In this document: positions 1 to 64,000 of the stretch, one piece after another | How the letters are laid out: each line of letters starts with the position of its first letter | Position numbering within the stretch: the first letter of the stretch is position 1 | Assembly: GCA_903927025.1 (NCBI GenBank) | Contig: CAIYLG010000045.1 | Span: 1 to 64,000 of the forward strand | Reading direction: 5' to 3' | Source: an uncultured Armatimonadota bacterium | Lineage (GTDB): Bacteria; Armatimonadota; Fimbriimonadia; Fimbriimonadales; Fimbriimonadaceae | Length of the DNA stretch: 64,000 nucleotides | Notes under the pieces: model-generated | What the model was told of the DNA's origin: nothing | What the model saw: only the letters and a program-made list of their open reading frames with translations | The model's database searches: none | Position numbers and translations under genes: made by a program

Positions 1-399
1 CCAGGGACGAGAAAGCCCAAGGCCCATCGCAAAAAGCTCTTCAGATGTCACATTGAAATCACGGACAAAAGAGTCGAAAAGCGTCTACCTCTGAGAAAGA
101 TCTGCATTGAACCTAACCCACAGGAAGTGAGAGAGAGCCATCCCAACTGGGAGTCGGTCCCCACCGTAATACAGTACGATTACCTTCCCGATTCAGGGTT
201 AGACTATTTCCCATCAATTGCTGGGGTTTACCAAGACGGGATAACCGTTTTCAGCGACATGAATTGTGCCGATCATGGTGACCCCTTGTATAGCAATTAC
301 GTTGATCACCTTGGTTTGGGAGTGACTTTGGCTGGGAATCTGATCAAGAAGAGGAAGGCTGGTGATGCTCGATTTCAGGTTTGGTGGGCCCGACCGTAA
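1..399 (+). CDS. 3' end of an unknown protein gene (5' end outside window)
   Basis: The frame is open from the first base of the window to a TAA at 397-399, giving at least 132 residues. A GTG at 127 exists but the frame is coding-like before it (many Lys/Arg, no stop), so the gene most likely begins upstream of the window. The visible part is basic at the start and ends with VWWARP. I recognise no domain. Codon use is more AT-rich than most genes here. Two small genes follow at close spacing. Confidence 0.55.
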   Translation, partial: PGTRKPKAHRKKLFRCHIEITDKRVEKRLPLRKICIEPNPQEVRESHPNWESVPTVIQYDYLPDSGLDYFPSIAGVYQDGITVFSDMNCADHGDPLYSNYVDHLGLGVTLAGNLIKKRKAGDARFQVWWARP

Positions 400-419
400 T
401 TCGGGCCAGGAGTGCGTCT

Positions 420-737
420 ATGAAAAAGTGGTTGTTGTTGGTTGTCGTGTCCGGATGTGTAGGGCTTGGAGTCGGTTCCCAAATCGCCGTCGGATCTACC
501 CCATGTCCTCCTGTGGTTGCAGATTGTCCGCTTGGACACTTTGGAAAGGCAGGTGGCCCAGCATGGATTTGCTGTGCAGATGGCACACATGTTAAGTGCG
601 TTAACTGGTCGAAGCAAAAATGGATCTGCAACTATACAGATCCAGGTCAGCCCGTTACTTACGGATATACGCTTATTTCTAGTGTCGATACTGTCAATTT
701 GAATTGCGACGTCCTGAATCCGGGGTCCTGCTATTGA
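420..737 (+). CDS. small secreted cysteine-rich protein, unknown function
   Basis: A 105-residue protein starting MKKWLLLVVVSGC, a clear signal peptide with possible cleavage after the VGS at about residue 25. The predicted mature part of about 80 residues has eight cysteines, including a CC pair, so disulfide bonding outside the cytoplasm is likely. It starts 20 bases after the preceding stop and its TGA overlaps the TTG start of the next gene, so the three form one transcription unit. No family recognised; a lipoprotein is not supported because the early Cys lacks a proper lipobox. Confidence 0.65.
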   Translation: MKKWLLLVVVSGCVGLGVGSQIAVGSTPCPPVVADCPLGHFGKAGGPAWICCADGTHVKCVNWSKQKWICNYTDPGQPVTYGYTLISSVDTVNLNCDVLNPGSCY

Positions 738-1399
738 GTCGGCCCGGGCGCATTAGCTCATCTGGCCTTACTAGGCTCGGTTGGCTCGGCGGCCTTGCCC
801 TAGCTATTCCCATAACCATTGGGATCAAGAGCCGCCTCTTTCCAGCGACGCTGGAAATGCAGGCAAGAACCGTCTTAGACTGCGAGATGGAGGCGAATGC
901 TCCGTGCATTCAGAGTTACCTATTAAATGATGAAGCAAAGGGATACAGTATTTCTGACGGAATGCTGTCTAGGCTTTTGTCGGACTATGTGAATCCTGCT
1001 TATTCCGACGTCTCTGGGGCTAGGTCCGAAGACATGCAACCACTAAGGGATCAGGGAGAATTCACTGCCATCTACATGTGGAATTCGGCTAATGGTAACG
1101 AGCCGAAGAGGAGGTCTGTTACTTTGGCAGCTACTCCCGAAGGGGCGAAATGCCCAGGATTAGTGCGCGAAATGATCACAGAGGTCTTGTTCGCGAAGTA
1201 TCGGAGGAAGGATGATGACGGCATTTACACCACGCTCATTCGGGGGATTCATAATGATGCGGCGAGGCTGACGTCGCTAGGAGTAATGGGCTTCTATGAC
1301 GATACAAGTAAACGGGTTCTTGCCTGGGATCAGCTAGCAAAAAACTGGCAGACGAAACTTGATCGGCATCACGCTGATCAGTTGGCCGTCAGACCCTAA
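734..1399 (+). CDS. membrane-anchored protein of unknown function
   Basis: TTG at 734 overlaps the previous TGA by four bases (TTGA), a pattern seen repeatedly in this window, so I prefer it over the in-frame TTG at 704. The 221-residue product has one N-terminal hydrophobic segment (about residues 12-30, GGLALAIPITIGI) followed by a soluble domain of some 190 residues, probably extracytoplasmic, with no motif I know. Translational coupling to the secreted Cys-rich protein suggests they act together. Confidence 0.6.
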   Translation: MSRPGRISSSGLTRLGWLGGLALAIPITIGIKSRLFPATLEMQARTVLDCEMEANAPCIQSYLLNDEAKGYSISDGMLSRLLSDYVNPAYSDVSGARSEDMQPLRDQGEFTAIYMWNSANGNEPKRRSVTLAATPEGAKCPGLVREMITEVLFAKYRRKDDDGIYTTLIRGIHNDAARLTSLGVMGFYDDTSKRVLAWDQLAKNWQTKLDRHHADQLAVRP

Positions 1400-1417
1400 T
1401 ACTATCTTTCGGATAAC

Positions 1418-1462
1418 GCATGAATGAGATCTCATTGCATCTCAACGCGTTCTTATTCATGC
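1418..1462. terminator. inverted repeat between convergent genes
   Basis: Arms at 1418-1429 and 1451-1462 match at 11 of 12 positions (GCATGAATGAGA against TCTTATTCATGC). There is no strong T tract. It sits between a + gene ending at 1399 and a - gene ending at 1494, so a bidirectional terminator is the simplest reading. Confidence 0.45.
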
Positions 1463-1493
1463 GCTTCACTCCAAACAGTGAGCAGGGGTAAAG

Positions 1494-1871
1494 TCAGTGA
1501 TCAGACGATTTAGTGGCGCTTGCAACCAATGTTGCCCACGATGCCAGGAAGCAAAGTCCGCCTAAAGGTGTGATTGCGCCCAAGATCTTTACGTCGGTAA
1601 CCGCAAGAGCGTAAAGACTCCCGGAGAAGATAACGATGCCGGAGAACATCAGCCACCCGACGGTTTTGATGCTCTTTGCGGGCAAATTCCCAGCGAGGAT
1701 TCCGACTAAAACCAATCCGATCGCATGAATCAGATGATACTGAACCCCGGTTTTCCAGATCTCGATCCCAGACGTGCTGATTCTGTCTTTGAGCACGTGG
1801 GTCCCAAAAGCACCGAGAGCGATGCCTAGAAATGCCATGGCGCTGCCAAGCGCCACAAACCGTCGATCCAT
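1494..1871 (-). CDS. DUF423 family small membrane protein
   Basis: The 125-residue sequence has the DUF423 (YgdD-like) pattern: four hydrophobic helices, an N-terminal GAFGTHVL and a central WKTGVQYHLIHA, with a GITPLGG-type motif (GAITPLGG) near the C terminus. Length is typical. The family is an inner-membrane protein of unknown role. ATG start at 1871. Confidence 0.85.
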   Translation of the reverse strand: MDRRFVALGSAMAFLGIALGAFGTHVLKDRISTSGIEIWKTGVQYHLIHAIGLVLVGILAGNLPAKSIKTVGWLMFSGIVIFSGSLYALAVTDVKILGAITPLGGLCFLASWATLVASATKSSDH

Positions 1872-1907
1872 AGGGTCAGCGTACCGGTTTAGCGACGGAA
1901 TTCGCCG

Positions 1908-2258
1908 CTACGCGCCGGTAGCGGAGAAGTCTTCGTGGTCGTCTTCCGTGCGGAACGTCTCGTGGGCGCTCATCGTGTTGAGAACTCCCTGTTCCTGACG
2001 TCGCTGAATTCGTTCGTACAGAGACTGCTTGGCTAGCTTCAGATACCGAATCGCCTCTGCGTTTTCTTCGCAGGCTAAAGGCCCATCTTGAAATTGGTTG
2101 AGTTTGCCGAGAGCAACGTCGATAACGTCCTCAATTCGGCAACCGTTGACCCCAGCTTCCCGTGGGAGACCGCGCTGAAACACGACTCGCACAAAGGGGG
2201 TTTCCACTAGGTCTCCGCCCCTAGGCTTTGTCGAATTTTGAACTGCATCTTGAACCAT
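1908..2258 (-). CDS. Acb2/Tad1 hairpin-domain-like protein (putative cyclic-nucleotide sponge)
   Basis: The 116-residue protein contains, at about residues 22-95, the pattern I associate with the Acb2/Tad1 hairpin family: FQRGLPREAGVNG, then a helix, FQDGPLACEENAEAI, and a second helix ending RRQEQGV. Phage members bind cyclic di- and trinucleotides or cADPR-like signals and block CBASS or Thoeris defence. The N-terminal 20 and C-terminal 20 residues (acidic, His-rich) are extra. A good ribosome site (GGGAGA, 6 bases) precedes the ATG. No phage genes are nearby, so a host role is possible. Assignment is from memory of the family, not a search. Confidence 0.6.
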   Translation of the reverse strand: MVQDAVQNSTKPRGGDLVETPFVRVVFQRGLPREAGVNGCRIEDVIDVALGKLNQFQDGPLACEENAEAIRYLKLAKQSLYERIQRRQEQGVLNTMSAHETFRTEDDHEDFSATGA

Positions 2259-2439
2259 GCGCTATCTCCCTAAAATTGGATTCAATCCTTCTACCAGTAT
2301 CCGCCGACCCGCGTTCCCTTGCAAGAACAGAATCGAGAACCTATCAACAGCCGGTGGAAAACTTATCCGCCGACGACTCAAACCGGATTCCCTAACTATT
2401 AAACGTATGCTTTCCGGGGGGAGTTCACGATCGTCGAAT

Positions 2440-3843
2440 TTATATCGTCACCATCGCGGTGCCGTGCGATTTCGCCCGTGCCCATGCCATTGCGAGCACA
2501 GCCAATTCAGCGAGCAATCCACTGGTAACCGAGGCTGCTGCCAGAACCGGTCCGCTCCAGTGTAGCCCCACCCCGATCGCCAACACACCGATTAGGACAC
2601 TGATTGCTGCGACAACCGCCACCAGCCGAGATACGGTGAGGTGATGTGCCGTCAAAACTCCCCGAACGTAGGCCTGGGCGGCATCCACAAACGGCACCGC
2701 CGCCGAAAGAAGATAGCACCAGTGAGCCACCTCGGCGATCGCGGGTTTAGCATCAATGAGCCACGAAAAAAGGAAGCGATCCATACCGGTGAGTCCGGAG
2801 ATGAGGATGAAAAGACTGGAAGCAGCTCCTACCCCAAGGCTGAATGTTCTCAGCATTTTGAGGGACTGCGCATTCTTATAGAGGGTGATCACGACCTCAG
2901 GCAGACAAAAAGTTACTGCCCGGTGCAAGAAAATGATTGCTCCTGCCACGCCACATCCTGCAAGCGCCAATACTGGGTTCGGAGTCCGCGCCAGGCCCGC
3001 GCTTACGAGCGGCATCACCAGCAGGTTCACCATCGTAGTTGCCGTGAGGGGAAAGTGAAAGGAAACCAGCTTCTTCATCGAAAGGGGCTCTTCCGTCGAA
3101 ACTCTTCCGGCACCGAAATGTCGAGCGATGACGTCTCTGCTCAACCAGTGAACAACACTTGCTTCAAGCGTTACTCCCGCCATGATCGCCGTGGAGGCAA
3201 TCACCATGCTTGGCAAATGCGTGGTTTGGTAGAGCGTGATCGAGGTGATCAACAGCGCCAAAACTCTCGCCGTGGTTCCAACACTAATCGACCTCGTCTG
3301 ACCGTGACGGATCAGGATTCCCTGTAAATACCGTCTCCAGCCAATCAGGGCACTCCATGGAGTCAGGATCATTAATCCCACCCGGGCGGTTGTTGCAACT
3401 GAGTGTTCTACTCCCATCATCCCCTCAGCCATAACGGTATAAAGCGGCGAAAAAGCAATCACCGCGTGAATCACGGTGACCCAGAGCAACAGGTACCAAA
3501 CAAACCGACTCAGCGTTACATACCGCTGCCGATCCTTAGCCAGCGTGGTTGAAGTGGAAAGCAGATCAATCACTGGGCTCTCTAGCCATATAGCGATTGA
3601 CATCATCACCGGCCATGCCGCCGCGCTGATTTCGGGATGAGCCATTCGGTTGATGACTCCCTCGCAGATGGGGCCCTCTAGCCCCATGAAGAGCCATGAG
3701 ACGGCCAAGGGAGAATAGAACCTGAAGATTGTCCAGGACGTGAGCTGCGGAGAATCTTCCAAGCCGTAAAGCGTACCGTCTGGTGAAGCACAGTCGAAAG
3801 AACAATCGGTTGACCACAAGGGCTGTACACCCAATGAGAGCAA
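2440..3843 (-). CDS. polytopic membrane protein, MATE/ANKH-like transporter
   Basis: About 467 residues with some 12 hydrophobic segments. FRFYSPLAVSWLFMGLEGP near the N terminus, RRYLQGILIRHG in the middle and the overall repeat resemble the multidrug/oligosaccharidyl-lipid/polysaccharide exporter superfamily, closest in feel to bacterial ANKH-like proteins (pyrophosphate/citrate export in animals). Substrate unknown. The start is uncertain: the TTG at 3843 gives about 35 polar residues before the first membrane segment; a shorter form may be real. Confidence 0.7.
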   Translation of the reverse strand: MLSLGVQPLWSTDCSFDCASPDGTLYGLEDSPQLTSWTIFRFYSPLAVSWLFMGLEGPICEGVINRMAHPEISAAAWPVMMSIAIWLESPVIDLLSTSTTLAKDRQRYVTLSRFVWYLLLWVTVIHAVIAFSPLYTVMAEGMMGVEHSVATTARVGLMILTPWSALIGWRRYLQGILIRHGQTRSISVGTTARVLALLITSITLYQTTHLPSMVIASTAIMAGVTLEASVVHWLSRDVIARHFGAGRVSTEEPLSMKKLVSFHFPLTATTMVNLLVMPLVSAGLARTPNPVLALAGCGVAGAIIFLHRAVTFCLPEVVITLYKNAQSLKMLRTFSLGVGAASSLFILISGLTGMDRFLFSWLIDAKPAIAEVAHWCYLLSAAVPFVDAAQAYVRGVLTAHHLTVSRLVAVVAAISVLIGVLAIGVGLHWSGPVLAAASVTSGLLAELAVLAMAWARAKSHGTAMVTI

Positions 3844-3929
3844 TGTCGCTAAACTCGACCTAAAACGAAATTATCGTTTGTATACGTCTTAATGTCGCGG
3901 TAATTTCGAAGTCGATTGGGTGAGCACGA

Positions 3930-4514
3930 ATGGAATTGTGGAACGGACTTAGCAAGCGGCGGGAAATTGGCGCGGCGAAGGAGAAGTGGATCGGATTCCT
4001 TATGGCCGGTGGCCTGGTCATCACCATCCTATTCGTGGGTCTTATTGGCATCCAGGTCCTTATCGGCCTATCCAAGACAACCGCTCCAGATCACCCTTCG
4101 GGCCCACAAACTGGACTGGACTTCTTTCACTTCACCCTCTGGGGTGCGGTCGTTGGCACCTTCATGGTGGTGGGCGGCTTGGCATTCGGAATTTACTCCG
4201 AACGGACGCAGCATCAGGGACCGCAGCAAACAGAGCCAAACTTCCGTGTTCTCTCGCGCCTGTGCCTCGATAAGAACTTTCAGCTTCTCATATCGGATAT
4301 CGATATCGAATATGCGAAGAAGCCAAAGTTCTATATCCGTGGCATGCTTCAAAACGGCATGGTCGGGGAGTTCCAGACTTCAAGAGAGGTCTTCTACAAC
4401 TCAGGAGAAGGGATGACCGGAGAAGCAGAAATCCAAGGGAAGTGGCTCGGGAAGTTCGTCCCATACATTGGCGAATCCGCTGGTGTATCCGCGGAGTTCG
4501 TCGTCCGAGTGTAA
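3930..4514 (+). CDS. two-TM protein of unknown family (paralogue of the 32067 gene)
   Basis: 194 residues: a short basic N terminus with RREIG, two transmembrane helices (about 22-48 and 70-92), then a cytoplasmic-looking domain of about 100 residues containing NFRVLSRLC, PKFYIRGML and a highly conserved C-terminal block GEAEIQGKWLG. The protein encoded at 32067-32651 has the same layout and most of the same motifs. I know no family name. ATG start at 3930. Confidence 0.7.
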   Translation: MELWNGLSKRREIGAAKEKWIGFLMAGGLVITILFVGLIGIQVLIGLSKTTAPDHPSGPQTGLDFFHFTLWGAVVGTFMVVGGLAFGIYSERTQHQGPQQTEPNFRVLSRLCLDKNFQLLISDIDIEYAKKPKFYIRGMLQNGMVGEFQTSREVFYNSGEGMTGEAEIQGKWLGKFVPYIGESAGVSAEFVVRV

Positions 4515-4583
4515 GGTCGTCCTGTCCAAATCAGCCAGCGATTCGCAATATCAGAAAGCAGCTTGCGGTGTATGCTCACCCGC

Positions 4584-5720
4584 ATGGTCAGGTTGGGAAT
4601 TGTCGGTCTCGGAAACATGGGCTCCGGTCATGTTGCAAACATGCATCGGATCAATCGATGCAGCCTCACGGCAGTTTGTGATGTCGTTCCCCAGAAGTTG
4701 GGAAAGTATTCGGACTACAAGACATTCACCAGCAGCGAAGAGATGATTCGAAGTGGCGAGATTGATGCCATCCTCATCGCCGTCCCTCATTACGGCCATA
4801 CAACCATCGGTATCGATGCCATGCAGAACGGCATCCATGTGCTTACCGAGAAACCCATCTCAGTTCACAAAGCAGACTGCGAGCGGCTCATCGCAGCTCA
4901 TACCGACAAAAATCTTATTTTCGCGGCCATGTTTAACCAGCGGACCGACCCGTATTACCAGCGCATCCGATCCATCGTCCAATCCGGCGAACTCGGGGAG
5001 ATTCGACGCACTGCCTGCATCGCTACCGATTGGTTTAGAAGCGAAGCCTACTACTCAAGTGGTGGTTGGCGGGCAACTTGGGCAGGGGAAGGCGGCGGTG
5101 TGCTGCTCAATCAATGTCCACACACACTGGATCTCTTTCAATGGATCTGTGGCATGCCCAGCAAAATCCGGGCCTTCTGCAATTTTGGAAAGTTCCACAA
5201 CATCGAGGTCGAAGACGATGTCACCGCCTACTTGGAGTATCCGAATGGAGCGACGGGAATCTTTGTTGCCACCACCGGCGAGGCTCCCGGCACCAACCGC
5301 TTGGAAATCGCCGGAGATCGAGGCAAACTCGTATTCGAGAAGGACAAGATCACCTTTGAGCGCACTGAAGTTTCGGTTCAGGAATTCAATCGAACCACGC
5401 CGGAGGCGTTTGCCACGCCCAAGACGTGGATTTGCGATATCCCGGAGCGACACCATGGCCCCCAGCACATTGGGATTCTTCAAAACTTCGTTGACGTGAT
5501 CCTCGATGGCGGCAATCTGATCGCCCCGGCGGAGGAGGGCATTCATTCGGTCGAATTTGCCAACGCCATGCTCTACAGCACGTTTACAGATTCCATCGTG
5601 AGCCTCCCCCTAAACTCTGCAGACTATGAGGCGGCGCTGAAAGAGCGAATTGCCACTTCACGGTTTGTGAAGCAGGTGCGAGAAGACGTGGCTGTGGATC
5701 TCAGCAAGTCATTTCGCTAG
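4584..5720 (+). CDS. Gfo/Idh/MocA family NAD(P)-dependent oxidoreductase
   Basis: N-terminal Rossmann fold with LGIVGLGNMGSGH, then EKPISVHKADC (the conserved EKP motif at about residue 92) and the family C-terminal beta domain. 378 residues is typical. Members oxidise sugar or cyclitol hydroxyls; the substrate cannot be told. The ATG at 4584 puts the nucleotide-binding motif at residue 4; ATG 4572 and TTG 4563 are alternatives. Its TAG overlaps the convergent rsmG stop by four bases. Confidence 0.85.
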   Translation: MVRLGIVGLGNMGSGHVANMHRINRCSLTAVCDVVPQKLGKYSDYKTFTSSEEMIRSGEIDAILIAVPHYGHTTIGIDAMQNGIHVLTEKPISVHKADCERLIAAHTDKNLIFAAMFNQRTDPYYQRIRSIVQSGELGEIRRTACIATDWFRSEAYYSSGGWRATWAGEGGGVLLNQCPHTLDLFQWICGMPSKIRAFCNFGKFHNIEVEDDVTAYLEYPNGATGIFVATTGEAPGTNRLEIAGDRGKLVFEKDKITFERTEVSVQEFNRTTPEAFATPKTWICDIPERHHGPQHIGILQNFVDVILDGGNLIAPAEEGIHSVEFANAMLYSTFTDSIVSLPLNSADYEAALKERIATSRFVKQVREDVAVDLSKSFR

Positions 5721-6391
5721 AGAGGCTTCTTCTTGATTTCAGCCCATCGCCGAGGATATCCCTTGGCGGTGGTTCGAACCTTCTCATAAACGGGAAAGAG
5801 CCTAACCGAGTCGGTCCCTGGAAGCGTTCTGGCTATCGAATTGCCGAATTTTAATCCCAAAATCTTGAGATCGATATCCTCAAGCAAATCCAAGTCGGCC
5901 GTCGTCCGCATCGGGATCACTTTGCCCCCTTTCTTGCAAAATGCCGCGCTGATTTCCAGTTGGCTCGATAGGGGCGCAACCGCTCGGCCGGTGACAATAT
6001 CAAATTTCTCGCGCTCGTTCCACTCCTCTGCCCGTGCATTGACTGGATGAAGATTTGGTAACGGCTGCGAGGTGAGAAACCCCAGCATCTTGCCATTTGA
6101 ATCCATGGCCGTTACCTCTAAGTCGGGCCTAGCACACGCCAACGGCCAAGCGGGGAACCCTGGGCCAGTTCCGATATCCATAACCTTAGCCCCTTGAGGA
6201 AGCAGATCCTGCATCAGCAAACTGTCCAGGAAGTGGCGACTCCAGCACTCTCCGCGTGGGACTCGAGTGAGGTTCATCACTTCATTTGCAGTGTAGAGAG
6301 CATCCTCAAACTGAACAAAGGCATCCATCTGAGATTCGCTCAGAAGGATGCCCAGCTCTTCCAGCTTGGATCTGAAGAGGTCGATATTCAC
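5717..6391 (-). CDS. rsmG: 16S rRNA (guanine-527-N7)-methyltransferase RsmG
   Basis: RsmG (GidB) methylates G527 of 16S rRNA using SAM. The 224-residue protein shows the family signature: NLTRV...HFLDSL at about residues 40-58, the SAM-binding DIGTGPGFPAWPLA at about 72-85, then VTGRAVAPL. It starts three bases after the end of the upstream BNR-protein gene on the same strand, so they are co-transcribed. Confidence 0.93.
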   Translation of the reverse strand: MNIDLFRSKLEELGILLSESQMDAFVQFEDALYTANEVMNLTRVPRGECWSRHFLDSLLMQDLLPQGAKVMDIGTGPGFPAWPLACARPDLEVTAMDSNGKMLGFLTSQPLPNLHPVNARAEEWNEREKFDIVTGRAVAPLSSQLEISAAFCKKGGKVIPMRTTADLDLLEDIDLKILGLKFGNSIARTLPGTDSVRLFPVYEKVRTTAKGYPRRWAEIKKKPL

Positions 6392-6393
6392 GA

Positions 6394-9039
6394 TTACTCG
6401 GACTTGGGGGACACGTCTTCCACATGGACGGCGGTGACATATTCCTTGCCATCCACTTTGATCGTCACTTTGTAGTCGCCTTGTTGCGCCATCCGGCCAT
6501 CAAGCCTTCCAGACCATGAGACCACGTTGAGACCCGCTTCGGTGCCACCATCATATTCCTGAGTTCGGTCACCTTTGATGTCCGACACCACCACAGATAC
6601 GTTCTTGGCAGACTTCTTTAGGTAGTACATGATCCGGGTTCCCGGCTGAGTGTTGGGGGATACGTAATATCGATCTCCATTCCATCCGCCACTTCCCGCT
6701 CGTCCCATCATCAGAACGTCTTGGGGCTGGGTGAGGACCACGTCCTTAGCTAGGTCATCCTTGTCCATTTGCTCCAGCGCGCTGACGTCAAGGGTCCAGA
6801 TGGAACGTCCGTGGGTGGCAATAACCAAGTCAAGCTCACGAGGATGAACGACAAGATCGTGGACCGCGACGGTCGGGAAGTTCGATCGGAACCTAGTCCA
6901 GTTTTGACCTCGGTCGAGTGAGATTCGAAGCGACATCTCTGATCCCAGATAGAGGAGGTTGCTGTTCTTCTCTCCTTCTGTCACCACGTAGACACAGTCG
7001 TTGTCGGCGAGCCCGGCCGCTAGGGACTTCCATGTCTTGCCAAAGTCTTCTGTGACGTAGATATATGGCTTGAAGTCGTTGCCGCGGTGTCCGTCAAACG
7101 TTGCGTAGGCACGGCCAAGCTCCCACTTGGAGGCAACCACTCTGGAGCACCAAGTGTTGCGGGGGAGACCAGGGATGTTTACCGTGACGTTCTGCCATGT
7201 TGTGCCGCCGTTGCGCGTCACGCTGACCTGTCCGTCATCGGATCCTGTCCAGATCAGTCCTTCCTGGATTGGAGATTCGCTGATCGTGATCAGCGAACAG
7301 TGCATCTCTGCGCCAGTGTTCTCAGGAGTGACGCTGTGATCACCAGCATGGAGCTTGGATGGATCGTTTGTCGTCAGGTCTGGGGAAACAGGGAGCCAAT
7401 GGTCGCCTCGATCAATGGTCTTAAACAGGCGATTGGCGCCCATAAACAGGGTCGAAGAATTGTGCGGACTGATGATGAAGGGGCTGCTCCAGTTGAATCG
7501 CAGTCGCTCTCCCTGTAGCCTTGGTTGAATACCACGCGAGTTGCCCGTCTTCAGGTCAACTCGGATGATTCCTCCGCCCTGGCTCTCGGTGTAAACCGTG
7601 GACCAATCTTTGGGATCGGCCTGGCAATGGAATCCATCTCCGCCACCGATGTCGATAGCGTCATAGAACGACACGCCTCCACGTCGGGTCTGGGTGGGCG
7701 TGCCCCAGCAGCTGTTGTCCTGAAGTCCGCCATAGATCCAATAGGGGCGTCGCATATCAACCGCCACGGCATAGAACTGGCCGATTGGGAGTTGATTGAG
7801 CTGCTCCCAGGCTGCTCCTCTGTCACGGGTAACGAACATTCCTCCATCGTTCCCATCCAGGATGTTCTGGTTATCTTTGGGATTGATCCAGAAGGCATGG
7901 TGGTCCGGGTGGACGTGCATATTGAGGCGCTTAAAGGTCTTCCCGGCGTCATCCGAGTACCACATGCTGTCGCCGAGGATATAGATGCGATTAGGGTCGA
8001 CCGGATCCTGCTTTGGGGTGCTGAAGTAGAAGGGACGAGGGTTCAGGAAGTTGACGCGGGTCCAAGACTCTCCGCCATCGGTGCTTCGGTAGGTGCCACC
8101 GGCGTAGTTCTTGACTTCACCATCATCGGTCGGCCGCTTTGCGGGCGGCTTCTCTGCAAGTTCTGCCTTACGGTCTGGCTTGTACTCGAAGGTTCCAACG
8201 ATGATCTTCGGATCGTTGTGGAAGTAGCTGAGGCCAATTCGTCCGAAGTTGGTATCTGGAAGTCCTTTCGTGATGCGTCGCCAAGTTCGTCCTGCGTCTG
8301 AACTCTTGTAGAGACCGCTTCCTGGGCCGCCGCTGATGAAGTCATACGGCTTTCGCTGTCTCTGCCACAGCGATGCAAGAAGCTCCCGGTTGTTCTTCGG
8401 GTTCATCTCGATGTCGATGACACCGGTCTTGTCATCTACATAGAGAGGGCGTTCCCAGGTTTTGCCGCCATCCGTGGTCTTGTAGAGTCCACGCTCCGGA
8501 CTTGAGCCCCACAGTCTTCCTAGCGCTCCAACGTAGACGATATTCGGATTTTTCGGATCAATGACGATATGCCCAATGTGCATCGTCTCCTTGAGGCCCA
8601 TGTTCATCCATGTCTTTCCGCCATCTGTGGACTTGTAGACACCATCGCCCCATGCGACCGAGTTGCGGGAGCTGCCTTCCCCAGTGCCAACCCATACGAT
8701 GTTGGGGTCTTTCGCGCTGACTGCAACCGCGCCAAGGGAGATAGAGCCTTCCTTCTCGAAAACAGCGTGAAACGTAATGCCCCCGTTTTCGGTTTTGAAA
8801 AGTCCTCCCGAAGCGCTGGCTACGTAGAAAATGCGAGGATCTGCTTCGTAAACGGCGATCCCCATAATCCTGCCGCCCATCGTTGTCGGACCCAGTTCCC
8901 GAGCCGTCAAATTCTTGATCAGCGGTGTAAGCGGACCATCTGACTGAGTGGGTGTCACAGGCTTCGCAACTGCAGGTTTCGTCTGAGAAATCGCTGCGAT
9001 CGGAAGTGCGCAAACGAGAAGGGCTAGTATTCTTTTCAT
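6394..9039 (-). CDS. large secreted BNR-repeat (sortilin/VPS10-like) protein
   Basis: 881 residues beginning with a signal peptide (MKRILALLVCALPIAAISQ). The body is a run of BNR/Asp-box repeats of the form STDGGKTW or SSDAGRTW (at least eight: ENGGITF, STDGGKTW, TTDGGKTW, SSDAGRTW, STDGGESW, SDDAGKTF, RNGGTTW, TEDFGKTW, SLDRGQNW), which fold as one or two beta-propellers. The last 100 residues form a beta domain. Family members are common in soil bacteria as exported glycosidase-like or binding proteins; no catalytic assignment is safe. Confidence 0.85.
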   Translation of the reverse strand: MKRILALLVCALPIAAISQTKPAVAKPVTPTQSDGPLTPLIKNLTARELGPTTMGGRIMGIAVYEADPRIFYVASASGGLFKTENGGITFHAVFEKEGSISLGAVAVSAKDPNIVWVGTGEGSSRNSVAWGDGVYKSTDGGKTWMNMGLKETMHIGHIVIDPKNPNIVYVGALGRLWGSSPERGLYKTTDGGKTWERPLYVDDKTGVIDIEMNPKNNRELLASLWQRQRKPYDFISGGPGSGLYKSSDAGRTWRRITKGLPDTNFGRIGLSYFHNDPKIIVGTFEYKPDRKAELAEKPPAKRPTDDGEVKNYAGGTYRSTDGGESWTRVNFLNPRPFYFSTPKQDPVDPNRIYILGDSMWYSDDAGKTFKRLNMHVHPDHHAFWINPKDNQNILDGNDGGMFVTRDRGAAWEQLNQLPIGQFYAVAVDMRRPYWIYGGLQDNSCWGTPTQTRRGGVSFYDAIDIGGGDGFHCQADPKDWSTVYTESQGGGIIRVDLKTGNSRGIQPRLQGERLRFNWSSPFIISPHNSSTLFMGANRLFKTIDRGDHWLPVSPDLTTNDPSKLHAGDHSVTPENTGAEMHCSLITISESPIQEGLIWTGSDDGQVSVTRNGGTTWQNVTVNIPGLPRNTWCSRVVASKWELGRAYATFDGHRGNDFKPYIYVTEDFGKTWKSLAAGLADNDCVYVVTEGEKNSNLLYLGSEMSLRISLDRGQNWTRFRSNFPTVAVHDLVVHPRELDLVIATHGRSIWTLDVSALEQMDKDDLAKDVVLTQPQDVLMMGRAGSGGWNGDRYYVSPNTQPGTRIMYYLKKSAKNVSVVVSDIKGDRTQEYDGGTEAGLNVVSWSGRLDGRMAQQGDYKVTIKVDGKEYVTAVHVEDVSPKSE

Positions 9040-9098
9040 TGGAAAGGTGATTGGGCCTAACGGCCCCGCGCGTCAACGAACGTCTTACCACATCGACC

Positions 9099-9734
9099 AT
9101 GAAAATCCGTAAAATTGGCCACTGTTGTCTATTGATAGAAGACCGAAGTGTGAGGGTTCTTACCGACCCAGGAATCTTCTCGACCGACCAGAATGAAGAG
9201 AAGTCCATCGATGCAGTTCTCGTCACCCATGAGCACTCTGATCACATCCACATTGATTCGCTAAAGCTCATTCTGGACAACAACCCAAACGCAGCGGTAA
9301 TTACCAATACTGCCGTTGCGAAGCTTTTGGATGAAGCTGGCCTCTCGTACACCTTGTTGGGCGACCACGGAACATACATGGTCGGAGATCTGGCTGTGTC
9401 TGCCGTAGAGAGCCTTCATGCCGAGATTTACGAGGGCATCCCAAGAGTGCTGAACACTGCCTTCTTCATCGGCGAGCGGCTCTTTTATCCAGGCGATGCA
9501 TTTGTAGACCCGGAACGCCCGGTGGACATCCTTGCCTTGCCGGTGTCTGCACCGTGGATGAAGATGTCCGAATGCATCGACTACGCCAGGCAACTGAATC
9601 CTCGAATCTGTTTTCCAGTTCATGATGCTATCGTAAACGTGCCTCAACTCTTTCACGGCCTTCCAAAGCGCCTGCTGGAGCCTTGTGGCATCCAGTTTCA
9701 GCCGCTGTTGGCGGGTGAAACTGCAGAGTTCTGA
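9099..9734 (+). CDS. MBL-fold metal-dependent hydrolase (UlaG-like)
   Basis: The 211-residue protein carries the metallo-beta-lactamase motif THEHSDHIH at about residues 46-54, then ALPVSAPWM and FPVHDA, the layout of small UlaG-type L-ascorbate-6-P lactonase relatives. Two metals and a cytoplasmic hydrolase are expected; the substrate is unknown. Start chosen at ATG 9099, which puts MKIRKIGHCCLLIE at the fold's first strand; the longer GTG/TTG options add an unrelated extension. Confidence 0.85.
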   Translation: MKIRKIGHCCLLIEDRSVRVLTDPGIFSTDQNEEKSIDAVLVTHEHSDHIHIDSLKLILDNNPNAAVITNTAVAKLLDEAGLSYTLLGDHGTYMVGDLAVSAVESLHAEIYEGIPRVLNTAFFIGERLFYPGDAFVDPERPVDILALPVSAPWMKMSECIDYARQLNPRICFPVHDAIVNVPQLFHGLPKRLLEPCGIQFQPLLAGETAEF

Positions 9735-9755
9735 GTCCGATTCTCACGGGTATTC

Positions 9756-10829
9756 ATGAATAAGAAGCGCATCACATTTGTAATGCCGCACGCCACAAAC
9801 GTGCCCATTGGCGGCTACAAGGCCGTCTATGAGTTCTCAAACGGACTGGTTGAGCGAGGGCACGAAGTTTCCGTGATTCTCCCGTGGGTCATGGACCCAG
9901 TTCCCGGCATTGCAAGCGCGATCAAGGCGAATATTCGCCCAATCATGTACCGTTTCAGGCCGCCAATGAAGGTCACTTGGTTTCATGTGGACCCTCGAGT
10001 CACCTTGAAGATCGTCTCCGACCTCCGTCAGAGATGGGTGCCGGAAGCAGATTTTGTAGTGGCAACCTCCTGGGCGACAGCTCCGTTCGTGAGTCGATAC
10101 CCAGCAAGGTGTGGGAAGAAGCTTTATCTCCTTCAGCACCTTGAGACGTTCGGTGGACCGCACGACGAGGTCGTGGCGACTTGGAAGCTGCCGCTCCAGA
10201 AGTTGACGATTGCATCCTGGCTGTCCGACTTCGCGAAGTCTTTGGGTGAATCAAGCATTCCCGTCCGGGTCGGAGTCGATCTTGACGAGTACGGCCTCGA
10301 TGTTCCTATCGCCGGCAGGGGCAATATTGTTTCAATGCTATACGGAGACACGGCAGTCAAGGCCGGCAGCGACGGGCTTAAAGCTCTTGGACTTGTGAAG
10401 CGAAAAGTGCCGGACCTAAAGGTGCGCCTATTTGGAAACAGCGAGCCGCCGTCCCTTCCGGATTGGATGACCTACGAGCGAAGTGTGCCCAGTAACCGAT
10501 TGAGGCAAATTTACAATGAGTCATCTGTATTTGTTCATCCAAGCACGGCAGAAGGTTGGCCAGCCCCGCCTGCGGAAGCAATGGCGTGCGGCGCGGCTGT
10601 GGCTGCCTGTGCAAATCCAGGCGTGATGGACTACGCAAAACCTGGGATCACTGCCATCACCAGTAAGCCCGGCGATTGGGCAGAATTGGCAGACAGCATT
10701 ACCACCCTTCTGACTGACTTGAATCTGCGCCGAACCATTGCGGAGGCGGCCTTAGAGGACGTTCAGCAGTATTCTTGGAAACACGCGCAGTCCCGCTTCG
10801 CGGAAGTCATCGAGCAACTAAGCCGCTAA
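9756..10829 (+). CDS. glycosyltransferase, GT4-like
   Basis: 357 residues with an N-terminal nucleotide-sugar-transferase-type fold (PIGGYKAVYEFSNGL, about 18-32) and a C-terminal donor-binding half ending in HPSTAEGWPAPPAEAMACG, the E-x7-E region of GT4 enzymes. It lies 21 bases after the MBL hydrolase and 11 bases before a methyltransferase gene, consistent with a small glycan-modification operon. Confidence 0.85.
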   Translation: MNKKRITFVMPHATNVPIGGYKAVYEFSNGLVERGHEVSVILPWVMDPVPGIASAIKANIRPIMYRFRPPMKVTWFHVDPRVTLKIVSDLRQRWVPEADFVVATSWATAPFVSRYPARCGKKLYLLQHLETFGGPHDEVVATWKLPLQKLTIASWLSDFAKSLGESSIPVRVGVDLDEYGLDVPIAGRGNIVSMLYGDTAVKAGSDGLKALGLVKRKVPDLKVRLFGNSEPPSLPDWMTYERSVPSNRLRQIYNESSVFVHPSTAEGWPAPPAEAMACGAAVAACANPGVMDYAKPGITAITSKPGDWAELADSITTLLTDLNLRRTIAEAALEDVQQYSWKHAQSRFAEVIEQLSR

Positions 10830-10840
10830 CCACCAACCTT

Positions 10841-11683
10841 ATGGATCTCACGCAGGAACAGTACGACGAACTTTGGATAGCAGCGCAGGAGATTCACTGC
10901 TTTGTTGCAGGGGTAAACAGGGCCTGGACGGAAAGGCTTATCGACCGAGCCGTTCCTGAGTTCATTTATAAAGAACATATTGGACGCTACCGGTCTGTGC
11001 TGAAAGACACCGCTGGCATGGAAGTGCTGGATATTGCCTGTGGGACTGGCTACGGCACCGACTTTATCAACCGGGAATCGAAGCCAAAGTCGATCACTGG
11101 GGCTGACATTGAGCCTGATGCGATTCGATATGCAAAGATCCGATACGGTAAGTTCGGTATCGAATACCTCGTAGCCGATGCGTGCTCAGCCTGGACGGAC
11201 CGGAAATTTGACACGATTGTGTCGTTCGAAACCATTGAGCACGTCCCTCGGCCGGATCAGTTTCTAAACCACATGCATCGAATGTTGAAGCCAGATGGCG
11301 TGCTCCACGTGTCTAGCCCAATTCGACGTTCTGGCAAGCTTAGCGACAACCCGGCCAACCCCTTTCACATTCGAGAATGGACTGTTGATGAGTTCAGATC
11401 CCTCCTGGACCTCTACTTCGAGGAAGTTGAGCTATCTGGTCAAATGTTCACGCTGATCAAGCGAATAGGGCCGTTCCGGATTCCAGGACGAGTTTTGGCA
11501 AAGGCGAGGAAGCCCTACCCTTTGCCATGCGGATTCTTTGACGCGCTGCTCTTCGAAGTCATTCCATTCGATATCATGCCGGCTCGGTTCTTGGCTGGGC
11601 CGCCGAACACGATGGTGGCCCGTTGTTCAAGGCCGCGAGCAAACGTGGATCCAAGGGAAGCCCTTCTGCGGGCCATGGGCTAA
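10841..11683 (+). CDS. class I SAM-dependent methyltransferase
   Basis: 280 residues with motif I VLDIACGTGYGTDFI at about residues 64-78, the acidic loop ITGADIEPDAIRYA and VSFETIEHVPRPDQFL, typical of methyltransferase type 11/12 domains. Starting at ATG 10841 gives a normal length. Placed directly after the glycosyltransferase, so a role in capping or decorating a polysaccharide is plausible but inferred from neighbourhood only. Confidence 0.85.
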   Translation: MDLTQEQYDELWIAAQEIHCFVAGVNRAWTERLIDRAVPEFIYKEHIGRYRSVLKDTAGMEVLDIACGTGYGTDFINRESKPKSITGADIEPDAIRYAKIRYGKFGIEYLVADACSAWTDRKFDTIVSFETIEHVPRPDQFLNHMHRMLKPDGVLHVSSPIRRSGKLSDNPANPFHIREWTVDEFRSLLDLYFEEVELSGQMFTLIKRIGPFRIPGRVLAKARKPYPLPCGFFDALLFEVIPFDIMPARFLAGPPNTMVARCSRPRANVDPREALLRAMG

Positions 11684-11705
11684 GCGCAAGCGGTACCCTA
11701 GAACC

Positions 11706-12896
11706 ATGGATTTTGGGCTCACGTCTGAGCATCAGCTCCTTCGGGAGATGGCATATAAGTTTGGCCAGCAGGAAATTGTTCCTGGCATTCAGGAGCGGGA
11801 TCGGGAAGCCAAGTCTGATCGATCGATCCTTGAGAAGATGGGGGCAGCCGGGTTGTTGGGAGTCAGCATTCCGGAAGCTTACGGTGGATCGGGCACCGAC
11901 TACATCTCTCTGGGCCTCGTCTGCGAGGAACTAGAGCGAGCTGATACGAGTGCGCGCGTCGTGATGAGTGTTCACAGCGGCCTGCATAGCCTCACTCTGC
12001 TGCAGTGGGGAACGGAAGAGCAGAAGAAGCGATGGCTGCCTCAGCTAGCGAGTGGCTCAAAAGTGGGTGCATTCGGACTCACGGAGCCAAGTGCCGGCTC
12101 GGACGCGATCAGTCTCAAGACCACTGCACGGAGGGATGGCGACAGCTATATTCTCAACGGCGAAAAGACTTGGATCTCCTTGGCAGACTATGCGGACCAG
12201 TTCTTAGTCGTCGCGAAGCTAGCCGATTCTGGCGACAAACCCACATTTGTGGCCTTTATCGTCGATCGAACACTTGCGGGATTCCACAGCAAGCCCCTAA
12301 AGGGCAAGCTCGGCGTTCGTGCGGGCAACACCGGCCAAATCTTCTTTGATGACGTTCGGGTTCCAGCAGATTGCCGTCTTGGGGAAGAGGGAGATGGCTT
12401 TAAGATAGCGATGTCCGCCTTGGATCATGGTCGCTACACCGTCGCTTCCGGTGCCGTGGGCATCATTACCGCCTGTTTGGATGCCTGTACTGTCTATTGC
12501 CATGATCGAAAAGTGCAGGGCGAAGAGATTGGTCGAAAGCAGCTTGTTCAGCAGATGATCGCCAATATGGTGGCGGGGCGAGATATCGGTCGCCTTCTCT
12601 ATTACCAGGTGGGGTGGATGAAGAACGCCGGGTTGCGTCACACGCGAGAAGTCAGCATGGCTAAATGGCAAAACTGCGCGAACGCGTTCAAGGCAGCCAA
12701 CGACGCAGTCGAGATTCACGGCGCTTACGGCTACTGCGATGAGTTTCCCGTGGAGCGCTACTTCCGCAATTCACGTGGCGCGATGATCTATGAGGGCACT
12801 CACGAGATTCACACCATCGTCCAAGCCGAGTACGAGCTGGGGTACCGAAGCGACAAGCCGCTGAAGGTGACACTTCCTCCATTCGAAGGTGCTTGA
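11706..12896 (+). CDS. acyl-CoA dehydrogenase (glutaryl-CoA dehydrogenase-like)
   Basis: 396-residue flavoenzyme with the ACAD layout: N-terminal helical domain, AFGLTEPSAGSD (FAD/substrate loop, about residue 120), and MIYEGTHEIHTI near the C terminus with the catalytic Glu. The C-terminal sequence resembles the glutaryl-CoA dehydrogenase branch, but specificity is not certain. ATG 11706 gives the usual MDFGLTSEHQLLRE start. It lies 22 bases downstream of the methyltransferase and convergent with the alcohol dehydrogenase. Confidence 0.88.
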   Translation: MDFGLTSEHQLLREMAYKFGQQEIVPGIQERDREAKSDRSILEKMGAAGLLGVSIPEAYGGSGTDYISLGLVCEELERADTSARVVMSVHSGLHSLTLLQWGTEEQKKRWLPQLASGSKVGAFGLTEPSAGSDAISLKTTARRDGDSYILNGEKTWISLADYADQFLVVAKLADSGDKPTFVAFIVDRTLAGFHSKPLKGKLGVRAGNTGQIFFDDVRVPADCRLGEEGDGFKIAMSALDHGRYTVASGAVGIITACLDACTVYCHDRKVQGEEIGRKQLVQQMIANMVAGRDIGRLLYYQVGWMKNAGLRHTREVSMAKWQNCANAFKAANDAVEIHGAYGYCDEFPVERYFRNSRGAMIYEGTHEIHTIVQAEYELGYRSDKPLKVTLPPFEGA

Positions 12897-12900
12897 AAAC

Positions 12901-14004
12901 TTAAGACAGATCGAGGATCCCACGTGCCGTGCGACCCTCGATCATGTCTTCGTAGGCTTCGTTAATCTCTTCTAATCGATAAGTCTTGGAAATTAGGCGA
13001 TCCAATGGCAGTGCGCCGCTTTGGTAGAGGTCAGCGTACAAAGGGAAGTCGCGAGCTGGGACAGAACTGCCGTAGTAGCAGCCCTTCACGGTCTTCTCCT
13101 GGCGCGTTAAGATTGCCCCTGGAAGGTTGGTGGCGCTGCCAACAGGCGATATTCCCGCCAAAACTGCGGTTCCCCCAGGACGGATGATTGCCAGAGCAAG
13201 TTCCTGCAGGTAGGGAAGTCCCACTGCTTCGAACGCATAGTCCACCCCTCTCCCCTCTGTCAGAAACCGGATCTCTTCAGTGATGTCTGCGTCCGACAGG
13301 ACACCATTGGTGGCTCCGAAGTCTCTCGCTGTCCTCAGCTTTGCTTCCGTTTTGTCGACAGCGATAATCTGGGAGGCTCCTGCATGCTTGGCACCCATGA
13401 CAACGCTAAGCCCGACTCCTCCCGCACCGAGGACCGCGACCGTGCTGCGGGCCGCGATCTGGGCGGTATTCAGGACGGCTCCAATGCCAGTCGTTGCCGC
13501 GCAGCCGATGAGTGCTGAGACTCCATACGGAATGGATTCTCTCATCGGGATGCAGCACACAGCAGGGACGACCGCGCGCTCCGCGAAACAGGCGAGTGAA
13601 CTGAAGTGATAGATGGGAGTGCCATTCAGGCTAAGGCGCGTAGATCCATCCTGCATCGTTCCCGCCCAAATGGGACCCACGTAGGCGGAACAGAGACTGT
13701 TTTGCCCCCTAATGCAGTAGAAGCAGGTTCCGCAGCTTGGTGCCCAGTTCAGACAAACATGGTCACCGATTGCGAGTCCGGTCACCCCTTCGCCGATTGA
13801 TTCCACAACTCCGGACCCCTCATGGCCTGCGACAACTGGCATTGGGTGGGGAGTGTCCCCGGTGACAAGATGCCAGTCACTGTGACAGACCCCCGCCGCC
13901 ATCATTTTCACTAGTACCTCGCCCTTGCGCGGCGGTTCCAGATCAACAACTTCGATCTTAAATGGAGTTGTTGGGGAGCTCAGAATCGCGGCTTTGACCT
14001 TCAT
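12901..14004 (-). CDS. zinc-dependent alcohol dehydrogenase (class III-like MDR)
   Basis: 367 residues of the medium-chain dehydrogenase family. Catalytic zinc ligands in GVCHSDW and GHEGSG, structural zinc cysteines in CGTCFYCIRGQNSLC, and the NAD site VAVLGAGGVGLSVV at about residue 190. Overall pattern fits the formaldehyde/NDMA-dependent or aryl-alcohol branch. ATG 14004 (MKVKAAILSS) is the family start; an ATG eight codons upstream is less likely. Confidence 0.9.
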   Translation of the reverse strand: MKVKAAILSSPTTPFKIEVVDLEPPRKGEVLVKMMAAGVCHSDWHLVTGDTPHPMPVVAGHEGSGVVESIGEGVTGLAIGDHVCLNWAPSCGTCFYCIRGQNSLCSAYVGPIWAGTMQDGSTRLSLNGTPIYHFSSLACFAERAVVPAVCCIPMRESIPYGVSALIGCAATTGIGAVLNTAQIAARSTVAVLGAGGVGLSVVMGAKHAGASQIIAVDKTEAKLRTARDFGATNGVLSDADITEEIRFLTEGRGVDYAFEAVGLPYLQELALAIIRPGGTAVLAGISPVGSATNLPGAILTRQEKTVKGCYYGSSVPARDFPLYADLYQSGALPLDRLISKTYRLEEINEAYEDMIEGRTARGILDLS

Positions 14005-14143
14005 GCGCCTAAAGCCTACCGCTCGCACGTTTATCTCACGGTTTTCAGTTAAGCAGCAATGCCGGTGCTGAAGCGGTTAAACCATAATGCGAGTCGTATA
14101 TCTTTTTATTGCCGCACAAGGACTTGAGCAACTCGACTGACTG

Positions 14144-16297
14144 ATGATCTACAACTGGACACCAGGCGCGATTCTGCCACTCATATCAGCATTCTGCGTA
14201 GCCCTCAGCGCCCTAGTGGCGCTGCGAAGCAAGCAGGTAGCGGCTACGCGCCCGTTCCTCGTGATTCAGGGAGCGGCGTTCATTTGGTGTGTGGGTTATG
14301 CGCTCGAACTCTGTTCGGTTGACCTGAACCAGGTTCTCTTCTGGGCGAACGCGGAGTACATAGGAATCGTGCTGCTCCCCGGAGCCAGCGCATGGTTTGC
14401 CCTGGTTTACAGTGACCGTGTTCGCCGGCCAAGTCGCGTAGGTTGGGCCCTCCTTGCGATTCAACCGCTCACCGTATTGCCGCTCGTGTGGCTCAATCCG
14501 GGCGGTGCGATGCGCCTTGCTCCGCACATTGAGATTGTGGAGGGGCACGCTCTCCTCGCGTTTACACCGGGCCCAGCCTACGACTACAACGTCATTCTTT
14601 CCCATCTCCTGCTGGCGTCGGCCTGGGGCACCTTCTTCTATCTCGCCCTTCTTCGCAGCAACTCCTTCCGAAAGCAGGCGCGAATGCTGTTGCTCGCGTT
14701 TCTGATGCCCGTCCTAGGAAACATCCTTTTTCGCTCCGGGTTCGCTCCTGTCAACCATTACGACATCACCCCGGCGATGTTCTCGCTATGCGGAATTATC
14801 ACCACGTTCAGCCTCTTCAGACTTTCATTCCTTGAGTTGGTCCCCATTGCGCGGGGAACCATTGTGGAACAGATGGTGGACCCTGTCATCGTCGTGAACC
14901 CCAGAGGGGACCTCGTTGACTTCAACCGGGCAGCAGGGCAGATGTTTGACCTGCCTGACGATGTGATCACCGGCGTTGACGCCTATGTGATGCTGCAGAA
15001 GTCTGGACGATTCACCGGCTCGAACGTCGGAACGGATGCCCTGTACTACCACGCAGAGAAGATCTACGCAATCAAGCGCTCTCCTCTTAACGACCCTTTT
15101 CGGGGGGAAATCGGGCAGGTACTCCACTTTTCGGATATCACGGAGCGCATGGAGTTGGAAACGACCCTCGCGCAGGCGAAGGAAGATGCCGATTCGGCGA
15201 ACCTTGCGAAGTCGAACTTCCTAGCGAACATGAGCCACGAAATTCGTACTCCGATGAACGGTGTCATTGGGCTCATCGACCTTCTGGAGGAGACTCCGCT
15301 AAATGACCGGCAGCTGCATTACGTCCATGCTGTTCAAAGCTGTTCTCGTTCGCTGATGCACATCATCGACGAGATTCTGGACTTTAGCAAGATCGAAGCA
15401 GGCAAGATGGCCTTGAGAATTGAAGCGGTGGACCTCATCGCCTTGCTGAAGGATATTTCGATTGCCCACCGCGTGATCGCTGAAGGGAAAGACCTTCAGT
15501 TCATTGTCTCGACCGAGGAGTTGACCGCACTCCCAGTGATGGCCGATCCCTCCGCGATCCGCCAGATCCTAAACAACCTCATTGGTAATGCGATCAAGTT
15601 CACCTCAGAAGGGTTTGTAGGGATCTATCTGTCCAGTCTTGGTGAGAATAGGTTCGCAATTGAAGTTCGAGACTCGGGAATCGGCATCGCGGAGGATAAG
15701 CGGGCGGTAGTGTTCGATCGATTTAGCCAGGCCGATGAATCCACGACGCGAGAGTTCGGTGGCACCGGGTTGGGACTCACGATTACTCGGCAGCTCATCG
15801 ACATGATGGGCGGTGCTGTTTCGGTCGAAAGCGAACTGGGTAAGGGAAGCTGTTTCCGGATGGAGGCTGTATTTCTACCGGCCGTCGTCGCACGGGATTT
15901 TGTCGTCGCACCCGAACTCTTGAATCTTAGAGTGCTCCTGGCCGAGGACAACCTGGTCAACACGATGGTGATCCAGCATCAGCTAGAGCAGCTAGGGTGT
16001 CACACCACTCATTGTTGCGATGGCAAGGTTGCCGTTGAAACTTTCCACGCAGATCGGTTCGATGTGGTTCTTCTCGACGTTCAGATGCCCGTGATGGATG
16101 GAATTGAAGCTTGCCGCCAGCTGCGTGCAAGCGCTGGCGCAGATGTGCCCATCGTCGCCTTGACCGCCAACGCTCTCGAGAAAGAGCGCGAGCGGTGCTT
16201 GGAGGCAGGAATGACAGCGTTCCTCACAAAGCCCACAACCGTGAATCAGTTGAGGCAAACGCTTCACCGGGTCTCTACAGGGACTTGCCCCGAATAA
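14144..16297 (+). CDS. hybrid sensor histidine kinase with 7-TM input domain and receiver
   Basis: 717 residues. Residues 1-225 are seven hydrophobic helices of the histidine-kinase N-terminal 7TM type; about 230-340 is a PAS-like domain; HisKA follows with [12 protein letters not shown] and the phospho-accepting His365; HATPase has [21 protein letters not shown] and [10 protein letters not shown]; the C terminus (about 595-715) is a receiver with LAEDN and phospho-acceptor Asp645 in [11 protein letters not shown]. No partner regulator is adjacent. Divergent from the alcohol dehydrogenase. Confidence 0.93.
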
Positions 16298-16931
16298 TCA
16301 CGTTCGTGACTTCGCTCCCTGCCATTGGAACGATCCAGTTCTCGAGCTTCATTTCGAATTTGAGCACTTTCCCGACTCTCGATAGCCACCAAAAACCATC
16401 CCCTTTGATCGGCTGATCTCCCGATTCGGTCACTTTGGCCCCAATGAGAATCGCAGGCGCACCTTCGACGAGTTCGATGGACTTTACTTCGTAGGCATAG
16501 GTGAACTTACGGCCGTTGGCTACAGGTTTTGGCGTCATCGTCCATTTGTCGCCTGGGGCTACCGGCTTCTCTGGATAGACAAACACGAGTGGAGACAACA
16601 TTCTGCGATAGTCGTCTTCAACGGCTCCAGCCATTGCGAGCAACTCACCATTCTTTCCCACAGTGACGTCCCAAGGGTCGATTTCCTGCCCCTCCTTTTC
16701 GTCAACAGATAGTCTCTCCCATCGAAATGTCTGGGTTGTCTTCTCAGGTGCGGAAGACTTTGTCAGTCGTGTGAGATTGAAAACGGCATGATGGCTAATG
16801 CCTTCGGACTCAGCGTCGACTATCGTTGCCCAACTTTCCTTGGGCGACTTGGGATCTGTCTTGAACGTCAGAGTCCACGATTCAACCTGCTGTTGAAGGG
16901 CAAGGCATGCCGCGATAGCGGTGAGGAACAT
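16275..16931 (-). CDS. secreted beta-rich protein, family shared with 54 kb genes
   Basis: 218 residues with a short N-terminal hydrophobic segment ([12 protein letters not shown]) and a beta-rich body. Phrases such as [16 protein letters not shown] and a late ...[14 protein letters not shown] resemble the layout of the two secreted proteins at 54-55 kb (GDxW, then a final strand describing the same fold), so I group them. Function unknown. Its 3' end overlaps the convergent histidine kinase by 23 bp. Confidence 0.65.
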
Positions 16932-16974
16932 GCCAACCAGTACGAGTTATCGCTGTGTTTTGGTTTCGGTGGCC

Positions 16975-18135
16975 TCAGACTCCAGTCTGCCAACTCTTCC
17001 AGTAGGCCGGATCCTCAATTGCCAGCGCCTGCTCTGTGAGCTTGAAGGGATGGAAGGTGTCTACCATTACTGCCAGTTCCTCCGTTTTTGTTGCACCGAG
17101 CGATGCTTCAACCGCGCCCGGCTGAGGGCCATGAGGGATCCCAAGTGGATGCACTGTGATGCTTCCTTCCTCGATCCCCTTTCGTGATCCGAACTTATCG
17201 TTGACGTAGTAGAGAACCTCGTCTGAGTCAACGTTGGAGTGGTTGTAAGGCACCGCGATAGCCTGCGGATGATAGTCCAGCATCCTCGGACAGAAGCTGC
17301 AGATCACAAAATTATGCCCGTCGAACGTTTGGTGAATGGGTGGCGGCATGTGCAGCTTCCCAGTTATTGGTGAGAAGTCGTGAATGCTGAATGCGAACGG
17401 GAACACGTATCCATCCCAACCGACAACGTCGCAGGGATGATAGGGATAGTGATAAAGAGTCAGCCGGTTCCGCGCCCGTATGAGGACAGAGGTTGGCGTT
17501 CGGTCAGTGTGCACTTGAAGCGCTGTCGGAACTCGAATGTCGCGCTCTGAATAGGGCGCATGCTCGAGAAGCTGACCGAATTCGTTGCGATACCTTTTGG
17601 GGATCGAAATCGGGCCGAACGAGTCAATCGCAATCATTCGAACTGGAAGGTTTCGGAATTGAAGTCTGTAGATTGTTCCCCGAGGGATCACCAGGTAATC
17701 CCCTGGGAAGAACTCGAGATTGCCAAAAATGGATTCCAGGGTCCCTTCACCATCGTGGATGAAGAGGCATTCATCGCCGTCTGCGTTCTTGTAAAACGTG
17801 TCCATCTGCTCGGCGACCAGAGCCTGCGACCAGACCACATCCTGGTTTCCCATCAGCGGGATGCGACCGGATACCGCTGAACCCATCGGTGTCATGTGCG
17901 CTGTTTTCAGGTGGCGATGACGCAGTGGTTCTTCAGCAACATAAGTTGGCGCAACGGAACCCTTGTCTTCAAAGCCTGTGACGTCAGTCGGCTGATGACA
18001 GTGGTAGAGCGTCGACATTGGCCCGCTGAATCCGCGAGTACTGAACAGCTGCTCGGTGTAAAGACCCCCATCCGGCTTGCGGAATTGGGTGTGGTGCTTG
18101 TGGGGAAGTTCTCCTAGGCTAACGTATCGCGGCAT
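16975..18135 (-). CDS. hmgA: homogentisate 1,2-dioxygenase family protein
   Basis: 386 residues matching the bacterial homogentisate dioxygenase branch: N-terminal LGELPHKHHTQFR, the cupin strand FFPGDYLVIPRGTIYRLQF, the metal region PYNHSNVDSDEVLYYV and HPLGIPHGPQPG. The enzyme opens the homogentisate ring with Fe(II) in tyrosine catabolism. A very strong ribosome site (GGGAGGAGG, 5 bases) precedes ATG 18135. No other tyrosine-catabolism gene is in the window. Confidence 0.88.
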   Translation of the reverse strand: MPRYVSLGELPHKHHTQFRKPDGGLYTEQLFSTRGFSGPMSTLYHCHQPTDVTGFEDKGSVAPTYVAEEPLRHRHLKTAHMTPMGSAVSGRIPLMGNQDVVWSQALVAEQMDTFYKNADGDECLFIHDGEGTLESIFGNLEFFPGDYLVIPRGTIYRLQFRNLPVRMIAIDSFGPISIPKRYRNEFGQLLEHAPYSERDIRVPTALQVHTDRTPTSVLIRARNRLTLYHYPYHPCDVVGWDGYVFPFAFSIHDFSPITGKLHMPPPIHQTFDGHNFVICSFCPRMLDYHPQAIAVPYNHSNVDSDEVLYYVNDKFGSRKGIEEGSITVHPLGIPHGPQPGAVEASLGATKTEELAVMVDTFHPFKLTEQALAIEDPAYWKSWQTGV

Positions 18136-18288
18136 CTTCGCCTCCTCCCGTATTCTACTAGGAGCCCTTCACCCGTTAGATGACCAGGGCAACTTCTCAG
18201 CCGGAAAGAAAAAAAGATAAAAAGCCCCTTAAGTTTCTTTGTGAACGTCCCTACAATGAATCACACCCGCTCTTTGGGGAGAAGGGAA

Positions 18289-18370
18289 AGACAGAAAACG
18301 GCACGATAGGGGAAACCCTTACCACGCAAAGCCTAGGGTCTTGGAGAGAGACAGCCGGGTTGCCTGTCTG
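18289..18370 (+). ncRNA. cyclic-di-GMP-I (GEMM) riboswitch, compact form
   Basis: Conserved elements in order: CACGATAGGGGAAACC (18302-18317), ACGCAAAGCC (18323-18332), GACAGCCGGGTTGCC (18350-18364). The last two are near-exact GEMM-I signatures. P1 can form from GGCA (18300-18303) with TGCC (18361-18364), extended by AGACAG (18289-18294) with CTGTCT (18364-18369). The usual GNRA-capped stem is replaced by a few bases and P3 is very short. A second AGACAG at 18349-18354 can pair with the same CTGTCT, giving a competing hairpin that could act as switch. It ends 15 bases before the FlgM-like ATG. Confidence 0.7.
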
Positions 18371-18384
18371 AAATCGGAGTAGTT

Positions 18385-18654
18385 ATGCGGATTTCAGACA
18401 CAGAGATTAAGAAGATTATCAGCGGTCCATCAACCGCCATCGTCGATGCCATTGTCGAGACCGGCGTAGAACACGTTCGGCTAGAGAACCAAAAGCTCGT
18501 GGAAGCAGTTTCAGCGGAAGTGCTTGCGATGACAGATCGAGAAGAAATGATCGAAGAGATTCGAGCCCAGATTGCTTCTGGTCAGTACAACCCATCCGGC
18601 GAAGAAATCGTGGATGCGATGCTGAGACGAGCCATCGCCGACAACTTCCGATAA
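18385..18654 (+). CDS. FlgM-like anti-sigma-28 factor
   Basis: 89 residues, cytoplasmic, no signal peptide. Residues 50-85 (DREEMIEEIRAQIASG, then QYNPSGEEIVDAML) match the FlgM core that wraps sigma-28: charged helix, I-x-x-G-x-Y, then an S/D-x-x-x-I helix. The N-terminal half is a predicted helix with ISGPSTAIVDAIVETG. Length is typical (80-100). It follows the riboswitch directly, so c-di-GMP should set its expression. Its natural partner is the WhiG/FliA-type sigma factor at 34312. Family call from motif reading. Confidence 0.65.
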   Translation: MRISDTEIKKIISGPSTAIVDAIVETGVEHVRLENQKLVEAVSAEVLAMTDREEMIEEIRAQIASGQYNPSGEEIVDAMLRRAIADNFR

Positions 18655-18681
18655 GTCTGACCAATCCGCTTCAAAGCTGAC

Positions 18682-18981
18682 CTAAGCGTTGTGAGAGAAG
18701 AAATTCTCAGGCGCTTTGGTCAGTTGCTCTTCGACAACGCCCACGTACCACGAGCCGCACTCAAAGTCCGGCGTCTCGTGCCAATCGTAGAGGTAACCGC
18801 TCACGAGGCTCTCGTGTGGCAATTTCTTCGAGAGCTGGAATCTCGGAAGCCAGGTCTCTTTCAACACCGGATAGTAGTCCGATGGCATTGGGGGCTGCAT
18901 CAGCCGGTAGTCGTCCGATACGTCCACAACGATAATCCGACAGAAGTTGTATTCCCAGAGGTTCCCAAAGGTATCCGCCAT
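18682..18981 (-). CDS. hypothetical 99-residue protein
   Basis: A soluble, aromatic-rich protein (many Trp and Tyr: NLWEYNF, GSWYVGVVEE) with no recognised domain. ATG 18981 is preceded by AAGGAGCAAGGA, a good ribosome site, which supports it being real. It converges on the FlgM-like gene (28 bp between stops). Confidence 0.65.
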   Translation of the reverse strand: MADTFGNLWEYNFCRIIVVDVSDDYRLMQPPMPSDYYPVLKETWLPRFQLSKKLPHESLVSGYLYDWHETPDFECGSWYVGVVEEQLTKAPENFFSHNA

Positions 18982-19111
18982 TCCTTGCTCCTTAAGTCCT
19001 TAGCTGACAGACGGAGCACGGGTCCACAGAGAAGCGGAAATCTTTCCCCAAATGAATTCGGCTGGTTTTGTACTTCAACGTCAGTTGCTCTAGTTGCCGT
19101 ACAATGCAATC

Positions 19112-20005
19112 ATGCTTCACCTTCTCCTTCTAGGAGCGCTTCAGCAACCGGCCCAAGAGCCGACTGTTTCCCCTTACACACTCGCGATTGGCACCCCCGG
19201 GCAAACAACCGTTTCGTCGGGCCGAATCACGAGCCTGTCAACAGGAAAGGCAGTTACGGTGGACGATATTGCGAAAGCTGCTGACCGCAAGCTGTTTGTC
19301 TATTTGGGTGAAGAGCACGCAACTGAGCCAGATCAGCTGATGCATGCCGCCATTATTCAGGCGCTGGTTCGCCGCGGACGCCACGTCGTCGTTGGTCTTG
19401 AGATGATTCAGAGACCCAAGCAATCTGTCCTTGATCAGTGGACAGCGGGCTCGATCGCAGAAGACGAATTCTTGAAGCAAGTGGACTGGAAGGGACAGTG
19501 GGGATACGATTATTCGTATTACCGACCTATCTTTGACACCGTTCAGAGATTCAAGCTCCCCCTGATCGGTCTGAACATTCCACGCGACTGGGTCCGAACC
19601 GTTGGAAAGGGTGGTTTCCAGGCGCTTAAGCCAGATGACCGTACCCAACTTCCAACTGAGATGTCTTTGGACAACGCGGATCACAAAAAGGTGTTCGACT
19701 CCCTCATGGGTGGTCACGCGATGAGTTCGAACATCTATAGCGCTCAGGTGCTTTGGGACGAAGGGATGTCCGATACGGCTCTTAAGTATCTGGAAGCGCA
19801 CAAACCAAGCAGCCGCACGGTTTTTGTCGTCATCGCTGGCTCGGGCCACGTGATGTACCGACAGGGGATCAACTACCGGGTCGCCAAGCGGAAGGGTGGA
19901 GACGGCATTACCCTTGTCATGCTGGATTCAAACGAACCGGTTTCTGTCTCGAACGGGATCGCGGACTTCGTGATGGTGATGCCAAATCGAACAAAAAATC
20001 AGTAG
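19112..20005 (+). CDS. ChaN/Tiki-superfamily secreted protein
   Basis: 297 residues with a signal peptide (MLHLLLLGALQQPAQ). FVYLGEEHATEPDQLMHAAII and VVVGLEMIQRPKQ at about residues 68-105, and VIAGSGHVMYRQGI near the C terminus, are the hallmarks of ChaN-like haem-binding/erythromycin-esterase-like (Tiki) proteins: two GxxH sites and an E-M pair. Role in bacteria unclear, possibly haem or iron handling. Followed by a strong rho-independent terminator. Confidence 0.8.
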   Translation: MLHLLLLGALQQPAQEPTVSPYTLAIGTPGQTTVSSGRITSLSTGKAVTVDDIAKAADRKLFVYLGEEHATEPDQLMHAAIIQALVRRGRHVVVGLEMIQRPKQSVLDQWTAGSIAEDEFLKQVDWKGQWGYDYSYYRPIFDTVQRFKLPLIGLNIPRDWVRTVGKGGFQALKPDDRTQLPTEMSLDNADHKKVFDSLMGGHAMSSNIYSAQVLWDEGMSDTALKYLEAHKPSSRTVFVVIAGSGHVMYRQGINYRVAKRKGGDGITLVMLDSNEPVSVSNGIADFVMVMPNRTKNQ

Positions 20006-20089
20006 GCAGATAAGATCATTTGGCGTTTCTGATCCCGTCTGAGATTCAGAAAGGCGCCAAGACCTTTGAGCAATCAAATCATTCCTTAG

Positions 20090-20129
20090 CCGCTCTCCTA
20101 CCTACGCGGGGGAGCGGTTTTTGTTTTTT
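20090..20129 (+). terminator. rho-independent terminator of the ChaN-like gene
   Basis: Stem CCGCTC with GAGCGG (20090-20095 and 20112-20117), extended by further pairs, followed directly by TTTTTGTTTTTT. A textbook + strand terminator. Confidence 0.9.
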
Positions 20130-20151
20130 GAAACCTCTCCTAGCGATCCCG

Positions 20152-20190
20152 AAAAAAAAATCCCCAGCAGGTCTGAGTCCTGCTGGGGGA
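20152..20190 (-). terminator. rho-independent terminator of the ECF sigma gene
   Basis: Perfect stem TCCCCAGCAGG / CCTGCTGGGGA (20161-20171 and 20179-20189) followed on the minus strand by nine T residues (20152-20160 read in reverse). Confidence 0.9.
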
Positions 20191-20214
20191 TTCTTACGGA
20201 CGTTCGGGACGGAT

Positions 20215-20832
20215 TTAGTGGGAAGTAACCCAGCGAATCGGCGCGGCAGTCGTTTGGACTTGGGTTTCCTTTCGGATCTGTTCAAGTCGAGCTCGTATTG
20301 CCTTATGGGTGCGGTGAAGGCGCGATCGAATCGTGCCCACTGGCTTGCCAAGAATCTCCGCGATCTCCTTATAGGCGACGCCTTCGACGTCGGCTAAGGT
20401 GATCAGCAGACGCTGCTCCGGCGAGAGCGAATTTAGCGCCCGCTGGAGGTCCTCACTGAAGGACGTCTCAAGCACCTTCTGCTCGGGATTGCTGCCATTG
20501 TCCGGCATCTCAAAGTAGAGATTCTCGTCGCCAGATCCGTTCGACAGAGGGGTGTCGTAGGATACGGCTTTGATGCGTCGTCGTCGTGTTCTCAGCATGT
20601 CCAGAAACAGCCGGGTCACGATTCGGAAGATCCAATTCTCAAAGGGGCGATCCCCTTCAAATTCACGGAAAGATCGGTAGGCACGGAAGAATGCTTCCTG
20701 TGTCAGATCTTCGGCATCTGCCCGGTTTCCTGCCAGACGAAAGGCCATGTTGTAGACCTTCCGATAGGTTCCCTCCATGAGTTCATTGAACCGATTTTGC
20801 TCACTTTCATTCAGATTGTATGTGGTTTCCAT
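20215..20832 (-). CDS. RNA polymerase ECF-type sigma factor
   Basis: 205 residues. Region 2 at about 20-90 (NMAFRLAGNRADAEDLTQEAFFRAYRSF...RPFENWIFRIVTR) and region 4 at about 130-185 (LNSLSPEQRLLITLADVEGVAYKEIAEILGKPVGTIRSRLHR). A short acidic linker separates them. No anti-sigma gene is adjacent, so control is probably transcriptional: an ECF-type promoter lies 56-82 bases upstream of the start. Confidence 0.92.
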   Translation of the reverse strand: METTYNLNESEQNRFNELMEGTYRKVYNMAFRLAGNRADAEDLTQEAFFRAYRSFREFEGDRPFENWIFRIVTRLFLDMLRTRRRRIKAVSYDTPLSNGSGDENLYFEMPDNGSNPEQKVLETSFSEDLQRALNSLSPEQRLLITLADVEGVAYKEIAEILGKPVGTIRSRLHRTHKAIRARLEQIRKETQVQTTAAPIRWVTSH

Positions 20833-21163
20833 GTTATTCGCCCCGCTCTGTTATCTACAGGTTTGCGTTGCTTTCTGTGTACTTATTGACACGATTGCTA
20901 CCGTTTTAGTTCCCGCCTTTTTTGAGCGCCCGGTAAAGGTTTGTTCCTGATCGGCAGTTCGGATATCCACCCTGAAACCACGCCTGTCAATCAGTTTTCG
21001 GCTCTTCGCGCCGCGTTCTCAATGATTAACGTGTCTTAAATGTCGGAAGTTCAGGCAAATGGCTGAGAGATGTCTCAGGTAGTAAACGTGTAGGCCTTAG
21101 GGCGGGTTTCGGCACGTTCTTGTTCCCGCGATCCTGAACGCACAAGAGCGCGTAGAATAGGAC
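20833..21163. other. 331-bp intergenic region between divergent genes
   Basis: Divergent promoter region of the ECF sigma gene (minus) and the DCC-family gene (plus). Apart from the ECF-like promoter annotated separately I see no ORF, tRNA or strong hairpin. It is more AT-rich near 20880-20930. Confidence 0.6.
20888..20914 (-). promoter_or_regulatory. candidate ECF-type autoregulatory promoter
   Basis: On the minus strand GGGAAC (20914-20909) is followed after 16 bases by GTGTC (20892-20888), the GGAAC-N16-GTC layout of ECF promoters. It lies upstream of the ECF sigma gene itself, suggesting autoregulation. Confidence 0.5.
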
Positions 21164-21526
21164 ATGGCAGAGTGGAAGCTGTATTACGATGGCGGTTGCA
21201 ATCTCTGCCATGCGTCTCAGCTCCGCGTTGAGCGATGGGCGGCCAAGGCTCACCAGCCTCTTTCCGTTGATGTTCTTCTCAGCGATGACGCCATCGCCAA
21301 AGGTTATGCCGACGCCATGGTGCTGGAAGCCGACGGCAAGGTGCTTTCTGCCGCAGACGCTTGGATGCAGGTCATGACGATTGCGCCGTGGTATCTGCGT
21401 TGGCTGTCTGTCATGAGGAAGACCAAGCCCACGATGGCTCTAGCCTCATGGGTGTACGCGGTCGTCGCCAAGTACCGCATCCGGCTATTCGGCAGCCGAA
21501 GCTGCCAATTACCCCCGCGCGCCTAG
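21164..21526 (+). CDS. DCC-family thiol-disulfide oxidoreductase-like protein (DUF393)
   Basis: 120 residues starting with the family motif LYYDGGCNLCHASQ: D-G-x-C-x-x-C at residues 8-15. The rest (ADAWMQVMTIAPWYLRWLSV) matches the usual middle helix. Members are small predicted redox proteins. ATG 21164. Confidence 0.85.
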   Translation: MAEWKLYYDGGCNLCHASQLRVERWAAKAHQPLSVDVLLSDDAIAKGYADAMVLEADGKVLSAADAWMQVMTIAPWYLRWLSVMRKTKPTMALASWVYAVVAKYRIRLFGSRSCQLPPRA

Positions 21527-21658
21527 CTCCCTCGAATTTCAAGCCGAGTGTCGGCACACTGAGCCCGAACCAAAGTGTGCCGCTCTTGTTGGAGGCGGGA
21601 GACCCGAGATGGCAATGAAACTCTTAGCCGGCCGGAACGGGATGAATAAGAGATCCGT

Positions 21659-21693
21659 CCCCAAGACCTCGCGCGAGCCGTGAGGTCTTGGGG
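21659..21693. repeat. 12-bp perfect inverted repeat upstream of tRNA-Cys
   Basis: CCCCAAGACCTC (21659-21670) pairs exactly with GAGGTCTTGGGG (21682-21693) around an 11-base loop. No T tract follows, so it may be a terminator of unusual type, an operator, or a processing site; it ends 21 bases before the tRNA. Confidence 0.6.
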
Positions 21694-21714
21694 ATATACT
21701 AGAAAACCACTCGG

Positions 21715-21791
21715 GGTGCCGTGCCCAAGTGGCCCAAGGGGACGGTCTGCAAAACCGTTATTCGGCGGTTCGAATCCGCCCGGCACCTCCA
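21715..21791 (+). tRNA. tRNA-Cys (GCA)
   Basis: Acceptor GGTGCCG (21715-21721) pairs with CGGCACC (21781-21787), followed by T and an encoded CCA. Anticodon arm ACGGT-CTGCAAA-ACCGT gives anticodon GCA. T arm GGCGG-TTCGAAT-CCGCC is perfect. scpA starts 19 bases downstream. Confidence 0.95.
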
Positions 21792-21810
21792 ATCGTCTGT
21801 TCTTTCACCT

Positions 21811-22617
21811 ATGGCCCCGCGCCACGAACTTGCTGACCGGAAAGAGCGCATCTCTGCGCTGGGAGTGATTTCTCCTCCGCCGATCCATGTTCAGAGCCCC
21901 AACTTTGATGGTTCGCTCGCCACGCTGTTTACGTTCGTGCGGGACCATAAAGTGGATCTCCTCGGCGTTCCGCTTTTCCCGATTTGCGAAGCCTATTTTG
22001 CCTACCTTATCCAAAGTGAGCTGAAGGATCTGGATGAGGCGGCGGCCGCCCTATCTGCGCTCGCCTACCTTCTCGAGCGGAAGGCTTGGCTCCTGTTGCC
22101 GGTTCCCGACCCAGAACCGGAGTATGAAGAGTCGATGGAGCTGCCGGAGCCCACGTCTCACGAGTACCAATCTGCGATTAGGGCTCTCCAGCTCTGGCAC
22201 GAGGAGCGGTCCAATCTCTTTTTTCGGTCGCCGGATGCAGGGCCCGATCTCTACGAACTGCCATACACGCTGGCCAATGTGAACCCGGCTGACCTCGCTC
22301 GGGCTTTCGAGCGGATTCTAAGAAAGGCAAAGCCTGAAACCGCGGATCACATCAAACCGCGCAAATCGCTCCAGGAGCAGATGAAGGCGGTGCTGGAAGC
22401 AATTGGTGATGACTGGACGAGCTTGGAAAACCTGATTGTTCAGCCCTACACCCGCAGCGACGCCGTTTACTGGTTCCTAGCCCTGCTTGAACTGATTCGC
22501 CTGGGCCAGGTCGTTGCCCGCGTTATCGAAGAAAACGTTGAATTCTGCCTTGCCGCGTCCCCAACTGGCCGCCTCGCGCTTTCGCATCCCGTTCCGAATC
22601 AGGAGCGGGGGGATTGA
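21811..22617 (+). CDS. scpA: segregation and condensation protein A (ScpA)
   Basis: Kleisin subunit of the SMC-ScpAB condensin. The 268-residue protein has the N-terminal ScpA motif NFDGSLATLFTFVRDHKVDLLGVPLFPICEAYFAYL and AAAALSALAYLLERKAWLLLP, and a C-terminal winged helix (AVYWFLALLELIRLGQV). ATG 21811 is the first after the tRNA. Overlaps scpB by four bases (TTGA). Confidence 0.92.
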   Translation: MAPRHELADRKERISALGVISPPPIHVQSPNFDGSLATLFTFVRDHKVDLLGVPLFPICEAYFAYLIQSELKDLDEAAAALSALAYLLERKAWLLLPVPDPEPEYEESMELPEPTSHEYQSAIRALQLWHEERSNLFFRSPDAGPDLYELPYTLANVNPADLARAFERILRKAKPETADHIKPRKSLQEQMKAVLEAIGDDWTSLENLIVQPYTRSDAVYWFLALLELIRLGQVVARVIEENVEFCLAASPTGRLALSHPVPNQERGD

Positions 22618-23168
22618 ATGCGGTTGACGGGGTAGAAGCCCTCCTGTTTGTTGCGGATTCTCCCTCTACTGCAGAATCCTTGGCGCTTGCCTTGGAACTG
22701 ACGGTCGGGCAGGTTGAGCAGGCCATCGAAGTGCTCACCAAGCGCATGAAATCGAAGGGACCTCTTCACGTGGTCCAACTAGCCGGTGGCTACCAGCTTG
22801 CAACCAAGCCGGAATACGGCCAGGTCATCTCGAATTTCCTCAAGCCAGCGCGTCAGCGCCTTAGTCGAAGCCTCATGGAGGTTCTTGCGATCGTAGCGTA
22901 TAAGCAGCCGCTGACCATTGCAGAAATTGATGCGATCCGGGGTGTTCAGAGCGACTACAGCATCAAAGCACTGTTGGAACGTCGACTGCTCCAGGAAGTT
23001 GGGAGAAAGCAGACCCCAGGGCGTCCTGTCCTGTATGGGACTTCACAGCAGTTTCTTCATCAGTTCAAGCTGAACGATTTGTCGCAGCTTCCGGACCTTG
23101 AAGTGGCTGAGCCAGAGTCATCTTTGCTCAGTCTTCCCGCGGAGGCTGAATCACACCTTGATGAGTAG
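22614..23168 (+). CDS. scpB: segregation and condensation protein B (ScpB)
   Basis: 184 residues with two winged-helix domains; typical ScpB strings EALLFVADSP, VVQLAGGYQLATKPEYG, LMEVLAIVAYKQPLTIAEIDAIRGV and GRPVLYGTSQQFL. TTG start overlaps the scpA stop, so the two condensin partners are translationally coupled. Confidence 0.93.
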   Translation: MNAVDGVEALLFVADSPSTAESLALALELTVGQVEQAIEVLTKRMKSKGPLHVVQLAGGYQLATKPEYGQVISNFLKPARQRLSRSLMEVLAIVAYKQPLTIAEIDAIRGVQSDYSIKALLERRLLQEVGRKQTPGRPVLYGTSQQFLHQFKLNDLSQLPDLEVAEPESSLLSLPAEAESHLDE

Positions 23169-23255
23169 GGTGTGATAGTCTATGTTTGCGTCGGTACAAT
23201 GTTTCCAGCTCATGATGAGCGAATCGACCTTTGGTCGAGCCTCGAAGGATAGTCA

Positions 23256-24464
23256 ATGAACGGATTCCGCTGCGTACTACCAACAGTCCTATGTTGCCTA
23301 GCGGCTGTAGGTCGGTCACAAAGCGTGACAGCACAGACCGCCATTGCCATTGATGGTGCAAGCGGCAAAGTTCTCTGGTCCAAAAATGCGGATCAGTCGA
23401 TGTATCCCGCAAGCACCACAAAAATCATGACGGGCCTGCTCCTGGTTGAGCGGTGTCATATGGATGATGTCATCACGGCGCCAGAGGACATCGAAACCAT
23501 CCGGGAAGCCAGCATGCATCTAAAGCCGGGTGAAAAGGTCACCGTGAGGAACATGCTGTACGCAATCATGCTGCGAAGCGCCAACGACGGCTGCTACGCC
23601 GTCGCGAAGCATATTAGTGGCTCTGTCGAGGCGTTCAGCAAACTGATGAATGAGCGCGCGAGGCAGGTTGGCTGCACGCGAACTCATTTTCATAACCCAA
23701 ACGGGCTTAATGACCGCGACCATACGACCACGGCCCACGATCTCGCGCTGATTGCTCGAGCTGCGATGATGCACCCGGAGTTCCGTGAAGTCGTGAAGAC
23801 TTACAAGTATCAGATCGACCGAAGCATCAACCAGCACGACCGAGTAATGATCAATCACGACAAGCTCCTTAAGAAGGATCCTTTCGCAGAAGGTATCAAA
23901 ACCGGATACACCGTTCCTGCGGGACACTGCTTCGTTGGCAGTTCCTCTCGCAACGGTTTCCGAGTCATCACGGTAGTGATGAAGAGCAACCGATGGCAGG
24001 ATGACAGCGAAGCGCTGATGTCCTGGGCCTTCCAAAGCTTTGAAAAGAAAGAGAAGATGCCGGCAGGTCAGGTTGTCGGAAAGGTGGCCGTTCCAGACGG
24101 AGCGGGAGCCGCAATTCCCGTTTCGCTTGCAGAACCTGCCTATACTCTAGGGCCAATCGGCGAAAACCAGCCAAAGCCGAAAACTGAAGTGAAGCCTCTT
24201 ACCGACCTCCGTGCGCCAGTCAAGAAGGGCGATGTGGTCGGCTCATTGGAAATCGTGGATGCAGACAACTGCCTCCAGAGAGTTCCTGTTGTGGCCGAGA
24301 AGGATGTCACTAGGGCTGGCCTCATTGGCATAACAAAGCCGGAATCTACCGGCAGCAAACTATTTTTTGGAGGCGCACTCTTTGTAGGCGCGTTTCTGGT
24401 GAAGGGTCGAGCAAATAAAAGGAAAAAATACTATGGCAGAACGACCACGCGGCCAAAGCTCTAA
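23256..24464 (+). CDS. D-alanyl-D-alanine carboxypeptidase (peptidase S11, DacF-like)
   Basis: 402 residues with signal peptide, then the penicillin-binding motifs in order: STTK (in PASTTKIMT, about residue 50), SAN (SANDGC, about 108) and KTG (IKTGYT, about 213). C-terminal DacF-type beta domain and a final hydrophobic anchor (KLFFGGALFVGAFLV) with a basic tail. Trims peptidoglycan stem peptides outside the membrane. Overlaps the pseudouridine synthase gene by 32 bp. Confidence 0.9.
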   Translation: MNGFRCVLPTVLCCLAAVGRSQSVTAQTAIAIDGASGKVLWSKNADQSMYPASTTKIMTGLLLVERCHMDDVITAPEDIETIREASMHLKPGEKVTVRNMLYAIMLRSANDGCYAVAKHISGSVEAFSKLMNERARQVGCTRTHFHNPNGLNDRDHTTTAHDLALIARAAMMHPEFREVVKTYKYQIDRSINQHDRVMINHDKLLKKDPFAEGIKTGYTVPAGHCFVGSSSRNGFRVITVVMKSNRWQDDSEALMSWAFQSFEKKEKMPAGQVVGKVAVPDGAGAAIPVSLAEPAYTLGPIGENQPKPKTEVKPLTDLRAPVKKGDVVGSLEIVDADNCLQRVPVVAEKDVTRAGLIGITKPESTGSKLFFGGALFVGAFLVKGRANKRKKYYGRTTTRPKL

Positions 24465-25383
24465 TAGAGGGCCGAGAAAACCAAAGACTCCGGGCAAGGA
24501 CGCACCCTTAGGACCATCGGCACCCAAGAAGACGTTCAATAAGGACCGCACGCGAGCCCAGCGTAAAAATCGTCAAGATGCAATCGCGCATGCGAAAGAC
24601 ATGACGCAGCGAATGGGTGTGCAGCCCGTTGACCCTGAACGAAAGAAGGGAGACGGAGAACGCCTGCACGTCCGCATCGCAAGAAGCGGCATATGTTCAC
24701 GCCGAGCAGCGGAACAGCTCATCCTCGAAGGCCGTGTCGAAGTAAACGGCGTCATGGTTGCCGAGATGGGCGTCAAGGTCACGGAGGCTGATGAGATCCG
24801 TGTGGATGGGCACACCATCGGAACCGCAAAAATTTATACCGTGGTGCTGAACAAACCTCTCGGGGTTGTCACCACCCTATTCGACCCCCAGCGCAGGCCC
24901 ACCATTGAAAGGTACCTGCCCGACTATGGCGTCCAGCTTAAGCCTGTTGGAAGGTTGGACATGGACACGGAGGGGCTGTTGGTCTGCACCAACGACGGTG
25001 CGCTGGCTCTTCGATTGGCCCATCCGCGATACGGCGTTGAGAAGGAATATCAGGCGATTGTGACCGGATTGCCCGATGAAAAGGCCCTTCAGAAGCTTCG
25101 AGACGGCGTCTACTTTGACGGGCGGAAATCACTGCCGGCTAAGGTCGAAGTGATTCATGCCGAGCCAAAGTCCAACTCGACTGGTCTAAGGATTACGATC
25201 CATGAAGGACGGAAGCGACAGGTGCGCCTCATGTGCGAGCTTGTCGGCCATCCAGTTACGTCCCTAAAGAGGGTTCGATACGGCTCTCTCTATCTTAAAG
25301 GAATGAGAGGAGGCGAAGCCCGCCTGCTCGGAAAGAAGGAAGTCGACGAACTTAGAAAGATGGTAGGGTTGCCGGTAAACTAA
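24433..25383 (+). CDS. rluB: 23S rRNA pseudouridine synthase, RluB/RsuA family
   Basis: 316 residues. A basic, disordered N-terminal tail of about 70 residues (PRGQSSNRGPRKPK...) precedes an S4 RNA-binding domain (LHVRIARSGICSRRAAEQLI), then the catalytic GRLDMDTEGLLVCTNDG with the nucleophilic Asp, and HEGRKRQVRLM. RluB versus RsuA/RluF cannot be decided from sequence alone. Confidence 0.88.
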   Translation: MAERPRGQSSNRGPRKPKTPGKDAPLGPSAPKKTFNKDRTRAQRKNRQDAIAHAKDMTQRMGVQPVDPERKKGDGERLHVRIARSGICSRRAAEQLILEGRVEVNGVMVAEMGVKVTEADEIRVDGHTIGTAKIYTVVLNKPLGVVTTLFDPQRRPTIERYLPDYGVQLKPVGRLDMDTEGLLVCTNDGALALRLAHPRYGVEKEYQAIVTGLPDEKALQKLRDGVYFDGRKSLPAKVEVIHAEPKSNSTGLRITIHEGRKRQVRLMCELVGHPVTSLKRVRYGSLYLKGMRGGEARLLGKKEVDELRKMVGLPVN

Positions 25384-25405
25384 GGTCTAGACCGCTTATA
25401 CAGCA

Positions 25406-27208
25406 ATGAACAATGTTAGAAGTGCGCGAGCGAGAAAGCCGCGCCGAACTCAAGACTCCGTCGCACCTGGATTCAATGGCGCAAGCCGAACCGGCGGACA
25501 GCAGAAAGAAATTATCGTCAACGTCTCAAACCGAGAAACTCGCATCGCCCTCTTAGAGGACGGACTGCTGATGGAGTATCGGGTCGAGAGAGAAGAGCGA
25601 GTCGTAGGCTCGATCTTCAAAGGGATCGTGCAAAACGTGCTCCCAGGCATGGATGCCGCATTTGTGGACATCGGTCTGGAGCGCAACGCGTTCCTTTATG
25701 TCGCAGATATCATCCCCGACGACGGTGGAGACAACAGCCCTGCCAGCATCAAGCGAAGCGAGTTGCGCCGCAGAAAGATCAAGGATCTGCTCAAGCCTGG
25801 TCAGCAGGTGATGGTACAGGTCACGAAGGGACCACGCGGCACCAAGGGTGCTCGCGTCACCACCCGGATCGCCCTCCCTGGTCGCTACGTCGTCTTGATG
25901 CCTGAGTCGGGAAGCGTAGGCGTGAGTCGTAAGATCGAAGATCGCGCTGAGCGAGACCGACTTCGCAAGATCGGAGATCGCATTATCCCCGATGGCTTCG
26001 GACTCATCCTTCGCACCGAGTGTGAAGGTCGAACCGAGGGCGAGCTCCGTGCCGACGTCGCCTTCCTTCAGAGCCTTTGGAGCGATGTCATGAAGGCCGC
26101 CAAGAAGATGCGCGCACCAGCCTGCGTCCACAAAGATCAAACCCTTTTGTTCCGAACGGTTCGCGACATGTTTGGCGAGAACATCACCAAGATGGTGATT
26201 GACGACCCCGACGAATACGAGAAGGTCCACCTCGTGGCCGCGATGGTCGCGCCTGCGATGCGAGAAAAGATCGTGCTGTTCGATAAGGACACCCCCCTGT
26301 TCGACTATTACGGAATCGAAAAGGAGCTTGAGCGCATCATGCAGCATAAGGTGCCCCTCAAGTCAGGCGGCACCCTGGTCATCGATGAGATGGAAGCGCT
26401 CACGGCGATTGACGTCAACACTGGAAAGCAGGTTGGAAGCACGTCGCTGAATGACACGATTCTGAGAGCGAATCTCGAAGCCTCCGAAGAGATCCTTCGA
26501 CAGCTTCGCCTCCGTGACATGGGTGGCATCATTGTCTGCGACTTCATCGACATGGAGTCAGAAACCGACAAGAAGAAGCTCCTTCAGCACTTTACGGATG
26601 GGCTCGCCAAAGACCGCGCCCGAACCCGAGTGGGACGTATCTCATCCCTCGGTCTGATCGAACTGACTCGAAAGCGCACCGGCGAATCAGTCACTCAGGA
26701 GATCACGGAGATTTGCCCGATGTGTACCGGAGTCGGTCGCATCGCCAGTAAGGAGACGGTTAGCCTGTGGATCGAGCGCGATATGTGGCGCAAGATGCAG
26801 GAAGCCGGGAACGCCTTCATGGTTGAGTGCCATCCTGCCGTCGTCGAAGCCCTTATCGGCCTGGACGGCGAAAATGTGGAGGAACTCGAGCACGAAATGC
26901 GCCGAGGCATCTACGTTCGCGCCAACTTCGACATGGAGTACGAAGAGTACGAGATCCGCTCTGGCACCATCGAAGAATTCGATCGCCAGGTGATGGGTTA
27001 TCGCCGAGCGCAGGTGCTAGAAGCCAATGTCCGCCGATCTGCGTTCGAGAACGCCAACAAAGTTGTCGGCTGGACCGACACTGGCTTCTACATTGAACTC
27101 CTGGATGGTATGAACCACATCGGCAATCGAGCCAAAGTATGTCTCCAAGACATCCGCCGCTCCTACGCTGTAGCTGACGTCATCCTTCCCGGCTCCTCCG
27201 TCCGGTAA
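25406..27208 (+). CDS. rng: ribonuclease G/E family endoribonuclease
   Basis: 600 residues: S1 domain at about 50-140 (GSIFKGIVQNVLPGMDAAFVDIGLERNAFL), RNase H-like/DNase I-like catalytic core with ALTAIDVNTGKQVGS and GGIIVCDFIDM supplying the two metal-binding aspartates, and CPMCTG, the zinc-link cysteines. No long RNase E scaffold tail, so closest to RNase G. The C terminus (about 500-600) is an extra domain with WTDTGFYIELLDGMNHIGNRA, TRAM-like, an addition worth noting. Confidence 0.9.
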   Translation: MNNVRSARARKPRRTQDSVAPGFNGASRTGGQQKEIIVNVSNRETRIALLEDGLLMEYRVEREERVVGSIFKGIVQNVLPGMDAAFVDIGLERNAFLYVADIIPDDGGDNSPASIKRSELRRRKIKDLLKPGQQVMVQVTKGPRGTKGARVTTRIALPGRYVVLMPESGSVGVSRKIEDRAERDRLRKIGDRIIPDGFGLILRTECEGRTEGELRADVAFLQSLWSDVMKAAKKMRAPACVHKDQTLLFRTVRDMFGENITKMVIDDPDEYEKVHLVAAMVAPAMREKIVLFDKDTPLFDYYGIEKELERIMQHKVPLKSGGTLVIDEMEALTAIDVNTGKQVGSTSLNDTILRANLEASEEILRQLRLRDMGGIIVCDFIDMESETDKKKLLQHFTDGLAKDRARTRVGRISSLGLIELTRKRTGESVTQEITEICPMCTGVGRIASKETVSLWIERDMWRKMQEAGNAFMVECHPAVVEALIGLDGENVEELEHEMRRGIYVRANFDMEYEEYEIRSGTIEEFDRQVMGYRRAQVLEANVRRSAFENANKVVGWTDTGFYIELLDGMNHIGNRAKVCLQDIRRSYAVADVILPGSSVR

Positions 27209-27215
27209 TCCGTCC

Positions 27216-27249
27216 GGTCTCCCTTCCTTTCGCTCGCCGGGAGGAAGGG
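27216..27249 (+). repeat. dispersed intergenic hairpin repeat, copy 1
   Basis: One of three related copies (others 35103-35136 minus, 44969-45004 plus). Consensus begins GGTCYCCYTTCCTTTCGCT and ends GAGGAAG, so that the CTTCC and GGAAG blocks can pair. Lies in the gap after the RNase G/E gene and may serve as a terminator-like 3' element. A second hairpin GCCAACGC/GCGTTGGC follows at 27263-27283. Confidence 0.6.
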
Positions 27250-27418
27250 TTGGGGATGGCGAGCCAACGCGTTTAGCGTTGGCCGCATACGATCGCCTTG
27301 TATCCATAGGGTGTCGTCTTTCTTTCACCCTCCCAGTTCCAGGCGAGTCGAGTGGACCCGCACTGTGTTTAACGTCCATACACCAAGCCGCTAAAAATAC
27401 AGTTAAATAGAACTGTAG

Positions 27419-28255
27419 ATGCGCCCAGTCATCCCATTCTTAATCGTCATCGCGATCGAAGCTGTGCTTGGAGCACTGTGGGGTGTGTTCGGGGGAGGGG
27501 GTTGGCAAGTACAAACTGGCTTTGAATACGCCACCCACGGCTCCATGCAATTTGCCATTGGCAGCGTTTGCGTTCAATCGATCGTCCTGAGTCAGTTCGG
27601 CTCATTTAAAACGGCAAACTGGCTCCTTCTAAACCCTTTTCAGAGGGCTGCCATCAAGCAGCTCTTTCTCTTCGGCGCACTGACATCCGTGTGGGAGTTC
27701 ACCGCGAAGACGAGTACGCAGTTCGAATCCAGCCTAATTGTCACTTTGGCCATCGGAGCCATGATCGCGCTCCTGCCGTTCACTGGTAGCCCGGAAGCGC
27801 GCGTCCCAATGGGAATGGTGAGTCAAGAAGAAGTGAACGGTGTTGCGGAGAAGCCTCTGAATGCCATTTCTCGGCTGATATTTGTGATTCCCTGTTGCAC
27901 TATCCTCATCGCAGGGAAGCTGAATCATCTGGATGTTTTTATGTCAGTCGCTTCGTACGAAACGGTTGGGCTTATGGCGCCCAGCCTGATCTGCATTGAT
28001 ATCATTTTGAACAAACCGCGTCAGGCGTACGTTCAGATACGAGATATCCCGCTCTTCATCGGGATTGCCGCTTCGTTCTTTGCCTTCGTCCTTACGATGA
28101 AGGGAGGATGGTCGGCGAAGATGAGTGAGTTCTGGCAATGCCTTGAGCTGATAGGCCCTTTATATGCCATAGGTCTTACGTGTCTAGCTGTCCTCATTAA
28201 GTCGGCAGCGGAAGACAGCGAGCCACTCGAGCTTTCAGCTGGAATTCGTTCCTGA
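27419..28255 (+). CDS. polytopic membrane protein, unknown function
   Basis: 278 residues with about eight hydrophobic segments and no recognised family motif. A glycine run (VFGGGGWQ) follows the first helix. ATG at 27419 directly follows an AT-rich stretch (AAATACAGTTAAATAG). Stands alone between RNase G/E and the rhamnosidase. Confidence 0.6.
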   Translation: MRPVIPFLIVIAIEAVLGALWGVFGGGGWQVQTGFEYATHGSMQFAIGSVCVQSIVLSQFGSFKTANWLLLNPFQRAAIKQLFLFGALTSVWEFTAKTSTQFESSLIVTLAIGAMIALLPFTGSPEARVPMGMVSQEEVNGVAEKPLNAISRLIFVIPCCTILIAGKLNHLDVFMSVASYETVGLMAPSLICIDIILNKPRQAYVQIRDIPLFIGIAASFFAFVLTMKGGWSAKMSEFWQCLELIGPLYAIGLTCLAVLIKSAAEDSEPLELSAGIRS

Positions 28256-28329
28256 CCGGCACGGTCCGTCCGACTCTTTTGGTCTAGCCAAACAAACCAT
28301 TTTCGGCCCCAATCTGGTAACCATACGGA

Positions 28330-30999
28330 GTGTCTCTAACTGTTGGACTGTTCCTCCTCGCACAGGTCTCACATCCCAAGGTAGTTAACCTTCGGTGCGA
28401 ATACCTGACCGCCCCTCTCGCCGTGGATGTCGACCATCCTCGACTGAGTTGGGAGGACACCGCAGATACCAACGGCTGGGTGCAGACCAAGTATCAGATC
28501 CTGACGGCATCTTCACCAGCATTACTGACTGAGGGCCGGGCCGACTTGTGGGATTCCGGGCAAGTGACGTCGAACGAGACAACTCAAATTGAATATGCCG
28601 GACGCGGCGTTGGTGCAGGTTCCCCGAGCTTCTGGCGGGTCCGAGTGTGGGACAGAGACGGCAATCCCAGTCCGTGGAGTTCAGTGGCCAAGTGGGAGCG
28701 CGGTCTTCCGACCGAGGCTGACTGGCAGAAAAGCGAGTGGATCGGCAGAAACGTACCTGCAGGAGCCAATCCCGCCCCCTACCTGCGCAAGACTTTCCAT
28801 GTCGATTCTCGCATCAAGAGTGCACGGCTTTACGCTTGTGGACTTGGTTACGCCGATCTTCATCTGAACGGTCAACTCGTTGCCCCTGGAGCAGAACGAG
28901 ACCCTGCCTATACAAATTTTGATAAGCGAGTGCTTTACGTCGCGTATGACGTCACCAAACTCATCCACAAGGGAGACAATGCCCTGGGAGCAATCCTTGG
29001 CACGGGTTGGTACGATGTGCATGACCGTGCAACGTGGCACTTTGAGCGCGCTCCCTGGCGCGGACGTCCAAGACTTCGAGCGGAATTGCGCCTTCAGTTA
29101 GAGAATGGAACGAAGCAGGTGATCGTCTCCGATCCTTCTTGGAAGGCTACGACGGGGCCGATCCTGAGAGATGGAATCTACACCGGCGAAATTTATGACG
29201 CCCGGAAAGAGATGCCGGGCTGGGATACTGCCAAGTTTGATGATTCTGCCTGGGCTTCCGCAGACAAGCTTGAGGCGCCGAAAGGCAAGCTTGCCGCCCG
29301 TGTATGCAACAGCGTGGTGGAAGAAGCGGTCATCGCTCCCAAGAAGCTCACAGAGCCCAAATCCGGGACCTACATCATTGATCTTGGTCAAAATTTCGCT
29401 GGCCACGTTCGAGTGAAGTTGAATGAGCCCGCTGGCACAAGCGTCACCCTCCGATATAGCGAGAAGCTGGATGCGAAGGGGATGATCGAACGGTCCCAGA
29501 TCGAACAGTTTATGTCTAGGGAGGGAACCCCAGATCCTTTCCAAAGCGACACCTACATCTGCAAAGGGAAGGGAAGCGAGACTTGGGAGCAGCGGTTCTC
29601 CTACAGTGGCTTCCGCTATGTGGAGGTCACTGGCCTGACTCACCGTCCCAGTCTGAACCAGTTCGAGGGACGCTTCTGCCATACCGACTTTGAGTCGGTC
29701 GGTGAGTTCACCTGTTCGGACCCGATGCTGAACAAGCTTCAGCAGGCCACTCGCTGGTCCTACCTTAGCAATGCCCAAAGCATTCCCACCGACTGCCCGC
29801 AGCGCGAGAAGAACGGCTGGACGGGAGATGCCCAGCTTGCCGCGGATGCCGGGCTGATGAACTTTGGCTCAGCAACCTTCTATACGAAGTGGCTCGATGA
29901 TCTTGCCGATACAGAAAGCGGTGACGGAATGATGAGCGTCATCGTTCCGACCGGAGGTTGGGGCCGAGGCGCTCGCCATCCGGCATGGGACAGTGCTTAT
30001 CCAATCGTTGCAAACGACCTTTATCTCTATAAGGCAGATACAGGAGTTCTCGCGAAGCACTACGAAGGACTCAAAACCTACGTCAACTCCCTCGCGACAG
30101 AACTCAAAGACGGAGTCCTTGAATTTGACAGCTTAGGAGACTGGGTGCCGTGGTCGACGCAAACGCCAAGCCAGTTCACCAGCACGGTGTACCTCTACAC
30201 AGACGCCCGTATTTTGGAGTCAGCTGCTAAGCTTCAGCACAACTCCGAGGACGCCGTCCACTGGCAGCATCTGGCCGAGCAGGTCAAGGATGGGCTGAAT
30301 CGTAAATGGCTGAATAGTGAGACCGGAACCTATGCAAATGGCAGCCAAACAGCTCAGAGCATGCCACTCTACTTTGACCTCGTGCCTGATAAGCTTCGAC
30401 CTGCTGTCTTCCAGCAGCTCGTCAAGAATGTTGAGAGCCAGGGGCACATCGATACCGGCATTCTCGGTGCGAAGTACGTGATTCGAGTGCTCACCCAGCA
30501 CGGTCGAGCGGACCTCGCCTACCATCTCATCGCGAGAAAGGAACAGCCAAGCTGGGCATGGTGGATTGAGCAGGGAGCCACCACCCTTTGGGAAGATTGG
30601 AAGGGAGAATCCTCGCTGAATCACATCATGTTCGGGGACATCAGCAGCTGGTTTATCCAGTCTGTGGCCGGAATCGGCCTTGATCCCGCCCATCCAGGAT
30701 TCAGCAATATCCTTTTCCACCCACAGCCAGTCGGTGGTTTGACTTGGGCACAAGCCTTGTACGAATCGCCCCACGGACTCATACGCTCCTCCTGGAGCAA
30801 GGAGCCAGATGGATTCCACATGGGAATCGATGTTCCAGCGAACACCACCGGCCAAGTTGTTCTGCCTTACGCAAACGCAACCAGCGAGATCGGCGTCCCA
30901 ATTGCCAGCCTCCCGGGCGTAAAGTCGGTAAAGCTGGTCAATAACCAGACGGTGATCGAAGTTGGGTCAGGCGCGTACCAGTTCTGGTCTAAAAAATGA
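28330..30999 (+). CDS. alpha-L-rhamnosidase (GH78)
   Basis: 889 residues, signal-like N terminus (MSLTVGLFLLAQ). Domain order typical of GH78: fibronectin-like N domain (RCEYLTAPLAVDVDHPRLSWE), Bac_rhamnosid_N lectin-like domain (ARLYACGLGYADLHLNG), then the (alpha/alpha)6 catalytic barrel with SIPTDCPQREKNGWTGDAQ (acid Glu) and GATTLWEDWKG (base Glu), and a C-terminal beta sandwich. Releases terminal L-rhamnose from plant glycans. GTG start at 28330 is the most likely. Confidence 0.93.
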   Translation: MSLTVGLFLLAQVSHPKVVNLRCEYLTAPLAVDVDHPRLSWEDTADTNGWVQTKYQILTASSPALLTEGRADLWDSGQVTSNETTQIEYAGRGVGAGSPSFWRVRVWDRDGNPSPWSSVAKWERGLPTEADWQKSEWIGRNVPAGANPAPYLRKTFHVDSRIKSARLYACGLGYADLHLNGQLVAPGAERDPAYTNFDKRVLYVAYDVTKLIHKGDNALGAILGTGWYDVHDRATWHFERAPWRGRPRLRAELRLQLENGTKQVIVSDPSWKATTGPILRDGIYTGEIYDARKEMPGWDTAKFDDSAWASADKLEAPKGKLAARVCNSVVEEAVIAPKKLTEPKSGTYIIDLGQNFAGHVRVKLNEPAGTSVTLRYSEKLDAKGMIERSQIEQFMSREGTPDPFQSDTYICKGKGSETWEQRFSYSGFRYVEVTGLTHRPSLNQFEGRFCHTDFESVGEFTCSDPMLNKLQQATRWSYLSNAQSIPTDCPQREKNGWTGDAQLAADAGLMNFGSATFYTKWLDDLADTESGDGMMSVIVPTGGWGRGARHPAWDSAYPIVANDLYLYKADTGVLAKHYEGLKTYVNSLATELKDGVLEFDSLGDWVPWSTQTPSQFTSTVYLYTDARILESAAKLQHNSEDAVHWQHLAEQVKDGLNRKWLNSETGTYANGSQTAQSMPLYFDLVPDKLRPAVFQQLVKNVESQGHIDTGILGAKYVIRVLTQHGRADLAYHLIARKEQPSWAWWIEQGATTLWEDWKGESSLNHIMFGDISSWFIQSVAGIGLDPAHPGFSNILFHPQPVGGLTWAQALYESPHGLIRSSWSKEPDGFHMGIDVPANTTGQVVLPYANATSEIGVPIASLPGVKSVKLVNNQTVIEVGSGAYQFWSKK

Positions 31000-31000
31000 T

Positions 31001-31022
31001 TTGGGCGGGGGTTCCCCGCCCA
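31001..31022. terminator. hairpin between convergent genes
   Basis: TTGGGCGGGG pairs with CCCCGCCCAA. On the minus strand it is followed by AAATCATTTTTT, so it mainly serves the phosphoesterase gene; it also closes the rhamnosidase transcript. Confidence 0.75.
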
Positions 31023-31034
31023 AAAGACTAGCCC

Positions 31035-32000
31035 CTACTTGACAGAATACGAAAACGTATCCGCAACCTCATAAATACCCGGCGCGGTCCGCGCCTTGAA
31101 CGTGATCGTCACTTTGGGGCCATCAATCTCGACCACCGCGTAGCCGTACTTGTCCTCAATGTGATTCAGGCGCTTGACGGTCCAGATGCTGTTGTTGCCT
31201 GCATCTGCTTTTCCGTGAACCAGAGGAGCGCCAGCGGTTCCAATGACGAATTGGTGCAGAGAATTATCCTCTGGTTGACCAGGCAGACTGGCAACCAGGT
31301 GATCGTAGAGGTGGTCATGGCCAAAGAACGCAACTCGCTCTCCTCCCGCGATCAGGCTCTTCACGAATGTGTCTCGGGCAGCTGTATTTGTCTCCATCCC
31401 GTCATCGTGATTGCCGCTCCGGAATGCCATCTTGTGGGCAAAGGTGAACACGTGCTGGCTCGTGTTATCCTTCAAAACTTGGTCCAGCCATGCTTGGTTG
31501 ATCTTCGACTCGTCTGACTGAAACTCATCGAGGCCAATGATGCGCACATTATCATAGGCTGCGGTAAACGTCATGCCCTCTTCGCCCTTCGGGCCATTCA
31601 TCGGGAGAGCGTAAGGCCCCACAAACTTCTTTTTCCAAACGGCCTCGGGGTGGGGCACGTGCATCTCGTGGTTGCCTCGAATGTTGTAGACCTTTATCCC
31701 GGCATCATAGACAGGCTTCATGACGCCAAGCCAGGTATCGACTTGAGACTCCATCTCCTCATCCGTCTTCGGCCCTGCAATCAGATCTCCCGAGAACAGG
31801 AGAAGCTTTGGCTGCTCATCCACTATCGCCTTCGCCAGTTCAGCCATGACAACAACGTTGACGCCGTTTTTGTCTTCAGGGCGATTTTTCCCAGATCGAC
31901 CATCTCCGGTGACAATAAACTTCCATGGCGCGGCACCCACTGCGACAACCAGAACCGCCAAGCCAATAACAACGGCACTCATCCGATAACGGGATCTCAT
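31035..32000 (-). CDS. secreted metallophosphoesterase (calcineurin-like)
   Basis: 321 residues with a signal peptide (VVIGLAVLVVAVGAA). Metal ligands in order: GDGRSGKN (variant of the first D block), FSGDLI, RGNHEMH, FAHKMAF and FGHDHLYDH. Acts outside the membrane on phosphoesters of unknown identity. The first motif D-x-H is replaced by GDGR, as in several purple-acid-phosphatase-like branches. Confidence 0.85.
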   Translation of the reverse strand: MRSRYRMSAVVIGLAVLVVAVGAAPWKFIVTGDGRSGKNRPEDKNGVNVVVMAELAKAIVDEQPKLLLFSGDLIAGPKTDEEMESQVDTWLGVMKPVYDAGIKVYNIRGNHEMHVPHPEAVWKKKFVGPYALPMNGPKGEEGMTFTAAYDNVRIIGLDEFQSDESKINQAWLDQVLKDNTSQHVFTFAHKMAFRSGNHDDGMETNTAARDTFVKSLIAGGERVAFFGHDHLYDHLVASLPGQPEDNSLHQFVIGTAGAPLVHGKADAGNNSIWTVKRLNHIEDKYGYAVVEIDGPKVTITFKARTAPGIYEVADTFSYSVK

Positions 32001-32066
32001 ATCTCAGGTTTTACGGCCAGATTGTTAGCGACCGATTAACGAATCGTTCGCGTAAGAATTCGCTAA

Positions 32067-32651
32067 TTGAACCTTCCTGATTTTGTCAGACGTCATGCCT
32101 ATCAGATGAGGCGTGAGATTGGTGTAATTAAGGAGCGCTTGGTTGGCTGGCTCCTTGTGGGTGGTCTCGTCGTAACTGTCATATCAGGCATCCTTCTCTG
32201 GGTCTTCTCAGTGGCGGGCATCTATCGCGGTACTTACACGCGCAAGCCGTTTACAAACGAAATCACCGATGCAGGGACTCTCAATCTTGTCCCGCTTACC
32301 ATCCTCGGTATCGCCGCTGGCGTTCTGATGATGTTTGGTGGTGTCGGCTACGGCTTCTACACAATGCAGCGCGAAAGGAGCGGGCCAAGGCGGACCGAGA
32401 ATAATTTCAGAGTCCTTGCTCGTTACTGCTACGACAGAACTCAACAGCTGATCACTTCGGACCTGGACATTGAAATCGCCGATCGACCCAAGTTCTACGT
32501 CCGAGGAGTGCTAGAAAATGGAGTCATCGGTGAGTTCGAAACAACCCTCGAGGTGTACTACCAGGCGGGTGAAGGGATGTTTGGCGAGGCCGAAATACAG
32601 GGCAAGTGGCTGGGGCGGTTCGTGCCATATATTGGAACACCGACGGCGTAA
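32067..32651 (+). CDS. two-TM protein, paralogue of the 3930 gene
   Basis: 194 residues from TTG 32067 (ATG 32106 is an alternative, giving MRREIG). Two membrane helices, then a domain sharing NFRVLAR, SDLDIE, PKFYVRGVLENG and GEAEIQGKWLGRFVPYIG with the protein at 3930. The match is strongest in the C-terminal 90 residues, so this is where function must lie. No family name known. Confidence 0.7.
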   Translation: MNLPDFVRRHAYQMRREIGVIKERLVGWLLVGGLVVTVISGILLWVFSVAGIYRGTYTRKPFTNEITDAGTLNLVPLTILGIAAGVLMMFGGVGYGFYTMQRERSGPRRTENNFRVLARYCYDRTQQLITSDLDIEIADRPKFYVRGVLENGVIGEFETTLEVYYQAGEGMFGEAEIQGKWLGRFVPYIGTPTA

Positions 32652-32714
32652 TCCGAACGGTTGGCCCTAAACCCTATGCTTGATGCCCCCTGAGCATCTA
32701 TAATCTGGGCATTC

Positions 32715-33323
32715 ATGGCAGAGCCGGCCGAGATCTGGAAGAATTCACTCCCCTTCATTATGAAGGGCGTGACGGGAAGGGGTGTTTGGGCAGCCCTTAA
32801 CGCTGTGCATCCCATCGCACTTGATAACGACCAGTTGGTGATCGGTGTTCCTCACGCCGATAGCGAACTGGGCGGTCACCTTAAGCTTCCGCAGACCAAG
32901 CGGATTATGGAGGTCGCCGTCTCCCAGGTGATGGGCCGTCCGTTCTCGATCAAGCTGATCGACGGTATCACCGAAGCGGATTACGAGCTCGCCAAGAAGA
33001 GAGACGCTGAGCGTCGACGCCTGCAAGAGGCGGAGATGACGAAGATGCGCGCCGAAATGGCCGCTAAGTCCAACTGGGACACTGTCTATGAGCAGCTCAG
33101 CCGACGCTATGCAGCCGTCACCAACAAGTCCCTCCCGCAGAACCGCGCCCGTTTCTTCGAAGAAGCGGTCGAACTCGTCGCCCAGGCCCGAAGGGACCAA
33201 GGGAACTATGATGATCTTGGCGAGCGCAACTTCGCGCGATGCCTTGAGCGGTTGGCCCAATATTCCGAGATTCCGAGCACCATTGTCGCGGCTCATGTTT
33301 TGCAGAAAGCCGGCGAGCTCTAG
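32715..33323 (+). CDS. conserved soluble protein, weakly DnaA N-terminal-like
   Basis: 202 residues. Residues 1-75 (EIWKNSLPFI, VWAALNAVHPIAL, DNDQLVIGVPHADSELGGHL) resemble the small alpha/beta domain at the DnaA N terminus. A charged helix (about 95-120, AKKRDAERRRLQEAEMTKMRAEMAAK) links to a helical C-terminal half. There is no AAA+ motor. It may be a protein-protein adaptor. Overlaps the next gene by one base (TAGTG). Confidence 0.6.
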   Translation: MAEPAEIWKNSLPFIMKGVTGRGVWAALNAVHPIALDNDQLVIGVPHADSELGGHLKLPQTKRIMEVAVSQVMGRPFSIKLIDGITEADYELAKKRDAERRRLQEAEMTKMRAEMAAKSNWDTVYEQLSRRYAAVTNKSLPQNRARFFEEAVELVAQARRDQGNYDDLGERNFARCLERLAQYSEIPSTIVAAHVLQKAGEL

Positions 33324-34084
33324 TGCCTCGAGCGATTCTCCTTGGGTCGGGTACCAGTAACGGGATTCCAACCCTCGGTCGTGCATACCCGCCTGAATTC
33401 CTGGCGAATCCAAAGAACCACCGTCTCCGATCCTCCTTGATGTTGATGGGGCCCACCGGCAACCTGCTGGTCGACTGTACGCCGGAGATGCGTCTCCAGG
33501 TCACCGGGCTAGGGATCACAGACATTGAGGCAGTTCTCGTCACGCACGCCCATGCAGATCATGTCATGGGGATGGATGACCTTCGGTCATTGAGCCTGAA
33601 GACGGGTCAGCCCGTCCGTGTTTACACTTTAGAAGAGCATGCCCAAACGATCAAAGAGATCTTTCCCTACGCCTTCAAGGAGTTTCCCCAGGGAATTCTC
33701 GTCCCTCGATTTGACCTGCAGCCAGTCCCCGAGCGGCTCCAAATTGGAGGAATGGATATCACCACCTTCATCGTGGACCATGGAAAGATTAGGGTAACTG
33801 GGTTGCGGGTGAACCGCTTTGCCTACATCACGGATGTGAGTCGAATTCCGCCGGCAGCACGAGAGCATCTGTATGACCTTGACTGTCTGGTCCTGGACGC
33901 ATGCCGGTACAAGCCGCATCCCAACCATTTCAATATGGAGCAGGCACTAGAGGCCGCTGCGGAAATAGGGGCACGGCAAACTTACTTTACGCATTTGAGT
34001 GATGATTTCGACCATGACAAGGTGAACATGGACCTCCCGCCTGGTGTCGAACTTGCATACGATGGGCTATCTATCGAAATTTGA
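33323..34084 (+). CDS. MBL-fold hydrolase, PhnP/RNase Z-like
   Basis: 253 residues with LGSGTSNGIPTLG at the N terminus and THAHADHVMGMDDLR at about residue 73, then IVDHG, and LVLDACRYKPHPNHFNMEQALE and TYFTHLSDDFDHD. This is the layout of phosphoribosyl cyclic phosphodiesterase (PhnP)-type enzymes and lipoate/PQQ-linked relatives. GTG start overlaps the previous TAG. Substrate unknown. Confidence 0.85.
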   Translation: MPRAILLGSGTSNGIPTLGRAYPPEFLANPKNHRLRSSLMLMGPTGNLLVDCTPEMRLQVTGLGITDIEAVLVTHAHADHVMGMDDLRSLSLKTGQPVRVYTLEEHAQTIKEIFPYAFKEFPQGILVPRFDLQPVPERLQIGGMDITTFIVDHGKIRVTGLRVNRFAYITDVSRIPPAAREHLYDLDCLVLDACRYKPHPNHFNMEQALEAAAEIGARQTYFTHLSDDFDHDKVNMDLPPGVELAYDGLSIEI

Positions 34085-34092
34085 TCTTAAAG

Positions 34093-34120
34093 TTCTCAAA
34101 TGCCCCTTTTGATTTGAGAA
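34093..34120 (+). terminator. hairpin after the MBL hydrolase gene
   Basis: TTCTCAAAT pairs with ATTTGAGAA around a 10-base loop containing CCCCTTTT. AT-rich stem followed by AT-rich DNA; a weak terminator or an operator for the sigma gene downstream. Confidence 0.5.
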
Positions 34121-34311
34121 TTAATGAATTAGAATTAACTTGCAGTCACGGATTTTTCTGCTTAGAAACTGGGCAGAAGGTCGTACCTCAGGAAGGGTAG
34201 GTATTGCTTCTTTTGAAGCACGTAGGCACATAGACAAGGAAAGTTTTAGGATGCTGTGCAACACTGTTATTAGCACTGGCTTTCAATGAACAGATTGACA
34301 GGCTAAGTCGA

Positions 34312-35085
34312 ATGCTTCTTTCTCCAGAAAATCTTAAGAACGCTTGGGCAGACTTTTCAGTCTACAGAAAGCCGCTTGCTCGCGCCGACCTTATTCAACA
34401 CTACGCCTACCTCGTGAAGGTTACGGTGGGACGCCTTGCCGCGTCCTTGCCTGGCGGTTTGGAAAGAGAAGATCTTATCAGTGCTGGAGCTGTCGGGCTC
34501 ATCAAGGCAGTCGATCAGTACGACATCACTCGTGCCGTTAAGTTCGAAACATATGCGATCGCGCTGATTCGCGGCTCGGTTCTGGAAATGCTCCGTGAAG
34601 AGGACTGGGTGCCTCGTTCAATTCGCGAGAAGCTGAGAGCACTTGATCGAACAGTGGCCCTCCTGGAAGTCGAATTGGGCAGACCCCCATCCCCCCACCA
34701 AATTGCGGAGCGTATGGGGATCTCCGAACAACAGGTCAGCGAACTCATGGTTCGGACGACCCGAACTTCAGTTCACAGCCTAGAGGACGTTATCGGCTCT
34801 GGTGATGACGGTATCAAACTCGTTGACCTTGTCGTCGACGAAGGCAATAACACCGACAAAGAAATTCAAGGTCGAGAGCTCCGCCGTATTCTTGTGGATG
34901 GCACCGACCGATTGCCGGATAGAGAAAAGCTAGTCGTCGCGCTTTATTACCATCGTGGCCTCACCTTCCGCGAAATTGGCCAGGTCCTCGGAGTAAGCGA
35001 ACCTCGCGCTCATCATCTCCACTCTCAGGCCATGACCCGTTTAAGATCACACATGATCCACCAGGGCATCTCGCAGCCCTGCTAA
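34312..35085 (+). CDS. RNA polymerase sigma factor of the FliA/WhiG (sigma-28) family
   Basis: 257 residues: region 2 (LIQHYAYLVKVTVGRLAASLP, then GLEREDLISAGAVGLIKAVDQYD, FETYAIALIRGSVLEMLREEDWVPRS) is the FliA/WhiG signature; region 3 RPPSPHQIAERMGIS; region 4 DREKLVVALYYHRGLTFREIGQVLGVSEPRAHHLHSQAM. The region-4 recognition helix has RAHHLHSQ where flagellar members usually have RVSQLHSQ, hinting at changed promoter choice. No flagellar genes are near. Natural partner of the FlgM-like protein at 18385. A 227-bp upstream gap precedes it. Confidence 0.93.
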   Translation: MLLSPENLKNAWADFSVYRKPLARADLIQHYAYLVKVTVGRLAASLPGGLEREDLISAGAVGLIKAVDQYDITRAVKFETYAIALIRGSVLEMLREEDWVPRSIREKLRALDRTVALLEVELGRPPSPHQIAERMGISEQQVSELMVRTTRTSVHSLEDVIGSGDDGIKLVDLVVDEGNNTDKEIQGRELRRILVDGTDRLPDREKLVVALYYHRGLTFREIGQVLGVSEPRAHHLHSQAMTRLRSHMIHQGISQPC

Positions 35086-35102
35086 TTCCCCCAAACCTAA
35101 CG

Positions 35103-35136
35103 TCCCTTCCTCTCGACAAGCGAAAGAAAGGGGACC
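35103..35136 (-). repeat. dispersed intergenic hairpin repeat, copy 2
   Basis: Reverse-strand copy of the family described at 27216: minus strand reads GGTCCCCTTTCTTTCGCTTG then TCGAGAGGAAGGG. Lies 18 bp after the sigma factor stop. Confidence 0.6.
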
Positions 35137-35169
35137 GGAGGATGAATTCAGAAGGCGGGTGGTACCCTA

Positions 35170-35189
35170 TTCAGGTTGTCAAACCTGAA
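35170..35189. promoter_or_regulatory. perfect palindrome over the parvulin start codon
   Basis: TTCAGGTT (35170-35177) and AACCTGAA (35182-35189) are exact inverted repeats around GTCA. The predicted TTG start (35176) lies inside. It could be a repressor operator or an RNA hairpin hiding the start. Confidence 0.45.
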
Positions 35190-36189
35190 CCAAGCCCTCA
35201 AATTCCTGCCTGCCGCGCTCATCCTCGCTGGGTGTGCGCAAAAGCCTGTCGAAGTTGCAACAAGTGGAAAAGCGGCCGCCACCGTCAACGGTGAGCAGAT
35301 TTCGCTGGACGATTTCTACGAGCACATGATGGCCAAGCAGACTGCCCAGGTGCTGGGTCGCGGCGGTGCCGCAGAGGAACGCGTGGTCGGAAGCTTTGGG
35401 CTTCAGGCGTTACAGGAAGTAGTGGATCAGCGGATCCTCCTCCAGATGGCTAAAGAGCAGGGCGTTTCACCGACAGAAGCTGATGTAGATGCGGAAATCA
35501 AGTTCCAGCAATCGCTTCGCCCAGACTATCTAACCGTCCTTCAAGATCAAGGCGTTAGCCTTCCTCTTATCAGAAATGAAGTCAAAGTTGGCATCGCTCG
35601 CGAGCATCTCCTCATGAAGGGAATCACCGTCGAGCCTGCGGAAGTTGACAAGTACATCAGAGAGCATCCGGAGAAATTTGGTAAGCCCGAGAAGGCGACT
35701 GTCTTGATGATCCAGGCAGGTTCCGAAGCGGCCAAGCAGAAGGCCGAAGCAGATTTGACTGCTGGCAAGGCTTTTGGCGTTGTTGCTGGCCAGTACAGCA
35801 GAGCGCTTGGCGCTAAAGAGAACGGTGGGGCGTACCCAACAGACGAAGTATCTCGAATGCCGAAGCCCCTTCAGGATATCGTGCACAAGACTGCAGTGGG
35901 TAAGACTTCAGATTGGATTAAGGACGGCCCCGCATTCTTCAAGTTCCTGATTAAGGACAAAACCGCTGGCACGGTGGTCGCACCCACAGCACCGCAAAAG
36001 GAACTGGTGAAGAGGGAACTTGCGATGGCGAAGGGCACCGCCAAAAATGAGTTCGGCAGAATCTTCATGGAGAAATTGAAGACTGCCAAAGTCGACGTTG
36101 CCATCGCCAGTATGAAAACCCCTTGGGATAAGTCTTGGAATCAGTTGGCTGGTTCAAGCACTGCGCCCGTTCCAGCCAACGGAAAATAG
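35176..36189 (+). CDS. peptidyl-prolyl isomerase lipoprotein (SurA/PrsA-like parvulin)
   Basis: 337 residues. Lipoprotein signal peptide with lipobox LILAGC (Cys at about 20). SurA-type N-terminal helical domain (AATVNGEQISLDDFYEHM...), then a parvulin-like stretch (EKATVLMIQAGSEAAKQKAEADLTAGKAFGVVAGQYS...KENGGAYPTDEVSRMPKP). The parvulin catalytic residues are not all evident, so activity may be reduced. Folds outer-envelope proteins. TTG start in a palindrome. Confidence 0.85.
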   Translation: MSNLNQALKFLPAALILAGCAQKPVEVATSGKAAATVNGEQISLDDFYEHMMAKQTAQVLGRGGAAEERVVGSFGLQALQEVVDQRILLQMAKEQGVSPTEADVDAEIKFQQSLRPDYLTVLQDQGVSLPLIRNEVKVGIAREHLLMKGITVEPAEVDKYIREHPEKFGKPEKATVLMIQAGSEAAKQKAEADLTAGKAFGVVAGQYSRALGAKENGGAYPTDEVSRMPKPLQDIVHKTAVGKTSDWIKDGPAFFKFLIKDKTAGTVVAPTAPQKELVKRELAMAKGTAKNEFGRIFMEKLKTAKVDVAIASMKTPWDKSWNQLAGSSTAPVPANGK

Positions 36190-36198
36190 CTTGAATTC

Positions 36199-36510
36199 CT
36201 AGGCACTCACCGCGCCACGGCGCTGAAGTGCATCAAGGAGCATATGGCACTGTTCGGAAGTGAACTCTTCCGTCAGCACAAAGTCATGGAGTCTGTCCTC
36301 CAAGTCGTTGAAGTTCGGCTCAAGCCAGCTTCCCAACTGGGCCTCCTCGCAGTCTAGCTTGGTGAGGGTGAGCCTCAGCTTAGAACCGCGATGACTGTCC
36401 GAGAGTCCGTTCTGGACGAGGTGAGGAATGGAAGTGAATACGCCCGCAACATGCGAGGCGCCGAGGGGATCGACCTCTTCGGTGACCCAATATAGCTTTC
36501 TAAACATCAT
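36199..36510 (-). CDS. hypothetical 103-residue protein
   Basis: Soluble, acidic in the second half (EEAQLGSWLEPNFNDLEDRL). Starts MMFRKLYWVTEEVDPLGASHVAGVF, with no family I recognise. It ends 9 bp after the parvulin gene stop, on the opposite strand. The long stretch upstream (36511-36780) may be its leader. Confidence 0.6.
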   Translation of the reverse strand: MMFRKLYWVTEEVDPLGASHVAGVFTSIPHLVQNGLSDSHRGSKLRLTLTKLDCEEAQLGSWLEPNFNDLEDRLHDFVLTEEFTSEQCHMLLDALQRRGAVSA

Positions 36511-36780
36511 CGTTTATCTCACAGGCAACTTTGCCAGATTGGCTTCACTAGAAGCTAATGAAACAAGGTTACCCCACTTGTAATGACGCCTGGTCCTTAG
36601 GGCCCGTCACACTAATTCGTGACGAGCCACCGTTGGAGATTAACCACCGGACACGCACCCCGGGGTGCAAAGCACAAGAACCTGGATTGAAATCCAGGCT
36701 GCAAGCGTGAAAAATCCCACGCTCCCCGGATGGGTGACGCCTACAGTCTTGGGTGATAGGGCTATTCAATACTAATCCGA
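36511..36780 (-). other. 270-bp structured non-coding region, possible RNA
   Basis: No convincing ORF. Consecutive inverted repeats: GTCAC/GTGAC (36606-36623), GCACCCCGGGGTGC (36655-36668, self-complementary), CCTGGATT/AATCCAGG (36681-36698) and AGCGTG/CACGCT (36704-36723). TGACGCCT occurs twice (36584-36591 and 36734-36741). It lies between two minus-strand genes and could be a leader for the 36510 gene or a stand-alone RNA. It does not match any riboswitch, 6S, tmRNA, SRP or RNase P signature that I can recall. Confidence 0.45.
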
Positions 36781-37938
36781 CTAATTACTCGCCGCGATGA
36801 CTGCATCCAGCGTCAGCCCATCTCGCCACTGATGAGGACCACTGACCACCCCATTCGGCTGAATGAGAAGGAAGCATTGATTGGCATCATTGCCAGCCCA
36901 GTCGCCTGAGTTGATATACAGTCGCCCACCTGGGAACTCGTATCGATCCGGGAGGTGAGTGTGGCCCATCGTGATGACCTTCACCTTGTCCCGTTCGTCC
37001 AAGTCGACGACGCGAAACAGCTTCCTCGCCGCTTGTCGAAACCGCATTCGTGCCAGCCAGACTCCAGCGCCCTCTCCCTTCGGAGGAACGACATCCCCTT
37101 TCCCCTCAAAGTACATCGGACCGTTTGGGGGTGCCAAGGCAAGGGAGCGGACCAACTTGTGCTTCGTCTTGCCTATCGTGTCAAGTCGATGATCCGGGGG
37201 TGCGGCACCTTGCAGAATCTCAAGAACCGCGTAGCGAAGGTACAGCCACATGAACGGATCATGGAGGTGTCCATGCTCCATGTAAACGTGGCGGTCTTCC
37301 GACATCCGCAGCAGCACGCCCGGGTTCCATGACACTCGAAAGGAACTCCAGCCAAATGTTGGTCGAATGTATCGGAGGCCGTAGAGCCCAATGTCGTGGT
37401 TGCCAGTCAAATAGGTCACCGTCATCTTAGGCCACGCAGGATCCCGGTGATCTAAGCCATCCAGCGCGCTCATGATGGGATCAAACTTGGGATTGAGTGA
37501 GCCAAGGCCCGGAATCTCCTCAAGATCTGGATAGGCATTGGGTGTCCCATAGTCCACCCTTAGAATCGGAGTCGGCGGCTGATTCATTGGGTGAGGAGGG
37601 AAGTCCATGATGTCCCCATTGATGTAAAGGTCTTTGAGGCGTGATTCGCCTTTTACCCAGGTGAGGAACTGCTGAAATCCTTTGAACTTAGCGTCGTCCG
37701 GTCCGGTCCACGTGTCGATGTGGATGTCAGAAATCAGAATCGAAAACGGGCCATCCGAACTTGGCGCCTTGGCATAAGGTGGATGGCTTTTGCGATAGAC
37801 CCTGTCGAGGGTTGCTTCACATACCCACTCTTGGATTGGACCGGCGACAGCAACCCAGATCAACATGGCGAAGCTCGAAAAGAGAAGTCCACACACCAGC
37901 CCCACACCGCTCAGCACGGCAACGGATAGGCCGTTCAT
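36781..37938 (-). CDS. membrane-anchored metallophosphoesterase
   Basis: 385 residues: an N-terminal TM segment (LSVAVLSGVGLVCGLLFSSFAMLIWVAVAG), then calcineurin-type motifs SDIHIDTW, NGDIMDF, LTGNHDIGLYG, MEHGHLHD and MGHTHLPDRY. Resembles LpxH-like or UDP-diacylglucosamine hydrolase-type phosphoesterases in motif order, but the membrane anchor and length differ. ATGA overlap with the small membrane protein gene upstream. Confidence 0.85.
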   Translation of the reverse strand: MNGLSVAVLSGVGLVCGLLFSSFAMLIWVAVAGPIQEWVCEATLDRVYRKSHPPYAKAPSSDGPFSILISDIHIDTWTGPDDAKFKGFQQFLTWVKGESRLKDLYINGDIMDFPPHPMNQPPTPILRVDYGTPNAYPDLEEIPGLGSLNPKFDPIMSALDGLDHRDPAWPKMTVTYLTGNHDIGLYGLRYIRPTFGWSSFRVSWNPGVLLRMSEDRHVYMEHGHLHDPFMWLYLRYAVLEILQGAAPPDHRLDTIGKTKHKLVRSLALAPPNGPMYFEGKGDVVPPKGEGAGVWLARMRFRQAARKLFRVVDLDERDKVKVITMGHTHLPDRYEFPGGRLYINSGDWAGNDANQCFLLIQPNGVVSGPHQWRDGLTLDAVIAASN

Positions 37939-38150
37939 GCCTTGCCACTCACCAAACGATCCAGGTACCCCACGAGTTTGTTGATGATGACGATGGCTGC
38001 AACTGCCCCAAAGCCGCCTCCGAATCCCCAGCCAACTCCAGTATAAACGTCGTGCCGACCGTCTGATGACAAAAGAGATCCGAAGAATAAAGTGGCCAAA
38101 ATACCTAAAACGGCTCCTGCTCCAACCGCTATTAGTGATTTAATGTTCAT
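37935..38150 (-). CDS. small membrane protein, 71 residues
   Basis: Two hydrophobic helices (AVGAGAVLGILATLFFGSLL and a Gly-rich GVGWGFGGGFGAVAAIVIINKL). ATG 38150 is preferred to the ATG 12 codons upstream. Stop overlaps the phosphoesterase ATG by four bases, so they are coupled. Confidence 0.6.
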   Translation of the reverse strand: MNIKSLIAVGAGAVLGILATLFFGSLLSSDGRHDVYTGVGWGFGGGFGAVAAIVIINKLVGYLDRLVSGKA

Positions 38151-38192
38151 GCACAGATTGTATAGCGATTTGAAGGAGCGCAACACAACAAA

Positions 38193-39584
38193 ATGGCTTA
38201 CTCATTAACAGGCAGAGTTTTGTACCCAGGCGATCCCGGATGGGACGGGGCTATTCACGGATTTGCAGACCGATTCAACTACGGGGCCAATCCTCCCCGT
38301 GCGGTGGTGTTTGCACAAAGCACGCAGGACGTGATGCACGCCGTTCGTTGGGCTAGGGAGAACAAGGTGCTCATCCGTCCTCGGACAGGACGCCACAGCT
38401 ATCAGGGCTACTCCTCGCTGGTGGCAGACGGCATCATCCTCGACATCAGCGAGATGGATTCCGTGGCAACCGACAAGCCGAACCTGAAGGTAAAGGTCGG
38501 TGCGGGTTCCGCTATGTTGCCGTTGACCGAGAAGCTATGTGATTCTGGCTTCGTGCTCCCTCTTGCCACTGGGCCGACGGTTGGACTTGGAGGCCTTGTC
38601 CAGGGAGGCGGCTTCGGGATTACCTCCAGAAGATTCGGGCTCATGTGCGACAACCTAGTAAGTGCTGAGGTCGTAACGGCGACTGGGGAAGTGGTTACTG
38701 CAAGCGAGTCAGAGCACTCGGATCTCTTCTGGGCTCTGCGCGGCGGTGGTGGCGGAAATTTTGGCATCGTCACCGCTTTCGAATTCAACGTGCACCCCGT
38801 CGCCATGGTCGGTGTGTTCAACGTGAGCTGGCAATGGTCCGATTTCGCCGCCGTGGCCAAGGGTTGGCAGGAGTGGAGCTACAACTCGCCCCCTGCCGTC
38901 ACATCGCTGTTGTCCCTCCATGTTGACGGAACCGTGAAGGTTGAGGGGCAGTACACACCGGATCCTCAAGATCTTGGAAAGCTAGGGGATATCCTTGCTG
39001 CACTGCTGGCGGTTGCTCCCCCCATTTCCGCACAGATGATGGTCGTCCCGACGCTCATCGGGGCACGTATGATTTTTGGAGTCGATCCCACCAACCCAGA
39101 GTGGGCTCTGCGGGTTCATTCAGACACTCAGCTCTTTAAGAGCACGTCTGCCGTCGCGATCGACCCCATTCCCGACGAGGGCATTGCCGTGATGAAACAC
39201 TGGCTGGAGAGCTGCCCTCCTCTTTCTGCGCCCCCTAGCCAACCTTCCATGATCCAGCTCCTTGGCGGAGGAGGTAAGGCAGGGGAAGTCGCTCCGGACG
39301 CCACCGCCGTCTTCTGGCGCAACGCTCACTCCGTCGTTCAGTACGACGGCTATTGGACCGCGCCACAAGACGCCCAGCCTACGATCGATTGGGTCGTGGG
39401 TATGCGACAGGCCATGCTGCCCTACGCTGGTGGAGCCTACGTAAACTACCAAGACGATCAGCTGGGTCCCAACTGGTTGGAACTGTACTACGGAGGCAAC
39501 CTGGATCGCCTTCGCCAAGTGAAAAAGAAGTACGACCCCGAAAACTTCTTCGCCTTCCCCCAAAGCATCCCGCCTGCGGATTAG
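38193..39584 (+). CDS. FAD-linked oxidase (berberine-bridge-like, PCMH type)
   Basis: 463 residues with the FAD-binding PCMH domain: RPRTGRHSYQGYSS carries the His of covalent 8-alpha-histidyl-FAD, then LGGLVQGGGFGITSRRFGL and LFWALRGGGGGNFGIV. C-terminal BBE segment NWLELYYGGNLDRLRQVKKKYDPENFFAFPQSIPP. Oxidises sugars or alkaloid-like substrates with O2; the substrate is unknown. Confidence 0.9.
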   Translation: MAYSLTGRVLYPGDPGWDGAIHGFADRFNYGANPPRAVVFAQSTQDVMHAVRWARENKVLIRPRTGRHSYQGYSSLVADGIILDISEMDSVATDKPNLKVKVGAGSAMLPLTEKLCDSGFVLPLATGPTVGLGGLVQGGGFGITSRRFGLMCDNLVSAEVVTATGEVVTASESEHSDLFWALRGGGGGNFGIVTAFEFNVHPVAMVGVFNVSWQWSDFAAVAKGWQEWSYNSPPAVTSLLSLHVDGTVKVEGQYTPDPQDLGKLGDILAALLAVAPPISAQMMVVPTLIGARMIFGVDPTNPEWALRVHSDTQLFKSTSAVAIDPIPDEGIAVMKHWLESCPPLSAPPSQPSMIQLLGGGGKAGEVAPDATAVFWRNAHSVVQYDGYWTAPQDAQPTIDWVVGMRQAMLPYAGGAYVNYQDDQLGPNWLELYYGGNLDRLRQVKKKYDPENFFAFPQSIPPAD

Positions 39585-39641
39585 CGATCAGCCAAAGAAG
39601 TGCGGGCGATCGGAGAATCCCGTAGGCATTCCCTAATCCAG

Positions 39642-39675
39642 CCCAGGGTTAGCTGCTCGAGCGGCTTACCCTGGG
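39642..39675. terminator. hairpin between convergent genes
   Basis: CCCAGGGT (39642-39649) pairs with ACCCTGGG (39668-39675) and inner bases extend the stem. It lies between the FAD oxidase and speE stops. No T run. Confidence 0.55.
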
Positions 39676-39723
39676 TCGAAGGCGCAGAACGTCAAAAGGG
39701 CTAGCGGAATGTGACCATCGGCC

Positions 39724-40653
39724 TTACGCCGTCCACGCAAACGGCTCGGCGTCGGTGAGGACGCGGGCGCCGCGGTGGTAGGACTCCCACAGGTACTCGG
39801 GCAGGGTGAAGACCGACTGGTGATAACGTGGCGTGTAGTAGCGATTCTTTACGCCGCGCTCGGCAAAACGCTTCTCGATTTCTTCCTGAGCGAGAGCAAA
39901 CGGATCGTATTTCTTGCTGGCGAGGACGAATCCCCAGGGCTGGAAGAAGGTGGACACGAGGCCGTAGTAGCCGGCGACGTAGGGGAACGTCTCCTTCATG
40001 CTCTCAAGCGTCTTCACGCAGGACATCATGCAGTCCGGGTAGTTCTCGTTGGCGCTGCCTGCCTGCATCGCGTACACGCCATCCTCGCTCATCGCGTCAG
40101 CCGCGATCTGGAAGTACTCCTTGGTAAACAGGAACTGCGCGGGGCCGTCCTCGTGAGGGTTCGGCAGGTCGCTAAGGATGACGTCAAAATTGGCGCCCTT
40201 GTGATCCACCAGCCACTGACGGGCATCTGTGTGGAGGAGGGTCGTGCGAGGGTCCTCAAAGGCACCCTGGTGCCACTCAGGCATGTGAACCTTGACCATG
40301 TCGACGAGTTCTTCGTCAATGTCCACCATAATCGCGGATTCCACCGTGTTGTGCTTCAGTGCTTCACGAAGAGTGGCTCCCTCGCCGCCGCCGCAAACCA
40401 CGACCTTCTTAGGGTTTGGATGCAGCGTCATCGCGGGCTGGCTCATGCACTCGTGGAAGATGTACTCGTCCATCAGTGATGTCTGAATGTTGTAGTCCAA
40501 GAACAGTGACTTGCCGAATCGGGGCACGTCGCAAATTTGGTAGGTCTGGTACTGGGTCTTGCCTTCGAGAATCATCTTCTCGACGCGGTAGTGCCAGATG
40601 GCGGCCGAGGTGTGGGTCTCGGCGATGAACATTCCTGTAGCTTCACTTGACAT
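39724..40653 (-). CDS. speE: spermidine/thermospermine synthase-type aminopropyltransferase
   Basis: 309 residues with GGGEGATLREALKH, MVDIDEELVDM and LLHTDARQWL. Transfers the aminopropyl group from decarboxylated SAM to a polyamine. The catalytic-loop motif is LSDLPNPHEDGPAQFLFTKEYF rather than the DSTDPxGPA of classical spermidine synthases, nearer the DLADP-type of ACAULIS5/thermospermine synthases. ATG 40653 chosen (MSSEATG). Downstream of speD on the same strand. Confidence 0.88.
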   Translation of the reverse strand: MSSEATGMFIAETHTSAAIWHYRVEKMILEGKTQYQTYQICDVPRFGKSLFLDYNIQTSLMDEYIFHECMSQPAMTLHPNPKKVVVCGGGEGATLREALKHNTVESAIMVDIDEELVDMVKVHMPEWHQGAFEDPRTTLLHTDARQWLVDHKGANFDVILSDLPNPHEDGPAQFLFTKEYFQIAADAMSEDGVYAMQAGSANENYPDCMMSCVKTLESMKETFPYVAGYYGLVSTFFQPWGFVLASKKYDPFALAQEEIEKRFAERGVKNRYYTPRYHQSVFTLPEYLWESYHRGARVLTDAEPFAWTA

Positions 40654-40735
40654 TAGAGATCTTGGGGGAACCGGACGCATGCGAACGGTCAGTTGGGATT
40701 TCGGGAAGAGTTTACGCTGTCCTCAGACAGCAAAA

Positions 40736-40759
40736 ATGGAGGACCCTAAGATCCTCCAT
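40736..40759 (-). terminator. hairpin between speD and speE
   Basis: ATGGAGGA / TCCTCCAT stem. Minus-strand reading ends the stem with TTTTTG, a terminator after speD. Since speE follows 80 bases later, it probably tunes speE read-through. Confidence 0.75.
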
Positions 40760-40772
40760 CTTTCTTGACAGC

Positions 40773-41381
40773 CTACTTATCGACGTCGTTCTGAAGGCCT
40801 CGTCGAACAACGAGGAACTTGATGCGTTCCGGCTGGAATCGCTCTCGGAGAACTTCGACGGCCTTGTGAACCAGAACCGTTCCACCGCAGTAGAACAGGT
40901 CAACCGCTGCATAGCGGTGCTCTGGCCAGGTGTGAATCGTGTAGTGCGATTCCTGAATGATGACGGCACCGCTCACGCCGAAAGGCTTGAACTCGTGGAA
41001 GGACTGCTCCACGATCGTTGCTTTGCTCGCGGCTGCGGCATCGCCCATGGCTTTGCCTACAATCTCTTCTGTCTCGAGCGACTTGCTGTTGCAGCCGTAC
41101 ATCTCGATGAGAAGGTGGGAGCCGAGCGAAGGGATTTCGTCGGGGCGGAAGGGAAGACCTTCCTCGTCTTTGCCGAGCCAGTCACCAAAAGATTCAGGGT
41201 CGTCCGCTGGAATCAGCGTCCATCCTGCCTCATTCTCGATAGTGGGCGTTGCAATCGCCGCCATCAAATTTGGCGTACGTTTGCCGAAGAGTCTCTTCAG
41301 CCAAGAGCGCGTATCGGTTGACGAAGAGACGGCGATGGCGCCGAACACTATAGAGCTAATAAGGATACAGGGGTTTGCCAA
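40773..41381 (-). CDS. speD: S-adenosylmethionine decarboxylase proenzyme (SpeD)
   Basis: 202 residues with the bacterial pattern GSHLLIEMYGC...ATIVEQSFHEFKPFGVSGAVIIQESHYTIHTWPEHRYAAVDLFYCGG. The Ser in ESHYTIH is the self-cleavage site that becomes the pyruvoyl group. Supplies decarboxylated SAM to SpeE. About 80 residues precede the usual start; TTG 41381 has GAGGT 8 bases upstream and encodes a hydrophobic N-terminal stretch (CILISSIVFGAIAV), whereas ATG 41264 (MAAIATP) lacks a ribosome site. The start is therefore uncertain. Confidence 0.9.
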   Translation of the reverse strand: MANPCILISSIVFGAIAVSSSTDTRSWLKRLFGKRTPNLMAAIATPTIENEAGWTLIPADDPESFGDWLGKDEEGLPFRPDEIPSLGSHLLIEMYGCNSKSLETEEIVGKAMGDAAAASKATIVEQSFHEFKPFGVSGAVIIQESHYTIHTWPEHRYAAVDLFYCGGTVLVHKAVEVLRERFQPERIKFLVVRRGLQNDVDK

Positions 41382-41647
41382 TCACATAGACCTCACGTTT
41401 GACGTGCGCAGACACAAGATAGCTCTTGCGCGAGAAAACCGACGAATAAGCTGCTGCGAAGCGTTTATCCCATCGATGAGTCCCTCATGCACGACTGTGC
41501 CGAGAGAGGCCTCACCTTGGCGGATCAGGCCGCACCCATCAGATTCACGATTCACGTACATCATGTTTCGCTACAGCTAAGAGGTTGTCTCCTAGGGCAG
41601 ATTCCTTCTGCCATAGCCACACCACGGTCTCCCGTGACGCAGGGGAG
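41382..41647 (-). ncRNA. long speD leader with stable hairpins, possible regulatory RNA
   Basis: From the predicted transcription start near 41641 to the speD start is about 260 nt. On the minus strand it begins with CTCCC...GGGAG (41646-41642 with 41633-41629), followed by GGCAGA-AGGAA-TCTGCC (41612-41596). I do not recognise a known riboswitch class. SAM or polyamine sensing would fit the gene controlled. The 60-codon ORF inside is probably not real. Confidence 0.4.
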
Positions 41648-41676
41648 ATGATACCAGCCCCCCACCCCTATGTCAA
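41648..41676 (-). promoter_or_regulatory. consensus sigma-70 promoter of speD
   Basis: On the minus strand TTGACA (41676-41671), 17-base spacer, TATCAT (41653-41648). This is nearly ideal. The rest of the 41382-41757 gap holds no gene I accept. Confidence 0.8.
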
Positions 41677-41757
41677 TTCAATTTGGGGCAAGTTGGCCCC
41701 TCCAAGGTACGTAAATCGGTTAAATCAGCCCCACATACACAAAAATGTGATGCCCGA

Positions 41758-42405
41758 CTAAGTGTTGTCGAGCGATCCGTCTGCCAGCTTCACAATTCGG
41801 TCAGCCTCTTCCAACATCGATGGGTCGTGAGTCACCATGACCAAAGAGCCGTCCCCCCGCAGCTGATTTAGCAGCTTGACCACACCGAATCCGTTCTTGT
41901 GGTCCAAGGCCGCAGTGGGCTCGTCGGCGAAAATTACCTTAGGTGATCCTCGCAGCGCTCGGGCCACGCACACCCTCTGGCGCTCGCCTCCGCTCAGCTC
42001 GTGGGGGTGGCGGTGCGACTTGTGGCCAAGTCCCAACTTTTCAAGCAGGTCCATCGCCGTATCGGGTGACGGATCCCATGGTGTGGCTACCAATACATTT
42101 TCAAGGGCGGTCAAGTATCCAAGCAGATACGGTTGCTGGAACACGAAACCAAACTCCCGCAATCGCAGTCGACTCCGGTCGTCATCGGAGAGCTCATTGA
42201 GGTTGGTGCCGTTATAAAGTATCGTCCCACTGGTGGGAGTCTTCAGACCAGAAAGCAGATACAGAAGAGAAGACTTTCCGGAACCCGATGGTCCCAGGAT
42301 CCCCAGGAACTCGTTGGTCTTCACTTCAATGTCGATGCCCTGGCACGCAAAGAACTCTCGACCTTGGTCGAGGTAGGCAAGGCTCGCTCCAGTTGCTTGG
42401 ATCAA
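41758..42405 (-). CDS. ABC transporter ATP-binding protein (MacB/LolD-like)
   Basis: 215 residues: Walker A GPSGSGKSS, signature LSGGERQRVCVARAL, Walker B VIFADEPTAALD, switch His in VMVTHD. FVFQQPYLLGYLTALENVL is the Q-loop of the LolD/MacB group. Partner permease overlaps upstream by four bases. Confidence 0.93.
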   Translation of the reverse strand: MIQATGASLAYLDQGREFFACQGIDIEVKTNEFLGILGPSGSGKSSLLYLLSGLKTPTSGTILYNGTNLNELSDDDRSRLRLREFGFVFQQPYLLGYLTALENVLVATPWDPSPDTAMDLLEKLGLGHKSHRHPHELSGGERQRVCVARALRGSPKVIFADEPTAALDHKNGFGVVKLLNQLRGDGSLVMVTHDPSMLEEADRIVKLADGSLDNT

Positions 42406-43610
42406 ACCAGTCTCCTTTCGACGATACTGACCGGGTCGAATTTGCGGAATCTGAGGATCACGGTGGTGGTGGCCACGATGAGGATGCAGAACGGAATCGG
42501 GATCGTGTAGGAGTACGCCAGCGAGTCCAGCTTGTCCAGCGCGAACGCCTTTGGCTGCATCAGAACTCGGTCGGCGATGTTGAGGAGTGCGAAGGTTGCC
42601 ACAAGCCCCATCAGCCAGCCGATCACAATGACGCTGAAGGACTCAAGAAGCACTCGGTTGAGAATCTGCCGCTTGGTGTAGCCCACTGCCTGGAGGAGTC
42701 CAAATTCCACGAGTCGCTGCGACTGATAGATATTCATCAGCATCCCCATCATAAACGTGATCACGATGGCGAGCACGCCGATCACCACGTTGAGGATTTG
42801 ATAGAGGGTCTGGAACATCTCCTTGGAGTTCTTTTCGATCTCCTGGTAGGCAAACACCATCGGCCGTTGCCCCTTGAAGTGCTTCACCGCCCAATCATCC
42901 AGCTTGCGCTGGTCCTCAGGCGTCTTCGCGAAGAACATCGCATCGTCAATCGGCGGGAAGTAATTGGCCAACTGGAATTCGATCGAGTCGATCATGAACC
43001 AGCGATCTGATTCTGCGATCCCAACGACTTTGACGGGAATCGGGGAGTAGTTGTCGATGTCGTCCGGCTTCAGCACCACGGAGCCAATCGAGTATCCCAA
43101 GTTGCGGGCCACCTGCCGGCTGATGAGGATTTCGGGCTGTCCCTTGGCTGGATAGCGGCCCGTCACAGATTTCGTATGTTGCCGCTCCGCGTAGTAGCGC
43201 ATGTCGGCTTGGTTGAGGCCCAGCGCCAAGAAAGGCCACTTACCAACGATGCTTTTCACGACGGCTCCAGAGATATGGCAGATGATCACCCGCTCCAAAG
43301 GAACCGGGCTGTGCTTCTTAACATCCTTCACGATGCCGGGCAACAGGTTTGGGTCTCCTCGCGGGGCGATGCCAACATGCTCTTTTGCATAGGAGTAAAC
43401 CGTGCGGATGGAGTACGGAATCGAATCGATTAGAGCGATGATTCCCGCCACAAGCATCACCGCAAGCATGATCACCGTGGTTAGCGGAATCGTTTTGCCG
43501 AGGTTGCGGAGAAGGTAGGTGCTCGGCGCAAGCGGACGAAGGATTCGCTTTGTTCGCTTCGATTCAGCTGGCACCGACGGTACTACGTCGGTATCGGATA
43601 AAGATTTCAT
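42402..43610 (-). CDS. ABC transporter permease (FtsX/MacB-like)
   Basis: 402 residues with one N-terminal TM helix (IPLTTVIMLAVMLVAGIIALI), a periplasmic domain of about 200 residues, and three C-terminal TM helices, the MacB/LolE topology. Works with the ATPase immediately downstream as an exporter or extractor. ATG 43610 (MKSLSDT) preferred to TTG 43616. Overlaps the reductase gene upstream by 47 bp. Confidence 0.88.
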   Translation of the reverse strand: MKSLSDTDVVPSVPAESKRTKRILRPLAPSTYLLRNLGKTIPLTTVIMLAVMLVAGIIALIDSIPYSIRTVYSYAKEHVGIAPRGDPNLLPGIVKDVKKHSPVPLERVIICHISGAVVKSIVGKWPFLALGLNQADMRYYAERQHTKSVTGRYPAKGQPEILISRQVARNLGYSIGSVVLKPDDIDNYSPIPVKVVGIAESDRWFMIDSIEFQLANYFPPIDDAMFFAKTPEDQRKLDDWAVKHFKGQRPMVFAYQEIEKNSKEMFQTLYQILNVVIGVLAIVITFMMGMLMNIYQSQRLVEFGLLQAVGYTKRQILNRVLLESFSVIVIGWLMGLVATFALLNIADRVLMQPKAFALDKLDSLAYSYTIPIPFCILIVATTTVILRFRKFDPVSIVERRLV

Positions 43611-44238
43611 CGCCAATTGCGTGGTGTTCGATTAGGTGGTACTGCTGCAGGGCGTCTCTGCCAAGCGGCTCTCCACCTGCGTAGGTAGGAACGTCTCTCC
43701 CAAGTTTGACTTTCGGCGCAATGGTGATGAACAACTCGTCCACCAAATCAGCCTTGAGCAATTGTGCATTTAATTCGCTGCCCCCGGATACCAGAAGATT
43801 GCAAATCTCCCATTCCTGTCGAAGCTTTGCGAACAGCAGCTTCCAGTCAATCTCGTCGATCCCAGCCTGAAGTGGGCGAATTCCCTCTGGCAGGCTGAGA
43901 TTGTCCGATTCTGAACTGGCGACAAATGCTCGGTCTGACTCAAAGAACCGAGCGTCGAACGGCAGCGTTCCCGATTTCGAGGCGACAAGGCGAAATCGAG
44001 GTGCCGGAAGCCATGACTTGGGAGAGGCGCGAAGAGTTTGGGCACCGACAAGGATGCCGTCCGCCGCATGCTCGATGCGCTTCATCAGCGTGTGGTCAGC
44101 TTTGGACCCAAGGTCAAGCACATCGTCTTCCCGACCACCGCTGAGGATCTTTCCATCAATGGTCGTGACCATGTTGATGAAGCAGTAGGGCCTGTTCAGC
44201 GGCGGCTGTGGGAATTCGAGACGGGTGTAGGGTTCCAA
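43564..44238 (-). CDS. RibD C-terminal-type (DHFR-like) pyrimidine reductase
   Basis: 224 residues: RPYCFINMVTTIDGKI, DHTLMKRIEHAADGILVGAQTLRA, NLLVSGGSELNAQLLKADLVDELFITIAP. This is the stand-alone RibD reductase domain (2,5-diamino-6-ribosylaminopyrimidinone 5'-P reductase-like), NADPH-dependent. The deaminase half is missing, so it may serve a related reduction. Immediately downstream of the DsbA-like gene. Confidence 0.85.
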   Translation of the reverse strand: MEPYTRLEFPQPPLNRPYCFINMVTTIDGKILSGGREDDVLDLGSKADHTLMKRIEHAADGILVGAQTLRASPKSWLPAPRFRLVASKSGTLPFDARFFESDRAFVASSESDNLSLPEGIRPLQAGIDEIDWKLLFAKLRQEWEICNLLVSGGSELNAQLLKADLVDELFITIAPKVKLGRDVPTYAGGEPLGRDALQQYHLIEHHAIGDEIFIRYRRSTVGAS

Positions 44239-44847
44239 TCAGGGCTGGGGGACGAGGGTGGCGCTGACCGCCTTCTGCAGGGCCGTGTAAGGCTGCTCAG
44301 CATATCGCTGGCCACCAATAAAGAACGTCGGGACATTGTAGACGCCGGAATCGTAGGCGGGCTCATCAAATCCGACAATGTTGTGCTGGAACTGCCGAGT
44401 CTCGATCGCCACCTGGAGCGCTTCCAAGTCCTTGATCGTCCCCTGCAATAGCTCCAGGATGATCGCTGGATTGTTGATCTCTTTGCCCTCTTCCCAATAG
44501 GCGCGGTAAAGAATCTCAATCACTTCATCCGCCACACCTTCAGTCTTGGCGTACTCAACTGCCTGATGGGCGTTGTAGGTTCGCATCTTCTTCGGCCGCT
44601 CAGACTTGGGAAGTTCCAAACCGTCCGCGTAGAGGAGGAACTCGAAGCGGGAAGGTGTCACCGGCTTGTTGGCGGGAGGCTCTGGCGCGGCGGGGTAATC
44701 CGGCCACTCGAGCTCAGGCGGGAAAAGCTCATAGCCAACCCAGTCGATGCCGACGCCAAACTCAGCCTGAAGCTTGCGCGCCTGCAGGAGCCCAACCCAG
44801 CACCAAGGGCAAATGAAGTCGTGAGCAATCGGAATTGAAAGTGCCAT
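44239..44847 (-). CDS. DsbA-family oxidoreductase (FrnE-like)
   Basis: 202 residues with CPWC near residue 14 (HDFICPWCWVGLLQA) and late YNVPTFFIGGQRYAEQPYTALQKAV, containing the cis-Pro. Typical of cytoplasmic FrnE/DsbA-like thioredoxin-fold isomerases. ATG 44847 fits; the longer frame adds an unrelated extension. Starts a four-gene operon with the RibD-like reductase and the ABC transporter. Confidence 0.9.
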   Translation of the reverse strand: MALSIPIAHDFICPWCWVGLLQARKLQAEFGVGIDWVGYELFPPELEWPDYPAAPEPPANKPVTPSRFEFLLYADGLELPKSERPKKMRTYNAHQAVEYAKTEGVADEVIEILYRAYWEEGKEINNPAIILELLQGTIKDLEALQVAIETRQFQHNIVGFDEPAYDSGVYNVPTFFIGGQRYAEQPYTALQKAVSATLVPQP

Positions 44848-44968
44848 ATTTTGATTCTGCGTGTCCTGCGGTCGAAGAGTTTCGACACCGAACAGAGTCC
44901 AAAACCTTCTACGGTAGGATGCCACATCCGCATCCGCACTGTTAGGCAGACGGTCAGTTTTTGGCTAA

Positions 44969-45004
44969 GGTCCCCTTCCTTTCGCTTGTCTCGCCGAGAG
45001 GAAG
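44969..45004 (+). repeat. dispersed intergenic hairpin repeat, copy 3
   Basis: Third copy of the family: GGTCCCCTTCCTTTCGCTTG (44969-44988) and GAGAGGAAG at 44996-45004, with an extra TCTCGC relative to copy 2. Lies between the DsbA-like and phospholipase genes. Confidence 0.6.
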
Positions 45005-45020
45005 TCGTGGGATACTCGGC

Positions 45021-45977
45021 CTACCGAAAATTGCTCTGCCAAACCCAACGAATCATCGCCGCGCTGGGGAAGTTGAACAGGACGAGCCCAAGGTGACCCT
45101 TCCGGTGGGCCAGGTACTGCTCAACCTTTGCGTTCACCGCCATCGCGTTCTGAAGCTGATCCACTTGAGGAGTGCTGCTGCTGGTGTAGTTCACGTTCCA
45201 TACCTCGCCCGACTTTTGGGCGAGGGCGTCCTCGAATTTAGCTTGGATCTCGCGAAACTTCTGATCCATGTCCGAAGTGTCGTAGTCGTCCTGCACGCTC
45301 ATCGAAGAGTTTGGGTACTCGATGGCATTGGGCAGCTTGCCGTAATTGTCCAACAAGACAATTCGCCCCCGGACCTGTTGGACGGTCGGAATCTCGGTTC
45401 GGCTCTTGGCCCGATAGAACAGCTTCGAGTATTTCGGAGAATCGTAGAACATCTGGAAAGCGGCTTCAAAGGTGAGGGAAGATTGAAGCGCCTTGGCCTC
45501 TTCTCGGACCCGCATCACCAGAAACTCCTTGGGGTGTGCCTTCAAGAACTCATTAAAACTAGACATCACGGATTCAAACGTCAGCTTCTGTGACTCCTCG
45601 GAGTGATACACCTTCAACTCGTCACCCACTACTCTAAGGCGGACGTCAAAGCCTCGAACCCCCAGCCCCAACTGAGCAGGAAGGGTTAAAACTTGGCACC
45701 GCGTCCACCCCGTTCGCCCAAGCGCGGTTCCAGCGTCGTGAGTGGATGGAATCGATACAAGCGAGACGGGCAAATCGCCTTTGAGCCTGCCTTGCCAATT
45801 TAGGGCAAGTTCATGAGGGGGCAGATCGCCAAAATCGATCGTTTGCCCGTAGGGCAGAACGCAAACGGGGCTCTTCAGCGCTTGAAGCTTCTCTGGCTGG
45901 GAAGATTGGCAAAGCGCTATTCCTACAAAGAGCATGCTGAAAGCGGAAACATGGGAGACGCGTGAAGGAATCGTCAT
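45021..45977 (-). CDS. secreted phosphatidylinositol-specific phospholipase C-like protein
   Basis: 318 residues, signal peptide from ATG 45977 (MTIPSRVSHVSAFSMLFVGIALC). SIPSTHDAGTALG holds the first catalytic His of the PI-PLC X domain; LGVRGFDVRLRVVGDELKVYHSEESQ provides the metal/second His region, and EFLVMRVREEA follows. Cleaves phosphoinositides or glycosylated lipids; in bacteria it may act on host or environmental lipids. Confidence 0.85.
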   Translation of the reverse strand: MTIPSRVSHVSAFSMLFVGIALCQSSQPEKLQALKSPVCVLPYGQTIDFGDLPPHELALNWQGRLKGDLPVSLVSIPSTHDAGTALGRTGWTRCQVLTLPAQLGLGVRGFDVRLRVVGDELKVYHSEESQKLTFESVMSSFNEFLKAHPKEFLVMRVREEAKALQSSLTFEAAFQMFYDSPKYSKLFYRAKSRTEIPTVQQVRGRIVLLDNYGKLPNAIEYPNSSMSVQDDYDTSDMDQKFREIQAKFEDALAQKSGEVWNVNYTSSSTPQVDQLQNAMAVNAKVEQYLAHRKGHLGLVLFNFPSAAMIRWVWQSNFR

Positions 45978-46055
45978 TTTGAAAAGGCTGAGCGCATCAA
46001 TGGAATTGTCCGCCAGATTGATTCTGGCGGACAAATAATTGGACGGCAGTCCGGT

Positions 46056-46976
46056 TTAGATGCCGCCGTTGGGGAAGCCTTCTTTGCATCCAAGCATGTC
46101 AGAAGATCCGTCCCAATTGGAGAGGTACTGACAGACGTCGGGGATAGCCAAGGGGTCGAAGGCAGATCCATTGGAGCTGTTCGTATAAATGCTCGGAGTT
46201 GGGTTGTACTTCACCCACTTGGAGTGACCATCCACGTAGGCCATGCAGTATCCGCCGGCATCAACACCCAAGCCATGGACTCGAGCGGCGGATTCACAAG
46301 GCGTGTCGATGACGCCAGCTGGCTGACCAGCAGGTCGAAGGTCGTCAAAGTCCAGTGCCATCAGGGGTAGTCCGTTGGTGGAGCCCAGCATCAGAACCGA
46401 CGCGGGGGAGACGACGGAGGTGAAGGGAATACCACCCTCGACCGTCGCACGGACGGTTGTCTGCACGCTGACTCCGCCAATATTGACCGTGATCACCTGG
46501 TTTGGATTGACATTGTTGGCGATGTCGCGAACGAGCCCAAGGTCATCGTTGTAGCCAGGACCATTGTTGAATCCGTAGCCCCACAGAAGCGGGAGGTTGG
46601 TGGGGTTGTCTCGTCCGCCAGCCGTGAAGTACCAGCCACCCCATGGGTCGTTTGCGCAAACCGAAGCCAGGCTCGACGGAGAAATCGTTCGATCTGGATT
46701 GGTAAGAACGTTGAAGTTCTTGATGTACGGCTGCACGAAGAAGCTGAAGTCGCCCGCGAACCCTTTGGCCCATGAGGAAGCAAAGGTGTCGTCGTAGTCG
46801 CCCGCATACATGATGTGGGCCAGCGCAAGCTCCTTGGTATTGCTAAGGGAAGCAGTCTTTTTAGCCGCCGCCTTGGCTTGGGCAAATACAGGGAAGAGAA
46901 TGGCGGCCAAGATCGCGATGATTGCGATAACGACCAATAACTCGATAAGAGTGAAAGCTTTGCGTGTTGTATTCAT
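46056..46976 (-). CDS. prepilin-like protein with N-terminal cleavage domain and H-X-DG motif
   Basis: 306 residues. Type IV prepilin N terminus KAFTLIELLVVIAIIAILAAILFPVFAQAK; cleaved after the Ala/Lys-Ala-like site by a prepilin peptidase (G/A-F-T-L-I-E). C-terminal YCMAYVDGHSKWVKY is the H...DG processing-associated domain typical of planctomycete and armatimonad pseudopilins (DUF1559-like). Likely secreted or assembled at the cell surface. Divergent from a GntR/LacI regulator. Confidence 0.9.
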   Translation of the reverse strand: MNTTRKAFTLIELLVVIAIIAILAAILFPVFAQAKAAAKKTASLSNTKELALAHIMYAGDYDDTFASSWAKGFAGDFSFFVQPYIKNFNVLTNPDRTISPSSLASVCANDPWGGWYFTAGGRDNPTNLPLLWGYGFNNGPGYNDDLGLVRDIANNVNPNQVITVNIGGVSVQTTVRATVEGGIPFTSVVSPASVLMLGSTNGLPLMALDFDDLRPAGQPAGVIDTPCESAARVHGLGVDAGGYCMAYVDGHSKWVKYNPTPSIYTNSSNGSAFDPLAIPDVCQYLSNWDGSSDMLGCKEGFPNGGI

Positions 46977-47035
46977 GTGCAATCAATCCATTTTTTGAAC
47001 GGTACACGCGATTGGTATCACTGCACCAGATTCGT

Positions 47036-47050
47036 TGGTCTGGTATAGAA
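47036..47050. promoter_or_regulatory. operator-like half sites in the divergent region
   Basis: TCTGGTATAGAA at 47039-47050 recurs at 47157-47168, and related TCTGGTCTA lies at 47059-47067 and GGTATCACTGCACCAG at 47014-47029. Cluster of half sites between the pseudopilin and regulator genes. Confidence 0.5.
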
Positions 47051-47156
47051 AAGACGCATCTGGTCTATTCGAATTTGAGCGGCCAACCAGGTGATTATAA
47101 GAGAGAAATCGAAGGAAATTGAAAATAAGATCGAACCTTCTTGGGTCCTTAATTTT

Positions 47157-47179
47157 TCTGGTATAGAATCTGTACCAGA
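47157..47179. promoter_or_regulatory. operator palindrome overlapping the promoter of the GntR/LacI gene
   Basis: TCTGGTA (47157-47163) and TACCAGA (47173-47179) are perfect inverted repeats; the core resembles the TGGTATAGACCA-type sites of GntR/HutC regulators. TAGAAT at 47164-47169 can act as -10, which would put the start of transcription only about five bases before ATG 47182: nearly leaderless and autorepressed. Confidence 0.55.
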
Positions 47180-47181
47180 TC

Positions 47182-48261
47182 ATGGCGAGTTCGAAAACTA
47201 AGTTTCAATATCAACAGATCGCCGAAAAGGTCAAGGACCGAATCCTTCTCGGTGAGATCGCCGTGGGAGAGAAGCTCGCCTCGGAGAGAATCCTGATGGA
47301 GGAGTTCGGGGTCCAGAGAAACACCATCCGGCAGGCGCTGGCTGAGCTGGAAGCGGGCGGGCATATTGTTACCGAGGGACGACGCGGTTCGTTCGTTCTC
47401 CCGCCAACTGCCGCGGCTCGTGGTGGCACGTTTCTGGTGAATATCGAACCCGGCTCTGGCCCTAACGGCACCGCCCTCTTTGAAGGCGTCGTCCATATCG
47501 CGAATTCCCTAAAGATGAATGTCCAGCGTTTTAGTACCAAACCGCTGCCGAACTCCTCGATGAATCGGCTTCCAGACCCGGAGGACCTTCCACCTGACAC
47601 GGCAGGCATCATCTTATGGCCGCACCACCCAATCAATATGGCTCGGCTTCAGAAATTGAATGACGTGGTGCCTGTTGTTCTGGTGGACCACAAGGTGGCT
47701 GGCACATCACTCGATTGCGTCCGGTTCGATGATGCCGCTGGGGGACGGCAGGTGACAGAATATCTGCTGCTGCAGGGGCATAGCCGGATCGCCTTCCTCA
47801 CCGACGAGGTCTTTGCCGAGAGCGTCCAAAGTCGCTGGCAGGGATACCTGACTGCGTTGGAAGAGGGTGGCGCGCCGTATGACCCTCGCCTCGGTCTCCT
47901 CTATCAATCACTAGATTCTGAAATCCTCGGGATGACCATCGCCCACCTGAATCAGAACCCTAACCGCCGGCCCACCGCCGTCATCTGTTCGAACGACCTC
48001 GTCGCCTTTGCCCTCCTGAGGTGCCTCAACACAATGGGCGTCCGAGTTCCCGAAGATGTTGCAGTTACGGGCTACGGCAACTCCATGCCCCAATACGCCG
48101 CCGCGATCTCCCTAACCACCATGGATCAGCCGTTCTTCGCGATGGGCCAAGAAGCAGCAAAGCTACTCGCCGACCGAACCCGCCAGACCAGGTCGGAAAG
48201 ATTGAGACTGCCCAAAGACATCAGCCTGCCCATGAAACTCGTGGTAAGAGGCTCAACGTAG
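47182..48261 (+). CDS. GntR-type DNA-binding domain fused to LacI-type sensor regulator
   Basis: 359 residues. N-terminal winged helix (KFQYQQIAEKVKDRILLGEIAVGEKLASERILMEEFGVQRNTIRQALAELEAGG) followed by a periplasmic-binding-protein-like domain (ILWPHHPIN, RFDDAAGGRQVTEYLLLQGHSRIAFL, RPTAVICSNDLVAFALLRCLNTMGVRVPEDVAVTGYGN). This AraR-like fusion is common in Armatimonadota. Probably responds to a sugar and controls the divergent pseudopilin gene as well as itself. Confidence 0.92.
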   Translation: MASSKTKFQYQQIAEKVKDRILLGEIAVGEKLASERILMEEFGVQRNTIRQALAELEAGGHIVTEGRRGSFVLPPTAAARGGTFLVNIEPGSGPNGTALFEGVVHIANSLKMNVQRFSTKPLPNSSMNRLPDPEDLPPDTAGIILWPHHPINMARLQKLNDVVPVVLVDHKVAGTSLDCVRFDDAAGGRQVTEYLLLQGHSRIAFLTDEVFAESVQSRWQGYLTALEEGGAPYDPRLGLLYQSLDSEILGMTIAHLNQNPNRRPTAVICSNDLVAFALLRCLNTMGVRVPEDVAVTGYGNSMPQYAAAISLTTMDQPFFAMGQEAAKLLADRTRQTRSERLRLPKDISLPMKLVVRGST

Positions 48262-48436
48262 GCGTGGCTCTTTGCCATCCAGTTTGAGGTTCCATAGCGC
48301 GTAAGCGGACCTCCGCATGACTGGGGTCTGTGGGCGCGCGGACATTGAGTCGGCATCTTGGAAGGTGTTTCAACCCCGTTGTTGTCAGTTCCCGCAGGTG
48401 CTGATCACGTCGTCCCGACTGAAGTTCTGCGCTCCT

Positions 48437-49003
48437 TCACCCGGTATCCGCAAAGCCCTTAACAGCTTCCCAGAGCGGCCGGTTTACCGGTTTTGGAATC
48501 ACATCGAGCATTTTTTGTGTCTGCCCGAGGTACCGCTTTAACTTCTTCGGAGACTTCAGCCGGATCGCATCCTGAACGTTGGAGAGCCTGTCCGCCAGCT
48601 TGATGATCTGGGCGTCGGTCGACATCTTCGCGACTTCGTCCAGCAGCATCTGTGCACGAAGCAGCCAAATCTCATCCTTCGAGAGGCCCTGGATTTGAGC
48701 CGGCTCGGGTTCGGTCCGGGTGAGCTCCCTTACCAATCCCGCCACGCGGGGACCGAACGACATCTCTATCTTGGCGTGGGTGCAGCATTGGCACTCCACG
48801 GTGTCGTGAAGAGCGCCCGCGCACAACAGCTCTGGGTCACACACTCCGCCGACGTAGCAAAGGTTCAGCACTACCTCAATCGGGTGGGTGATGTAGGGAA
48901 GAGGATCCGGGCCCTCTCGAAGCATTCCGCGATGCGCCTGAATGGCAAACTCCAGCGCGGAATCAACGCTGTTGGATGTTCCCAATAGAGGGCAGATTAA
49001 CAC
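48437..49003 (-). CDS. HD-domain hydrolase related to RelA/SpoT (p)ppGpp hydrolase, with altered motif
   Basis: 188 residues. Matches the SpoT/MESH1 hydrolase half: ALEFAIQAHRGMLREGPDPLPYITHPIEVVLNL, LLCAGALHDTVECQCC, FGPRVAGLVRELTR, IIKLADRLSNVQDA. The key HDxxED motif reads HDTVEC: the Asp after the catalytic Glu is Cys. The HD metal ligands and the later NLxD-type helix remain (ADRLSN). No synthetase domain. May act on ppGpp or another nucleotide with changed activity. Confidence 0.8.
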   Translation of the reverse strand: MLICPLLGTSNSVDSALEFAIQAHRGMLREGPDPLPYITHPIEVVLNLCYVGGVCDPELLCAGALHDTVECQCCTHAKIEMSFGPRVAGLVRELTRTEPEPAQIQGLSKDEIWLLRAQMLLDEVAKMSTDAQIIKLADRLSNVQDAIRLKSPKKLKRYLGQTQKMLDVIPKPVNRPLWEAVKGFADTG

Positions 49004-49074
49004 ATTTGCGGAGCTTGCGCGCGAATTCAGGTGGATAGGGCAACCTTATTGGGACTGACCGGTATTCTCTCCTC

Positions 49075-49410
49075 GTGCCTGTCTATGAGTACCGATGCGG
49101 CCAGTGCAGAAAGAAATTCTCTGCCCTGATCGGGATGGTGGCGGAACCGGGAGACGAAAAGTGTCCCAACTGTGGAAGCCTAGATACCACCAAGCTGATC
49201 AGCCGATTCTTCCGCCTTCGGTCAGAAGACGACCGGGTGGACGAGCTCGCCGATCGGCTGGAAGGCATGCCCGAGCCAGAATCCTCCTCCGAACTCAGAA
49301 GCGTGATGCGTGAGATGGGCAAGGTGATGGAAGAGGACGTCTCCGATGAGATGGAAGAGCTCTTTGAGGCGGAGATGGCAGGCGAATCGGCAGGAGAGGA
49401 AGACATTTGA
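49075..49410 (+). CDS. FmdB-family zinc-ribbon protein
   Basis: 111 residues, GTG start. N-terminal CxxC...CxxC zinc ribbon (YEYRCGQCRKKF, EKCPNCGS) then an acidic helical C terminus of about 60 residues (VMREMGKVMEEDVSDEMEELFEAEMAG). FmdB proteins are small putative regulators. ATTTGA overlap with tdk (four bases). Confidence 0.85.
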   Translation: MPVYEYRCGQCRKKFSALIGMVAEPGDEKCPNCGSLDTTKLISRFFRLRSEDDRVDELADRLEGMPEPESSSELRSVMREMGKVMEEDVSDEMEELFEAEMAGESAGEEDI

Positions 49411-49991
49411 AGGGTGTAGGGAAGTTGACCGTCGTGTGCGGGAGCATGTTTGCAGGTAAGAGCGAAGAACTGATTCGTCTCGCTCGACGAGCCCTCTATG
49501 CCAAAAAACACGTCCAGGTCTTCAAGCCTTCCGTCGATGATCGGTATGACGAAACCATGGTCGTTACCCACATGGGCGTTCGGCACAATGCTATCCCGGT
49601 GAGCACGGTGGCCGAGCTCAGGTCCAAGCTCGGTGCCGATACCGAGGTGGTCCTCATCGAAGAGGCGCAGTTCTTCGACGATTCCATCGTCGCACTCGTG
49701 GTGGAGCTTGCCGATTCTGGCAGGGATGTCATCTGCGCCGGGCTCGACCAAGACTTCCGCCGCCAGCCCTTCGGCCCTATGCCCAAACTGCTCTCCGCCG
49801 CCGATGAGGTCATCAAGCTCCGGGCAATCTGCATGAAATGCGGCGCCCCCGCCAGCCACACTTACCGGGTCATCGACGGCAAACCCGCCCACTGGGACGA
49901 CCCCATCATCCTCATCGGCGCCACCGAAAGCTACGAAGCCCGCTGCCGCCGCTGCTTCAAACTCCGCGGCGACAAGTACAAAAAATCTTAG
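49407..49991 (+). CDS. tdk: thymidine kinase (Tdk, type II)
   Basis: 194 residues: P-loop GSMFAGKSEELIRL, the DxRY-type strand DDRYDE, IEEAQFF as Walker B, GLDQDFRRQPFG lasso, and zinc cysteines CMKCGAPASHTYR and CRRCF. Phosphorylates thymidine for salvage. TTG start overlaps the FmdB stop. Confidence 0.93.
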   Translation: MKGVGKLTVVCGSMFAGKSEELIRLARRALYAKKHVQVFKPSVDDRYDETMVVTHMGVRHNAIPVSTVAELRSKLGADTEVVLIEEAQFFDDSIVALVVELADSGRDVICAGLDQDFRRQPFGPMPKLLSAADEVIKLRAICMKCGAPASHTYRVIDGKPAHWDDPIILIGATESYEARCRRCFKLRGDKYKKS

Positions 49992-50055
49992 CCGAGGGCG
50001 GATCCGAAATTCGCGCTCCAGAAACATCCCCAAGCACATCGGGTAAGACACCTAA

Positions 50056-50505
50056 ATGGTCCCGCATGCACCCAGGATCGCAATCTGCCTCATCGCGACG
50101 GCAACCGTCGCCACCGGAAGCGGCAATAGCCCGATCCACCTGCCTGCAGGCCACTACGTCCTTATTTCGGGACCCAAAACAAAGCTCCTTGCCACCCTCC
50201 AAATGATGAGGACAACAGTCGCAAACGGCAAAGTCAAATCAACCGAATACCCAATGGACTTCCACCTTGTGACGTCGATCAACATCGACGGAATGGGCGG
50301 AGTGACGCAGACCCGCATCACCAAAGAGACCAAAATCGCCCTGGGCCAAAATCCGATCAAAGGAACCTACCGAGAACTCGGACCCTCGAGAGTCCACATG
50401 ACAATCGGATGCGAGTCGCGAAACTTCAGGTTCCACGCCACCGGCACCCAGCTCACTCTCGTCCCCGAGAAGGGAATCACCGAAGTTTACGTTCGGCAAG
50501 ACTAG
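50056..50505 (+). CDS. small secreted protein, unknown family
   Basis: 149 residues with signal peptide (APRIAICLIATATVATGSG). The body of about 120 residues is basic and beta-rich, with no recognised motif. It lies 64 bp after tdk. ATG 50065 would be a slightly shorter alternative start. Confidence 0.6.
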   Translation: MVPHAPRIAICLIATATVATGSGNSPIHLPAGHYVLISGPKTKLLATLQMMRTTVANGKVKSTEYPMDFHLVTSINIDGMGGVTQTRITKETKIALGQNPIKGTYRELGPSRVHMTIGCESRNFRFHATGTQLTLVPEKGITEVYVRQD

Positions 50506-50540
50506 GCTTCGGCAAGCGCGCTTTTAATTTGAGCAGCTCA

Positions 50541-50672
50541 ATGCTCAAAGGTGTAGATGATCGTTTTCATCTTGTCTCCCTGCCGGATGGTGAAATCACC
50601 ATTGAGAGCATTAACTTTGGCAGCAACATACTTGGCTCACCAAGTATTGTAGACTGGTTGCGAAATGTCTAA
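50541..50672 (+). CDS. possible 43-residue small protein
   Basis: MLKGVDDRFHLVSLPDGEITIESINFG, then NILGSPSIVDWLRNV. It ends inside the start of the next gene (ATGTCTAA, eight-base overlap), an arrangement that suggests coupling. Amino acid content is protein-like, but it could be the remnant of a longer gene or chance. Confidence 0.35.
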   Translation: MLKGVDDRFHLVSLPDGEITIESINFGSNILGSPSIVDWLRNV

Positions 50673-52188
50673 CCTGGTTAAGCCTAAGATTTCTGGCCGG
50701 GAGGTATTGGCGCGCGCATGGCGGGACTCTCAAGTTTTCAGCCTTGGCGGGGTCATTTACGGCATCGTCTCGGCAGTCTGGATTATCGTCAAGGTGGCTG
50801 CCGTGACGTGGACATGGTCAACCTTACTCCCCGGCATTTGGGAATCTATAGAGGGGCTGGTTTTGTTTGCCTTGATCTGGTTCCTTGTATGCCTTTTGCT
50901 CGCCCCATCGAGAATCAAGCAAGATCAGAAAAAGCAGTCAGCGATCGATGGGCCTATTCATGAAAAACTCGACAGGATCATCGATCAAACAAGCAACGCG
51001 CCTAAGTCGTTGCCCTCATCTGGGGCTGAGAACCCGGTTGATCTGTACGTTGAATACGATCCACAGTGGTACCTTGTCATAGATCCTCATGATACGATCA
51101 GGATCGTTCCTCTTACTGAATCCTCTTCTTTCCCTTTTGACCATGTGGGTTTTTTGACGGTGCCAAACTTGTCGACAGAAACTCGATTTATGTATGGTGG
51201 TCCGGGTTTTCAGTCATTTGCCCGATGCAAGATTACGAACTACTCTGGGAAAGCACTGTTCAAGATTGAATTAAAAATCGCCGGTCAGTTTAACGAGTTC
51301 GTTCAAGATGAATCCAGTACCCCTGGATCAGGTTCATGGAGTAAGCCTGTACAAGCTCGGAATTGGATTATCGAGATTGACCATATTGATCCGGGTCCTG
51401 AGGCTTCATATATCTTCTTTCTTCAAAATCAAGCAAGAGCTGAACTCAATGTTACTGTTAGCTATCCGCTAGAAAGTACGGCGCAATCGTCCGGTGCGGA
51501 TCGTCGCGCACTTAAGATCGATCACAAGCATCCTCCATTCGTCTCGCTCCAGTCTTGTTTCCCAGAGACGGTACCTCCGGCAATGCGGGCGAAGAAAGCG
51601 AAGGGTGAGTCCACCAAAGGCGCGTTGTATTTCGAGCAGATCCACTCGAAGATGCCCGCAACAGCGGACGGACTTCCTGTCCTCGATCCAAGTAGAGTCA
51701 ATCCTATCAATCTTTGGGGACTTGGAACAACAAGCTATGGTGTTAGCGATAGGCCCGAAGCGACACGGTGTCGGGTCATAAATGATAGTGACGATGTTCT
51801 CTTAAATGTCGAATTCCAGTTGCCGATAACCTTCACCGATATGAACAGAGGAATCGTTACCGCTCAGGAACCTTATGATGACCAGAAGTCGGCCATCACG
51901 GTTATGCCGACGATTCGAATAGCAAGGCTTGGACCACACGACGCCGCTGCATATGAATTCTATGTGCGGAATCACACGGACCAATTCGTGAGGGTCGGCT
52001 ACCCAACGGAAGCACAAGCGCGAAAACTTGACGGAACTCCGGAAGCGTTGAACTTTCGATATGCTGACGATTCTTCAGTACCGATATGTCCATATCAAGA
52101 CGACAAATCCGCGCAAGTCCTTAAGAAAGAACTTTTGGATAAAGGGATTCTCGAAAAGACAACTCCCTCAAAGAGGGCAAGGAAATAA
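50665..52188 (+). CDS. large orphan membrane-anchored protein, AT-rich
   Basis: 507 residues: two N-terminal TM helices (about 27-50 and 58-82), a coiled-coil-prone linker (PSRIKQDQKKQSAIDGPIHEKLDRIIDQTSN), then a beta-rich domain that appears to contain an internal duplication: FLTVPNLSTETRFMYGG...CKITNYSGKALFKIELKIAGQF and TTSYGVSDRPEATRCRVINDSDDVLLNVEFQLPITF have the same layout (x-CR-I/V-x-N-x-S, L-x-V-E/F). More AT-rich than its neighbours, suggesting transfer. Function unknown. Confidence 0.6.
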   Translation: MSNLVKPKISGREVLARAWRDSQVFSLGGVIYGIVSAVWIIVKVAAVTWTWSTLLPGIWESIEGLVLFALIWFLVCLLLAPSRIKQDQKKQSAIDGPIHEKLDRIIDQTSNAPKSLPSSGAENPVDLYVEYDPQWYLVIDPHDTIRIVPLTESSSFPFDHVGFLTVPNLSTETRFMYGGPGFQSFARCKITNYSGKALFKIELKIAGQFNEFVQDESSTPGSGSWSKPVQARNWIIEIDHIDPGPEASYIFFLQNQARAELNVTVSYPLESTAQSSGADRRALKIDHKHPPFVSLQSCFPETVPPAMRAKKAKGESTKGALYFEQIHSKMPATADGLPVLDPSRVNPINLWGLGTTSYGVSDRPEATRCRVINDSDDVLLNVEFQLPITFTDMNRGIVTAQEPYDDQKSAITVMPTIRIARLGPHDAAAYEFYVRNHTDQFVRVGYPTEAQARKLDGTPEALNFRYADDSSVPICPYQDDKSAQVLKKELLDKGILEKTTPSKRARK

Positions 52189-52223
52189 GTTCAGTTTGGT
52201 GAGTCAAATAAACGAACTCGTGC

Positions 52224-52229
52224 TATAAT
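52224..52229 (+). promoter_or_regulatory. -10 box of the IS1595 transposase
   Basis: TATAAT lies seven bases before the GTG start at 52236, so the transposase mRNA would be leaderless. A plausible -35 is not clear. Confidence 0.45.
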
Positions 52230-52235
52230 ATAGGA

Positions 52236-53344
52236 GTGAAAGAGATCAACGGCCCGAATACCCTAATCGAAGTAATTCGATATTTCGAAGACGAAGAGAC
52301 GTGCATTCGCACACTCTCCGCTATTCGATGGCCGGACGGTGTTATCGGTTGTCCGGCTTGCGGAAACACTTCGCACTACTACCTAGCCACTCGTCGCGTT
52401 TGGAAGTGCAAGGCATGTTCGAAGCAGTTCTCTATCAAGGTCGGGACTATCTTCGAAGATTCGCCCGTCAAGCTTTCCAAGTGGCTACCGGCTATGTGGA
52501 TGATCTGCGGCGCTAAGAACGGCGTATCGTCTTATGAGATCCACCGCGCACTCGGAGTAACCCAAAAGACCGCGTGGTTTATGCTTCACCGAATCCGACT
52601 GGCTATGAAAGCCGGTTCGATCACGAAGCTAGCAGGATGCGGAAAAAGGCCGAAGTGTAGTTATCAGTCAAGAATAGGCTGAAAGTTAAGCCTCTGGGAT
52701 GGCGTTTAAGGCCGGTCAGCTGTGGTCCAAGGTCATTTATGACCTGCCGGATAATCGAACAATGGAATTTCTTCGACTTTTTCCGCAACCTGCTAGGCGA
52801 CGATGTAGAAGTCGATGAGACCTATATCGGCGGCAAAGCTCGAAACATGCACAATGCGGTTAGAGAGCGAAAGATCACGGGTAGCGGACGCAAGGACAAG
52901 ATTGCGGTTATGGGTCTGCTCGAAAGAGACGGACAGGTAGTCACGATGGTCATCAGCGGGACGAAGAAGAAGGACCTTCAGTCTATCGTTCGAGACACCG
53001 TTCTTGACGGATCGCGGCTTTACACCGATGCTTTCCGATCCTACAACGGTCTTGAGGTCTGGTATCGACATCAGGTCGTAGACCACGCCATCAGCTACGT
53101 GGAGGGTCAGGTCCATACAAACGGCATGGAGAACTACTGGTCACTGCTCAAGAGAACCCTAAAGGGCACCTACGTAGTCGTAGCACCGTTCCATCTTCAC
53201 CGATACCTAGACGAGCAGTCTTTCCGGTTCAATCAGCGACGAGACACCGACGCGGGGCGATTCGAAACCGCTCTTAGCGGCGTGACCGGTCGGCGCGTGA
53301 CGTACAAGAAGTTAACGGGCAAAGAATTGTCCGCAGGAGTCTGA
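52236..53344 (+). pseudogene. IS1595-family transposase, split by a MITE
   Basis: The N-terminal part (52236 to 52629) has the zinc ribbon GCPACGNTSHYY...WKCKACSKQF and FSIKVGTIFEDSPVKLSKWL, VTQKTAWFMLHRIRLAMKAG. The C-terminal part continues from 52796 with GDDVEVDETYIGGKARNMH (first Asp), LYTDAFRSY (second Asp) and HTNGMENYWSLLKR. Between them a 162-bp element plus a 2-bp duplication breaks the frame (164 bp, change of frame by two). Joining AAGCTA to GGCGAC restores a full protein of about 315 residues. Terminal inverted repeats of the IS itself were not found. Confidence 0.88.
52632..52793. mobile_element. 162-bp MITE with TIRs, TA target duplication, inside IS1595
   Basis: Left end (52632-52655) starts GCAGGATGCGGAAAAAGG; the right end reversed (52793-52771) starts GCAGGTTGCGGAAAAAGT. 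The two agree at 21 of 23-24 positions. TA at 52630-52631 is duplicated at 52794-52795 within a CTAG context, as in IS630/mariner transposition. No ORF inside large enough for a transposase, so it must be moved in trans. An internal palindrome AGGTCA-TTTA-TGACCT lies at 52730-52745. Element is more AT-rich at its ends. Confidence 0.85.
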
Positions 53345-53535
53345 TGCGAAAGAAAAAAGAACCCCGGAACCCACGAGCCGAAGATCTGCCGACGAACCCT
53401 GAATTTCAGCGGTTCGCGGCTTTCACTGGCGCTATCGCGCAGGTTCCTAAGTCGGAGATTGACCGGCTACTAGAAGAGGAACGGGAAGAGCGCCATCGGC
53501 ATGGCTCGAAGGACGACGACGTTCCCGTAGAGTAA
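53344..53535 (+). CDS. small hypothetical passenger protein of the IS1595 element
   Basis: 63 residues, highly charged (KKKEPRNPRAEDLPTN...LLEEEREERHRHGSKDDDVPVE). ATG overlaps the transposase TGA by one base (TGATG), so it belongs to the element's operon. Similar small ORFs with NPEFQRF and VPKSEIDR accompany ISXO2-like transposases. Confidence 0.6.
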   Translation: MRKKKEPRNPRAEDLPTNPEFQRFAAFTGAIAQVPKSEIDRLLEEEREERHRHGSKDDDVPVE

Positions 53536-53559
53536 GGATCAACGGCTTATGATCCTTAC
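53534..53559. terminator. hairpin after the IS1595 operon
   Basis: TAAGGATC (53534-53541) pairs with GATCCTTA (53552-53559). It overlaps the stop codons of the genes converging on either side. Confidence 0.6.
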
Positions 53560-53996
53560 TTCTTCGTTTTCAGGTCGTGGTGAGCCAAGTATGTCGTTGC
53601 CTTAACTTTACGCAGGTCTTTGGTCAGCCAAGTTCTCTTGTAGTAATCCAACTCCACAAAGGGCACGTCGCCTGGCAAGTGTGCGGCTTTCAAGAAGGCA
53701 GAATAGGAACGTCCTAGATAAGATGCCGTAGAAAACGGCAGGCCATGCTTGGACCGGTTGATGATGGTTCGTATGCGGCGCTTGGGCGCTTGAAGGTACC
53801 AAGCATCGGCCTTCCTGTCAAACGCAAAATGGCAGTTGAATTCTGATGCCAACCCGTCCAGAAGCTTAGGGACCTCTGCGCGGTCATAGGAAAACGTCAC
53901 TTTAGCGTCCCCTGCAGTCGCCCTGCCGATCTGCTTGATACCCGCCTTTTGAAGATATCGGCAGAAGAGAATGTTGTCACATCCCCCATGAATCCA
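53556..53996 (-). pseudogene. 5'-truncated hypothetical gene
   Basis: The frame is open from 53996 to the stop at 53556 (about 146 codons). The only internal starts are GTG 53900 (114 residues); between 53996 and 53900 the frame reads protein-like sequence (HGGCDNILFCRYLQKAGIKQ, then IGRATAGDAKV) with no ATG/GTG/TTG and a stop before it. I read it as a gene that lost its 5' end. Family not recognised. Confidence 0.5.
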
Positions 53997-54050
53997 TCAT
54001 TTGACAACAAGTTGGCAACTAAAATTCAATCGGAAGTGATGGACTTAGAT

Positions 54051-54776
54051 TCAATCCCGAATGATGCTCAGAGTCGCATCGCCCTTTGGGAAGTCGGGGT
54101 CGTCGCTGAAGTGGGCACCTTTGATCGTTCCCTCAAACCGGACGAGGCTGAAGTCTTGCTGGCTGAGGAGGATGTAGCCTTCTGCCGTCACCGGGTTGTC
54201 CTTCTCGGTTTCGCGGTATTTGTACTCGATCTTGAAGACCTGGTATGTGGCCTCCTTGATCTTGCTGACCAGCGTATAGTTCACCCTCGCCGCCTCGCGC
54301 TTCTGCTTTGAGTTGGCCTTGATAATTGCCGACCAGGTTCCGCCGATCGCGACGGGGTCTTTGGGGGCAAGCTGATCCGTTACCGCATCCAGAGTATTGA
54401 ACCCAGGGTTGGATTCCTCGCTGGGGTCGTTGTCCTCGCTGGTCGCAATCTTTTGCCCGTGGGAATTGTACGTGTCCGTCACCGGCTTGCTGTCGTCATT
54501 GATCGGGTCGTCCTTGCTCCCGTGGATCACGTGGCCGCCCTTGGTGGAGGTCTCCACGTCATAGTCCCCGTTCGGCTTCACCTTGGCCACCCGAACCTTG
54601 AGGTTCTGAATGAACGTGAACTTCTCGGGGCTGCTGTCGATGTCCACCTTTAGCTTGTAGGTCATCGCGTCGTCAGTGCGAGGGTGCCACACCAGGTCGT
54701 AGGTGGCATCCTGCCTGAGGGCGGTGGCAGCGGAGAGGCAGAGAGGCAAGAGGGCGACGCGAAGAAGCAGGTTCAA
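54051..54776 (-). CDS. secreted beta-rich protein (DUF6263-like)
   Basis: 241 residues, signal peptide from TTG 54776 (NLLLRVALLPLCLSAATA). Beta-rich body with DLVWHPRTDDAMTYKLKVD, GDYDVETSTKGG and KDPVAIGGTWSAIIKANS. Same order of motifs as the next gene (G-x-x-W, then a strand ending in a Lys/Asp-rich tail). Follows the next gene on the same strand by 16 bp; the pair looks like a tandem duplication. Function unknown. Confidence 0.65.
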   Translation of the reverse strand: MNLLLRVALLPLCLSAATALRQDATYDLVWHPRTDDAMTYKLKVDIDSSPEKFTFIQNLKVRVAKVKPNGDYDVETSTKGGHVIHGSKDDPINDDSKPVTDTYNSHGQKIATSEDNDPSEESNPGFNTLDAVTDQLAPKDPVAIGGTWSAIIKANSKQKREAARVNYTLVSKIKEATYQVFKIEYKYRETEKDNPVTAEGYILLSQQDFSLVRFEGTIKGAHFSDDPDFPKGDATLSIIRD

Positions 54777-54792
54777 ATTGGGTTCCTATGGG

Positions 54793-55497
54793 TCAGGACG
54801 CGAGGCGCGTCATTTTAATGGTTGCCGGAATCGGCGCGGTCTGGCCAGGGAAGGGGGCGTTGGTCCACTTGGACTCGAGCTGCACAAGCGAGCCATCTTC
54901 CTTGTTGATCCAAATCGTAAAATCGTCCGTGGCAGGGCTGTCTCCAAAGTCTTCCTTGGACATCCCCTTGATCTTGATCGTGTTGAATTCACCGATCTTC
55001 TCTTCGCCAATCAGCTTGAGCTCGGTATGAACGCCGTGGGTGCCAAGCGACTTGTCTTCCTTGATCTCCGTGATCCAAACGTCGCCAACGTTGACCTGCT
55101 TGCCTGGGTCCAGCAGAGAACCCAAATTTTCCATGCGGTAGGCGTTGGCGTCAGTGAGGTCTCCCGCAATTAGGGTGACCTGTCCGTTCGGCTTGTAGGT
55201 CATCGTGACTGGTGTTCGCGCGGAGACGTCGATGCTCTCGCTATCGTAGGTGGCAGAGGCTTCCAACTGGCTCTGCTGAACAGTGAAGTTGCCGTCCTTA
55301 TCCATTCCCGTCGTCTTCTCAAGCAACACCGCCTTGAGGGTGCCGGAGGCCCCGTTCGCCTGGAAAGTGGCCTCCATCGAGAACTTGACGGCGGCGCCAA
55401 CCTTGGGAATGCGCTTGAGGGAGAACCCGTCCGCCATGCTCATTGCCGTGGCAGATGCCAGCGCGAGCCACAATCCAGTTCGGAACAGAATTCTCAT
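54793..55497 (-). CDS. secreted beta-rich protein, tandem paralogue (DUF6263-like)
   Basis: 234 residues, ATG 55497 (MRILFRTGLWLALASATAMSMA). Has KRIPKVGAAVKFSMEATFQ, GNFTVQQSQLEASATYDSE and KQVNVGDVWITEIKEDKSLG, ending WTNAPFPGQTAPIPATIKMTRLAS. GDxW and the final strand match the 54051 and 16275 proteins. Probably a periplasmic or surface protein of one family present in several copies. Confidence 0.65.
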   Translation of the reverse strand: MRILFRTGLWLALASATAMSMADGFSLKRIPKVGAAVKFSMEATFQANGASGTLKAVLLEKTTGMDKDGNFTVQQSQLEASATYDSESIDVSARTPVTMTYKPNGQVTLIAGDLTDANAYRMENLGSLLDPGKQVNVGDVWITEIKEDKSLGTHGVHTELKLIGEEKIGEFNTIKIKGMSKEDFGDSPATDDFTIWINKEDGSLVQLESKWTNAPFPGQTAPIPATIKMTRLAS

Positions 55498-55594
55498 ATT
55501 CAGTGGATACCCCAATCGGCAGATTCGACTTGTACAGACTTCATACTCTTATGCGAGAGGCGTTTGTGACTAATAAGACGTCGGAGATTGAGAT

Positions 55595-55825
55595 TTGAGC
55601 GACCAGCTGGGAAAAATTCTTATCGGAGCAGGATTGTCCGTGGCTGCCTTTGGCTGTTTGGTCCTCCTCGCGGGCAAGCTCACCTGGCTGCGAATTGGCC
55701 GCCTGCCTGGCGACATTCACATTGAGCGCGAAGGATTTTCGCTCTACTTCCCCCTCACCACTATGATTTTGCTTAGCGCCCTCGGCAGCCTCATCCTTTT
55801 CTTTATCGGCAAGGTTCGGCGATGA
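55595..55825 (+). CDS. DUF2905 family membrane protein
   Basis: 76 residues with two helices and the conserved loop LRIGRLPGDIHIEREGFSLYFPLTTMILLS. Function unknown; the family is very conserved. TTG start. Overlaps the HAD gene by four bases. Confidence 0.88.
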   Translation: MSDQLGKILIGAGLSVAAFGCLVLLAGKLTWLRIGRLPGDIHIEREGFSLYFPLTTMILLSALGSLILFFIGKVRR

Positions 55826-56532
55826 TTCCCAAGCTGGTGACTTTCGACTGCGCCGGCACCATGGTCGCGGTGCCCAAGGGTTGGAGCATGGGGTGGTTCG
55901 CAGCCGAAGCCGCCAAAAGCGCGGGCGTAAACCTGCCCGCCGGGGCCGCGGAAGCCTATCAGTCGCTCTACAACGCTCGTTTGCGAGAGTTCGTCGCGGT
56001 GAACATGTCTCGCAATGCGGAACTCCAGGTTGAGTTCTGGCGAAAACTGGCCACCGACTGGTTCAGCCAACTGGACCTGCCCACGGAGTTTCTCGACCCG
56101 ATGCTGGCAGAGGCAGACGTGCTTGGGTTTGGACCTGATTCCATCCTCTTCAAGATGTTCGACGACGTCATCCCGTGCCTAGACAAGTTGGACAGCATGG
56201 GAATCCCAGCCGCCGTCATTTCCAACTGGGACTACTCTCTGCCTCGCGTCCTGCGAATCTTTGGAATTGAGCACCGATTTATCACCATCACCGCTTCGCT
56301 GGTCGAGGGTGTGGAGAAGCCAGACCGGCGGCTATTTGACCTAACATTGGCGAGAGCCGGCTTCAATGCTGCCGAGACGGTGCACGTGGGGGACGATTGG
56401 GTGGACGATGTGGATGGAGCCCAAGGCGCTGGGCTCAAACCGATCTTCCTGGATCGCTCGCGAACGCAATCCGATTCTAAGTCGATCTGCACCCTTGCCG
56501 ACCTCACGGAGGCGTTTGATTGGATCGACTGA
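55822..56532 (+). CDS. HAD-superfamily hydrolase
   Basis: 236 residues: motif I FDCAGTM (D at residue 8, with Ala in place of the second Asp, as in dehalogenase/HDHD3-type members), AVISNWD (motif II Ser), KPDRRLF (Lys), and GDDWVDDVDGAQGAG (acidic motif). Lack of the second Asp suggests not a classical phosphatase. ATG overlaps the DUF2905 stop, and queA starts before its stop. Confidence 0.9.
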   Translation: MIPKLVTFDCAGTMVAVPKGWSMGWFAAEAAKSAGVNLPAGAAEAYQSLYNARLREFVAVNMSRNAELQVEFWRKLATDWFSQLDLPTEFLDPMLAEADVLGFGPDSILFKMFDDVIPCLDKLDSMGIPAAVISNWDYSLPRVLRIFGIEHRFITITASLVEGVEKPDRRLFDLTLARAGFNAAETVHVGDDWVDDVDGAQGAGLKPIFLDRSRTQSDSKSICTLADLTEAFDWID

Positions 56533-57530
56533 GCGACTACGATTACGACCTGCCCGAAGCGCTCATCGCCCAAACCCCGCTTGAGGATCGCGCCGCGTCC
56601 CGACTACTTTGGCTGAACCGGCAGGGCGAAATTGAGCATCAAGACTTTCGTGCGGTGGTGGATATCCTGCAGCCGGGCGACTTGCTCGTGATGAACGACA
56701 CTCGCGTCTCTGCCGTCCGTCTCTTCGGCGCTAAGCAGACTGGAGCCAAGGTGGAGGCTTTCTTGGTGCGGGACCTGGGCCAGCACCGATTCGAGGCGCT
56801 GTTGCGACCTGGAAAGCGGCTGAAGGCTGGAAGCATCATCGAATTTGGGGATGGCCTCACTGCGACGGTCGAGGAGGATTTAGGCGACGGGCTCCGCACC
56901 CTCCAATTCAAACCCTTGTCCGACCTGCATGCCAGGCTTGCCGAGGTAGGGATGACGCCGCTTCCACCCTACATTCACACGGTCCTGCCGGATCGCGAGC
57001 GCTATCAAACGGTTTACGGAACGAAGGCAGGGAGCGCCGCCGCCCCCACTGCCGGTCTCCATTTCACGGACGAAATCCTTGAGGCGCTTCGAGCTAAAGG
57101 CGTCGACACCGCAACCGTGACCCTTCACGTGGGGCTGGACACGTTTCGTCCGGTTCAGGTGGAGAACCTGGACGAGCACCGGATGCACGGCGAGGCTTGC
57201 GAGCTCAGTGAGGAGACGGCGGACAAGATTCACCAGGCGAAGGGAAGGGTCATCGCAGTGGGGACCACCACGGTGCGGACCCTAGAAGCGTTTGCCACGG
57301 GCCCCAGGCGAGTCGAAACCGGGGTGAGAGACACCCGAATCTTTATTCGACCTGGCTACAAATTCCAGGTGATCGACGGCATGTTCACCAACTTCCACCT
57401 GCCAAAAACGACGATGCTGCTGATGATTTCGGCGCTCATGGGCCGGGAGTCGATCCTCGCCGCATACCACGAAGCGGTTGCAAAACGCTATCGATTTCTG
57501 AGTTTTGGCGACTCAATGTTGCTGCTCTAA
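56520..57530 (+). CDS. queA: tRNA preQ1(34) S-adenosylmethionine ribosyltransferase-isomerase QueA
   Basis: 336 residues with the QueA pattern DYDYDLPEALIAQTPLEDRAASRLL, LLVMNDTRVSAVRLFG, AAPTAGLHFTDEIL, VTLHVGLDTFRPV and HRMHGEACELSEE. Adds the epoxycyclopentane ring to preQ1 in tRNA for queuosine. TTG start overlaps the HAD gene by 13 bp. Terminal TTTTTTA after a weak stem follows. Confidence 0.95.
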   Translation: MDRLSDYDYDLPEALIAQTPLEDRAASRLLWLNRQGEIEHQDFRAVVDILQPGDLLVMNDTRVSAVRLFGAKQTGAKVEAFLVRDLGQHRFEALLRPGKRLKAGSIIEFGDGLTATVEEDLGDGLRTLQFKPLSDLHARLAEVGMTPLPPYIHTVLPDRERYQTVYGTKAGSAAAPTAGLHFTDEILEALRAKGVDTATVTLHVGLDTFRPVQVENLDEHRMHGEACELSEETADKIHQAKGRVIAVGTTTVRTLEAFATGPRRVETGVRDTRIFIRPGYKFQVIDGMFTNFHLPKTTMLLMISALMGRESILAAYHEAVAKRYRFLSFGDSMLLL

Positions 57531-57617
57531 ATCGTGCGGAAAAATAGAGGTTTTTTATGCCTGTCTTAACGGTATCCATTAAGTACACTCCGTCCTTGTA
57601 CCAGCGAGGAGGCGGGA

Positions 57618-58205
57618 TTGCGAACCAAGAACTTTGACCCACTAGCTTATATAGAGAACGCATTTCTCGATCACCAGGGGTCACCAGAGGGGCATACCGG
57701 CCACGAGGATTCCAACCTGGATGTTGAGATGCCCTCCATCGGCGACTATCTGCCGACCCGAGCCAAGAAGCCCGAAACCCCAGCGGTTCCTCAGCCGAAA
57801 ACTAAATTCCGCAAAACCGAGATGAGCGCGCCCAGACCGCGCCGATCCTTGGTAACCGCCCCCAAGGCGATTCAGCCGAAGATTGATCCCGAGCTGCAGG
57901 ATGTGTGGCTCGCCCTTCCAAAGAGCGTCGAATTCCTCTGCGGCTTCTACGACGACTCCGTCACCGCAAACTATTACCGCGGCGAGTTTAAGGAGAGCCG
58001 GCAGGAACTGATCAAGCGACTTCTGGATCCGGAACTTTCTCTTGAAGAGACAAGCCGCCTGCTCGGTGTGTGTCCCGCAACCGTTAGGCGCTACACCAAC
58101 CGGGAATGGCTGGCCCACCACCGAACAACCGGTGGCCAAAGAAGATTTCGCCTGAGCGACATCGTGCGATTTGTCGAAATCCACGGACGATTCCCAGAGG
58201 ATTGA
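57618..58205 (+). CDS. BldC-like/MerR-type helix-turn-helix regulator with long N-terminal region
   Basis: 195 residues. TTG 57618 has a perfect site GAGGAGG five bases upstream. Residues 1-95 are low-complexity (Pro, Lys, Arg). The last 65 residues, LSLEETSRLLGVCPATVRRYTNREWLAHHRTTGGQRRFRLSDIVRFVEIHG, match the BldC/MerR wHTH, including the RRFRxSDI element. BldC proteins bind DNA cooperatively and control development in Streptomyces. Function here unknown. Confidence 0.75.
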   Translation: MRTKNFDPLAYIENAFLDHQGSPEGHTGHEDSNLDVEMPSIGDYLPTRAKKPETPAVPQPKTKFRKTEMSAPRPRRSLVTAPKAIQPKIDPELQDVWLALPKSVEFLCGFYDDSVTANYYRGEFKESRQELIKRLLDPELSLEETSRLLGVCPATVRRYTNREWLAHHRTTGGQRRFRLSDIVRFVEIHGRFPED

Positions 58206-58206
58206 G

Positions 58207-59400
58207 TTGAGCTCAGATCGCCTACGCATTGCGATCTTCTCAGACAGCGCGCTCCCTATCCTCAACGGGGTGAGCGTCAGCGTGAATGGGCTCATTGGCG
58301 AGCTTAGGCACCAAGGGCACTCGGTTCACCTCTTCACCGCCCGCTATCCCGGCTACCGCGACCCGGACCCAAACACCTACCGCTGCCGCGCCATCGAGAC
58401 GCCCATCTCCCGAGGCTATCCCGTGGCCTACCCGCCGTTCTATCGGATGCTGCAAAAGTTTCGGCGGCACGAGTTCGATGTGATCCACACCCACACCCCA
58501 TTCTTTTTGGGCATGGTGGGCTTCCGGTGGGCAGAAGCGCACGACATTCCCATCGTCTCGACCTACCACACCCTCTACGACCGGTACTCGCACTACTTCA
58601 AGCTGCTGCCGCACCGGTATGTGCGCTTTCGCATTGCCAAGCACACCAACTTCTACTACAACCACATGGACCATGTGATCACGCCGAGTGAAGCATCGCT
58701 GAAGTGGCTGGTGCGGCACTCCGTGCACACGCCTACAACCGTGATTCCCACTGGAATCCCACGGTGCCAGATGATCCCACGATCCGAAGCGAGACAGGCG
58801 CTTGGGATTAAGCCGGATGAAAAGGTCCTCCTCTATGTCGGCAGGTTGGCGCGAGAAAAGAACTTGGGACTCCTGCTTGAATCGGCCCAGCAGGTCTTTG
58901 CCAAAGAGCGCAGGGCGAGACTGTTTCTGGTAGGAGACGGCCCCTTCCGCCAAGAGTGCGTGGCGATGGCACGAGCCCTTGGTATCGGCGACAGCGTCCG
59001 CTTTATTGGCGCAGTACCAAGGCCGGAAGTCGATCGCTTTTACTCGGCGGCTGACCTTTTCACGTTCTCCTCGATTACGGAGACGCAGGGTCTGGTGATT
59101 CAGGAAGCGATGACCTACGGGCTTCCCGCCATTGCCGTGGCTGGAGGTGGAGCAAGCGCGTCAATTGTTGAAGGAGAAAATGGATTTGTGGTCAAAGGGG
59201 ACGCCGGCGTTTTTGCCGACACCGTCCTCATGGTGCTCAACAACGACGAGCTACATGCTTCCATGAGCGAACATGCGGTACGTTCTGTGCGCAACCAAGG
59301 CGTTGAGCATATGTGCGATCAGGTCGTCGACGTGTACCGTTCTGTCATTGAGAAGAAGCAGGAGAGTTCAAAGAGTGCAGCAAGTTACGCCTGGATCTAG
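58207..59400 (+). CDS. glycosyltransferase family 4 (diacylglycerol glucosyltransferase-like)
   Basis: 397 residues: RIAIFSDSALPILNGVSVSVNGLIGELRHQGHSVHLFT at the N terminus, HTHTPFFLGMVGF, GIPRCQM and LLYVGRLAREKNLGLLLES, and E-x7-E in SITETQGLVIQEAM. The order resembles GT4 enzymes of glycolipid synthesis. TTG 58207 gives the normal length; it follows the regulator stop directly. Confidence 0.88.
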   Translation: MSSDRLRIAIFSDSALPILNGVSVSVNGLIGELRHQGHSVHLFTARYPGYRDPDPNTYRCRAIETPISRGYPVAYPPFYRMLQKFRRHEFDVIHTHTPFFLGMVGFRWAEAHDIPIVSTYHTLYDRYSHYFKLLPHRYVRFRIAKHTNFYYNHMDHVITPSEASLKWLVRHSVHTPTTVIPTGIPRCQMIPRSEARQALGIKPDEKVLLYVGRLAREKNLGLLLESAQQVFAKERRARLFLVGDGPFRQECVAMARALGIGDSVRFIGAVPRPEVDRFYSAADLFTFSSITETQGLVIQEAMTYGLPAIAVAGGGASASIVEGENGFVVKGDAGVFADTVLMVLNNDELHASMSEHAVRSVRNQGVEHMCDQVVDVYRSVIEKKQESSKSAASYAWI

Positions 59401-60337
59401 GCGAGGCATCCCCATCTTCTTCGCGAGCCTCGCCTTACTGGCAGTGGCGCGCATCCTTTTGCAGTCTTTCGTGGACGTGCCCGCTGGTTTGCTTACCGTC
59501 GCAAACTTTTCGATGTCTGCGCTCTTCTTAGGTGGCCCGCTTCTCGCCCTCTGTTTCGCGGCCCGCGACCCGTGGACGCCAAAGACGGCGGCACTCTTCG
59601 TGGTGCTAGGCGTGGTCGTGCAGGTGGGATGCTTCCTGGTCAACGCCAAATTCATCAACCACGCCAGCGTGATGTTCCAGGTGATCAATGCCATTGGGCA
59701 GATCGGTTTGCCGATTTGGTGTGTGGGGCTTGGAGCGCTGCTCGCGACCCTGTGCAAGGATAAGAACATCCTGGTACCCATTGCCATCTTCCTGGCGTTT
59801 CTGGACATGTTCCTGGTCTTCAGCCCGTTCGGGGTCACGAACCGGGTGATTACCCGTTACCCGGGGATTTTGAACGCGGTAGCTGTCCAAATTCCGAGCG
59901 CGGTGAGGTCCACAACCCCCGGGCACGCGGTTCACCACGTTCGGGCGGGTTCGCTAGCTGGTCCGGCCGACTTCCTGTTTCTGGCGATGTTCCTGATCGC
60001 CCTGTTTCGATTTCAGATGAAAGGGAAGCAGACAGTGATGATCGTGATCCCGACCCTTATCGCCTACATGGTTCTGGTCACCATTACCCACTTCTCACTA
60101 CCGGCTCTAGTACCAATAGGCCTTGTTGTACTGGTCGTGAATTGGCGCGAGTTTAAGCTGACGAAGGACGAGAAGATGTCCACCGCCTTAGTTGGGGCGC
60201 TGGGTCTGGGCCTGTTTATCTGGGGGATGTTCCAGAAGCCGACAGTTGAGCCTGCTGAGCCTTCGCCGACGCCGGCCGTCCAAGGAGCGCAAGCACCTCC
60301 CGCGACGCCTGGGCCAGTCGATCCGGGTCAATCCTAG
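59375..60337 (+). CDS. polytopic membrane protein, unknown
   Basis: 320 residues with about nine hydrophobic segments and a Pro-rich C-terminal tail (PTVEPAEPSPTPAVQGAQAPP). GTG 59375 with GGAG 9 bases upstream; overlaps the glycosyltransferase by 26 bp, so they are coupled. Its last 122 bp overlap the mvaB 3' end on the opposite strand, an unusual depth. Confidence 0.65.
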   Translation: MQQVTPGSRRGIPIFFASLALLAVARILLQSFVDVPAGLLTVANFSMSALFLGGPLLALCFAARDPWTPKTAALFVVLGVVVQVGCFLVNAKFINHASVMFQVINAIGQIGLPIWCVGLGALLATLCKDKNILVPIAIFLAFLDMFLVFSPFGVTNRVITRYPGILNAVAVQIPSAVRSTTPGHAVHHVRAGSLAGPADFLFLAMFLIALFRFQMKGKQTVMIVIPTLIAYMVLVTITHFSLPALVPIGLVVLVVNWREFKLTKDEKMSTALVGALGLGLFIWGMFQKPTVEPAEPSPTPAVQGAQAPPATPGPVDPGQS

Positions 60338-61127
60338 TCGGAACCCCGCTTCGGTGGAGGAAATAGACCAAGTCCTCCGTCGCCAGGTTTCCGCCTGCTC
60401 CGGGAGCGTAGGGGCATCCCCCTAGGCCAGCCGCGCTGGAATCGAAAATCCTAATGCCCAGCTCCAGTGCGGTGGAGACGTTGGCGATAGCGGTCCCACG
60501 CGTGTCGTGAAAGTGATAGGCGATCTGCTCCATGGGAACGCTGTCTTCCAGCATCTTGGTGAGAGATTTCACTTCGACTGGCACCGCGGCTCCCACCGTG
60601 TCGCCAACGCTGACTTCATCCACACCCAAGTCGAACAGCTTCCTCGTCACCTCTATGGTGCGCTCAGGTGCAATGGAGCCTTCAAACGGGCACTCGAAGG
60701 CGGTGCTCACGTACCCTCGGATCCATCCATCTGGGGTTGTGGAGCGGTATTCCTCGATGACGTTCCGGATCGCTTCCAGTGACTGCTCCAGCGTCATGTT
60801 GATGTTTTTAAGGGTGAAGCTCTCGGACGCCGCCGTGAACACAGCGATGCGCTTGACTCCCAATTCGATCGCTCGCTCTAACCCCTTGAGGTTCGGGACC
60901 AAGACAGAGTAGTCGGGTCCTGCTGGAAGCAGCGGCCAGAGGCTTGCCGCATCCGCAAGCTGAGGTACCCATTTTGGGGAGACGAAGCTGGTTGCTTCGA
61001 TATCGTCGCAGCCGGCGTCTCTTAGGGATTGGATAAATCGCAGCTTGGCCTCAAGCGGAATCGCGATTCGCTCGTTTTGAAGGCCATCGCGAGGACCCAC
61101 CTCAACAATGCGAACGCCATCACTCAT
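60216..61127 (-). CDS. mvaB: hydroxymethylglutaryl-CoA lyase (MvaB)
   Basis: 303 residues: VEVGPRDGLQNE catalytic Arg-Asp region at residue 7, ATSFVSPKWVPQLADA, YHFHDTRGTAIANV, and GLGGCPYAPGAGGNLATEDLVY with the active-site Cys. Cleaves HMG-CoA to acetyl-CoA and acetoacetate in leucine degradation. C terminus is intact (ALLGRPASAKAQ). Eight-base overlap with the biotin carrier gene upstream. Confidence 0.93.
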   Translation of the reverse strand: MSDGVRIVEVGPRDGLQNERIAIPLEAKLRFIQSLRDAGCDDIEATSFVSPKWVPQLADAASLWPLLPAGPDYSVLVPNLKGLERAIELGVKRIAVFTAASESFTLKNINMTLEQSLEAIRNVIEEYRSTTPDGWIRGYVSTAFECPFEGSIAPERTIEVTRKLFDLGVDEVSVGDTVGAAVPVEVKSLTKMLEDSVPMEQIAYHFHDTRGTAIANVSTALELGIRIFDSSAAGLGGCPYAPGAGGNLATEDLVYFLHRSGVPTRIDPDRLAQASREVLALLGRPASAKAQQAQLSASGTSPR

Positions 61128-61566
61128 GCTTCACTTCTACGGGGGAGACGACGGCAAGGATCGCTCCATCGGTCACCTGGTCCCCCTTCGCCACTCGGAT
61201 TTCGGCGACAACACCGTCGAATGGGGCCACAAATGGCTGCTGGGTCTTCATCGCCTCCAGAACCAGAATCGTGGTTCCACGCGTGACGGACTCCCCTACT
61301 GAGGCGCGAACATCGACAATTTGCCCTGGCATGTGGGCCCGGAGTTCGCCCGAATCCTGCGCCACGGTGCTGCGTGGGCGAGACTGCTTTTGTTGGATGC
61401 GGTATTGATTGCCGCGATACGAGATGACAAGCTCGCCTTTGATGCGCGCGATTGCGGCGGTAAAGGTGCCGTCAGCAGTTTTCACATAAAGTCGATCGTG
61501 GCCCTGTATGATTTCGGCTCCGGTATCGACCAGTTCAATTTCGTCTCCGTTGACGAACCGCTTCAT
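61120..61566 (-). CDS. biotin carboxyl carrier protein-like subunit
   Basis: 148 residues. A 60-residue N-terminal strand-rich segment, then the biotinyl domain with ILVLEAMKTQQPFVAPFDGVV (biotin Lys in EAMKT). Part of a biotin-dependent carboxylase; next to mvaB it may belong to leucine degradation (methylcrotonyl-CoA carboxylase-like), but no carboxylase is in the window. Ends overlap mvaB. Confidence 0.88.
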   Translation of the reverse strand: MKRFVNGDEIELVDTGAEIIQGHDRLYVKTADGTFTAAIARIKGELVISYRGNQYRIQQKQSRPRSTVAQDSGELRAHMPGQIVDVRASVGESVTRGTTILVLEAMKTQQPFVAPFDGVVAEIRVAKGDQVTDGAILAVVSPVEVKHE

Positions 61567-62282
61567 TAGTCTCGCCTTCCCTTGGATTCCTTGTAGGCGG
61601 TTGCGGATTGGATCAGGGTGTCGAAGATCTTTCGAGTGTGCGGGTCCTCAAAAGTGCGTTCGGGATGCCACTGGACTCCGATCACCCACGGGCGATCCGT
61701 CGCCTCAACCGCCTCGACTGTGCCGTCTTCGCTACGGGAGGTAATCGTAAGATCCGCACCCAAATTCCCAACTGCCTGGTGATGGTAGCTCTTGCCCTCA
61801 ATCACCGAGGTTCCAATGACTCCGCCAAGTTTGGAGGCAGGATCAACTTCGTACTTCTGCATCGTGCCCCCGGTGTGCTGCTCGTGTCCGACGACATCGG
61901 GAAGATGCTGAATCAGCGATCCGCCCCTGATGACGTTGAGGAACTGGCAGCCGTAGCAGATGCCGAGGACGGGCAAATCATCTGGGATCGCCTTGTAAAG
62001 CCTTGCCTCTCCCTCAAATCGGGCGGGGTCTTGGAGCTCGACCTTCGGGTGATTTTCTTCGCCAAAGTGTTTGGCGTCGATATCGTCCCCGCCTGGAATC
62101 AGCCAGCCGTCAATCAGCCCAGCGATACCATCCATATCCGCCATCGGGGGAATCAGCAGGGGAATCCCCCCTGCTTCTGCCACCGAGGCGGCATAGTTCC
62201 AGTTGAGGCTCAGCTTGCCGCGAGTACGGACATTCTCAGGGTCGCGCTCGCAGTCGACAGTGATTCCGATCAGTGGCTTAAT
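61566..62282 (-). CDS. gamma-glutamyl-gamma-aminobutyrate hydrolase-like (class C26 amidotransferase), ATT start
   Basis: 238 residues from ATT 62282: IKPLIGITVDCERDPE is the family N terminus, followed by SVAEAGGIPLLIPP, GWLIPGGDDID, PVLGICYGCQFLNVIRGGSLIQ (nucleophile Cys in GICYG) and GVQWHPER. No ATG/GTG/TTG gives this N terminus; the GTG at 62183 removes the first strand. The ATT shares one base with the upstream stop (TGATT). Confidence 0.85.
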   Translation of the reverse strand: MKPLIGITVDCERDPENVRTRGKLSLNWNYAASVAEAGGIPLLIPPMADMDGIAGLIDGWLIPGGDDIDAKHFGEENHPKVELQDPARFEGEARLYKAIPDDLPVLGICYGCQFLNVIRGGSLIQHLPDVVGHEQHTGGTMQKYEVDPASKLGGVIGTSVIEGKSYHHQAVGNLGADLTITSRSEDGTVEAVEATDRPWVIGVQWHPERTFEDPHTRKIFDTLIQSATAYKESKGRRD

Positions 62283-63451
62283 CAGTGCCCTCCCTCAATG
62301 AAAGAAGAGATCGCCTCCACTTTGTCCTTGATCGCATTCAGGAATTCAGCCGCGCCGACTCCGTTGAGAACTCGATGATCAAAAGTGAGGGCGAGGTTGG
62401 CCGTGCGCTGAATGTGAAGGTCAGACCGTTCGGGAGCGATGCTGTTGTAGGGTGCACCCAAGAACAGCGTGGCGACGGCAGGCGGGACCACAACCGGAAT
62501 CGCATCGCGCAGGCCAAAGCTCTGCATGTTGGTGATGGAAATGGTGACCGCTTCGTTCGCCTGATCCTTGCCGCTGCGAGCCAAATCGATCTTCTCTCGC
62601 GCCACTTCTGCGAACTGTCGCCAGTTCAAGGCATCGGCATCAGGAACAACGGCGAGCACGAGTTCGTCGCCAGGAAGGCTCACGGCAATCCCGAGCTGCA
62701 CGTGCTTGTAAGTCCGCAGCGTTTCGTCCCCGATCAGTGTGGAGCGGAAGATGGGGAAGTCGGCAAGGGTTTTAGCCACTACGTAGGCAAACATCGTGAA
62801 GGCGCTCGGCTTGAACGGATCGGGGTTCGCCTTGATGCGTGCACGCATGTGCTCAATGCTTTCCCAGTTGGCGGCAACACTCATCGTTCCAGGCACCACG
62901 AGTTGGGAACCGCGAACGAGTCGAGAAGCCAAAACGCGCTGCTTGGGACTCACCGGTGCATCGTCGTACTTGTCCGATACCGGGGCTTTTACCGCACCGC
63001 CAGACTCCAAAAATGCATCGATGTCGGCAGGCATCAGCTTGGCCGAGCCGGCGGCCAGCTGGTTAAGCTGCTGCTCGGAGATCCCTTTCTCTTTGGCGTA
63101 GGCTCGGGTGCGGGGTGGGATATTAGAGGCGCGTCCCGTGCTGCCAGCTTCATCTGAAGTAGCCTCAGACCCTTTGGCGGCTCCGTGGACGACCATCTCT
63201 TGGACGTCTCCCTCCACTTCCATTCGGGCGACTTCTGCTCCGATGGCAAGGATGTCGTCTGGCTTGCCCAGCCACTCAACGAGGACGCCATCGTAGGGAG
63301 ACTCAACGTCCATGACGGCTTTATCCGTCTCCATCTGATAGATCGGTTCGTCGCGACGAACCTTGTCACCTGGGTGTTTGAGCACACCCACGAGGCGGGC
63401 TTCTTGAAGGCCCTCTCCAATCTGTGGAATTCGGACAGAAATGATTGCCAT
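62282..63451 (-). CDS. dihydrolipoamide acyltransferase (E2) of a 2-oxoacid dehydrogenase complex
   Basis: 389 residues: lipoyl domain with METDKAVMDVESPYDG (lipoyl Lys), E3-binding domain PPRTRAYAKEKGISEQQLNQL, and CAT-like catalytic domain ending FDHRVLNGVGAAEFLNAI. The catalytic motif has Asn where DHRxxDG is usual. No E1 or E3 in the window. ATG 63451 (MAIISVRIPQIGEG) is the real start. Confidence 0.9.
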   Translation of the reverse strand: MAIISVRIPQIGEGLQEARLVGVLKHPGDKVRRDEPIYQMETDKAVMDVESPYDGVLVEWLGKPDDILAIGAEVARMEVEGDVQEMVVHGAAKGSEATSDEAGSTGRASNIPPRTRAYAKEKGISEQQLNQLAAGSAKLMPADIDAFLESGGAVKAPVSDKYDDAPVSPKQRVLASRLVRGSQLVVPGTMSVAANWESIEHMRARIKANPDPFKPSAFTMFAYVVAKTLADFPIFRSTLIGDETLRTYKHVQLGIAVSLPGDELVLAVVPDADALNWRQFAEVAREKIDLARSGKDQANEAVTISITNMQSFGLRDAIPVVVPPAVATLFLGAPYNSIAPERSDLHIQRTANLALTFDHRVLNGVGAAEFLNAIKDKVEAISSFIEGGH

Positions 63452-63533
63452 GTTGTTCTCCCCGCGACCTTGCGAGTACCAAAAGTTTGGCACACCTGCT
63501 GCACCGTCGCAGGGGAGAATTGAATAAGGTCGC

Positions 63534-63842
63534 TTAACCCTTTGGCTTCTTGTGGCCCTTTGCGAAAGCCTCTCGCGCTTTTGCCCGGACCTTGGCATTG
63601 TTTGCATCGCGAACGCGATTGAATTCGGCCTGGTTTCGATTGCCCTGGCTATCCGGTCGGTGAGGGCTTACCTTGTGGCGCTTACTGAACGCCTTTCGTG
63701 CCCTTGCCTCAGCCTTGGCATTGTTCTCACGGCGAACGCGATTGAAATCTGCCTGCCGGTCCTGAGCGATGGCGGACTGGGCAACGATGATCGACAGCGA
63801 TGCTGCCACAAGGATAAGGATCTGCTTCTTCATTTGTTTCAC
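63534..63842 (-). CDS. small secreted basic protein with a duplicated 29-residue repeat
   Basis: 102 residues. Signal peptide ILILVAASLSIIVAQSAIA, then two near-identical blocks: QADFNRVRRENNAKAEARARKAF and QAEFNRVRDANNAKVRAKAREAF, each followed by SKRHK or AKGHK. Very basic. Function unknown; may bind nucleic acid or polyanions outside the cell. Confidence 0.65.
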   Translation of the reverse strand: MKQMKKQILILVAASLSIIVAQSAIAQDRQADFNRVRRENNAKAEARARKAFSKRHKVSPHRPDSQGNRNQAEFNRVRDANNAKVRAKAREAFAKGHKKPKG

Positions 63843-63848
63843 AAAACA

Positions 63849-63889
63849 AATAGGGGCCGCGTCTCGTTGACCGAGACACAGCCCCTATT
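63849..63889 (-). terminator. nested hairpin terminator of the gene at the window end
   Basis: AATAGGGGC (63849-63857) pairs with GCCCCTATT (63881-63889), and inside GTCTCG pairs with CGAGAC. On the minus strand TTTGTTTTG follows. Ends the lysine-rich gene. Confidence 0.8.
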
Positions 63890-63906
63890 CAACACTTGGA
63901 GATTAC

Positions 63907-64000
63907 CTAGGCCTTCTTGGCAGGCTTCTTACCGGCTGGCTTCTTAGCAGCAGCCTTTGGAGCGGCAACCTTCTTGGTCACCTTGGTGGTCTTGGCTGCA
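63907..64000 (-). CDS. C-terminal tail of a Lys/Ala-rich DNA-binding-type protein (partial)
   Basis: The minus strand reads AAKTTKVTKKVAAPKAAAKK and ends PAKKA before TAG at 63907-63909. This is a histone H1-like or HU-with-tail C terminus. The rest lies beyond the window, so the domain is unknown. Confidence 0.7.
   Translation of the reverse strand, partial: AAKTTKVTKKVAAPKAAAKKPAGKKPAKKA

Follow-up and report, generated by a model that had tools for sequence, protein, structure and literature searches.

We searched a 64,000-nucleotide stretch of DNA from an uncultured Armatimonadota bacterium of the Fimbriimonadaceae (hereafter the window) and found a c-di-GMP-I (GEMM-I) riboswitch aptamer directly before flgM, the gene of an anti-sigma-28 factor. 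From the sequence, we propose with a probability of roughly 0.8 that this riboswitch controls FlgM translation as an ON switch. The window is part of a 197-kb contig in a genome of 5.25 Mb that is 98.4% complete, and the relatives of its proteins carry the names Fimbriimonas, Fimbriimonadaceae and Armatimonadetes MAGs, which places the organism in the order Fimbriimonadales. The riboswitch class is known; what would be new is a compact, receptor-less member of it that has a new target and an expression platform in which the coding sequence takes part in the masking. The first-pass annotation knew of no GEMM riboswitch controlling FlgM, and we agree as far as the titles and abstracts of the searchable literature go: these held no description of a riboswitch with flgM, with an anti-sigma factor or in Armatimonadetes, setting aside the original GEMM papers, whose gene lists may mention flgM. 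If true, this arrangement would give c-di-GMP a direct, RNA-based hold on the abundance of the anti-sigma factor controlling late flagellar genes, in much of the phylum.

The aptamer and its pairing with flgM

The RF01051 covariance model matched positions 18290-18367 on the forward strand over its full length with 41.1 bits (cmscan, E = 1.3e-4) against a gathering score of 35 bits, which bears out the GEMM-I assignment made by the first-pass annotation. A search of the 5.25-Mb genome showed this to be its sole GEMM-I copy. The aptamer is composed of the following parts:

18290-18367 (+), c-di-GMP-I (GEMM-I) aptamer, above the gathering score of the RF01051 covariance model
18289-18294 (+), P1 5' strand AGACAG, read from the sequence, of which AGACA pairs with UGUCU at 18365-18369
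18307-18321 (+), P2 hairpin with a GAAA (GNRA) tetraloop at 18312-18315, from the cmscan alignment and a loop census
18324-18333 (+), conserved core ACGCAAAGCC with the equivalent of Vc2 A47
18336-18356 (+), compact P3 (GGGUC...GAC-AG-CC) in which the canonical tetraloop receptor is absent
18362-18369 (+), P1 3' side, GCC and UGUCU, the switching strand

P1 sequences differ among the homologues yet still pair. P2 had been described as having no GNRA cap, which proved mistaken given the GAAA loop in the window and GNRA loops in 68 of 69 homologues in the census. The description of P3 as tiny was right, as the cmscan alignment has 6 nt where the model's variable part has 16. No UCUAA-type tetraloop receptor was found in the P3 of any of the 69 family members; this canonical receptor is a feature of a type I subset and is not required for the c-di-GMP-I class, although affinity may be below that of Vc2 as a result. 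Compared with Vc2 of Vibrio cholerae (RF01051), the element is alike in its aptamer core, ligand-contact bases and GNRA P2 loop. It is unlike Vc2 in its compact P3 without a canonical receptor, in a P1 3' strand that pairs into the coding sequence and in having an anti-sigma factor as its target. With positions mapped to Vc2 numbering on what we take to be the Vc2 sequence, the equivalents of G20, A47 and C92 are G, A and C in the window and in 68 of 69 homologues. A G20A change has been reported to permit cGAMP binding (PMC7288161), and because G20, A47 and C92 are kept, c-di-GMP rather than cGAMP is the expected ligand.

Comparison of this locus across related genomes, as proposed in the first-pass annotation, revealed both a conserved gene order and a covarying helix, which is described below. 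Soil and freshwater Armatimonadota carry a c-di-GMP-I aptamer directly before flgM. Within the Fimbriimonadaceae, 68 of 85 genomes have a GEMM-I match, and 69 of the 72 matches lie directly upstream of flgM with a spacing of 13-87 nt. In five further genomes that have a strong FlgM match and no covariance-model match (G015, G001, G071, G027 and G063), a sub-threshold aptamer is recognisable by eye. Among the strong-FlgM genomes lacking a model match, flgM is clearly without an aptamer in only one genus (G045-G047). Beyond the Fimbriimonadaceae, where it was scored by a FlgM profile match downstream of the aptamer, the pairing recurs in the order's remaining families and, at several loci, in further Armatimonadota classes. 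It is extremely improbable that the match arose by chance or represents some unrelated RNA element. Nothing except the modest score of 41 bits would favor this, and it is already contradicted by the conservation of an element that is above the gathering score, unique in its genome and situated alike in most members of the family and order.

Other GEMM-I copies were observed as well. Second copies with far higher scores (67-80 bits) occur in three genomes (G032, G002 and G034; loci L002, L003 and L004), where they carry the UCUAA receptor element and have no FlgM gene downstream; the next long open reading frame after the second copy in L002 and L003 is about 490 aa. Close pairs of GEMM-I elements, tandem or near-tandem, are present in other Armatimonadota classes (G208:C116:12661-12861, G226:C297 and G227:C32). 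A Fimbriimonadaceae-type aptamer with flgM was also found in a record titled Methanoregulaceae archaeon (L168, JADZEW010000031.1), most likely reflecting contamination or mislabelling of that MAG.

The expression platform and the proposed direction of switching

Two complementary strands flank the ribosome site of flgM:

18365-18375 (+), first sequestering strand UGUCUGAAAUC (P1 3' strand and leader), an 11-bp perfect complement of 18390-18400
18376-18379 (+), Shine-Dalgarno sequence GGAG, read from the sequence, in the hairpin loop
18385-18654 (+), flgM, an 89-aa anti-sigma-28 factor (PF04316, 38.3 bits)
18390-18400 (+), second sequestering strand GAUUUCAGACA, flgM codons 2-6

The 11-bp hairpin that they form encloses both GGAG and the AUG (18385-18387) in its loop, and the minimum free energy structure of the window leader includes it. 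P1 and this sequestering helix are mutually exclusive because UGUCU serves both. The AGACA motif is present three times, at 18289 in P1, at 18349 in P3 and at 18396 inside the coding sequence. The first-pass annotation had suggested that a duplicated AGACAG offers the P1 3' strand an alternative partner, which was right in kind, as it is the P1 3' strand that switches, but the main partner is the third copy in codons 2-6 and not the copy in P3.

We propose that when c-di-GMP is absent, the P1 3' strand and leader would pair with flgM codons 2-6, locking the Shine-Dalgarno sequence and the start codon in the loop of the 11-bp hairpin. Binding of c-di-GMP would close P1 (AGACA:UGUCU) and the hairpin would lose four or five base pairs, leaving a residual 6-7 bp that the ribosome could open. 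More FlgM would be made, which would sequester the FliA/WhiG sigma factor. This ON direction is deduced from the covariation of the helix and from its dismantling on P1 closure; taken with the folding model described below, the most likely effect of c-di-GMP is to switch on the translation of flgM.

The sequestering helix covaries in the group of 44 members that we call MxISD-type by their protein start (35 distinct rows). In-register pairing in the 44 members reaches 84.9% over the eleven positions, versus 25-47% when the strands are slid by 1-4 bases. The 35 distinct rows have 324 paired cells versus 312.6 +/- 2.7 when leaders were swapped between species (0/5000). This covariation falls at synonymous codon positions of flgM: the third base of Ser4 and its leader partner are UA in 27 cases, CG in 4, GC in 1 and GU in 1, and TCA accounts for only 12% of Ser codons in the window genome. 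Against our explanation stands the z-score for the folding energy of the complete leader, which reaches only -1.6.

Bare Shine-Dalgarno pairing probability is a poor read-out of the two states because this sequence sits in the hairpin loop, and the read-out used was the opening energy of the whole ribosome site. With P1 forced to form as a stand-in for the bound state, in a model that leaves tertiary contacts and the order of co-transcriptional folding out of account, the opening cost is reduced by 3.76 kcal/mol on average versus 0.53 with the coding sequence shuffled (Wilcoxon p 1e-11). The window hairpin itself is predicted at -14.9 kcal/mol when intact and at -4.5 to -6.1 with the bases used by P1 withdrawn from it. 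The riboswitch could instead act as an OFF switch, if, with ligand bound, the ribosome remains barred by P1 together with what is left of the leader:CDS hairpin, or if P1 closure promotes mRNA decay, so that c-di-GMP would lower FlgM and raise sigma-28 activity. A 6-7 bp hairpin around the Shine-Dalgarno sequence and AUG is still formable in the bound window RNA, and mean bare Shine-Dalgarno pairing changes little between states in the window clade. However, the bound-state opening cost is lower by >0.5 kcal/mol at 40 of 44 MxISD and 22 of 25 other loci, and an ON switch agrees with the usual repression of motility by c-di-GMP, making the OFF direction unlikely. Vc2 has also been described as a gene-on switch (PMC12564702).

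Outside the MxISD group, other pairings were considered. Family f3 differs in that CUGUCUCC, its P1 3' strand, pairs directly with the Shine-Dalgarno sequence GGAGGCAG, and the individual shuffle p was < 0.05 in 8 of 15. At the 25 other Fimbriimonadaceae loci the P1 5' strand looks anti-Shine-Dalgarno-like by eye (GACUUC or GACCUC with GAGGUC), and its pairing with the Shine-Dalgarno sequence at these non-MxISD loci was no better than in shuffles. The duplexes between a P1 strand and the ribosome site in family f2 were likewise without significance against shuffles. The idea that a P1 strand also serves to mask the ribosome site is well supported for the window clade, supported for f3 and only suggested elsewhere.

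FlgM, its presumed sigma factor and its promoter

The first-pass annotation called the gene behind the aptamer FlgM-like, and its Pfam score is indeed over the FlgM cut-off of 25 bits; the open reading frame at 18385-18654 is the one FlgM above this cut-off in the genome. The NCBIfam FlgM equivalog (TIGR03824) scores 24.1 bits, below its cut-off of 40.75. This counts against our explanation and indicates a divergent FlgM-domain protein, filed outside the equivalog. A FlgM profile of the family matches Aquifex FlgM (1rp3/1sc5, E 1e-5), whose structure is of a complex with sigma-28, and the C-terminal region is homologous to that of FlgM in the Aquifex aeolicus FlgM-sigma-28 pair; to our knowledge, no riboswitch is known for the Aquifex gene. 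The presumed partner and the promoter position are:

18229-18257 (+), flgM promoter position, with the ancestral sigma-28 register TAAG-N15-CCCTACAA at 18230-18256
34312-35085 (+), FliA/WhiG-type sigma-28, presumed FlgM target (TIGR02479, 222.4 bits, cut-off 189.6)

The sigma factor gene, whose product also matches Pfam sigma-70 regions 2, 3 and 4, lies 16 kb downstream of flgM, and its role as the FlgM target is presumed from sequence.

Upstream of the aptamer, most family members have CCCTAAAG-N-GCCGATAA at the same place (69 upstream regions, by eye), which is the sigma-28 consensus TAAA-N15-GCCGATAA, the elements of which are quoted in PMC8325347. In flagellated relatives, flgM would therefore depend on sigma-28 for its transcription and on c-di-GMP for its translation, and its product would hold sigma-28 in check; with the sigma-28 promoter, this would make a negative feedback loop gated by c-di-GMP. 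In the window, the same position now also reads sigma-70-like, TTAAGT-N17-TACAAT, and the promoter assignment in this genome is putative. The promoter is changed in other members of the window clade too (TAAG-N15-ACCTACCA in G020 and TAAA-N15-GCCTATAT in G018), and either sigma-70 took over in this clade or the sigma factor changed specificity. The -35 recognition helix in sigma region 4 reads SEPRAHHLHSQ here versus SESRVYQLHTQ in flagellated relatives (loci L222-L236). We observed the altered helix in G000, G020 and, in part, G018, and the flgM promoter is changed in the same genomes.

Promoter searches were also carried out on a larger scale. The strict pattern TAAA-N15-GCCGATA was not clearly above the reversed control in seven Fimbriimonas genomes, flagellated ones included. 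Upstream of open reading frames in 0.86 Mb of the window's own genome, the relaxed sigma-28 consensus (<=2 mismatches) gave 1 match versus 7, 0 and 0 in controls. The clade-specific motif TAAR-N16-CCTAYMW showed no enrichment, and the larger TAAR/CCTAYMW counts with spacings of 17-19 are artefactual, arising from the 27-nt windows used.

Genomes without a flagellum

Searches of the window genome for FlhA, flagellin and rod/hook proteins all came back empty, against 5-6 rod/hook matches in flagellated relatives. Four close relatives (G007, G018, G020 and G021) are also without FlhA and rod/hook proteins and retain the aptamer, FlgM and the sigma factor; the G007 assembly is a single 5.23-Mb contig. 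F. ginsengisoli has been contrasted with likely motile, flagellated relatives (PMC5629041).

One explanation would be that, flagella having been lost, the riboswitch and FlgM no longer have a function and are decaying remnants. It would fit the missing FlhA, flagellin and rod/hook proteins, the altered sigma-28 promoter of flgM and a sigma-28 consensus that is not enriched in 0.86 Mb or, in its strict form, clearly so genome-wide. However, the window genome and its four flagellum-less relatives all keep P1 along with the aptamer, FlgM and sigma factor. FlgM in this group is under purifying selection (dN/dS about 0.1-0.25, with synonymous sites near saturation), FliA is a single open frame in 4 of 5, and the window aptamer outscores many from flagellated genomes. 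A separate pair of genomes (G009 and G016) has a degenerate FlgM and the aptamer is gone, demonstrating that loss does happen once the system is released. We consider it improbable that the window locus is such a relic.

The usual FlgM checkpoint is secretion through the flagellum. Export by this route is impossible in a genome without FlhA, in which the window organism is unlike Aquifex aeolicus, and the riboswitch would then be the evident input. We tentatively suggest, as a possibility held at a little under even odds, that in flagellum-less Fimbriimonas the c-di-GMP riboswitch has replaced the secretion checkpoint as the main input of a free-standing FlgM/sigma-28 module, and that the sigma factor, with its altered -35 recognition helix and the altered flgM promoter, controls a non-flagellar programme.

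Such a module would run parallel to RsiG-WhiG of actinobacteria. In the RsiG-(c-di-GMP)-WhiG system of Streptomyces and Rubrobacter, c-di-GMP binds the anti-sigma protein, and WhiG of Rubrobacter controls type IV pili (PMC8325347). Both cases would have c-di-GMP controlling a FliA/WhiG-type sigma factor via its anti-sigma factor, non-flagellar uses included, but here the target of c-di-GMP would be the mRNA of the anti-sigma factor, which is FlgM, not RsiG. RNA-level action of c-di-GMP on flagellar genes, the sigma factor SigD among them, is shared with Clostridioides difficile, where a c-di-GMP riboswitch precedes the early flgB operon that includes the SigD gene; in that organism flgM stands apart from this operon, as a late gene under a SigD promoter of its own, and the paper reports no riboswitch at it (PMC7438776). 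Loss of flagella with the switch kept provides a natural experiment in which the roles of sigma-28 and FlgM without a flagellum become testable, and which bears on whether c-di-GMP control of sigma-28 via an anti-sigma factor evolved twice, once by protein (RsiG) and once by RNA.

Finally, we note several features of these loci. FliA is split over two frames in G021 (G021:C45:149578-150352, L237), reflecting either a pseudogene or an assembly error. The divergent neighbour of flgM in the window, at 16975-18135 (-), encodes a homogentisate 1,2-dioxygenase-like cupin protein (PF20510/PF04209). The degenerate FlgM fragments of the two flagellum-less Fimbriimonas without an aptamer (L220 in G016 and L221 in G009) apparently lie at the same locus, with the divergent hgmA-like gene alongside, and this cupin gene adjoins flgM in many Fimbriimonadaceae.

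Follow-up and report, generated by a model that had tools for sequence, protein, structure and literature searches.

A sigma-28/FlgM pair under a predicted c-di-GMP riboswitch in a flagella-free Armatimonadota genome: a flagellar control module that may have outlived the flagellum

Sigma-28 and its anti-sigma factor FlgM belong to the flagellar checkpoint: once the hook is complete, FlgM leaves the cell through it. As a general rule c-di-GMP represses motility, and in Clostridioides difficile a riboswitch that acts as a transcriptional OFF switch heads a large early flagellar operon. Members of the FliA/WhiG family can also be governed through the anti-sigma factor, as in the RsiG-WhiG system, where c-di-GMP arms RsiG against WhiG and the targets are type IV pili in Rubrobacter and sporulation in Streptomyces (PMC8325347). 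FliA and FlgM without flagella are already known from Legionella oakridgensis, a precedent missing from an earlier note on the DNA analyzed here, which was made from the sequence and without database searches. In that species (Tlapak 2017, reviewed in PMC5655016) the flagellar regulon was lost and only homologs of FliA and FlgM were kept, FlgM represses FliA and is reported to be degraded according to growth phase and temperature, and flgM is sigma-28 dependent.

Here we consider a stretch of 64,000 nucleotides (the window) from a soil-type Armatimonadota whose assembly is a 5.25 Mb, 66-contig draft with a completeness of 98.4%. In this genome the exit of FlgM via the hook is gone, yet the pair persists and already has another input, a riboswitch predicted to let FlgM be made only in the presence of c-di-GMP. 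Our preferred reading, to which we give a probability of about 0.62, is that a flagellar control module has outlived the flagellum, with a c-di-GMP riboswitch allowing the synthesis of FlgM, which would hold sigma-28; the surviving circuit now probably controls something other than flagella.

The sigma factor is encoded at 34312-35085 on the forward strand (257 aa, ATG start) and belongs to the FliA/WhiG (sigma-28) family of RNA polymerase sigma factors, as the earlier note had proposed, with 222.3 bits against TIGR02479 FliA_WhiG (cut-off 189.6; model positions 1-223 of 224), a model on which flagellated orthologs score higher. It stays below the thresholds of two other models, with 236.5 bits against 343 for the WhiG equivalog NF004935 and 196.1 bits, just under 201, for the FliA subfamily NF005413. 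Its presumed partner is an 89-aa FlgM-like anti-sigma-28 factor at 18385-18654 on the forward strand, adjoining hmgA across the family, which reaches 38.3 bits against PF04316 (gathering threshold 25) and, at 24.1 bits, lies under the 40.75 of the FlgM equivalog TIGR03824. With an E value of 2e-5, a profile of the family finds the Aquifex FlgM from the sigma28-FlgM complex (1rp3/1sc5), and from orthology and this match we infer that the protein would bind and inhibit sigma-28. By inspection the 89-aa protein lacks the RsiG motif E(X)3S(X)2R(X)3Q(X)3D, and it has no family match except FlgM. Genome-wide, the ORF at 34312-35085 is the single sigma factor above the TIGR02479 cut-off and the ORF at 18385-18654 is the sole FlgM; the sigma factor thus keeps the place of only candidate partner that the earlier note had given it, and a better-matching second FliA, which that note had named as counter-evidence, is not found over this cut-off. 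Conserved linkage of the two genes, suggested by their 16-kb spacing, was considered and rejected, as they lie 2.9 Mb apart in a relative, G123. A homogentisate-dioxygenase-like gene at 16975-18135 of the window is the usual upstream neighbor of the riboswitch and flgM across the family.

Neither FlhA, the flagellar export gate, nor flagellin was found in the window's own assembly by a search limited to these two flagellar markers, which does find both in flagellated relatives and control genomes; on these markers, the genome-wide scan proposed by the earlier note shows no complete flagellar cluster elsewhere. With both genes absent from the genome, FlgM export via the flagellar type III apparatus, the essence of the flagellar checkpoint, is lacking. 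Relatives were sampled across the phylum, and within the Fimbriimonadaceae sample FlhA is missing only in the window genome (G000) and in G123, G051, G133, and G138, all of the same genus; L215 to L223 are MAGs whose flagella-free status was judged by FlhA alone. G123, assembled as one contig of 5,231,762 bases, very likely represents Fimbriimonas ginsengisoli Gsoil 348, which has been described as a non-motile, piliated species with 79 pseudopilin genes and a single fliA (PMC4072686); other Fimbriimonadaceae are described as motile and fully equipped with flagellar genes (PMC5629041). A 98.4% complete draft in 66 contigs, searched with two markers, leaves some room for flagellar genes that exist and are missing from the assembly. 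However, FlhA and several flagellin genes are unlinked in relatives and all are missing here, they are also absent from single-contig G123 and from three more genomes of the genus, and F. ginsengisoli is described as non-motile (PMC4072686), so that we consider this explanation highly improbable.

The sigma gene sits among the same neighbors (hyp, MBL hydrolase, SurA-like, and speE, in the order hyp-MBL-SIGMA-SurA) in flagellated and flagella-free relatives, and flgM lies beside hmgA; both are therefore in-place orthologs of the family's flagellar pair. Since such orthologs are kept throughout the flagellated Fimbriimonadaceae, the pair is older than the loss of the flagellum and, judged by gene order, is inherited from flagellated ancestors, a point absent from the earlier note. 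The five genomes without FlhA cluster weakly in an RpoB tree (support 55), which makes a single flagellum loss likely, not proven. Both flgM and the riboswitch are kept in G000 and G123, and both are lost in G051, G133, and G138, which retain the sigma factor. Outside the family, FlgM without FlhA was seen in 17 genomes of other families (G002, G005, G006, G013, G017, G031, G063, G075, G090, G093, G118, G129, G145, G149, G158, G166, and G176), some of which are incomplete MAGs; retention after flagellum loss may therefore be common in the phylum.

The earlier note had suggested that the c-di-GMP logic of the Streptomyces system could act here through a riboswitch, and a family match, a conserved aptamer-flgM linkage and covariation in a hairpin over the ribosome-binding site now argue for this. 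The predicted c-di-GMP-I aptamer (RF01051, 41.1 bits by cmscan, gathering threshold 35) occupies 18290-18367 on the forward strand and ends 17 nt upstream of the flgM start codon. By inspection, it keeps the bases that we take to be equivalent to Vc2 G20 and C92, and with these ligand bases kept it is predicted to be an RNA with c-di-GMP as its ligand. The aptamer precedes flgM in most Fimbriimonadaceae genomes, in G191 of the same order, and in G003, G022, and G020 of other families. In L215, the closest relative, the aptamer (1477-1555) has UAGCA where others have xGGCA, presumably resembling the G20A substitution, with which class I riboswitches shift toward cGAMP. Among the proteins encoded by the L216 genome are a GGDEF (diguanylate) cyclase and two HD-GYP proteins, and c-di-GMP turnover therefore exists in a flagella-free member. 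Our search, confined to the open-access literature, turned up neither a c-di-GMP riboswitch described from Armatimonadota nor one devoted to flgM.

What is new here is the expression platform of this riboswitch, all elements of which lie on the forward strand. The outer closing stem of the aptamer, P1b, has its 5' strand GACA at 18290-18293, pairing with UGUC at 18365-18368; it was drawn from the sequence and from enforced-state folding of 37 leaders, and other subclades have different complementary letters at this place, as read by eye. The switching strand, UGUCUGAAAUC at 18365-18375, can pair either through its first 4 nt with the 5' strand of P1b or with GAUUUCAGACA at 18390-18400, which lies inside flgM and forms codons 2-6. 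The resulting 11-bp helix UGUCUGAAAUC/GAUUUCAGACA encloses both the AUG of flgM and its probable Shine-Dalgarno sequence, GGAG at 18376-18379, assigned from the sequence 5 nt before the ATG. The ribosome-binding site helix was found in 37 leaders, with 6-11 bp in most, and the 11 bp of the window place it in the strongest class of the set; it is intact in the window genome and in L215, L216, L217, L219, L220, and L223, all without FlhA. At the wobble position of the Ser4 codon, where the base is free to vary, pairing is kept in 37/37 leaders (UA in 31, CG in four, GC in one, and GU in one). Among 33 distinct leaders 87% of cells are paired, against 19-48% when the helix is slid out of register, and 10 cells carry double-sided changes; these and the covariation score lie above every one of 500 shuffles. 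For the 33 leaders, the numbers of pairs and of different pair types, the measures least affected by kinship, do not exceed the shuffles, and the covariation support therefore comes mainly from Ser4 and the neighboring pairs. The local fold z-score in the window is -3.3. A subclade that includes G061 (L121), G070 (L122), G196 (L130), and L256 has a different closing-stem sequence and is without the hairpin described here; some of its members have instead a short AGACC/GGUCU-type stem that covers the flgM Shine-Dalgarno sequence.

Since the switching strand is common to the aptamer closing stem and the hairpin, an ON switch is predicted. In the folding model, the helix has a mean probability of 0.90 in the 37 leaders when free and of 0.30 with P1b enforced. 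Enforcing P1b carries a model cost of 2-17 kcal/mol and leaves the mean accessibility of the AUG and Shine-Dalgarno sequence almost unchanged, and with the direction drawn from folding only, the riboswitch might be an OFF switch or might act on transcript elongation rather than translation. Nevertheless, no terminator in the leader passed a simple scan, the conserved hairpin encloses the start codon and Shine-Dalgarno sequence while sharing bases with the closing stem, and an ON switch for FlgM accords with the usual repression of motility by c-di-GMP; OFF or elongation control seems to us distinctly unlikely, and the translational ON direction is the one we predict.

The sigma factor of the window genome has diverged. 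Its region-4 helix differs from that of flagellar FliA, as the earlier note had observed, with SEPRAHH in place of the SESRVYQ present in 20/20 aligned flagellated relatives. The changes S231P, V233A, Y234H, and Q235H fall in the -35 recognition helix, E215R being a further one, and they include positions that we take to be equivalent to the sigma70 residues E585, R588, and Q589, through which the -35 element is read. Of the 103 sites that do not vary among 20 flagellated sigma factors, two are changed in G123, 14 in G000, 29 in G051 and G133, and 36 in G138, with nine in the outgroup G191; four of the 14 in G000 fall in five recognition-helix positions (p 0.001). The window sigma branch is about three times longer than those of the flagellated orthologs and the window RpoB is not lengthened. 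In the flagella-free pair G051 and G133, 100 synonymous and four nonsynonymous differences give a sigma dN/dS of 0.007, equally strict as the 0.009-0.013 of flagellated pairs, and there the sigma factor is therefore no relic. By these measures of sequence constraint, selection generally acts on the sigma-28 module across flagella-free genomes, and the window sigma factor may show altered specificity or partial relaxation. In about 1.6 Mb of the L216 genome (G202) the sigma-28 gene was not found. G051, G133, and G138 (L136, L137, and L138) have a strongly diverged yet tightly constrained sigma-28, without the riboswitch and without FlgM, its known inhibitor.

The promoter of flgM has changed as well. 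Most family members carry a sigma-28-like promoter, CCCTAAAGAA...CCGATAA, 36-51 nt 5' of the aptamer, which is also present in flagella-free G123 and weaker in L217. Where relatives have the sigma-28 promoter TAAAG-N15/16-CCGATAA, the window has TTAAG-N16-CCTACAA (18229-18256, forward strand), a weak candidate promoter for the riboswitch-flgM transcript that no longer matches the sigma-28 consensus; the site is likewise replaced in L215 (CCTACCA) and L216 (CCAGAAT), with similar TTAAG sites. A simple scan of the leader showed no sigma70-like promoter. A tentative reading, which we hold to be possible and somewhat improbable, is that after the loss of the flagellum the sigma factor was re-tuned to a new promoter specificity, the flgM promoter changing in step, and is still held by FlgM under the c-di-GMP riboswitch. 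This rests on changes in three of the four residues taken to contact the -35 element, together with the shift of the flgM promoter from TAAAG-CCGATAA to TTAAG-CCTACAA.

The long sigma branch with its 14 changes at 103 invariant sites, the non-canonical flgM promoter, and the loss of FlgM and the riboswitch in G051, G133, and G138 would also suit a decaying relic, in which sigma factor, FlgM, and riboswitch drift to loss and are functionless in the window genome. Against this, all ORFs are intact and the 11-bp helix belongs to the strongest class; FlgM of G000 and L215, both without FlhA, differs with a dN of 0.19 and a dS of 2.2, a ratio of about 0.09 at a dS near saturation. Moreover, the window sigma factor has changed at 14% of invariant vs. 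50% of variable sites, with the changes clustered in one helix (p 0.001), the dN/dS of 0.007 comes from other flagella-free genomes, and the G123 sigma factor is conserved as in flagellates (2/103). We therefore regard a relic as unlikely. The non-flagellar sigma-28 circuit put forward in the earlier note is borne out as to the sole pair, the lack of FlhA and flagellin, and the conserved riboswitch; its present-day working in the window genome stays possible, which is the right word because the sigma factor is accelerated and the promoter changed.

As to the regulon, the genome-wide promoter scan called for in the earlier note brought no support, TAAA-N15-GCCGATAA not being enriched over a reversed control; it was not enriched in flagellated controls either, and the null scan is therefore no evidence against a regulon. 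Upstream regions of flagellins, used as a source for a family motif, gave a TAAA...GCCGA-like motif in one flagellin class only. A match to TAAA-N15-GCCGATAA at 51803 of the window lies inside a coding region and was rejected as a promoter. Two adjacent ORFs in different frames at 52236-53344 of the window resemble, by their translations, one transposase (zinc-ribbon and DDE) with a frameshift. By analogy with WhiG of Rubrobacter, the likeliest targets, as a guess, would be genes for attachment or pili. Neither gene of the pair lies in a flagellar cluster in flagellated relatives, as judged from identified neighbors, and the regulon may always have been wider in this family, taking in pili, adhesion, or envelope genes, with an ancestral non-flagellar part that simply stayed. 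The 79 pseudopilin genes and one fliA of non-motile, piliated F. ginsengisoli (PMC4072686) and the running of type IV pili by WhiG in Rubrobacter (PMC8325347) are in keeping with this, whereas the promoter scan found no such regulon; we see it as a serious contender at a little under even odds, differing from the preferred reading in timing and target and sharing its mechanism.

Under the preferred reading of a module that outlived its flagellum, the leader would fold as the hairpin when c-di-GMP is scarce and FlgM would not be made, leaving sigma-28 free to transcribe its regulon, including in relatives the riboswitch-flgM transcript itself. Binding of c-di-GMP would let the closing stem form, the hairpin would lose its lower four pairs, and FlgM would be translated and hold sigma-28. 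In this scheme c-di-GMP would arm the anti-sigma factor by its synthesis and not by binding it, and the level of FlgM would be set by synthesis, presumably also by proteolysis, instead of flagellar export. In the window genome itself, the sigma factor has probably drifted in its -35 specificity. If true, this would explain how such a circuit is inherited and re-used after flagellum loss and would give c-di-GMP a second route, in addition to RsiG-WhiG, to the arming of an anti-sigma factor against the FliA/WhiG family. F. ginsengisoli is in culture and hence offers direct access to the hairpin, ligand response, and regulon.

Several known systems share parts of this arrangement. Very likely F. 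ginsengisoli, G123 has the same riboswitch-flgM arrangement with a canonical sigma-28, both recognition helix and flgM promoter being canonical there and changed in the window. The C. difficile flgB operon likewise places a class I c-di-GMP riboswitch within flagellar control (PMC5386303), whereas here flgM alone stands behind the riboswitch, a hairpin encloses the ribosome-binding site, and the predicted logic is ON. L. oakridgensis also has FliA and FlgM without flagella, with FlgM still a negative regulator (PMC5655016); no c-di-GMP riboswitch is described there, unlike the predicted c-di-GMP-set synthesis of FlgM in the window. RsiG-WhiG shares a FliA/WhiG-family sigma factor, an anti-sigma factor that holds it at high c-di-GMP (predicted here), and, in that system, non-flagellar targets. 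RsiG itself binds c-di-GMP, however, whereas here the anti-sigma factor is of the FlgM family without the RsiG motif and the mRNA leader is the predicted reader of the ligand. RsiG-WhiG and the FliA-FlgM pair of L. oakridgensis are the closest precedents, and the riboswitch-gated FlgM appears to be new.
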